From Leptotrichiaceae bacterium (lineage in GTDB: Bacteria > Fusobacteriota > Fusobacteriia > Fusobacteriales > Leptotrichiaceae): a stretch of 30,057 bases of DNA. Positions 1 through 30,057 of this stretch are shown one piece after another. Under the pieces are notes generated by a model. That model did not search any database. It saw nothing but the letters and a program-made list of their open reading frames with translations, and had not been told where the DNA came from. Numbering within the stretch: the stretch's first letter is position 1; the number at the start of each line of letters is the position of its first letter. The translations under genes were made by a program, and so were the position numbers. The stretch is from positions 1 to 30,057 of the forward strand of contig JAUNKI010000001.1 of the NCBI GenBank assembly GCA_030532815.1, given 5' to 3'.

Positions 1-110
1 GTGAGCGTCGTAAAAACATCCTTTTTGTTTTTACAGCGAACGGGCATTTTTGAGCCTTAGTAAAATTTGAGTTGAATAGTTTTTTTGCGAAGCTTTTTTT
101 CAAAAAAAGC
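1..110. repeat. Dispersed intergenic repeat, copy A (cut by window edge)
   Basis: Bases 13-55 match bases 27021-27063 exactly (43 nt, same orientation). Weaker similarity continues through an AGTAAAATTTGAGTTGAA-like module to about base 107. The copy ends in the near-perfect palindrome GCTTTTTTTCAAAAAAAGC (92-110). It lies just downstream of the lipoprotein gene that ends at 132. The palindrome is not followed by a T-run on either strand, so it is not a textbook terminator. The left part of the element lies outside the window. Confidence 0.85.
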
Positions 111-131
111 GTGAAAAAAGTCTTTTGATCG

Positions 132-1700
132 TTATTTCTTCATAAATCTTTTATATGCACTTTCCTGAATTTTTTCAGCTTTCATCAATCCTATATCATC
201 CAGTCTTTTTATATACATATCCCAGTCCTTATCCACATCAGATACTCCCATTATCCATTTTTGGGACATTTCTTCCACGTAGGAATTTAACTGAGTATTT
301 ATTTTAATAAATTCCTTTGATTCTTCCTTAGTATATTTCAATATAGGCATTAATTCATGTACATAATTATTTTTAAGGTAAAAATCTATGGCATCGACAG
401 CTTCTTTTACATACCACTGTTTTTCATACTCGGAGTCCTGAGGCATTCCCAGTCTGAACTGAGCTCCCGATTCCCTTATTACTGCAAGAGGTGTCTTACC
501 TTCAGGATTTTTCATTATTTTATCAGTAAATACAGCTTTTCCGTCTACTACAGTATAGTCATCTCCTTCGATACCGAAATTCCATAATCTTCTTCCTTCG
601 GGAGAATACCAGAAATCAAAGTATTTAACAGCTTCTATTGCATTTTTGGATTTTGAGCTTATTCCCCAGCCGCCTAAATATGTAGTTCTTGCCTGATACG
701 TTTTATTATCTCCGTTAAAAACGGGAGGGGCTATTATCCCGAAATTAAATCCTGGTATTGTCTTATCCAGTTTTCCGTTATAGGAGCTTGTGCTTCCGAA
801 CCAATCTACGGTAAATCCTCCCAAATTATTGGAAAGCATATAGTCCCTTGCGGAAATTCCCCTTGTAAAAATTTCTTTATCTATAAGACCTTCTTTATAC
901 CATTTTGCAAGCTGTTTCATAGCCTCTTTGTATTCTGCCTGTGCAGGCCCGAATTTTACCGTATCATTACTGTCGTACCAGAAAGCTCTCGCTTTAAATA
1001 TATCAGCCAGAGGTTGTAAAACCTTTGCCACAGTATCTCCTCTACTGAATATCGCTACTTCATCTTTTTTCCCGTTACCGTTAGGATCCTTTTCAGTGAA
1101 TGCCATGAGGACATCATGTAATTCTTCAACAGTTTTAGGTTCCTGTAATCCTAATTTCTGTATCCAGTCCTTTCTTATATAATACCCTGTCGAAGGCATA
1201 AAATTAAAATAGTCGTAATAATTCGGTATCATATATATATGTCCGTCGGCGGCAACGGCATCCTGTTTATATCTCGGATTTTCCTCCCAGAATTTTTTTA
1301 TGTTCGGAGCATACTTATCTATGAGTTCCTCTAACGGAATAAGTCCTCCGTCTATTCCCAGACTTTCAAGATCTTCAGTAAATTCATAAGCTACTATATC
1401 AGGAAGCTCTCCTGAAGATACAAGAAGGTTATATGCTTCTTTCTGGTCTGTCTGATTTTGAGAAGCTACATTTTTCAGCTTAATGTTAGTCATCTCAGCT
1501 GCTTTTTTATAAATGGGAAGTTCAGGATCCAGAGCTTTCCCCAGATGAATTGCAAAAACAGTCAGTTCCTTAGGTTTCTCCGATATAAGGTGACCCTCGA
1601 GTTTCTTATCTTCCCCTTTAATTTCAGTTTTTTCTTTCGGTTTTCCGCAGGCACTCAATAAAACTGCCATGATTATTAATGTATAAACAACCTTCTTCAT
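132..1700 (-). CDS. ABC transporter solute-binding lipoprotein (GAG/oligosaccharide type), paralogue B
   Basis: This is a 522-residue extracellular sugar-binding protein, lipid-anchored and expected in the periplasm. The N-terminus is a lipoprotein signal with lipobox LLSAC, giving lipidated Cys18. Residues 205-214 read DPNGNGKKDE, an EF-hand-like calcium loop typical of the large alginate and GAG binding proteins (AlgQ2, and Smon0123 of Streptobacillus moniliformis). It is strikingly similar throughout to the protein at 8497-10059, including DNA runs of 50 and 44 identical bases. It is the last gene of the minus-strand locus, 61 bp downstream of the family-8 lyase gene and far from the permeases. 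It probably delivers a related ligand to the same permeases, or acts as an alternative receptor. Family assignment is firm. The ligand (unsaturated GAG disaccharide) is inferred from context. Confidence 0.93.
   Translation of the reverse strand: MKKVVYTLIIMAVLLSACGKPKEKTEIKGEDKKLEGHLISEKPKELTVFAIHLGKALDPELPIYKKAAEMTNIKLKNVASQNQTDQKEAYNLLVSSGELPDIVAYEFTEDLESLGIDGGLIPLEELIDKYAPNIKKFWEENPRYKQDAVAADGHIYMIPNYYDYFNFMPSTGYYIRKDWIQKLGLQEPKTVEELHDVLMAFTEKDPNGNGKKDEVAIFSRGDTVAKVLQPLADIFKARAFWYDSNDTVKFGPAQAEYKEAMKQLAKWYKEGLIDKEIFTRGISARDYMLSNNLGGFTVDWFGSTSSYNGKLDKTIPGFNFGIIAPPVFNGDNKTYQARTTYLGGWGISSKSKNAIEAVKYFDFWYSPEGRRLWNFGIEGDDYTVVDGKAVFTDKIMKNPEGKTPLAVIRESGAQFRLGMPQDSEYEKQWYVKEAVDAIDFYLKNNYVHELMPILKYTKEESKEFIKINTQLNSYVEEMSQKWIMGVSDVDKDWDMYIKRLDDIGLMKAEKIQESAYKRFMKK
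571..620. repeat. 50-bp direct repeat within lipoprotein paralogues, copy 1
   Basis: This 50-base stretch is identical to 8930-8979, same orientation, 8.36 kb away. A second identical run of 44 bases occurs at 1258-1301 and 9617-9660. Both lie inside the two paralogous binding-protein genes and encode conserved segments. Confidence 0.9.
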
Positions 1701-1761
1701 TTTATATCATTCCTCTCTTCTTTATTCATTTATTTCAGATACTCCGTATTTTTTTCTGATT

Positions 1762-4131
1762 TTAAATTCTTTTCAAATTTATAATTACAGATTGTCCTCT
1801 GTTTACAAGATTAATTTTCAGTTTTGTCTTTCCGTTTCCGACATTTATCTTTACAGCCTGACTGCTTGATAAAAGTGAATATTCTCCGTCTATTTCCAGC
1901 TCCGTTTCATATTTTGAAAGTTGCGTGGGATCACTTACTGCAAGGGTAATTCCATCTCCTTTTTCGGTTTTTATAAGTGAAACAGGAGAAAAGACCTTTA
2001 TTCCGTTTACTTTTACTTCCTTATTTTTCCAGAAATTCATTCCGGTAATTTTTCTTTTCTTATCTTCTATTGCGTGAACTTCATCATCCAGACGAATAAT
2101 TTCCACAGTATTTTCGTTATATTTTTCCACTTCTTCTTCAGTAAACATCGGTAATATTATATATGCATATTTGGAATTTTTAGGATTTTTTCCGTGTTCG
2201 ATATACGCTTTAAAATACGCTTTTTCATGTATATCTGCTGATTTCCCTCCGATTTCCTTCCAGCTTCCCTTTTCATTTTTAATATCCACTGTAAGAATAG
2301 AAGGTTCCAATATTTTATAGCCTATATTTTCACCTGTTTTTTGGTCTGTAAAGTTAATATATGTTCCTTTTTTCGCCTGTATTTTCTTTATCGAAGTGAC
2401 ATTCTGTCTGTCAATTGTCACTTTTTTATCATTTGTATTATGTATTATTCTGTTATCCAGCGTTGTATGAATTTCATCGTCACTGCTTGTTATTCCCGAA
2501 CCTACGGCTATAATTTCTTCACCGAGCATAAACCATGATTTTTTAGCTTCAGTCTTATTATTCCATGATATGAAGTCCATTCCTGTCATTGCCGTATTTC
2601 CGTCTGTAGCTCCCCCTGCCCATGCTTTGGGAGAAACAGCCGAAGGTACTCTTCTTTCTCCTGAACCGTCAGCTCTTTTTGAAATGCTTTCAGTAGTTCC
2701 CGGCATATGAAGTTTATCCGCAGTCTGCCAATAATCGGTAAAAGCTGAAGAATCAGTACCGTAAATATACGTCATTCCGTCCCCCGTATACCAGCCTTTT
2801 AAATTTTCTCCGTTCATCGTTTCAAAATTTGCTATTCTCGAAGAATGCATTGAAATTACAAACTTTCCTTTTCTTCTGCTTACCTGAACGGCTCTGTCCA
2901 TTGAAGAAAAAATCTTCGTACCATGAATTTCCTCTATATTTATATTATTATCATTGACAATATCTTTCAGTACTTTTTCGACAACCAGATTTCCCGTTTT
3001 TTCGGTAACACTGTAACTGTTATTTTCGGCTATGGCTCTTTTTACTAATTTCTGTATCTCTTCCTTATGAGGGGATACTGCTCCTTCAGATACCATACCG
3101 AATGCTCCTATAAGAGATCTTCCTCTTTCCAGATCGTTGGAATTATCCCTTGACAGTGATCTTCCGCTTACCGAGTCATTTATTCCTCCGTTTATGAGTA
3201 AATAAGTATATCCTTTGATTATGGAGCCGTACAGCGTTTCCAGTCTCGGATCTTTCGGCAGAAAGGAAGTATCCTTTGCAACATACAGCAAAGTTCCCAG
3301 CCCATTAAACAGAACACTTGCATATGTTCCGCTGTAAGCTACATTTTCATGCTGAATAAAGGAACCGTCTTCATAAAAACCGTCTCCTTTAGTTACTATT
3401 TCTCCTATATCACCTACTGCATCTATGCCGTTCATTGTTTCCGTCCTGTCTTTTGTCAGTATCCCTCTTCCGAAGGAGATAATCGCAGTATCCATTCTGT
3501 TTCCTCCTTTGGATATCCGTTTATTAGGAGATGTAGAATACTTTGCAGCAGGACTTGCACCTGAATGAGTAGCATAAGGTTGAAAATATTTTGAAGCTTT
3601 CATCAGATTATCAAGAAGGTCGTCAGGAATTTCTCCGTACATGATTATTCCCGTTTCATTTATGCTTTTAGGAATACCTATTTCCCACTGCCACCAGTTT
3701 CCGAGTTCCTGTAAACTGTCATTATAGACATTTTCATTAAGCCAGATAAGTGATTCAATTATATTTTTCTTTAAATCATCACTTTTATAATATTTTGTAC
3801 CGTCTGTAAAGTAGGCTTTTACCAATGTTTTTACATTTTCAAATGCACTTAATATCTGTGCTCCGTTTTTCATATCTTTCAAATCATCGAATATATACTG
3901 TCTATTCGGATCCGTATTTAACTTTCCGAGTATTTTCTCACTGTTTTTTTCCAACTGCGTAGTGATTTTTTCTATTTTCTGCCTGTTCTGAATATTATTT
4001 CCGTCAGGCATATTTATAATGATTTTTCTCCATTTTTCCCTTATCCCGTCAAATTCATCATTTCCGACTGAAGCTGCAGAAATAAAAGTCATCATTATCA
4101 ATCCTGCGAATATTGCATTTTTTACAATCAT
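1762..4131 (-). CDS. Polysaccharide lyase family 8 (hyaluronan/chondroitin lyase type)
   Basis: This 789-residue secreted lyase cleaves uronic-acid polysaccharides by beta-elimination, leaving a 4,5-unsaturated uronate. Residues 1-20 are a Sec signal peptide with no lipobox. The alpha-toroid domain carries NWWQWEIG (145-152), then GGNRMD with the expected catalytic Asn211. Next is DGSFIQHENVAYSGTY (255-270), giving His261 and catalytic Tyr270, followed by GRSLSR (323-328) with the conserved arginines. Residues from about 390 onward match the beta-sandwich part of the family, and the length is normal for PL8. A good ribosome site (GGAGG) precedes the chosen ATG. The gene lies 12 bp downstream of the autotransporter gene. 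KduI, KduD and GAG-type binding proteins in the same locus favour hyaluronan or chondroitin over xanthan as substrate. Exact substrate is not visible. Confidence 0.93.
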   Translation of the reverse strand: MIVKNAIFAGLIMMTFISAASVGNDEFDGIREKWRKIIINMPDGNNIQNRQKIEKITTQLEKNSEKILGKLNTDPNRQYIFDDLKDMKNGAQILSAFENVKTLVKAYFTDGTKYYKSDDLKKNIIESLIWLNENVYNDSLQELGNWWQWEIGIPKSINETGIIMYGEIPDDLLDNLMKASKYFQPYATHSGASPAAKYSTSPNKRISKGGNRMDTAIISFGRGILTKDRTETMNGIDAVGDIGEIVTKGDGFYEDGSFIQHENVAYSGTYASVLFNGLGTLLYVAKDTSFLPKDPRLETLYGSIIKGYTYLLINGGINDSVSGRSLSRDNSNDLERGRSLIGAFGMVSEGAVSPHKEEIQKLVKRAIAENNSYSVTEKTGNLVVEKVLKDIVNDNNINIEEIHGTKIFSSMDRAVQVSRRKGKFVISMHSSRIANFETMNGENLKGWYTGDGMTYIYGTDSSAFTDYWQTADKLHMPGTTESISKRADGSGERRVPSAVSPKAWAGGATDGNTAMTGMDFISWNNKTEAKKSWFMLGEEIIAVGSGITSSDDEIHTTLDNRIIHNTNDKKVTIDRQNVTSIKKIQAKKGTYINFTDQKTGENIGYKILEPSILTVDIKNEKGSWKEIGGKSADIHEKAYFKAYIEHGKNPKNSKYAYIILPMFTEEEVEKYNENTVEIIRLDDEVHAIEDKKRKITGMNFWKNKEVKVNGIKVFSPVSLIKTEKGDGITLAVSDPTQLSKYETELEIDGEYSLLSSSQAVKINVGNGKTKLKINLVNRGQSVIINLKRI

Positions 4132-4143
4132 AATTTCCTCCGT

Positions 4144-7100
4144 TTAAAAACTGTAATTTAATCCGATACTTTGTCTGAATATGTGATTTCCCGTTTTTTC
4201 ACCGAATTTACCGCTTTTTTCATCAGTATTCTTAACTTTTATATCGGATACGGACATCGAAACAAATACATTAAGTCCGGGAATTATATTTTTTGTATAC
4301 TTTATTCCGTATCTGTATTCATATGTTTCGGATTTTTTCTCTTTTGTTCCTGTTGTCTTATATACTGCACCTTTTCCCAAAGGCAGTCTCATGTCCAAAA
4401 CGACATTATCTCCATTTCCGAAATTGTACGTTATTGCAGGTCTCAGCTGTTCGGAAATATATCTTTCAACATTGTTTCTTTTGTCAAAAAATCTGTCTTC
4501 TCTGAAATACATCAGCTGCAATTTCCATTTGGGAGAAAATCCGTTATATACAAAACCGTACTGATTTTCCATTTTATAATCCTTCTGACCTTTTCTTTCT
4601 CCTTTATAATAAATATCCGCCATTCCTGTAGTTTTTCCGTTAAGGAAATATCCGTTCCCTAAATTATATGAAAAATTTGCGTCCAGTTTAAATTCATGAA
4701 AACCTGTTTTTGATACGTAATAATCCTTCTTCTTATAATTTTTGGGTCTTCGGGAATTTTCAGACTTATATCCGAAACTCAGACCGTAATTTCCCTTTGG
4801 AAAAGTATTTCTATATCTGATTTCTCCGAACAGACGGCTTGAAGAAACTTTATCTTCTCTGCCGTTTTTCCCCTGAAACATTCCGTTATCCTTGTAAAAT
4901 CCTTCAAAATAATAGGATATTTTTGACTTTGTATCTGTCAGTGTCAGCCATATTAACGGTTTATAATCTGAAGATTTGGAATAATCTCCTGCCGAAAGAA
5001 CATTTCCGTAATAATAGGATCTGTCCGAAGGATCTTCGGAATCAAGGGTAAATCCTACTGTTTTTCTCCATCTTGAAACTTTTTTACTGTTATTCAGTTT
5101 AGCCGCTATACTGTTCAGTATATTGTTTCTGAAAACGTCTCCCTTATATTCAAAACCTGCTTCTATCCTATCCGATTTATATTCTTTTCCTTTTGAATGT
5201 CTGTAATTTAAAGTCAGTGATAAATTTTCAGTCAAACCGAAAGCTAAATTTACATTATAGTAAAATATATTTTTCAGGTTTACGGATTTTACCTTATGTT
5301 CACTGCTAAGTCCCTGCAGTTTATAGTGCTTAAATTTGTTTACATTCCCTTTTTCAGTTTCAAAGCCTGCACCGAACCCCAGCCTGTAAACTCTGTTTAG
5401 AAATATTCCGTTTTTTTCTACATTTATTCCTATGTTCGGCTTCACGGAATTATAAGTTTTTTCATTTACAGGAACATTTTTTATTGTTAAATTACTTGCC
5501 TTTGCCGAAACTGTCTCCCTCTCTTCATTTATATTTCCCTGAAATATTTTTTTAAAATCAATTCCTGCATATATTGAAACTCTGAACATATTTCTTTCCA
5601 CAGGAGTATAAATTATTTTTGAACCTGCTCCTAAAACTATTACGGGATAGCTGGAATTAAAAGTATAGTTTTTATCGTTAATATTGATTTCCCTTTTAAC
5701 GGAATTATGGGAATATGCAGTTCCTATAGTAGTCAGAAAGGAAAGTTTGCTGTTTAAGGTATAATCATAATAACCTCCGAAATATACCGTATCCGTTTCG
5801 GCTTTTCCTCCGTTGTTCTTTTTAAAATCCAATGTTCCTTCGGAAGCACCGAAAATAAATCCGAGCCTGTTATTTCCCACTATGTGCTTTTCCCATATTC
5901 CTGCAATTCCCTTTTCCTTTTTTCCTGCATTTATTACACCTGAAAAATTTCCCGTATCATTTATATAAAATATATCATGAGTTGTGGAATTTAAAGGTCT
6001 GTTTCTCGTAATGTCTCTTGAAAAAGTTTTTTTCAGGCTTATTTTTTCAAACAGTCCGAAATTTATAATTGCCGAATCTGCAACATACCCATGGACAATT
6101 CCTGAAATCTGGGATAATACATCGTTAAAAACTTTCCTGTCTTTTAACTGCTCCATTTCTCCGATAATTTTATCCAGATCTCCTGATATCCTGTTTTTAT
6201 TCCTTTCATTTTCCAGATATTGTGCAAATTCGCTTAAATTAATGTTTCCGCTTACATCGGAATATCTGTTTTTACCGAGAATTACATCATTATTTTCTTT
6301 TTTTCTGTAAGTCCATACAAGACTGTCCTGAAATTCGGCTTCACTTCCGTCTACTTTTATTCCGCCTAAATACTCTGAAGCCGAAAATTCCTTTCCTTCA
6401 CCTTTAAAGGAGAGATTTGTCTTTCCTTTGAGTATTACTGCATTCCCATTGATATATATAGGGCTACTTTCCTTTTTATTTAAAGTGAGAACGGAATTTT
6501 CCAGTGTCAGAGTTCCCGACTGCCCGTTTATATACCCGTCTTTTATTAAACCCGTCTTCATTTTTTCTGTATAATTCTGTGCATTTTCACTGCTTTCCAA
6601 AGATATTTCCGAATTTCGGACAAATGAATTTCCGCTTAAGTTCAGTGAATTATATTTTTCAACAGTCAGTCCTTCAGCAACGGCATTTTCAAAAAATAGT
6701 GAATCAGTTCCGCTGTTTCCGATGATTTTCCCATTTATAGAAACGGCATTTTTCAATATAACCGTATTATCCGTTAAAGTTCTTGAAAATATTGCATTTC
6801 CCGATTTATCTCCGATAATTTTTCCGCCGTCATTTATAAAAACGGCATTTCCGAGCTGCACTCCCGTCGCTTTTTCAGTTTTTAATATTATTTCTCCTTT
6901 ATTTACTGAGATACCGTTTTTATCCGTTTTTATTCCGATACCTTCATTTACATATATTTTTCCCGTTCCTGAATTTATTCCGAATGAGTTTTGGCTCACT
7001 GCTATTCCGGAAGAAAATTTTCCGCTCAGAATTTCTATTTCACCTTTATTTTCCACTGTCCCCGTCATTTGAGACACAGCAGCATTGGAAGTATTCCTTT

Positions 7101-8472
7101 CGTCTCCTCTGTGAATTATTCTTCCCTCATTTATAACGATGGAATTTTCTCCTGAAGCTTTAATTCCCGAAGTATATTTTTTGCCTTCCACTTCCACCGT
7201 TCCTGAGGATATGATTTCCCTGTTGTCATTTGCCTGTATTCCCGTACTTCTCTCTCCTGAAACAAATATATTTCCTTTATTTACTATAACGCCGTTATCA
7301 GATTTTTTCGTTTCTTTGGCTGCAATTATTCCTGTAGCTCCTTCTTCTACGAAAATATTGCCTGTTGCCGTATTTTCAAAATTCGCATTTCCTGCCGCCT
7401 GTACTCCGTAACTTTCTCCTTTAACGTTAATTACCTGATTATTGACTGTTTTTTCCATAGGAACCGTCGTTCTTTTCAATATATTTATTCCGACAGATTT
7501 TCCGTCTACATTTATAATTCCGTTATTTTCAAAGTTTCCTTTGGATATTACTCCTATTCCCGTACTGTCGACATTTATTTTTCCGAAATTGGCTGCACTT
7601 CCTTTTTCGTTATTTATAAATATTCCTTTTGAGTTGTATCCGCTGTAGGGATTTTTCCCTGTTCCGCTCACATTTACCGTTCCATAGTTTTCAAAGGAAT
7701 TTTTATCTTCGGAGTTTATATTTACTCCTATTGCTTCTGAGCCTGATGTAAGTTTTTCGTTGGAAAATACATTTATCTCTCCTTCATTTCTCAAAAACAT
7801 TTTATTTTCCAGAGAAACTCCCGTTGCTTTATCTTTTACTTCTATTATTCCGTTTCGAGTCGACAGTATATCGGCTTTTTTATTTTTATTCCCTGTTATT
7901 CCGACACTTCCCGTTCCCGTAACAGAAACTTTTCCGGAGTTTTCAAACTTCAAATCGTTAAAATTAAGGAATACACCTTTTGCCTTATTTTTGACGAAAA
8001 TATTTCCTGTATTTTGTATTTCCGCAGCATTCGTAACATTTATACCTGTCGCTTTCTTTCCTGAAATTTCAAGAATTCCTTCATTCCTGAATTTTCCCTT
8101 CTGTATGGAAACTCCTTCAAAATTAAAGCTGCTTTTATTAATTACTTTTATAATTCCCCGATTTATACTGAATTCATTAATTGATGTTCCTGAATTTATA
8201 TTTATAATTTTTCTGTTTTTATTTCCGGAATATTCGATATTTATGTTTACGGGATTATCCGTATCTTCTTCTCCGAGAAGTACGGCATATTTATTAGGCT
8301 GAATGCTTATTACCGTATCACTGTTCAAATCTCCCGGAGTTATAATATTTCCCGTTATACGGTAATTTTTTCTCGGATCCGCATTATTGTTCTGATCGGG
8401 ATAAAGTGTCGCATATATCTGATTATGCTTTAATATCGTTAAAAGTACAAAAATTATAAGCTTTTTTTTCAT
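4144..8472 (-). CDS. Autotransporter with beta-helix passenger and apparent second, OmpG-like porin barrel
   Basis: This is a 1442-residue outer-membrane protein. Residues 1-21 form a Sec signal ending in IYA. Residues about 25-780 are a passenger of degenerate repeats with a recurring core such as ENSGKVSV, ENNGIINV, ENYGTVNV and RNEGEINV followed by GI/GV, typical of a beta-helix. Residues about 785-825 are the helical linker seen before autotransporter barrels (LSQISGIVHGYVADS). Residues about 835-1114 fit a classical 12-strand barrel, with the entry segment GIWEKH at Trp860 and the end at GFEYKGDVF (Phe1114). About 330 further residues follow (1115-1442). I count 14-15 amphipathic strands in them, ending in IGLNYSF, which resembles an OmpG/KdgM-type carbohydrate porin. 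The frame is uninterrupted. The gene sits between a binding-protein gene and the lyase gene, suggesting a role in capturing or admitting GAG fragments. The autotransporter call is firm. The porin half is inferred from strand pattern only. Confidence 0.85.
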   Translation of the reverse strand: MKKKLIIFVLLTILKHNQIYATLYPDQNNNADPRKNYRITGNIITPGDLNSDTVISIQPNKYAVLLGEEDTDNPVNINIEYSGNKNRKIININSGTSINEFSINRGIIKVINKSSFNFEGVSIQKGKFRNEGILEISGKKATGINVTNAAEIQNTGNIFVKNKAKGVFLNFNDLKFENSGKVSVTGTGSVGITGNKNKKADILSTRNGIIEVKDKATGVSLENKMFLRNEGEINVFSNEKLTSGSEAIGVNINSEDKNSFENYGTVNVSGTGKNPYSGYNSKGIFINNEKGSAANFGKINVDSTGIGVISKGNFENNGIINVDGKSVGINILKRTTVPMEKTVNNQVINVKGESYGVQAAGNANFENTATGNIFVEEGATGIIAAKETKKSDNGVIVNKGNIFVSGERSTGIQANDNREIISSGTVEVEGKKYTSGIKASGENSIVINEGRIIHRGDERNTSNAAVSQMTGTVENKGEIEILSGKFSSGIAVSQNSFGINSGTGKIYVNEGIGIKTDKNGISVNKGEIILKTEKATGVQLGNAVFINDGGKIIGDKSGNAIFSRTLTDNTVILKNAVSINGKIIGNSGTDSLFFENAVAEGLTVEKYNSLNLSGNSFVRNSEISLESSENAQNYTEKMKTGLIKDGYINGQSGTLTLENSVLTLNKKESSPIYINGNAVILKGKTNLSFKGEGKEFSASEYLGGIKVDGSEAEFQDSLVWTYRKKENNDVILGKNRYSDVSGNINLSEFAQYLENERNKNRISGDLDKIIGEMEQLKDRKVFNDVLSQISGIVHGYVADSAIINFGLFEKISLKKTFSRDITRNRPLNSTTHDIFYINDTGNFSGVINAGKKEKGIAGIWEKHIVGNNRLGFIFGASEGTLDFKKNNGGKAETDTVYFGGYYDYTLNSKLSFLTTIGTAYSHNSVKREININDKNYTFNSSYPVIVLGAGSKIIYTPVERNMFRVSIYAGIDFKKIFQGNINEERETVSAKASNLTIKNVPVNEKTYNSVKPNIGINVEKNGIFLNRVYRLGFGAGFETEKGNVNKFKHYKLQGLSSEHKVKSVNLKNIFYYNVNLAFGLTENLSLTLNYRHSKGKEYKSDRIEAGFEYKGDVFRNNILNSIAAKLNNSKKVSRWRKTVGFTLDSEDPSDRSYYYGNVLSAGDYSKSSDYKPLIWLTLTDTKSKISYYFEGFYKDNGMFQGKNGREDKVSSSRLFGEIRYRNTFPKGNYGLSFGYKSENSRRPKNYKKKDYYVSKTGFHEFKLDANFSYNLGNGYFLNGKTTGMADIYYKGERKGQKDYKMENQYGFVYNGFSPKWKLQLMYFREDRFFDKRNNVERYISEQLRPAITYNFGNGDNVVLDMRLPLGKGAVYKTTGTKEKKSETYEYRYGIKYTKNIIPGLNVFVSMSVSDIKVKNTDEKSGKFGEKTGNHIFRQSIGLNYSF

Positions 8473-8496
8473 TTTAAACTCCTTTTAAGCTTGCTC

Positions 8497-10059
8497 TTAT
8501 TTCTTCATAAATCTTATATAAGCCGTTTTCTGGATTTCTTCAGCTCTTTTCAGTCCTATTTCATTTAATCTTTTTATATAATTGTCCCAGTCTTTTTCCA
8601 CATCTGAAACTCCCATTATCCATTTTTGAGTCATTTCTTCGGTATATGCTCTTAACTGTGTATCTATTTTCAGAAATTCCTTTGCTTCTTCTTTTGTATA
8701 TTTCAGAATAGGCAGATCATCCTGAATTACATCGGAACTTATGTACATATCCACACCGTTATTCTGTCCTGACAGCTGTTTTTCCGCCTCTGCGTCCTGA
8801 AACATCCCCAATCTGTACTGTGCACCTGTAGTTCTTATTACTGCCAAAGGATTTTTCCCCTGAGGATCTTTTAATATTTTATCGGTAAATACAGGTTTTC
8901 CATCCACCATTTTATAATCTTCGCCTTCTATACCGAAATTCCATAATCTTCTTCCTTCGGGAGAATACCAGAAATCAAAATATTTTATAAGTTCGACAGG
9001 ATTTTTTGCGGCAGACGTTATCCCCCAGCCTCCGATATATGTAGGTCTCGTAAAAATAGTCTTATTATTTCCCTTATATTCAGGAGGCAGAATAGGTGAA
9101 AAATCAAATCCCGATATTTTTGAAGCCAATTTTTCATTATAGGAAGCCGTACTTGCAAACCAGTCATTAGTAAATCCTCCCAAATCGTTTGAAAGCATAT
9201 AGTCACGGGAATTCATTCCTCTTGTAAATATTTCCTTGTCTATAAGTCCTTCCTTATACCATTTTGCCAGCTGTATCATAGCCTCTTTGTATTCCTGACC
9301 GGCAGGTCCGAACTGAGGATTTCCCTTATCGTCATACCATACGACTTTAGCTTTGAATATATCCGCCAGTCCCATCATTATTTTTCTTATTACATTTCCT
9401 CTCAGAAAAACAGGTATTTCATCCTTTTTTCCGTTTCCGTTAGGATCCTTATCTCTGAAAGCCGTAAGTACATTATATAACTCGTCGGCTGTTTTAGGTT
9501 CCTGAAGATTGAGTTTTTTCAGCCAGTCTTTTCTTATAAAATAACCTTGAGTTGTTTTCAGGTTAAAATAATCGTTATAATTAGGTATCATGTATATATG
9601 CCCGTCAGCTGCAACTGCATCCTGTTTATATCTCGGATTTTCCTCCCAGAATTTTTTTATATTGGGAGCATGCTTGTCTATTAAATCTTCAAGGGGTATA
9701 AGCCCTCCTTCCATTCCTAAATTCTCAAAATCCGAAACAAGCTCATAAGCTATAATATCAGGCAGTTTCCCTGAAGACAGCATCAAGTTGAATCCCTGCA
9801 CTTCGTCACTCTGATTTTTTGAAGCTACACTTACAAGCTTTATATTTGTTTCTTCAAAAGCTTTTTTGAAAACAGGCAGTTCCCCGTCTATGGCTTTTCC
9901 CTGAAAAATGGCAAATACGGTTACTTCTCTCGGTTTTGATGTTATAAGGTTTCCTGATAATTTTCCTCCTCCTTCGGATGAGGAAGATTTTTCATTTTTA
10001 CAGCTTAATAAAGCAGATAAACAGATTAATACTAAAAACAACACTTTTTTTAATTTCAT
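8497..10059 (-). CDS. ABC transporter solute-binding lipoprotein (GAG/oligosaccharide type), paralogue A
   Basis: This 520-residue periplasmic lipoprotein has a signal ending in the lipobox LLSC, giving lipidated Cys20. The family-1 binding-protein fold includes the EF-hand-like calcium loop DPNGNGKKDE at 205-214, as in AlgQ2 and the fusobacterial GAG receptor Smon0123. It lies 35 bp downstream of the LplC-type permease gene and 24 bp upstream of the autotransporter gene, so it is the probable primary receptor of this importer. The C-terminus is nearly the same as in the paralogue at 132-1700 (both end IRFMKK or KRFMKK). The pair recalls AlgQ1/AlgQ2, where two receptors serve one permease complex. 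Role in GAG disaccharide uptake is inferred from family and neighbours. Confidence 0.94.
   Translation of the reverse strand: MKLKKVLFLVLICLSALLSCKNEKSSSSEGGGKLSGNLITSKPREVTVFAIFQGKAIDGELPVFKKAFEETNIKLVSVASKNQSDEVQGFNLMLSSGKLPDIIAYELVSDFENLGMEGGLIPLEDLIDKHAPNIKKFWEENPRYKQDAVAADGHIYMIPNYNDYFNLKTTQGYFIRKDWLKKLNLQEPKTADELYNVLTAFRDKDPNGNGKKDEIPVFLRGNVIRKIMMGLADIFKAKVVWYDDKGNPQFGPAGQEYKEAMIQLAKWYKEGLIDKEIFTRGMNSRDYMLSNDLGGFTNDWFASTASYNEKLASKISGFDFSPILPPEYKGNNKTIFTRPTYIGGWGITSAAKNPVELIKYFDFWYSPEGRRLWNFGIEGEDYKMVDGKPVFTDKILKDPQGKNPLAVIRTTGAQYRLGMFQDAEAEKQLSGQNNGVDMYISSDVIQDDLPILKYTKEEAKEFLKIDTQLRAYTEEMTQKWIMGVSDVEKDWDNYIKRLNEIGLKRAEEIQKTAYIRFMKK
8930..8979. repeat. 50-bp direct repeat within lipoprotein paralogues, copy 2
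   Basis: Identical to 571-620. Homologous exchange between the two would delete the lyase and autotransporter genes and leave a single hybrid binding-protein gene. Confidence 0.9.
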
Positions 10060-10094
10060 TTTTAATTCCTCCTGATTTTATTGAATTTTATTTT

Positions 10095-10973
10095 CTATCC
10101 TTTTACAGCTCCTATGGCAACTCCCTTTTTAAAGAATTTCTGGATAAAAGGGTATATAAGCAATATAGGTATCAGTGACAATACTATTACGGCATATATT
10201 ACAGTCTGAGGCGAAGTCAGACTTTCAGGTGTTATAAGCTGTGTCGCTTCTCCTGCAAGATTTTTTTCAACTATCAGTTTTTTCAGGAACACCTGCAAAG
10301 GTGCTTTCGTATCATCAGTCAGCAGCACCATTGTCCAGAAATATCCGTTCCAACGGGATATTGCATAAAATAATGAAACCGTAGTTATTGCAGATGTGGA
10401 TAAAGGCAGATATATGTTCGTCATTATTTTTAAATGAGAAGCTCCGTCTATTCTTGCCGATTCTTCAAGAGATTTCGGAACTGCTTCAAAAAATGTCTTT
10501 AAAATTATAACGTTGAATGTATTTACCGCAAATCCGAGAATTATTCCCGCATAACTGTTTATAAGTCCCAAATCCCTGAAATTGAGATATTTCGGTATCA
10601 TTCCGGGATCGAACCACATTGTTGCCACTACAAGCATTATTATGGTTTTCCTGAATTTCAGTTCAGGTTTTGATAGTACATATGCTCCGCTTATTGTAAA
10701 AATCATGCTTACTGCCGTTCCTACAACAGTTATGAATATTGAATTTCCGTAAGCCCTCCATATTCCCGGAATTGCTGCGGCACTTTTAAATGCTTCAAAA
10801 TTAAATCCTTTGGGAAATAATGTGACAGCTCCCGTTTCTATAAAATAAGGTTTACTGAACGAAGCTGAAAACACGTATATTATCGGGTATAAAAACATTA
10901 CGGCAAAAACAGCAAGTAAAATATAATTTAATGTATAAAATATTTTTTCGTCCATTCCCATTTTTATTTTCAT
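10095..10973 (-). CDS. Carbohydrate ABC transporter permease, LplC/YtcP type
   Basis: This is a 292-residue inner-membrane permease of the binding-protein-dependent transport family. About six hydrophobic segments are visible, the first at residues about 13-37. The cytoplasmic EAA loop, which contacts the ATPase, reads EESARIDGAS (170-179) and is followed by the usual hydrophobic stretch. The C-terminus (FIQKFFKKGVAIGAVKG) is characteristic of the LplC/YtcP subgroup. It pairs with the LplB-type permease upstream, but an unusually long 255-bp gap separates the two. The binding protein follows 35 bp downstream. No ATPase gene is in the window, so a shared MsmX/UgpC-like ATPase encoded elsewhere is expected. 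By homology with the S. moniliformis Smon0121-0123 importer, GAG disaccharides are the likely cargo. Confidence 0.93.
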   Translation of the reverse strand: MKIKMGMDEKIFYTLNYILLAVFAVMFLYPIIYVFSASFSKPYFIETGAVTLFPKGFNFEAFKSAAAIPGIWRAYGNSIFITVVGTAVSMIFTISGAYVLSKPELKFRKTIIMLVVATMWFDPGMIPKYLNFRDLGLINSYAGIILGFAVNTFNVIILKTFFEAVPKSLEESARIDGASHLKIMTNIYLPLSTSAITTVSLFYAISRWNGYFWTMVLLTDDTKAPLQVFLKKLIVEKNLAGEATQLITPESLTSPQTVIYAVIVLSLIPILLIYPFIQKFFKKGVAIGAVKG

Positions 10974-11228
10974 TTCATTCTCCTTTTTTTCTACTTTTAA
11001 ATTTGTGCGATATCTTAGTAAGCCTTAAATAATAAATTTTTATATATTTTATTATTTTATAAATCATGTAAATATACTGATTTTCGATTTTCAAAAAATA
11101 CATTAATTATAATTGTGACTTATTTCGGTTTATAAAATACCTTCCATTCTATTTATTTTATTTTCTTCAGTCAATACTGTCTTATACAGGTAATATCCGC
11201 ATATACTGTTTATGCATTTTCTATGTTG

Positions 11229-12143
11229 TTACCATAAACTTGAACTCGATACTTTCTTACTCCATTTATTTGCACTGTATACAAGTAGGAATCCTACCAA
11301 CGCATTAAACAGCCCCACTGCCGTCGCAAGACCGAAATTCTGCTGAAGCATTCCCGTTCTGTATACGTATGTACTTATAACGTCCGCTGTGGAATAAGTG
11401 GCAGGCTGATAAAGAAGCAGAACAGTTTCAAAAGCTACATTCAGCATGCTTCCGACTTTTAAGACTAACATTATGACAATAGTAGGGATTATTCCCGGTA
11501 TTGTTATATATCTTAATTGTTTGAATTTATCCGCTCCGTCAATTTTAGCCGCTTCATAAAGCTGTTCATCTATAGTCGTAAGGGCTGCCAAATATATGAC
11601 TGCATTAAATCCCGTATTTTTCCATATGTTCAATCCTGTAAATATACCTCTGAAATATTCCGGCTTGGACAGAAAATATATTTTTTCCATTCCGATTTTT
11701 TCAAGTAAAAAATTTATTACTCCCGTACTCGGTGATAAAATATTTATTGTAATTCCTGCTGCGACAACTATCGCTATAAAATAAGGAATAAAGGAAGCTG
11801 TCTGAACAAAAGATTTGAACAGTTTATTTTTTACTTCATTCAGCATCAGTGCCACCATAATCGCAAAAGGAAATTCCAGAAACAGGCTGTACAGATTTAT
11901 CATAAGAGTATTTTTCAATGTTACGTAAAAGTAGGGACTTGTCAGAAATTCAGTAAAATTTTTAAACCCTACCCAGTCACTTCCTGAAATTCCCTTGAAC
12001 AGGCTGTAGTCCTTAAAAGCTATTATAAGCCCGTACATAGGTTTGTACATGAATATCGCATACCATAAAATAAAAGGCAATAGTAACAGATATAATGAAA
12101 TCTGGTCTTTATTGAATTTTGAAGTTTTTCTTTTTGCCTTCAT
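11229..12143 (-). CDS. Carbohydrate ABC transporter permease, LplB/YteP type
   Basis: This 304-residue inner-membrane permease has a short basic N-terminus, then LPFILWYAIFMYKPMYG (22-38), the typical start of the LplB/YteP subgroup. The EAA loop is EAAKIDGAD (197-205) followed by KFKQLRYITIPGI. It ends in a hydrophobic segment and a basic tail (NKWSKKVSSSSLW). A strong ribosome site (AAGGAGG) precedes the ATG. It should form the heterodimeric channel with the LplC-type protein at 10095-10973. The gene is 250 bp downstream of kduI, and that gap may hold a separate promoter. Confidence 0.93.
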   Translation of the reverse strand: MKAKRKTSKFNKDQISLYLLLLPFILWYAIFMYKPMYGLIIAFKDYSLFKGISGSDWVGFKNFTEFLTSPYFYVTLKNTLMINLYSLFLEFPFAIMVALMLNEVKNKLFKSFVQTASFIPYFIAIVVAAGITINILSPSTGVINFLLEKIGMEKIYFLSKPEYFRGIFTGLNIWKNTGFNAVIYLAALTTIDEQLYEAAKIDGADKFKQLRYITIPGIIPTIVIMLVLKVGSMLNVAFETVLLLYQPATYSTADVISTYVYRTGMLQQNFGLATAVGLFNALVGFLLVYSANKWSKKVSSSSLW

Positions 12144-12237
12144 TTTTCCTCCTTGTATAATATAATTAAATCCGCTTTGTCGGTTAATATGAATTTATCC
12201 TTTAATTTTTCTGATTTTATGACTTACGGTTAATCAG

Positions 12238-12300
12238 TTTAAAATCGAACAGAAATCCGACAAATAAACTCCTGTCTTTATTTCTCAATCCGATTTTAAA
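12238..12300. repeat. Inverted repeat between kduI and permease gene
   Basis: TTTAAAATCG (12238-12247) and CGATTTTAAA (12291-12300) form perfect 10-bp arms around 43 bases. A short direct repeat CGGTTAAT lies just before it (12181-12188 and 12227-12234). It could be a processing hairpin or regulator site in the 250-bp gap. There is no T-run to make it a clear terminator. Confidence 0.5.
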
Positions 12301-12393
12301 GCTGTTTTATCGTACATAAAGTAATCGTTATAATTAATGAAGATATAAATTTTTATATTAAACTTTTCCGCACTTTTTGAAATTTCACGAAAT

Positions 12394-13230
12394 TTATTTT
12401 AGTTCCGACATTTTTACGGCGTCCATATCATTAAATTCCTGATTTTCTCCTACCATTCCCCATATAAATGTGTAACTGCTCGTACCTGCCCCTGAATGTA
12501 TCGACCATGAAGGTGAAATTACACCCTGTTCATTTTTCACTACCAAATGTCTTGTTTCTTCAGGTTCTCCCATTAAATGAAAAACTCTCGTATCTTCAGC
12601 CATATTAAAGTAAAAATATACTTCCATTCTTCTTTCATGAGTATGACAAGGCATAGTATTCCATACATTTCCCGGTTCAAGCACTGTCATTCCCATTAAA
12701 AGCTGACATGACTGACATACGGCAGGATGTACAAACTGATATATCGTTCTTGAGTTGGAATTTTCCATACTCCCTAATTTTACGGGATTCGCTTTTTCTA
12801 TATCTATTTTTACATTAGGATATTTTTTATGTGCAGGGGCTGAGTTTATATAATATTTTGCAGGATTTTCCTGATTATCGGACATAAATTTCAGTTCTCT
12901 TGTTTCCATTCCTACATATAGTCCGTCACGAGAGTTCATTATATACTCCGTACCGTCAGCTATTATTTTTCCACTTCCTCCTACATTTATTATTCCCATT
13001 TCCCTTCTTTCAAGGAAATATTCTGTTCCTAATTCTTTTGTTATTCCCAGTTCCACGATTTTATCCGCAGGCATTATTCCTCCCGCTATGATTCTGTCCG
13101 CGTGGGAATAGGTAAAATTCACTTCATTCGGTACAAATATTGTTTCTATTAAATAATTTTCTCTTAGTTTCTCCGTTGTATAATATTTTGAATCTTTCGG
13201 ATGATTTGCATATCTTATATCCATTTTCAT
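12394..13230 (-). CDS. kduI: 5-dehydro-4-deoxy-D-glucuronate isomerase
   Basis: This 278-residue cytoplasmic cupin enzyme isomerises 4-deoxy-L-threo-5-hexosulose uronate, which forms spontaneously from the unsaturated uronate released by lyases, to 3-deoxy-D-glycero-2,5-hexodiulosonate. The zinc site of the family is intact: His196 and His198 in CHTHERRMEVYFYF, Glu203, and His245 in SIHSG. Length equals the usual 276-280. A strong ribosome site (CAGGAGG) precedes the ATG. It follows kduD by 69 bp, and together they form the route from unsaturated uronate to KDG. In fusobacterial GAG loci the same pair is called DhuI/DhuD. Confidence 0.97.
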   Translation of the reverse strand: MKMDIRYANHPKDSKYYTTEKLRENYLIETIFVPNEVNFTYSHADRIIAGGIMPADKIVELGITKELGTEYFLERREMGIINVGGSGKIIADGTEYIMNSRDGLYVGMETRELKFMSDNQENPAKYYINSAPAHKKYPNVKIDIEKANPVKLGSMENSNSRTIYQFVHPAVCQSCQLLMGMTVLEPGNVWNTMPCHTHERRMEVYFYFNMAEDTRVFHLMGEPEETRHLVVKNEQGVISPSWSIHSGAGTSSYTFIWGMVGENQEFNDMDAVKMSELK

Positions 13231-13299
13231 TTTTCTTTCCTCCTGATTTTTTATTTAATATTCTTTAATTATGCGTTATGCCAATTTCTCTTATTTCTC

Positions 13300-14070
13300 C
13301 TATCTCGACAACCATGCTCCGTCCACTGTCAGGACATGCCCGTTTATATAATCTGAAGCCTTACCTGCCAGAAATACTACGGCTCCCATTAAGTCCGAAG
13401 GTTCTCCCCATCTTCCGGCAGGTATTCTTCCGAGTATTTCTCTGTTTCTCTGTTCGTCTTTCCTTATCGGTTCCGTATTTGCAGTTTTTATGTAACCGGG
13501 AGCTATGGCATTTACCTGTATATTCCTATCGGCAAGTTCATTTGCAAACGCCCTTGTAAGTCCTACAACTCCATGCTTGCTTGCAGTATAGGGAGGTACA
13601 AACTTTCCTCCCTGAAAGGACAGCATTGAAGCTATATTTATAATCTTTCCGCTTCCCTGAACCGCCATTACTTTTGCAACTTCCCTTCCGAGATGATATA
13701 CGGCATTGAGATTTATATCCATTACCGCATACCAGTCTTCATCTTCATATTCAAGTAAGGGAGCTCTTCTTATAGTTCCCGCATTATTTACGAGAATATC
13801 TATTTTACCGAATTTTTCCATACATGTTTCCACTATTTCGTGTCTGCACTTGGGATTAGTCAGATCCCCTGTGATAAATTCAACTCTCCTTCCTGTTTTT
13901 TCAATAATATTCTTTATTTCTTCGTAATTTTTGTCATAAGCTGCTATTACCAGATCAGCTCCCGCTTCTGCCAGAGCTTGGGAATATGCGGCTCCTATTC
14001 CTGTATTTCCTCCTGTTACTATGGCAACTTTATTTTCCAGAGAAAAATACTCTTTTAAAAATCCGTTCAT
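13300..14070 (-). CDS. kduD: 2-dehydro-3-deoxy-D-gluconate 5-dehydrogenase (SDR)
   Basis: This 256-residue classical short-chain dehydrogenase reduces 3-deoxy-D-glycero-2,5-hexodiulosonate to KDG with NAD(P)H. The Rossmann motif TGGNTGIG spans 19-26, NNAG follows near 95-98, and the catalytic residues are Ser148, Tyr161 and Lys165 (YTASK). The C-terminal VDGAWLSR is typical of KduD. It is the first gene of the long minus-strand locus, with a 743-bp divergent intergenic region upstream, so the promoter should lie there. KduI immediately downstream fixes the assignment over generic gluconate dehydrogenases. Confidence 0.96.
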   Translation of the reverse strand: MNGFLKEYFSLENKVAIVTGGNTGIGAAYSQALAEAGADLVIAAYDKNYEEIKNIIEKTGRRVEFITGDLTNPKCRHEIVETCMEKFGKIDILVNNAGTIRRAPLLEYEDEDWYAVMDINLNAVYHLGREVAKVMAVQGSGKIINIASMLSFQGGKFVPPYTASKHGVVGLTRAFANELADRNIQVNAIAPGYIKTANTEPIRKDEQRNREILGRIPAGRWGEPSDLMGAVVFLAGKASDYINGHVLTVDGAWLSR

Positions 14071-14813
14071 CTGCTACCTCCATTTTTTTAAGTTTTGCTT
14101 ATTTATAACTGAAGTATATCCCGACTATCCGATTTGTAAATCCTCAATTTTAAATATACATTTTTCTATTTTCGTCACTTTTCCTTTATTTTTCAAGACT
14201 TCCGTTATAGTTTTACAAAGATTTTTACATGTTTTTTCGTCTGTTTCCACTTTATAATTTTGTATTTTTATACTTTATGTCCGGTTATTTTCCGATACAA
14301 TTTTTATTAATATTTTTTAGTATAATAAATTTATATCTCTGAATTTATGGAAACTGTTTACTTTTTTTGAAGCTTCTTAAAGTTTTTCTTCTATACACAA
14401 TATTGACTTCAGCTGATTTTATTTTAAAATTTTCCGTTTTCTTCAAAATTTAAAAAATATCGCGATATATATGAGCTTCCGAGCTATTATTCTGAACTAT
14501 TATGTGTAACTTATGGAAATTATTTAATATATTTATTGTTTATTTTGTTATATTTTTTCTTAAATCATATTCAAATTTCCATATTCTTTTTTCCGGAAAA
14601 TATTTCATCCGATTTTAAGCCGGACTGTAAAAAATTATAGAAAAAACAGTACAAATGACATATAATTAACCGAATTTAATAAAATTATCCCGATTATACA
14701 AATCCGTATATAAAAAATAGTTATACTGTTTCAATATTTTATCTTCATTTTATTATTTAAAAAAATATGGTATAATTAAATAAAATATAAAAAATATATA
14801 TTAAGGAGTATTT
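14071..14813. promoter_or_regulatory. 743-bp divergent intergenic region between kduD and the acyltransferase fusion gene
   Basis: No coding frame is convincing here. Visible elements are two perfect 12-bp palindromes, ATATCGCGATAT (14457-14468) and TTTTCCGGAAAA (14589-14600). A near-identical 16-mer occurs twice, TTATGGAAACTGTTTA (14345-14360) and TTATGGAAATTATTTA (14511-14526). The plus-strand promoter at 14768-14776 is also here. The kduD promoter must lie here on the minus strand, but I cannot pick one convincing -35/-10 pair in such AT-rich sequence. Confidence 0.55.
14768..14808 (+). promoter_or_regulatory. Extended -10 promoter and ribosome binding site for the acyltransferase fusion gene
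   Basis: TGGTATAAT (14768-14776) is an extended -10 element with no good -35 at the expected distance. AAGGAG (14803-14808) lies 5 bases before the ATG at 14814 and fixes that start. Confidence 0.65.
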
Positions 14814-17303
14814 ATGTTTCTAAAAAAGACAGACAGATTGGCATTAGTTGATTTTGAAAACAGACATATCAACTATACTGAATTGATACAGAATATTAAG
14901 TATTATTCAGAAAATATAATCGAACTGGCATCTGAAAAATTTGCACTGATTTTAATGGAAAACCGTACTGAGTGGATATACAGTTTTTTTGCAATATGGG
15001 ATAAGAAATCTGCACCTATTACAATAGATTCAGCCAGTAATCCGAAAGAAATACTCTATGTTCTTGAAGATTCCAATCCTGAACTGATTATTTGTTCTGA
15101 TGAAACTGAAAAAAATGTATTGGAAGCGATTTCATCATACAGCTTAAAAGATAAAATAAAAATAATAAATGTAGACAGGCACTCCATTGAAAATGAAAAA
15201 CTCGAGCTCATAAAAAGCAGCGATTTTGAACTGAAAAACCCCGACAATGAAGATACGGCAGTAATGCTCTATACTTCAGGAACTACAGGGCAGCCTAAGG
15301 GAGTAATGCTCACATATAACAATCTGAATACTGAAATGGACGGAATATTCGCAAAAAATATATTTACCTGTGAAGATCAGATACTGGCTTTACTGCCGTT
15401 TCACCATATTTTACCTTTAACTGCAACGGTTCTGTTAATGATGAGGGAACAGACATCTGTTGTATTTGTGGAAAAAATAGCGAGCAAAGAAATCCTTGAA
15501 ACACTTGGCAGAAACAGAGTAACAGCTCTTATCGGAGTACCGAGAGTCTTTAAACTTTTTTATGATGGAATAAAACAGCAGATAGATGCTAAATTTATTA
15601 CAAGGCTTATATATAAAATTATGAGCAAAACAAAATCCATGAAACTTAAAAAGAAAGTATTCAAAAAAGTTCATGATAAATTTGGAGGACATCTTAATTT
15701 TATAGTTTCGGGAGGTGCCAAACTGGATCCTGAAATAGCTGAATTTTACGAAACTTTAGGAATATATTCCCTTGAAGGGTACGGTCTGACCGAAACTTCT
15801 CCTGTAATAGCCGTAAATACCCAAAAAGAAAGAAAAATAGGAACTGTAGGGAAAAAACTCGAAAATATAGAAGTAAAACTGGTAGAAGAGGAATTATGGG
15901 TAAAAGGGCCTATAGTTATGAAAGGCTATTACAATAAGCCTGACAAGACAGCTGAAGTAATGACTGATGACGGCTGGTTCAAAACAGGTGACCTTGCATC
16001 TATTGATAATGAAGGATATATTACGATACGTGGAAGGAAAAACAGCATGATAGTTCTTTCAAATGGTAAAAACATTGATCCTGAAACAATTGAAAACAAA
16101 GTTGTAGCAAAAAGCAATTATTTAATAAAAGAAATTGGTGTATTCGGTCATAATGACAAAATTTCAGCAATTATCGTTCCTGAACTTCTGGAATTCAGAA
16201 AAAAAGGAATTACAAATATTAATGCCTATATTAAAAATATAATAGAAGACTACAACCTGACAGTTCATAATTATGAAAAAATACTTGATTACAAACTGTA
16301 TGAAGAAGAATTGCCGAAAACAAGAATAGGAAAAATAAGAAGATTTATGCTTCCGAATCTGTATGAAAAAAATATTACGGAAAAAAAGAAAGTTGAAGAA
16401 CCTGATACTGAAACATACAGAATATTAAAATCATATGTGAAAAAACTGAAAGGAATAGAGCCTTTACCTGAAGAAAATCTGGAACTGGAAATAGGTATGG
16501 ATTCACTCGATATAGTAGAACTTTTTGCATACATAGAAAATAGTTTCGGAATAGTACTGAATGAGGAACAGTTTTCAGAAATGCCTAATTTAAAAACATT
16601 ATCCGAATATGTTAATGAAAAAGCAACAAAAATGGAAGATGCCGAAGTTGACTGGAAAAAAATCATTGAAGAAGCTCCGCAGGTTGAAGAAAGAAACAGA
16701 TGGCTTACTAAAATACTTCGTCCTTTACTGGATTTGATTTTAAAAGTATATTTCAGACTAAAAAGAGTAAACAGAGATAAAATTACAAGTAAACAGCAGA
16801 TATTCGTAGCAAATCATCAGAGTTTTGTCGACTCTCTTGTACTTGGAAGTCTGCTACCTCATAAAATACTATATAACACAATGTTTTTAGCTATTGACTG
16901 GTATTTTAAAAAAGGAATTATGAAACTTTTTGTAACTAACGGAAATGTCGTTTTAATTGATATAAATAAAAATATAAAGAAAAGTGTAGAAGAAATAGCG
17001 GCACATGTAAAAGCAGGAAAAAATGTCCTTATATTTCCTGAAGGAGCCAGAACAAAAGACGGGAAAGTCGGGAAATTTAAAAAAGTATTTGCAATAATAG
17101 CAAAGGAACTCAATGTCGATATACAATGTTTAGGCATAAAAGGAGCCTACGAAGCCTATTCAAGACATATGAAGTTTCCTAAACCTAAAAAAATTGAAGT
17201 AGCTGCATTGGAAAGATTTAAGCCTGAAGGAACATACGAAGAAATTGTAGAAAAAGCTGAAAACATTATACGTGAATATGTAGAAAACGATAAACAAATA
17301 TAA
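14814..17303 (+). CDS. AMP-dependent acyl ligase / acyl carrier / PlsC-type acyltransferase fusion
   Basis: This 829-residue protein has three domains. Residues about 1-510 form an adenylate-forming acyl ligase with P-loop YTSGTTGQPKG at 153-163, GYGLTE (about 320) and the GWFKTGD motif (about 387). Residues about 540-615 form an acyl-carrier domain, with GMDSLD giving Ser564 as the phosphopantetheine site. Residues about 640-829 form a 1-acylglycerol-phosphate acyltransferase domain, with the catalytic NHQSFVD block (His668, Asp673) and FPEGART from 741. It plausibly activates a fatty acid, holds it on its own carrier domain and transfers it to a lysophospholipid, by analogy with the bifunctional Aas enzyme of E. 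coli. The built-in carrier domain differs from Aas. It is monocistronic and unrelated to the flanking sugar genes. Confidence 0.9.
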   Translation: MFLKKTDRLALVDFENRHINYTELIQNIKYYSENIIELASEKFALILMENRTEWIYSFFAIWDKKSAPITIDSASNPKEILYVLEDSNPELIICSDETEKNVLEAISSYSLKDKIKIINVDRHSIENEKLELIKSSDFELKNPDNEDTAVMLYTSGTTGQPKGVMLTYNNLNTEMDGIFAKNIFTCEDQILALLPFHHILPLTATVLLMMREQTSVVFVEKIASKEILETLGRNRVTALIGVPRVFKLFYDGIKQQIDAKFITRLIYKIMSKTKSMKLKKKVFKKVHDKFGGHLNFIVSGGAKLDPEIAEFYETLGIYSLEGYGLTETSPVIAVNTQKERKIGTVGKKLENIEVKLVEEELWVKGPIVMKGYYNKPDKTAEVMTDDGWFKTGDLASIDNEGYITIRGRKNSMIVLSNGKNIDPETIENKVVAKSNYLIKEIGVFGHNDKISAIIVPELLEFRKKGITNINAYIKNIIEDYNLTVHNYEKILDYKLYEEELPKTRIGKIRRFMLPNLYEKNITEKKKVEEPDTETYRILKSYVKKLKGIEPLPEENLELEIGMDSLDIVELFAYIENSFGIVLNEEQFSEMPNLKTLSEYVNEKATKMEDAEVDWKKIIEEAPQVEERNRWLTKILRPLLDLILKVYFRLKRVNRDKITSKQQIFVANHQSFVDSLVLGSLLPHKILYNTMFLAIDWYFKKGIMKLFVTNGNVVLIDINKNIKKSVEEIAAHVKAGKNVLIFPEGARTKDGKVGKFKKVFAIIAKELNVDIQCLGIKGAYEAYSRHMKFPKPKKIEVAALERFKPEGTYEEIVEKAENIIREYVENDKQI

Positions 17304-17367
17304 ATTTAACCCCTAAAACTAATTTTAACTAAAAATTAACTTGATATTTTTACAGAAATTTTATAAA

Positions 17368-17423
17368 ATGATTAGGTGCTTGAGAGAACTTGATACTTAT
17401 AAGAAATTAAAGCACCTAATCAT
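17368..17423. repeat. Long-arm inverted repeat between the acyltransferase gene and the tRNA cluster
   Basis: ATGATTAGGTGCTT (17368-17381) and AAGCACCTAATCAT (17410-17423) are perfect 14-bp arms around a 28-base loop. It may terminate the upstream gene in either direction, but no clean T-run follows on the plus strand. The loop holds CTTATAAG and repeats the AACTTGATA also seen at 17338-17346. Confidence 0.75.
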
Positions 17424-17449
17424 AAAATAAAAAATTTTAAAAAAAGTCC

Positions 17450-17478
17450 TTGACAAATTTGTAGAAAAAATATATAAT
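17450..17478 (+). promoter_or_regulatory. Perfect consensus sigma-70 promoter of the tRNA cluster
   Basis: TTGACA (17450-17455) and TATAAT (17473-17478) are separated by exactly 17 bases. Both boxes match consensus at all positions. Transcription would start near 17485, about 22 bases before tRNA-Leu. This is the strongest promoter seen in the window and fits stable-RNA expression. Confidence 0.9.
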
Positions 17479-17506
17479 CTACCTTGTCAGTGTGATTGAG
17501 GATTAT

Positions 17507-17594
17507 GCCTTGGTGGCGAAATCGGTAGACGCACAGGACTTAAAATCCTGTGGTAATTATTACCGTGCCGGTTCAAGTCCGGCCCGAGGCACCA
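17507..17594 (+). tRNA. tRNA-Leu (anticodon TAA)
   Basis: A class II tRNA with long variable arm. Acceptor GCCTTGG pairs with CCGAGGC, the anticodon loop is CTTAAAA with TAA, and CCA is encoded. It is first in the cluster. Confidence 0.97.
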
Positions 17595-17625
17595 TATGAT
17601 TTTAAAAAATATTAACCATAATTAT

Positions 17626-17701
17626 GCGGGAGTAACTCAGTTGGTAGAGTGTCAGCCTTCCAAGCTGAATGTCGCGAGTTCGACCCTCGTCTCCCGCTCC
17701 A
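17626..17701 (+). tRNA. tRNA-Gly (anticodon TCC)
   Basis: Acceptor GCGGGAG pairs with CTCCCGC, the anticodon stem TCAGC/GCTGA encloses CTTCCAA, and CCA is encoded. Confidence 0.97.
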
Positions 17702-17705
17702 TTAT

Positions 17706-17781
17706 GAGCCATTAGCTCAGTCGGTAGAGCACATGACTTTTAATCATGGTGTCACTGGTTCGATTCCAGTATGGCTCACCA
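17706..17781 (+). tRNA. tRNA-Lys (anticodon TTT)
   Basis: Acceptor GAGCCAT pairs with ATGGCTC, the anticodon stem CATGA/TCATG encloses CTTTTAA, and CCA is encoded. It starts 5 bases after tRNA-Gly. Confidence 0.97.
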
Positions 17782-17803
17782 TTACAATATGATATTATGG
17801 TGT

Positions 17804-17880
<77 letters not shown>

Positions 17881-17884
17881 TTGA

Positions 17885-17961
17885 GGATCCATAGCTCAGC
17901 TGGTTAGAGCACTCGGCTCATAACCGAGTGGTCGCTGGTTCAAGTCCAGCTGGATCCACCA
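17885..17961 (+). tRNA. tRNA with CAT anticodon (elongator Met or lysidine-type Ile2)
   Basis: Acceptor GGATCCA pairs with TGGATCC, the anticodon stem CTCGG/CCGAG encloses CTCATAA, and CCA is encoded. The G1-C72 pair excludes initiator tRNA. The T-arm and variable region (GGTCGCTGGTTCAAGTCC) closely resemble E. coli ileX, but the U4-A69 pair resembles elongator Met, so the amino acid is unsettled. Confidence 0.95.
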
Positions 17962-17965
17962 TTAT

Positions 17966-18040
17966 GCGCCCTTCGTCTAGTGGTTAGGACATCGGGTTTT
18001 CATCCCGGCAACAGGAGTTCGATCCTCCTAGGGCGTACCA
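17966..18040 (+). tRNA. tRNA-Glu (anticodon TTC)
   Basis: Acceptor GCGCCCT pairs with AGGGCGT, giving a G1-U72 wobble. The anticodon loop is TTTTCAT with TTC, and CCA is encoded. A terminator-like hairpin follows immediately. Confidence 0.95.
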
Positions 18041-18047
18041 TTGTTTT

Positions 18048-18078
18048 TACCATAATTATAAGTTGTGGTATTTTTTTT
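18048..18078 (+). terminator. Intrinsic terminator-like hairpin inside the tRNA cluster
   Basis: TACCATAA (18048-18055) pairs with TTGTGGTA (18063-18070) with one G-U pair and a 7-base loop. Eight Ts follow (18071-18078). It separates tRNA-Glu from tRNA-Phe. Confidence 0.75.
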
Positions 18079-18102
18079 GAAGATAATTTATTATTATTTA
18101 AT

Positions 18103-18178
18103 GCCCAGATAGCTCAGTCGGTAGAGCAAGGGACTGAAAATCCCTGTGTCCGTGGTTCGATTCCGCGTCTGGGCACCA
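18103..18178 (+). tRNA. tRNA-Phe (anticodon GAA)
   Basis: Acceptor GCCCAGA pairs with TCTGGGC, the anticodon stem GGGA/TCCC encloses CTGAAAA, and CCA is encoded. It lies behind the hairpin at 18048-18078 with no clear promoter of its own. Confidence 0.97.
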
Positions 18179-18205
18179 CCGAATAAACTAAATACTTACA
18201 TATAT

Positions 18206-18240
18206 GTGCAATCCTATAAAATAAGGGATTGCACTTTTAT
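18206..18240 (+). terminator. Intrinsic terminator of the tRNA cluster
   Basis: GTGCAATCC (18206-18214) pairs perfectly with GGATTGCAC (18226-18234). The loop is 11 bases, followed by TTTTATTATTAT. Confidence 0.85.
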
Positions 18241-18266
18241 TATTATAATTTATCGGAAAAATCGGA

Positions 18267-18302
18267 AAAAAGCCACAATTATTTCAATAACTGTGACTTT
18301 TT
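18267..18302. terminator. Second, weaker terminator-like hairpin
   Basis: Positions 18267-18281 pair with 18288-18302 with two mismatches and a 6-base loop. The A-run and T-run arms would allow function in either direction. Confidence 0.4.
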
Positions 18303-18864
18303 ATTTTTATTTCTATTCTCTTTTATTTATACTATTCCATATAACGCTGCCTAGAGGCTTTCTCATAAAGTATAAAAGTATGTTTAATCATAATTTTTAT
18401 ATATTTTGTCAATTTTTATAAAATCAGTTCAGTAAAGATAATATCTTTTAATTTTTAAAAAGCATATAATACTTACAGTTGGAAAATTATTTTCAATTTA
18501 TGAGACAACTTCTGATTTTTCTTTCTTTTGTAACAAAATTTCCGACTTTTCTACTATTTACCTTTTGAAACTTTGAACTTCTTCTACATATTTAGCGTTG
18601 CCTTTATATAGCTATCTCGACAGTAATTCAGGCATTTTGCAGTGTTTCTTTAACATTTTCTTTATAATCCGTCGGATATTTTTAAAATATCAGTCATTTT
18701 TATTCCTGAAGTATCACTAAAAGACTGTTATTCTATAATTATAACATTTATTTTTCTATTTTTCCTCTATTTCATTTTATTATAATTATAATGTAATTAT
18801 TTAAAAAATAAACAAAAAATTAATTTTTTTAAATTTTTATTGAAACTCGGTTACTTTTCCTATG
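18303..18864. other. Non-coding stretch between the tRNA cluster and kdgK
   Basis: No intact gene is seen. The minus strand at 18498-18678 looks like a decayed coding remnant (separate entry). The end next to kdgK has only AT-only inverted sequence (near 18811-18830) that might terminate the minus-strand operon. Confidence 0.5.
18498..18678 (-). pseudogene. Possible decayed coding remnant of unknown identity
   Basis: Read on the minus strand, short protein-like stretches appear in two frames and are broken by stops: YPTDYKENVKETLQNA, then after a frame change KGNAKYVEEVQSFKR, a TAA, and IVEKSEILLQKKEKSEVVS. The lysine/glutamate-rich composition suggests a former helical protein. I do not recognise a family, and chance cannot be excluded in a region this short. 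Confidence 0.25.
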
Positions 18865-19884
18865 CTATCTCACCACATCATATGAATCGGCATTTATAAT
18901 TTTTAAAATATCTTCTTTCCCGAATTCGGATACATCTCCGTATATTGTATGCTTCAATACTCCCGAACCTATTGCAAAATTTATCATCTCTTCCATTTCA
19001 TTTCCTGACAGATATGAGTATATCCCACCTGAAGTAAAAGCATCTCCTGTTCCTACTCTGTCCTTTATTTCCACTTCATATTCCTTTCCTTTTGCAACAT
19101 TTTTTCCGTCTGTCATTATTCCTGAATAAATATTTCTGTTTGAGCTTATCGGCTTTCTTATGGAAGAAATTACATACTTAAAATTATATTTTTCATATAC
19201 CTTTTTATATAATGCCTTATAATATTCCTCATAAGTTTCCGTACCGTCATATAAATTATATTCCATGCCGAAAATTTTAATAAAGTCCAGATACCCTGCA
19301 AATATTATATCTACGTCATTTATAATTTCTTTATATCTTTTTGAAGCTTCTTCAAGGGAAATCAGCTTCGATCTGTAATTACAGTCAAAAATTACTTCCT
19401 TTTTCATTTTTTTTGCCGTTTTTATTATTTTTTTTGACAGATCAAATGATTTTTCGCTTACCGATAATGTTATTCCGCTTAAAAACAGAACATCATACTT
19501 TGACAGTATTTTTTCTATTTTTTCATCAGTCATTTCCATTTCGGAAAATGCTGAATATTTTCTATCATAAGTTACTACTGACGGTCTTAATGAATATCCG
19601 TTTTCCAGAAAATATATTCCGATTCTTTCTCCTCCGAGTTCTATATCATCGGTATTCACACCGTACTGTTTTAAATACTTTATGCCTTTATGACCTAAGG
19701 CATTATCGGGAACTTTAGTTAAATATCCCGATTTTATTCCAAAATTTGACAATGCTATGGAAATATTAAGCTCTGCTCCTCCGTAAAATATTTCCAGTAA
19801 GTCTGTATTTGACTGTACTATCATCTTATGGTCCTGAGGAGATAATCTAAGTAATATTTCTCCGAATGATAAAACTTTTTTCAT
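18865..19884 (-). CDS. kdgK: 2-dehydro-3-deoxygluconokinase (PfkB family)
   Basis: This 339-residue cytoplasmic kinase phosphorylates KDG to KDPG with ATP. It has the PfkB fold: an N-terminal GGAELNISIALSNFG substrate region (35-49) and the C-terminal signature DRVGTGDAFTSGG (275-287), with Asp281 as catalytic base. It begins 3 bp after eda and is the last gene of the eight-gene operon. Its ribosome site lies within the end of eda, which suggests coupled translation. KDG from both the Kdu route (kduI/kduD) and the Ashwell route (uxaC, uxuB, uxuA) would enter here. Confidence 0.95.
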   Translation of the reverse strand: MKKVLSFGEILLRLSPQDHKMIVQSNTDLLEIFYGGAELNISIALSNFGIKSGYLTKVPDNALGHKGIKYLKQYGVNTDDIELGGERIGIYFLENGYSLRPSVVTYDRKYSAFSEMEMTDEKIEKILSKYDVLFLSGITLSVSEKSFDLSKKIIKTAKKMKKEVIFDCNYRSKLISLEEASKRYKEIINDVDIIFAGYLDFIKIFGMEYNLYDGTETYEEYYKALYKKVYEKYNFKYVISSIRKPISSNRNIYSGIMTDGKNVAKGKEYEVEIKDRVGTGDAFTSGGIYSYLSGNEMEEMINFAIGSGVLKHTIYGDVSEFGKEDILKIINADSYDVVR

Positions 19885-19887
19885 ATT

Positions 19888-20511
19888 CTAAACTTCCTTT
19901 ATTTTTAATAAATATTCTTCTGCTGTTTTAATTATCTCTTCTTTAGTACCTTTTACAAGATTTCCTCCTATACCTACCGCTGAGGCACCTTCTTTAAGCC
20001 ACTCATTTATGTTACCTGTATTTACTCCTCCCGTTACCATAAAATTCACTTTCGGAATGGGAGCTTTCAATGACTTTATATAACTGAAATCAAAATTATT
20101 TCCCGGAAATAGCTTAATTAAGTCGCATCCTGCTTCCAGTGCCTGAATTATTTCATTTACAGTCTGACAGCCCGGAATATAGGGAATCTGATATCTGTTA
20201 CATAATACGGCAACTTCTCTGCTGAAGTTCGGTCCTACAATAAATTCCGCTCCTGCAGATATAGCCATTTTTGCAGTTTCCGAGTCAAGTACCGTTCCTG
20301 CTCCTACAAGTATGTCACTATTTTCCGAAAAATGTGCTATTACATTTGAAGCAGTTTTTACTGTATAAGTAATTTCCATTACTTTTATTCCTCCATCCTT
20401 ACACGCTTCTACAACCGAAACAGCTTCACTTTCAGAATTTCCTCTGATTACCGCTACTATTTTTTCATTTACAATTTTTTCCAAAGTTACATATTTTTTA
20501 AATATACTCAT
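19888..20511 (-). CDS. eda: 2-dehydro-3-deoxyphosphogluconate (KDPG) aldolase
   Basis: This 207-residue class I aldolase splits KDPG into pyruvate and glyceraldehyde-3-phosphate. Visible active-site residues are Arg23 (VIRG), Glu46 (KVMEITY) and the Schiff-base Lys133 in LIKLFPG. GAGTVLD (70-76) and PGCQTVNE (113-120) are further family signatures. Length is typical of trimeric Eda proteins. It sits between uxaC (20 bp upstream) and kdgK (3 bp downstream), so the last two steps of uronate breakdown are encoded side by side. Confidence 0.97.
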   Translation of the reverse strand: MSIFKKYVTLEKIVNEKIVAVIRGNSESEAVSVVEACKDGGIKVMEITYTVKTASNVIAHFSENSDILVGAGTVLDSETAKMAISAGAEFIVGPNFSREVAVLCNRYQIPYIPGCQTVNEIIQALEAGCDLIKLFPGNNFDFSYIKSLKAPIPKVNFMVTGGVNTGNINEWLKEGASAVGIGGNLVKGTKEEIIKTAEEYLLKIKEV

Positions 20512-20531
20512 TTTTTCAAATCCTCCTAAAA

Positions 20532-21926
20532 CTAAAACCCGAAATATTTTTTTGCATTGTTATAACATATATCTCTCACTATTTTTCCTACAAATTCAAT
20601 ATCATCAGGATACTGTCCGCTTTCTATAAGATTTCCGAGTTTGTTACACAATATTCTTCTGAAATATTCATGTCTCGGAAAAGATAAAAGACTTCTTGAA
20701 TCTGTAAGCATTCCTATAAATCTGGCTAACATTCCCATCTGTGCCAGAGATTCCATCTGTTTTTCCATTCCGTCCTTCTGGTCATTGAACCACCACCCTG
20801 TTCCGAACTGTATTTTTCCCGGAGTTTTTCCGTCCTGAAAGTTTCCCGCCATAGAAGACAGAACGTCGTTATCTTTGGCATTCACACTATACAGTATTGT
20901 TTTAGGCAGTTCATCGGTTTGATCAAGGGAATCAAGAAATTTCGACAAATCATGGGCAATGTTCAAGTCGTTTATCGAATCATATCCTGCATCAGGACCC
21001 AGATTTTGGAACCCTCTCGTGGAATTATTTCTTAAAGGACCTATGTGCAACTGCATTACAAGGTCTCTTTTATTATACTCTTTTCCGAGAGCATTTAAAA
21101 GATTTCCCTTATATTTTCTAAGTTCTTCTTTAGAAAGTTTTTCTCCGTTCAACCGTTTTCTGAAAATCTCTTCAGCTTCATTTTCCGAAGCTTCCGTATA
21201 AAGCATTTCATCGAGTCCATGATCCGTCACTCTGCATCCTATTTCACAGAAATAGTCCAATCTTTCGATTAATGCTTTTTTTAACAGGTCGTAACTTCCT
21301 ATTTCATAACCTGTTACTTTTCCCAAATCACTTATATATGAAGCAAATGTTTCTTTTTCAATATGAAGTGCATTGTCGGGTCTGTATGACGGAAGGACTT
21401 TTACTTCAAATTCTTCCTTAAGAGCTTTATGATAAATCAGATCATCTTTAGGATCATCTGTTGTACATAACACTTGAACATTACTTTTTCTTATGAGGTT
21501 TCTTGCACTGAACTCGTCTTTTTTCAAAAATTCATTACATTTTTCAAATATACTGTCTGAACTTTTCGGAGATAAAATTTCCTCTATTCCGAATATTCTT
21601 TTCAATTCAAGATGTGTCCAATGAAATATCGGATTTCCTAAAGTATACGGAACTGTTTCTGCCCATTTATCAAACTTTTCCTTCGGATTTTTGTCTCCTG
21701 TCACATATTCCTCAGAAATTCCATTCACTCTCAGCATTCTCCATTTATAATGATCAAATGCCAGCCATGCTTCAGTTATACTGGAAAATTTCTTGTCCTC
21801 ATATATTTCTCTGACATTCAGATGATTATGATAATCTATTATCGGCATATTTTCAGCATATTCATGGAAAAGCTTTTTAGCTGTTTCCGTTTCCAGTAAA
21901 AAATTACTGTTCAAAAATTCTTTCAT
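20532..21926 (-). CDS. uxaC: Glucuronate (uronate) isomerase
   Basis: This 464-residue cytoplasmic enzyme of the amidohydrolase-like UxaC family converts D-glucuronate to D-fructuronate, and usually D-galacturonate to D-tagaturonate. The N-terminus carries IDYHNHL (35-41), whose histidines form the metal site. Later blocks include QLHIGPLRNNSTRGF and GTGWWFNDQKDGMEKQ, followed by LTDSRSLLSFPRHEYFRRILCN, all diagnostic of UxaC. Length matches the family (about 460-470). A 62-bp gap precedes it, the largest in this operon, so a secondary promoter is possible. Confidence 0.97.
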   Translation of the reverse strand: MKEFLNSNFLLETETAKKLFHEYAENMPIIDYHNHLNVREIYEDKKFSSITEAWLAFDHYKWRMLRVNGISEEYVTGDKNPKEKFDKWAETVPYTLGNPIFHWTHLELKRIFGIEEILSPKSSDSIFEKCNEFLKKDEFSARNLIRKSNVQVLCTTDDPKDDLIYHKALKEEFEVKVLPSYRPDNALHIEKETFASYISDLGKVTGYEIGSYDLLKKALIERLDYFCEIGCRVTDHGLDEMLYTEASENEAEEIFRKRLNGEKLSKEELRKYKGNLLNALGKEYNKRDLVMQLHIGPLRNNSTRGFQNLGPDAGYDSINDLNIAHDLSKFLDSLDQTDELPKTILYSVNAKDNDVLSSMAGNFQDGKTPGKIQFGTGWWFNDQKDGMEKQMESLAQMGMLARFIGMLTDSRSLLSFPRHEYFRRILCNKLGNLIESGQYPDDIEFVGKIVRDICYNNAKKYFGF

Positions 21927-21988
21927 TTTTCTGTCACTCCTTTGGATGTTACATATATTTCTTTATATTCTCTTTATATTCAGACTTT

Positions 21989-22849
21989 TTAAAACATACC
22001 TTCGTATCCCAGTTTTTTCAGATTTTGTGCTGAAATTTGAAGAGACATGAAAGGATCAGCTCCGTATGTATCATCCTGTTCCACAAATAAATATTTGCTT
22101 CCTGATTTTAAAGCTTCTATTATTATTTCGGAAAAATTTAAAGTTCCTTCTCCTACTTCGGAAAATTCCACGTTTCCTAAAAAAGCAGACATAAACTCAT
22201 CAATTTTTCCTTCTTTTAAATATTCCAGTGCTTTCATATTGAACTTTCCGATTCTATAATCTTTTAGATGTACAAGATCCGCCTTTCCTGAATATTTTCT
22301 CAATATATCTATAGGGTTTACTCCTCCCCTGTAAATCCAATGCACATCCAGTTCAAATCCGACTTTATCGGCATTTTCTCTTATAATATCCAAAATAAAC
22401 TGTCCTTCATATTTTTCAAATTCTATATGATGGTTATGATAATAAAGTTTTATCCCGTGTTCAAGAAGTTTTTCTGCAATTCCATTCATTTTGAAACTGA
22501 ATTCTTTTATTTTTTCTATATTTCCCATGCAATGAAAAGGCAGTATTCCTATTCTTAAATAATTACAATCCAGTATTTTACAATCGTCAACTATTTTACT
22601 GAAATTATCGGTAAGATTTTCCTGATTTATTCCCTGCACTCCTTCCAATGCTGCACTCATTGCAGCTATTTTTATATTAAAATCTTCTGAAGCTTTTTTT
22701 ATTTCTCCGACATTTTTTATATCCATAGGAATTTGAGATAATTCAATATATGAATAACCAAGTTCCGAAACTTTCTTCATTGTTTCATAAGCACCGAGTT
22801 CCTTGAACTTTTCTTTGAGCATCATTGCCTGTACTCCTATTTTAGCCAT
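21989..22849 (-). CDS. Sugar phosphate isomerase/epimerase-type TIM-barrel protein (1)
   Basis: This 286-residue protein belongs to the xylose isomerase-like TIM-barrel (AP_endonuc_2) superfamily. Likely metal-site residues are in YYHNHHIEFE (136-145), ELDVHW (Asp168, His170), VHLKDYR (His194) and LFVEQDD (Glu257). The tail DPFMSLQISAQNLKKLG is common in members paired with Gfo/Idh/MocA oxidoreductases. It overlaps functionally with the gene 12 bp upstream, an oxidoreductase, and is followed by uxaC. It may isomerise, epimerise or eliminate a keto-sugar intermediate. The substrate is not visible. Position in a glucuronate operon suggests a uronate or glucuronide derivative. Confidence 0.85.
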   Translation of the reverse strand: MAKIGVQAMMLKEKFKELGAYETMKKVSELGYSYIELSQIPMDIKNVGEIKKASEDFNIKIAAMSAALEGVQGINQENLTDNFSKIVDDCKILDCNYLRIGILPFHCMGNIEKIKEFSFKMNGIAEKLLEHGIKLYYHNHHIEFEKYEGQFILDIIRENADKVGFELDVHWIYRGGVNPIDILRKYSGKADLVHLKDYRIGKFNMKALEYLKEGKIDEFMSAFLGNVEFSEVGEGTLNFSEIIIEALKSGSKYLFVEQDDTYGADPFMSLQISAQNLKKLGYEGMF

Positions 22850-22861
22850 AAATACAACCTC

Positions 22862-23857
22862 CTATTTCATTATTTTCCCTGAAGCTTCTCTTATCATTTC
22901 TATCATTTTCATTGACGGAACGGCGTCTTTTACATGAATATAATCGTTACTGTCATTTTCAAGACAGCTGTAAAACTTTTTTATTAGTTTCTCATGACTT
23001 GCTCCGTAATAAAACTTCGTACCTTCAAGTTTGTCATCTTCAACCAGCATCTTTTTACACCCGTTTTTTTCGGAAACAGTAAGAATACTGTCTTTTATTG
23101 TAAATTTGGCTTTTTCAGTTATTACCTGAAGTTCAACACTTGAATTTTCCGAATATGTTACCGTAGCAAAATAAAGCCCTTCTATTCCCTTTTCAAATTT
23201 TATTTTTGCCAATGAAGTATCTTCCACTTCAAATTCACTGTCATGCTCTCCAAGATTTAAAGTGGCTCCTTTTATACTTTCAATTTTCCCTCCTATAAGC
23301 TGCATTAAATCCAAAGTATGAATAGTCTGATTTATCATAACTCCGCCGCCTGCATATTTCATTTTTTTTCTCCACGGCTTTAAATTATAATATTCATCGG
23401 ACCTGTTCCATGTAACTATTCCTTTTATTCCTTTAATTTTACCATAACTGCCCGACTTTACAAGTTCCTCCATTTTTTCAAATGTCCTGTTCAGCCTATT
23501 TTGTAGACACACACATATTTTTATATGAGGATTTTCATTTTCCACTTTCAAAAGTTCATTTGTCTGAAAGACATCCATTCCTACAGGCTTTTCGAGAAAT
23601 ACGTTAATTCCTCTTTTAACAGCTTTTACGGTTACTTCATAATGCATATAATGAGGCAGACACACATGTACACAGTCAGGAGATTCTTTTTCCAGCATTT
23701 TCTCATAATTACTGTAAAATTTATATTCATTATATTTCTTATTTAGTGTTTCATCAATATCACACACTGCAGAAATTTCCGCATTTTTAAGTTTTTTCAA
23801 TGCATTGATATGTATTCCGGAAATATCTCCCAGCCCGATAATACAGACTTTTTTCAT
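22862..23857 (-). CDS. Gfo/Idh/MocA family oxidoreductase (1)
   Basis: This 331-residue NAD(P)-dependent sugar oxidoreductase has a Rossmann motif GLGDISGIH at 8-16 and the family EKP motif at 89-91 with Lys90 as catalytic residue. The substrate-domain segment GGGVMINQTIHTLDL contains His180 and Asp183 of the usual active site. About 26 bp separate it from a second member upstream, and a TIM-barrel isomerase gene follows 12 bp downstream. In E. coli the ycj cluster uses the same combination to interconvert glycosides through 3-keto forms, which makes a C3 oxidation or reduction a reasonable guess. The actual substrate is unknown. Confidence 0.88.
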   Translation of the reverse strand: MKKVCIIGLGDISGIHINALKKLKNAEISAVCDIDETLNKKYNEYKFYSNYEKMLEKESPDCVHVCLPHYMHYEVTVKAVKRGINVFLEKPVGMDVFQTNELLKVENENPHIKICVCLQNRLNRTFEKMEELVKSGSYGKIKGIKGIVTWNRSDEYYNLKPWRKKMKYAGGGVMINQTIHTLDLMQLIGGKIESIKGATLNLGEHDSEFEVEDTSLAKIKFEKGIEGLYFATVTYSENSSVELQVITEKAKFTIKDSILTVSEKNGCKKMLVEDDKLEGTKFYYGASHEKLIKKFYSCLENDSNDYIHVKDAVPSMKMIEMIREASGKIMK

Positions 23858-23883
23858 AAATTTTCTCCTTATACATACATTTT

Positions 23884-25050
23884 TTATTCTCTTTCCTCAT
23901 ATTTCCCTTCTTTTCTTATTCTGTCATTGAGCAAATCAAGGTATTCTTTTTCATTCAGTTCATAGTCCACTTCTTTCCCGAGCCATGCTGACAGGTGCAT
24001 GGCATTTGCCAATCTTACTCCGTCAATTCCTTCTTCTCCTTCTGCCAGTAAAGGCTCTCCATGTAAAATATGAGCTGCAAAATTTTCAAAGACATTTATG
24101 TGCTGTTCTCCGTGACGGGAATCAAATTCAAATACTTCCTCATCATACATTTCTTCAGGATTCAACTCTCCTTTAAATAATTTTGCCACATCTTCCATAT
24201 TCATACTGTCACTTAAAATTTCCTCATCTTTTTTAAGAATTTTTACAGTCAGTTTTCTGCTGTTTTCCACTATAATTTTTCCCTTATCTCCTAAAATTTC
24301 AAAATAATCTGTTCCCAATACATCATGAGTACATGTTATAAAACTCCCTGTTACTCCGTTTCCAAAATCTACAAGAGCATTCACTTCATCTTCCACTGCT
24401 ATATCCCTTTTAAATCCGAACTCCATTTTTGCAAAAACCTTTTTAGGTTTTCCGCATATCCATTGCCATAAGTCCAGTTGATGAGGGGCCTGATTTACAA
24501 GAACTCCTCCTCCCTCTCCTCCCCAAGTCGCTCTCCATTCAGACTGGTTATAATAACCTTGAGGACGCCACCATGTAGTAATTATCCAGATTGTTCTTCT
24601 CATATTTCCTATAACTTTGCTATTCATAAGTTCCTTTACTTTTCTGTATAAAGGATTTGTTCTCTGATTGAAAAATACGGCAAAAGTTACATCGGGATGC
24701 TCTTTTGAAACTTTAATAAGCCTTTTTACATCTTTTGTATACACTCCTGCAGGTTTTTCGCCTAATAAGTGAATTCCCCGATTTATAGCTTCTATTCCCA
24801 TTTCACAATGAAAATAATGGGGAACCGTAGTTACTACGGCATTTACAAGTCCACTGTCAAGCATATCTCTATAATCTTTAAAAAAACTGATCTCAGGAAA
24901 ATCTTTTTTTACTTTTTTTTCTTTTTCAGCGTCTATATCACATATTGCAGTTAATTCAAGATTTTCCGATAATTTTTTCTCTTTAAAAAAACTTCCGTAC
25001 AGACCTCCTTCAGCTCCGTAACCTATTATTCCCAATCTGATTTTTTTCAT
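23884..25050 (-). CDS. Gfo/Idh/MocA family oxidoreductase (2)
   Basis: This 388-residue NAD(P)-dependent oxidoreductase has a Rossmann motif GIIGYGAEGG (7-16) and GEKPAG (97-102) with Lys99. GGGVLVNQAPHQLDLWQW contains His190 and Asp193. It is longer than its downstream neighbour and belongs to a different subgroup (the APHQLDL type), so the two are probably not redundant. One may oxidise and the other reduce, or they may act on different sugars. It begins 3 bp after the TIM-barrel gene upstream, which fits translational coupling. Confidence 0.88.
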   Translation of the reverse strand: MKKIRLGIIGYGAEGGLYGSFFKEKKLSENLELTAICDIDAEKEKKVKKDFPEISFFKDYRDMLDSGLVNAVVTTVPHYFHCEMGIEAINRGIHLLGEKPAGVYTKDVKRLIKVSKEHPDVTFAVFFNQRTNPLYRKVKELMNSKVIGNMRRTIWIITTWWRPQGYYNQSEWRATWGGEGGGVLVNQAPHQLDLWQWICGKPKKVFAKMEFGFKRDIAVEDEVNALVDFGNGVTGSFITCTHDVLGTDYFEILGDKGKIIVENSRKLTVKILKKDEEILSDSMNMEDVAKLFKGELNPEEMYDEEVFEFDSRHGEQHINVFENFAAHILHGEPLLAEGEEGIDGVRLANAMHLSAWLGKEVDYELNEKEYLDLLNDRIRKEGKYEERE

Positions 25051-25053
25051 ATT

Positions 25054-25944
25054 CTAATCAACTCCCAGTTCATTTAACAGTTTTATTAATGCTTTATATT
25101 GCAATACATATCCTTCTTTTCCTGTCAGCTTTTTTTCATTTTTTATAATTTCATCGGTATTTCCCAATTCAAGATTTTTCAATCCGTCAAATTGAACAAG
25201 ATGAGGTTCAAGGGTTAAAAATCCTTTATAGTTTTCTTTAAAGATGATATCATATAAAATTTCCTTTATTTTTCCTTCTCCCGTACCGCAAACCACATTC
25301 TGACTGTTATTATAATTTGCATCTTTTATATGAATATACACAATATCATCTTTTAACATCTCATACGCTTTCAGAGTATCTTCTCCGCATTGAACAAAAT
25401 TTGCAAAATCAAATGCAGCTTTAAAATTAGGAGAATTTATTTGGGATATTATTTCCCTGCATCTTTGAAAAGTATCTCCGTAAATATCCTTTTCATTTTC
25501 ATGAATAAGTATTATTCCTTTATTTTCAGCTATCTGTACAAAGTTTTTCAGTTTTCTGACAACATCTTTTTTATATTTGTCGTGCTCTCCCTCTTTTATA
25601 TAAAAACTGAAAATTCTTATATACTTTGTTTCCAGAATTTCCGCTATGCGGCAAAGTTTTTCAAGTATTTTCAAATGCTTTTTATAGCCTTCTTCGTCGT
25701 CAATAAATATTTTCCCCACAGGTGAGCCTATGGAAGATACTTTTACATTGTTTTTTTCCAATTTCGGAAGTACCTTTTCTTTAAATCCTTCAATTGAATA
25801 CTCTCCTATATTTTTTCCGTCTATATTTCTTAAGGATATGTAATTCATATTATTTTCTTTTACGACTTTTATCTGTTTATCAAATTCAGATGATATTTCA
25901 TCGGAAAATCCCGATATAAATATTTCATTATTTATTTTTTTCAT
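25054..25944 (-). CDS. Sugar phosphate isomerase/epimerase-type TIM-barrel protein (2)
   Basis: This 296-residue protein is of the same TIM-barrel superfamily as 21989-22849 but only distantly similar to it. Probable metal ligands are Glu149 (LIHENE), Asp179 (AAFDFANF), His205 (YIHIKDAN) and Glu246 (LTLEPHL), the Glu-Asp-His-Glu set typical of tagatose/psicose epimerase-like enzymes. It starts 4 bp after the TGA of the SDR gene and ends 3 bp before the larger oxidoreductase gene. Role is likely isomerisation, epimerisation or lysis of a keto-sugar intermediate. Substrate is unknown. Confidence 0.85.
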   Translation of the reverse strand: MKKINNEIFISGFSDEISSEFDKQIKVVKENNMNYISLRNIDGKNIGEYSIEGFKEKVLPKLEKNNVKVSSIGSPVGKIFIDDEEGYKKHLKILEKLCRIAEILETKYIRIFSFYIKEGEHDKYKKDVVRKLKNFVQIAENKGIILIHENEKDIYGDTFQRCREIISQINSPNFKAAFDFANFVQCGEDTLKAYEMLKDDIVYIHIKDANYNNSQNVVCGTGEGKIKEILYDIIFKENYKGFLTLEPHLVQFDGLKNLELGNTDEIIKNEKKLTGKEGYVLQYKALIKLLNELGVD

Positions 25945-25948
25945 TTAA

Positions 25949-26794
25949 TCACACTCCCGAATATGCTGAAAATCCTCCGTCTACAGGTATTATAACTCCG
26001 TTTACGAAACTTGCGGCTTCTTCATTTATAAGAAAAAATAATGCTCCGAGCAGTTCCTCTTCTTTTCCGAACCTGTTCATAGGAGTATTTCTTAAAATTT
26101 TTTCGGCTCTTTCTTTAGGTGTTCCGTCATCGTTAAATAAAAGTTTCTCATTCTGTTTACTTACAAAAAAACCGGGTGCTATGGCATTACATCTTATTCC
26201 TACACTGCTGAAATGAACTGCAAGCCACTGAGTAAAATTGCTTATGGCAGCTTTGGCTCCGCTATATGCAGGAATTTTCGTAAGAGGTGTATAAGCGTTC
26301 ATACTTGAAATATTTAATATATTCGCACCTTTTCTTCCTATCATATCCTGTGCGAAAACCTGAACAGGCAGTAATGTTCCCATATAATTCAGATTAAAGA
26401 CAAATTCCACTCCTTCCTTATCCAAATCAAAAAATGTTTTCATTTTTCCTAAATCTTCAGATTTGAATATTTCATTATCAGTTGTGGCTTTAGGGTTATT
26501 TCCCCCCGCTCCGTTTATAAGTATGTCACATTTTCCAAGTTCAGTATTTATTTCTTTCCTCACCTTTTCTATACTTTTTTTATCCAGTACATTACACTTA
26601 TAACCTTTGGCAATTCCATTATCTTTTTTTATTTCTTCGGCATATTTTTTAACGGCCTCTTCATTTAAATCAAGAAGAGCTATTTTTGCTCCTGTTTTTG
26701 AAAGGGCTTTGGCGAACATACTGCATAAAATTCCTCCTGCCCCTGTTATTACTATTACTTTATCTTTCATATTCATTTCAAAAGGTATTTTCAT
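25949..26794 (-). CDS. uxuB: D-mannonate oxidoreductase, SDR type (fructuronate reductase)
   Basis: This 281-residue short-chain dehydrogenase is similar to the UxuB/YjmF type found in Bacillus. It would reduce D-fructuronate from UxaC to D-mannonate with NAD(P)H. The cofactor loop is TGAGGILCSMFAKAL (17-31) and the INGAGG block lies at 93-98. The active site is Ser163/Ser164, Tyr177 and Lys181 (YSGAK), and the C-terminal VDGGFSAYSGV is normal. An alternative start at Met8 exists. It is the first gene of the eight-gene operon, with a leader hairpin upstream. It stops with TGA, the only such stop among the genes here. Identity as UxuB rests on similarity and operon context; a related SDR role is possible. 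Confidence 0.88.
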   Translation of the reverse strand: MKIPFEMNMKDKVIVITGAGGILCSMFAKALSKTGAKIALLDLNEEAVKKYAEEIKKDNGIAKGYKCNVLDKKSIEKVRKEINTELGKCDILINGAGGNNPKATTDNEIFKSEDLGKMKTFFDLDKEGVEFVFNLNYMGTLLPVQVFAQDMIGRKGANILNISSMNAYTPLTKIPAYSGAKAAISNFTQWLAVHFSSVGIRCNAIAPGFFVSKQNEKLLFNDDGTPKERAEKILRNTPMNRFGKEEELLGALFFLINEEAASFVNGVIIPVDGGFSAYSGV

Positions 26795-27146
26795 ATGGAC
26801 TTCACTTCCCTTATGTTATTTTTTTCGTGAGGGCTCATCGCCGCCCTCACACTCATACTATTAATTTTTTTATCACTCAAAATACTCATTATGCTTAGAG
26901 TTATCCAAACTTTTTTGAAAAAAAGTTTGACAAAAAAATTTTCCTACGCTTTTTGAAAAAAGCTTAGCAAAAACTGCCAACTCAAATTTTACTGCGTGAA
27001 AAATACGTGAAGTGAGGGTCAAAACATCCTTTTTGTTTTTACAGCGAACGGGCATTTTTGAGCAAAAGTAAAATTTGTGTTGAATTGTTTTTTGGTCCAG
27101 CTTTTTTTACAAAAAAGGTTGGGTCTATTTTTCCAAAAAAAGCATA
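26795..27146. repeat. Composite intergenic repeat region, copy B
   Basis: Bases 27021-27063 match 13-55 exactly. Flanking this core are inverted modules CAACTCAAATTTTACT (26978-26993) and AGTAAAATTTGTGTTG (27067-27082), which pair at 15 of 16 positions. Each is followed outward by poly-T/poly-A hairpins such as AAACTTTTTTGAAAAAAAG (26904-26922). The stem-loop at 26827-26850 lies at the operon end. I see no convincing gene. A 60-codon frame on the minus strand is explained by the repeat. Confidence 0.8.
26827..26850 (-). promoter_or_regulatory. GC-rich stem-loop in the leader of the uxuB operon
   Basis: GTGAGGGC (26827-26834) and GCCCTCAC (26843-26850) form a perfect 8-bp stem with an 8-base loop, 32 bp upstream of the uxuB start. 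On the minus strand it is followed by an A-run, not a T-run, so it is not an intrinsic terminator of the operon. It may be a leader structure or part of the repeat element. Confidence 0.6.
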
Positions 27147-28184
27147 TTAACTCAGCTTCTTCAATGTTTCCCAAATACCGGTCATATACATTGCACCTAA
27201 TGCCCTGTCATACAATCCGTATCCCGGTTTTCCCCTTTCTCCCCATATCATTCTTCCGTGATCAGGTCTTATATATTTATTAAATCCCGTTTCATAATAT
27301 GCTTTTAATATCTCTACTATATCCAGACTTCCGCATGGTGAATAATGTGCACTTTCCTCAAAACTTCCGTCTTCAAGTATTTTTATATTTCTTATATGTG
27401 CAAAATGTATTCTACCCATACTGCCGTATTTTCTAACCATTTTTATAAAGTCGTTTTTTCTGTTGCAGCCCAAACTTCCGCTGCATAATGTCAATCCGTT
27501 ATGAGAATCATCATATAATTTTAAAAATCTATCTAGACTTTCCTCATCTTTTATTATTCTCGGTATTCCGAATATTGACCAAGGCGGATCATCAGGATGT
27601 ATCCCCATATTAACATCACATTGAATAGCCACAGGAATAATTTCTTTCAAAAAATATTCCAGATTATTCCAGAGACCTTCCTCTCCCAGTTTTTTATATG
27701 CTTCCATTAATTCTTTCATTTCTTCTGAAGTATAGGATGAATCCCAACCCGGTAATTCAAGCTTTGCAGGGTTCAGTTTATTTATATGCTCCTTATAATA
27801 AACTAAAGTATTAGATCCGTCAGGCAGTTCCCTATCCAGTTGACTTCTCGTCCAGTCGAAAACAGGCATAAAATTGTAACATATTACTTTCACACCTGCT
27901 GCTGAAAGTCTTCGTATATTTTCCTTGTAATTTTCAATATACATTTTGTAATTGCCTCTTTTCAGTTTTATATCTTCATGTACAGGAACACTTTCAATTA
28001 CTTCCATTTTCATTCCGTACTTGTCTATTTCTTCTTTTAAATCACGAATATCTTTTTCAGGCCACACTTCTCCCGGAGGTACGCTGTAAACTGCCGTGAC
28101 TATTCCGTTCACATTGGGTATCTGACGGATTTTTTCAAGAGTTACAGGGTCATCTTTTCAATACCATCTGAAAGTCATTTTCAT
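27147..28184 (-). pseudogene. uxuA: Mannonate dehydratase, frame interrupted by TGA at codon 9
   Basis: The enzyme dehydrates D-mannonate to KDG. From codon 10 to the TAA end the frame is intact and clearly UxuA: TAVYSVPPGEVWP, CYNFMPVFDWTR, GIHPDDPPW, LCSGSLG and RPDHGRMIWGE. The true start is ATG at 28184, preceded by an AAGGAGG ribosome site, and reads MKMTFRWY, then TGA (28160-28158), then KDDPVTLEKIRQIPN. Known family members have glycine here (RWYGxDDP), so one GGA-to-TGA change explains it. The full frame would be 345 residues, normal for the family. A GTG at codon 25 (28112) could restart but has no ribosome site and loses the first barrel strand. The product is therefore probably absent or reduced, unless the stop is a sequencing error or is read through. 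Confidence 0.85.
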
Positions 28185-28437
28185 AAAATTTCCTCCTTAT
28201 TGTTTTTTATTATAAACTGTCTTCTATCTTTTAGTTTTCCATTTATTACACCATATATTTTCCTTTAAACTCGGATTTTCCCGTAATTTTTTCAATAGTC
28301 TGCTTTATAATTATTATAAGTTACCATAGGCACATCATTTTTTTATATTTCATTCTCCTATAAATTCACCTCTTTTTATAAGTTATAAATGTATCTGATT
28401 TTTCTTTTTGAGACAAATTGAGACAAAATTTTAAAAA

Positions 28438-28452
28438 TTCCGTATTACGGAA
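28438..28452. promoter_or_regulatory. Perfect palindromic operator candidate
   Basis: TTCCGTATTACGGAA has 7-bp arms around a single central base. It lies about 70 bp upstream of the symporter -35 box and faces uxuA on the other side. The half-site TACGGAA recurs at 28580-28594. Confidence 0.6.
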
Positions 28453-28523
28453 AATAATTTCAAAATACTTTATATTTTTATTATACCCCTTTTTTTTTAA
28501 AAAGCAAATTTTATTTTTATCTA

Positions 28524-28551
28524 TTGACATTTTTAATTTTTGTATTATAAT
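28524..28551 (+). promoter_or_regulatory. Sigma-70 promoter of the symporter gene
   Basis: TTGACA (28524-28529) and TATAAT (28546-28551) are both perfect, with 16-base spacing. The start point would be near 28558, giving a leader of about 58 bases. Confidence 0.8.
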
Positions 28552-28579
28552 TCTAATATAAGACAAAAACGGAACATAG

Positions 28580-28594
28580 TTTCATAATACGGAA
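28580..28594. promoter_or_regulatory. Imperfect palindromic operator candidate
   Basis: TTTCATAATACGGAA matches the perfect site at 28438-28452 (read on the other strand) at 13 of 15 positions. It lies about 22 bases downstream of the predicted symporter start point, a typical repressor position. An adjacent GGAACATAGTTTC (28571-28583) is a second imperfect palindrome. Confidence 0.55.
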
Positions 28595-28615
28595 TAAAAA
28601 ATCAGGAGGAAAATT

Positions 28616-30057
28616 ATGAAAAATGAAAATACTGTTTATAACAAAGCTGAATTATGGCAAATCGGATTATTTTCCCTTAATAATACGGCTACAAATATTT
28701 TTCTGGCACTTATGTTTTATGTCGGATATTATGCAACAGGATTTGTCGGTCTGGCTACCGTACTTATATCGAATATACTCACTTCAATGAGAATATTTGA
28801 CGGTATTACAGACCCTTTAATAGGATATCTGATTGATAAAACTGACGGAAAATTGGGAAAATTCAGACCTTATATAATTATAGGTTATGTAATTATGGCT
28901 ATTTCAACTATACTGCTTTTCAAAATCACTCATACATTGCCTGAAAATATGAGACTGCCTTTTTTTCTTGTTATCTATGCAGTTTATATACTCGGATACA
29001 CATGCCAGACTGCAGTTACCAAGGCAGGACAGGCATGTATTACAAATGATCCGAAACAGCGTCCTCTTTTCGGAGCTTTTGACGGTACTTTTACTTTATT
29101 GCTGTTTTCATGCTGCCTACCTGTTTATGTCAACGGATATTTACTTCCCAAATACGGAAATGAATTTTCCTTACCTCTGTTTAATGAATTGCTGTTTACT
29201 TTCACAGTTATAAGCGGTATTTTTACATTTTCAGCTTTTATAGGTATTTATAAAAAAGACCGTAAAGAATATTTCGGATTGGGAGAAAAAAATGTTAAAC
29301 TCGGTTTCTCCGACTATGTGGATATTATAACTCATAATAGAGCTATCCAAATGCTCATAGTTGCAGCTTCTACCGATAAAATAGCCGCCACTACGGCAAG
29401 TAATGCCGCTGTAGGAATTATGATATACGGTATTATTATGGGAGACAATACATTACAGGCAAAATTGGGACTGATTACAATTATCCCTGCTTTCCTGCTG
29501 TTACAGTTCTTTGTCCAATATGCAAGAAAACTCGGAATAAAAAAGGGGCTTGTTGTTACAGCATGGGGATCTATGATATCTTTCTCGCTCATATTTTTTC
29601 TTTTAAGATTTGGAGATCCTTCAAAAATAAGATTAAGCAATTTATTCAGTTTTGAAACTTTGGGATTTATAATTTTATGGTGTATAGGAAAAGGAGTTTC
29701 AGGAGCAGGAGGGGGACTCACTATAAACGCTATTGCCGACTGTGCCGATTATGAAACATACAGAACAGGAAGATATATTCCCGGAATGATGGGAACTCTC
29801 TTTTCTTTTGTAGATAAACTTATTTCTTCACTGGCTACTACAATAGTAGGGTTGGTAGTAGCAGGAATAGGTTACACAAGCGGTTTTCCGAAAATCGGGG
29901 ATCCTAATACTCCTCAACTTTTTTATGCCGCTACTTTCTTATTTTTGGGAATGCCTATATTAGGCTGGATTGCTTCAATTATTGCACTGAAATTTTATCC
30001 GTTAAGTGCAGAAAAAATGGAAATAATTCAGGCTCATATTAGTTCAATAAAAAATTC
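28616..30057 (+). CDS. GPH-family (glycoside-pentoside-hexuronide) cation symporter, 3' end beyond window
   Basis: An open frame of 480 codons runs off the right edge. It starts at ATG 28616 behind AGGAGG. The first hydrophobic segment follows KAELWQIGLFSLNNTATN, which is typical of the family. The signature GITDPLIGYLIDKTDGKLGKF (about residues 63-83), followed by RPYIIIG, is diagnostic of GPH symporters such as MelB, YicJ and UidB. At least ten hydrophobic segments can be seen. The last visible residues (SAEKMEIIQAHISSIKN) match the usual C-terminal tail, so little is missing. Position divergent from uxuA and beside the glucuronate operon suggests a hexuronide or glucuronide cargo imported with Na+ or H+. 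Cargo is inferred. Confidence 0.92.
   Translation, partial: MKNENTVYNKAELWQIGLFSLNNTATNIFLALMFYVGYYATGFVGLATVLISNILTSMRIFDGITDPLIGYLIDKTDGKLGKFRPYIIIGYVIMAISTILLFKITHTLPENMRLPFFLVIYAVYILGYTCQTAVTKAGQACITNDPKQRPLFGAFDGTFTLLLFSCCLPVYVNGYLLPKYGNEFSLPLFNELLFTFTVISGIFTFSAFIGIYKKDRKEYFGLGEKNVKLGFSDYVDIITHNRAIQMLIVAASTDKIAATTASNAAVGIMIYGIIMGDNTLQAKLGLITIIPAFLLLQFFVQYARKLGIKKGLVVTAWGSMISFSLIFFLLRFGDPSKIRLSNLFSFETLGFIILWCIGKGVSGAGGGLTINAIADCADYETYRTGRYIPGMMGTLFSFVDKLISSLATTIVGLVVAGIGYTSGFPKIGDPNTPQLFYAATFLFLGMPILGWIASIIALKFYPLSAEKMEIIQAHISSIKN

Follow-up and report, generated by a model that had tools for sequence, protein, structure and literature searches.

How host matrix polysaccharides cross the outer membrane of Fusobacteriota is an open step. 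In the published account of the Streptobacillus moniliformis glycosaminoglycan import system (Smon0115–0128), this step is assigned to "an unknown channel/transporter" (PMC5430744). The stretch of DNA analyzed here (hereafter the window; 30,057 nucleotides from contig JAUNKI010000001.1 of a Leptotrichiaceae bacterium, assembly GCA_030532815.1) encodes an autotransporter that continues far beyond the end of its β-barrel. The question is what the extra domain is and whether the protein could serve as the missing entry route. The family to which it belongs is a concrete candidate for this step in those relatives that have it.

Domain Organization of the Two-Barrel Protein

The gene and its parts are as follows.

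4144..8472, minus strand: two-barrel autotransporter gene, 1442 amino acids, reading frame open over 1442 codons
8410..8472, minus strand: likely signal peptide, residues about 1–21 (sequence, read by eye)
6235..8409, minus strand: passenger, residues about 22–746, in which the motif N-x-G-x-[IVL] recurs (12 copies counted)
6022..6234, minus strand: helical linker, residues about 747–817, predicted by the model to enter the first barrel
5143..5985, minus strand: first barrel, residues about 830–1110, autotransporter type, 12 predicted strands
5071..5142, minus strand: inter-barrel linker, residues about 1111–1134 (model)
4147..5070, minus strand: second barrel, residues about 1135–1442, 14 predicted strands, CymA/OmpG-like fold

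A Pfam scan matched PF03797 at residues 862–1090 (58.1 bits against a cut-off of 26). Together with the 12 predicted strands, this bears out the original prediction that the first barrel is of the autotransporter type, and the signal peptide (by eye), passenger and predicted helical linker are likewise those of a type Va protein. Type Va barrels lie at the extreme C terminus, whereas here 352 residues follow the match. Residues 1115–1442 matched no Pfam family up to E = 1 and no NCBIfam family up to 0.01. Searches of Pfam, NCBIfam and PDB sequences gave no match between the second barrel and CymA or OmpG.

Predicted Structure of the Two Barrels

An AlphaFold2 model covering residues 743–1442 has helices within 747–817, 12 long strands within 830–1110 and 14 within 1135–1441 (counted from the DSSP list, four 4-residue strands being excluded). 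This agrees with the helical linker, the barrel end near residue 1114 and the 14–15 subsequent strands originally read from the sequence. In the model, the first barrel superposes on the autotransporter translocators NalP and EstA, and the NalP alignment starts within the helical linker. The second superposes on the 14-strand sugar channels CymA and OmpG; FadL-type 14-strand channels, which handle hydrophobic compounds, match it too, with lower Z scores (17–19). The structure models are of moderate confidence, come from shallow alignments (15–16 rows), and the two are not independent of one another. They predict two separate closed barrels, of 12 and 14 strands, in one chain, as had been proposed, and would place the protein in the class of multi-barrel outer-membrane proteins, which have at least two separate barrels per chain. 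Because both strand numbers are even, the linker between the barrels probably lies in the periplasm. The second barrel is predicted to be a closed CymA/OmpG-type barrel of 14 strands with a putative sugar-channel role. The earlier assignment to an OmpG/KdgM type thus holds for the OmpG-like predicted fold; kinship with KdgM does not, given the absence of a Pfam match and 14 strands against the 12 of KdgM.

Inward- and outward-facing residues were assigned from strand parity rather than from coordinates. On this basis, invariant R1213, R1344, R1362 and R1387 face the lumen of the second barrel and invariant R1324 points outward; the parity split is weak for the strand carrying R1344 and nearly absent for strand 1400–1415. 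Acidic residues are conserved in the same lumen, namely invariant E1302 and E1385 (D in 2/45). The inward net charge of the second barrel ranges from +3 to +13 and is positive in 15/15 rows. That of the first barrel ranges from −5 to +7 and is also positive in 13/15, for which reason net charge was dropped as an argument. We therefore retain only the number and invariance of the arginines.

Conservation of the Fusion

The second barrel was found in 13 of 98 Fusobacteriota genomes, the window's own included, as 15 genes. Homologues within the window's family keep the fusion, and they occur in 3 of its 33 genomes, all of one genus. Passenger length varies from 444 to 1293 residues among the ten uncut genes that have a passenger, and the region is repeat-rich. 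Relatives of 632 residues, a form that occurs in Cetobacterium, lack the passenger altogether, retain both barrels, and still have a PL8 lyase gene adjoining; the barrel pair is thus the conserved core. This counts against the original view of the passenger as the basis of function, since a natural form does without it beside the same lyase, and surface capture is at most an add-on. The passenger-less relatives offer a natural control for the role of the passenger. The domain-by-domain identities, which rest on two comparisons, are 71%, 70% and 74% to locus L013 and 37%, 36% and 41% to locus L020 for the passenger, first barrel and second barrel, respectively.

Seven related genomes gave 65 autotransporter matches, of which 30 loci were fetched; 27 of these end 19–33 residues past the Pfam match, and two have tails of 157 and 165 residues that are OmpA-like in appearance. 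The one fetched locus with a tail of more than 300 residues is a member of the two-barrel family. Among the 35 matches not fetched, seven belong to that family by position and the other 28 lie outside the comparison. A long second domain is not ordinary among the autotransporters of these bacteria.

Separate encoding of the halves was considered and rejected. A single stand-alone protein (P0041, 392 amino acids, without the first barrel) lies on a contig of 4190 bases and may be either a gene fragment or a genuine single barrel. Two genes truncated at contig ends aside, genome searches with the second domain gave no further case of separation.

The Neighboring Lyase and the Surrounding Locus

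The genes around the two-barrel gene are as follows.

132..1700, minus strand: lipoprotein gene, 522 amino acids, with a start like that of the solute-binding lipoprotein and no Pfam match above cut-off
1762..4131, minus strand: polysaccharide lyase family 8 (PL8) gene, 12 bp downstream of the two-barrel gene; signal peptide, no lipobox (by eye)
8497..10059, minus strand: solute-binding protein (PF01547), lipoprotein by eye
10095..10973, minus strand: ABC sugar permease (PF00528), profile match
11229..12143, minus strand: ABC sugar permease (PF00528), profile match
12394..13230, minus strand: KduI, 5-dehydro-4-deoxy-D-glucuronate isomerase, over the curated cut-off
13300..14070, minus strand: KduD, 2-dehydro-3-deoxy-D-gluconate 5-dehydrogenase, over the curated cut-off

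This content is of the uronate/glycosaminoglycan type and supports the uptake locus that was originally proposed. KduI and KduD would fit uronate products. No TonB-dependent receptor was present among the ten window proteins scanned. Two related loci hold a further candidate porin gene: in L021 it matches Porin_OmpG_1_2 (PF16946), and in L013 it encodes a secreted protein of 359 amino acids with no Pfam match. The two-barrel protein therefore need not be the sole entry.

The lyase carries all three PL8 domains (PF08124, PF02278 and PF02884). The PL8 family comprises hyaluronate/chondroitin lyases and also xanthan lyases. The best NCBIfam match is HylB, at 422 of 1350 bits and far under the cut-off; against the PDB, xanthan lyase scores best (325 bits), with hyaluronate lyases close behind (302 bits). 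In three relatives (L015, L016 and L019) the lyase has a cysteine close to where its signal peptide ends, but by eye the site is not a canonical lipobox. A secretin search gave one match in each of the nine genomes covered, so a type II route for the lyase is conceivable.

In 15/15 loci with a second barrel the next gene is a PL8 gene, 8–26 bp downstream. One genome has two such pairs; their nearest kin differ from pair to pair and are identical for both genes within a pair. The distances of two-barrel proteins and lyases are correlated, in part through mere species kinship. Eleven of the 24 PL8-carrying genomes lack a two-barrel gene. A single-clade origin of the partnered lyases was rejected: the PL8 tree, on which long branches were flagged, needs four label changes (at least three by starred branches), so loss or exchange took place.

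Proposed Function and Alternatives

The evidence leans toward the two-barrel protein being the outer-membrane entry pore of glycosaminoglycan uptake, together with the lyase encoded downstream. The first barrel, plugged by the helical linker, would anchor the passenger on the cell surface for possible binding of polymer. Anionic chains or fragments would pass through the 14-strand barrel, whose lumen is rich in arginine, and the lyase, on either side of the membrane, would cleave chains to unsaturated disaccharides. The solute-binding protein and ABC permeases would carry these into the cell, and KduI/KduD with sugar-acid enzymes would complete their breakdown there. Transport, substrate and the location of the lyase are what we infer here. 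As a tentative extension, the protein could possibly be a TonB-independent single-chain importer: the passenger would capture polymer, the arginine-lined barrel would thread it, and a periplasmic PL8 lyase would cut and so pull it, the products being kept by the cell. If so, it would be a Fusobacteriota counterpart of the SusCD machine in which a single polypeptide combines capture and pore, the passenger-less form being a minimal version.

Other functions are conceivable. The protein could be an adhesin by which the cell attaches to host matrix beside the lyase, the second barrel being a structural or assembly appendage; this would account for a repeat-rich passenger of variable length that, where present, is kept about as well as the first barrel. 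We consider it unlikely: the second barrel is kept slightly better than either (in the two comparisons), has invariant lumen arginines as judged by strand parity, and persists in passenger-less forms. Alternatively, the protein might export the lyase or dock it at the surface in a two-partner arrangement, which the strict adjacency and paired inheritance of the genes, the secretion type of the first barrel, and a lyase whose signal peptide lacks a canonical lipobox (by eye) would suit. An importer predicts the same pairing equally, however, and the Pfam scan of the two-barrel protein found no POTRA-type domain. Moreover, a folded enzyme of about 790 residues does not fit through a 14-strand barrel like that of CymA or OmpG, and we regard lyase export as decidedly improbable.

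The two-barrel architecture itself has also been weighed. The total of 26 strands equals that of LptD (PMC8592465), which might suggest one large LptD-like barrel. This is scarcely plausible, as in both models each half superposes on an entire closed barrel of known structure and the full-length protein fits big single barrels poorly (TM about 0.15–0.25, rmsd about 20–25). The assembly containing the window is a draft (230 contigs, 82.5% complete), in which an assembly or annotation artifact could have joined two adjacent genes. The fusion runs without an internal stop in a second assembly and in a genome assembled as one contig (98% and 74% identity across the second domain, respectively), and is present in 38 database proteins; an artificial join, including one near 5100–5140, is excluded.

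Comparison with Known Systems

The entry pore proposed here shares with the type Va autotransporters NalP, EstA and AIDA-I the 12-strand PF03797 barrel, helical linker and passenger, and adds a second barrel domain that they lack. Since the last strand of such a first barrel is normally C-terminal, the chain is a natural test of outer-membrane assembly. CymA of Klebsiella oxytoca and OmpG of E. coli are 14-strand channels with a likeness in fold; unlike them, the window barrel is not stand-alone.

Multi-barrel outer-membrane proteins have already been published as a class (Solan et al. 2021, as cited in PMC11494523 and PMC8592465). The citing papers describe GfcD/YjbH as likewise having two barrel domains per chain, and the first barrel of GfcD also has 12 strands. 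GfcD differs in the periplasmic α/β domain between its barrels, its 13-strand second barrel and its capsule operon (PMC11494523, PMC8592465), whereas the first barrel of the window protein is an autotransporter and its locus is catabolic. None of the titles and abstract openings searched describes an autotransporter joined to a porin, the list of the 2021 multi-barrel survey (PMC8346858) lying outside that check. The combination with an OmpG-like barrel looks new within the known class, which narrows the original suggestion of an undescribed architecture.

The S. moniliformis system shares the PL8 lyase, KduI/KduD, solute-binding protein and ABC permeases with the window locus (PMC5430744). 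Four genomes with Streptobacillus-like locus order have no second-barrel match and instead an unrelated-looking candidate of 684–760 amino acids. Smon0128-type proteins were rejected as stand-alone relatives of the second barrel at the sensitivity of the profile comparison (probability 0.7%). The SusC/SusD importers of Bacteroidota, which combine a surface part and an outer-membrane pore with a lyase, resemble the window system by analogy only; here both parts reside in one chain, and glycan binding by the passenger is putative.

Structure and Distribution of the Two-Barrel Gene

The autotransporter and the additional barrel are encoded in one uninterrupted reading frame.

4144–8472, minus strand: two-barrel autotransporter gene; single open frame of 1442 codons

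A Pfam scan placed an autotransporter barrel (PF03797) at residues 862–1090. The second domain, residues 1115–1442, gave no Pfam match up to E = 1 and no NCBIfam match up to 0.01, and its profile returned only chance matches against PDB sequences. Both barrels are predicted, the second with 14 strands and a CymA/OmpG-like fold. The fusion recurs without internal stops in a second assembly (second-domain identity 98%), in a one-contig genome (74%) and in six remoter genomes, giving 9 of 60 genomes with the window's own included. A profile search of 98 genomes from a phylum search, again including its own, yielded 15 genes in 13 genomes, none with an internal stop; L043 and L044, from one genome, are both cut by short contigs and L015 begins at a contig end. 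Within the window's own family, the gene was found in 3 of 33 genomes, all in one genus.

In the protein database, 38 proteins of 1167–2186 residues contain the second domain at full coverage. At least five passenger-less proteins of 631–635 residues, one labelled partial by its source, were found among the best 7995 candidates by shared words, for which scores were obtained. Three protein searches supplied 44 homologues, and P0042 from locus L040 completed a set of 45. The first barrel is also present in 44 of these; the sole exception, P0041 (392 residues), may be a fragment because it is carried on a 4190-base contig. A direct repeat was seen by eye near its end. Named homologues come from Leptotrichia sp., Fusobacterium sp. 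and Cetobacterium sp.

Other autotransporters were used for comparison. Seven related genomes gave 65 matches, and 30 of the loci were fetched. The chain ended 19–33 residues past the Pfam match in 27 of these, and one, with a 332-residue tail, is a member of the two-barrel family. In the other two (L098 and L104) the chain continues for 157 and 165 residues past the barrel match, and by their motif these tails look like OmpA-type peptidoglycan-binding domains. Among the remaining 35 matches, 7 are two-barrel family members by position. The genome of the window itself has two other autotransporters that stop 20 residues past the match, and a third that is cut off by its contig end.

Passenger-Less Members

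Loci L040 and L041, from separate genomes, encode a 632-residue protein made up of both barrels plus a signal peptide and a helix; a polysaccharide lyase family 8 (PL8) gene lies 8 bp downstream. These forms matched the family profile with E values of 1.5e-20 and 5.3e-20. Profile comparison gave a probability of 98.3%, and identity to a long member was 29% over 541 aligned columns spanning both barrels; judged by sequence, the kinship is distant but clear. Identities of the passenger, first barrel and second barrel were 71, 70 and 74% to L013 (the locus of a same-genus relative) and 37, 36 and 41% to L020. In these two comparisons the passenger, where present, is conserved about as well as the first barrel, and the second barrel slightly better. 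Since the passenger is optional, the function common to all members would reside in the barrels.

Pairing with the PL8 Lyase Gene

The two-barrel gene lies between the following genes.

12 bp downstream of the two-barrel gene: PL8 lyase; signal peptide, no lipobox (by eye)
Upstream of the two-barrel gene: solute-binding lipoprotein and a pair of ABC permeases; also KduI and KduD

The L013 locus also encodes a sulfatase (PF00884) and a GH88 enzyme, unsaturated glucuronyl hydrolase. PL8 is the next gene after all 15 two-barrel genes, at a gap of 8–26 bp. It was found in 24 of the 98 genomes, which include all 13 with a two-barrel gene; the remaining 11 lack that gene. Among the 13 loci in which barrels and lyase are both complete, partner distances correlated with r = 0.958 (none of 10,000 permutations was as high), a value that partly reflects the kinship of the species. 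A stronger case for pairing is made by genome G048, which has two pairs: barrel and lyase of L017 are both nearest to L042 (59% and 61%), and those of L018 are both nearest to L021 (73% and 78%). The two-barrel and PL8 genes travel as a unit. G048 and G072 (L043/L044), members of one genus, each have two different pairs, which perhaps serve different sulfation patterns or polymers. As to the substrate, which may be a glycosaminoglycan, xanthan lyases score slightly higher than hyaluronate lyases against the PL8 lyase of the locus.

Several neighboring genes were recorded. A second PL8-type gene with no evident signal peptide occurs at L040:882–2810, L041:1040–2860 and L042:1593–3593; there may therefore be an additional lyase step, likely in the cytoplasm. 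Two-barrel loci also hold additional candidate porin genes, at L021:5601–6623 (340 residues; Porin_OmpG_1_2, PF16946, 25.3 bits against a cut-off of 23) and at L013:16975–18054 (359 residues, no Pfam match). Adjoining the uronate genes on the opposite strand, window positions 14814–17303 (plus) encode a single 829-residue protein that combines an AMP-binding (PF00501), an acyl-carrier (PF00550) and an acyltransferase (PF01553) domain.

In 4 of the 11 PL8 genomes without the two-barrel gene, PL8 and its next gene are followed by a GH88-sized gene (identity as GH88 checked in L076 only) and then by a different candidate of 684–760 residues.

L076:17596–19674: 684–760-residue candidate
L078:1174–3228: 684–760-residue candidate
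L079:10051–12333: 684–760-residue candidate
L081:10080–12236: 684–760-residue candidate

In these candidates a signal peptide was recognized by eye, and the C-terminus carries [KR]-Y-[TS]-W; two of the four were scanned against Pfam and gave no match above the cut-off. By profile comparison, at the sensitivity used, they are unrelated to the second barrel. The gene order resembles that of the Streptobacillus cluster, by which the protein would be the "hypothetical" Smon0128 of the S. moniliformis glycosaminoglycan import cluster, which makes it a candidate for the outer-membrane channel that this lineage is missing. L075 (genome G037) has a signal-peptide PL8 gene without a two-barrel partner; its neighbors read like a PTS sugar system, which suggests that the two-barrel partner accompanies loci of the ABC type.

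The Predicted Lumen of the Second Barrel

Inward and outward positions were assigned by strand parity. By this criterion, the 14-strand barrel has 8–14 inward arginines per sequence, compared with 1–5 in the first barrel. R1213, R1344, R1362 and R1387 are invariant at inward positions, also in 45 of 45 rows of a wider alignment that leaves out P0041 and contains many near-copies; the strand of R1344 shows a weak inward/outward split. R1324 is invariant, yet faces outward by parity. The lumen also holds acidic residues, with E1302 invariant and E1385 nearly so. The second barrel carries a net inward charge between +3 and +13 in all 15 rows; for the first the range is −5 to +7, with 13 of 15 rows positive, so a positive net charge is not special to the second barrel. 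KdgM and NanC, which take up acidic sugars, have basic lumens. The lumen arginines hint at an anionic substrate, short of proof.

Proposed Function and Relation to Known Proteins

The two-barrel protein is best read as a putative entry pore that would admit glycosaminoglycans, as chains or as fragments, through the outer membrane; it would be paired with the PL8 lyase and feed the ABC transporter. The sequence, conservation and context of the gene are direct observations; that the protein transports, what it takes up, where the lyase sits and whether the passenger binds are inferred. A literature search of titles and abstract openings, with a 2021 multi-barrel survey outside its range, returned no autotransporter joined to a CymA/OmpG-like channel. 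Outer-membrane proteins with several barrels are a published class, of which GfcD, whose barrels have 12 and 13 strands, is one studied example (PMC11494523, PMC8592465). The combination of an autotransporter with a CymA/OmpG-like channel looks like a new variant within this known multi-barrel class.
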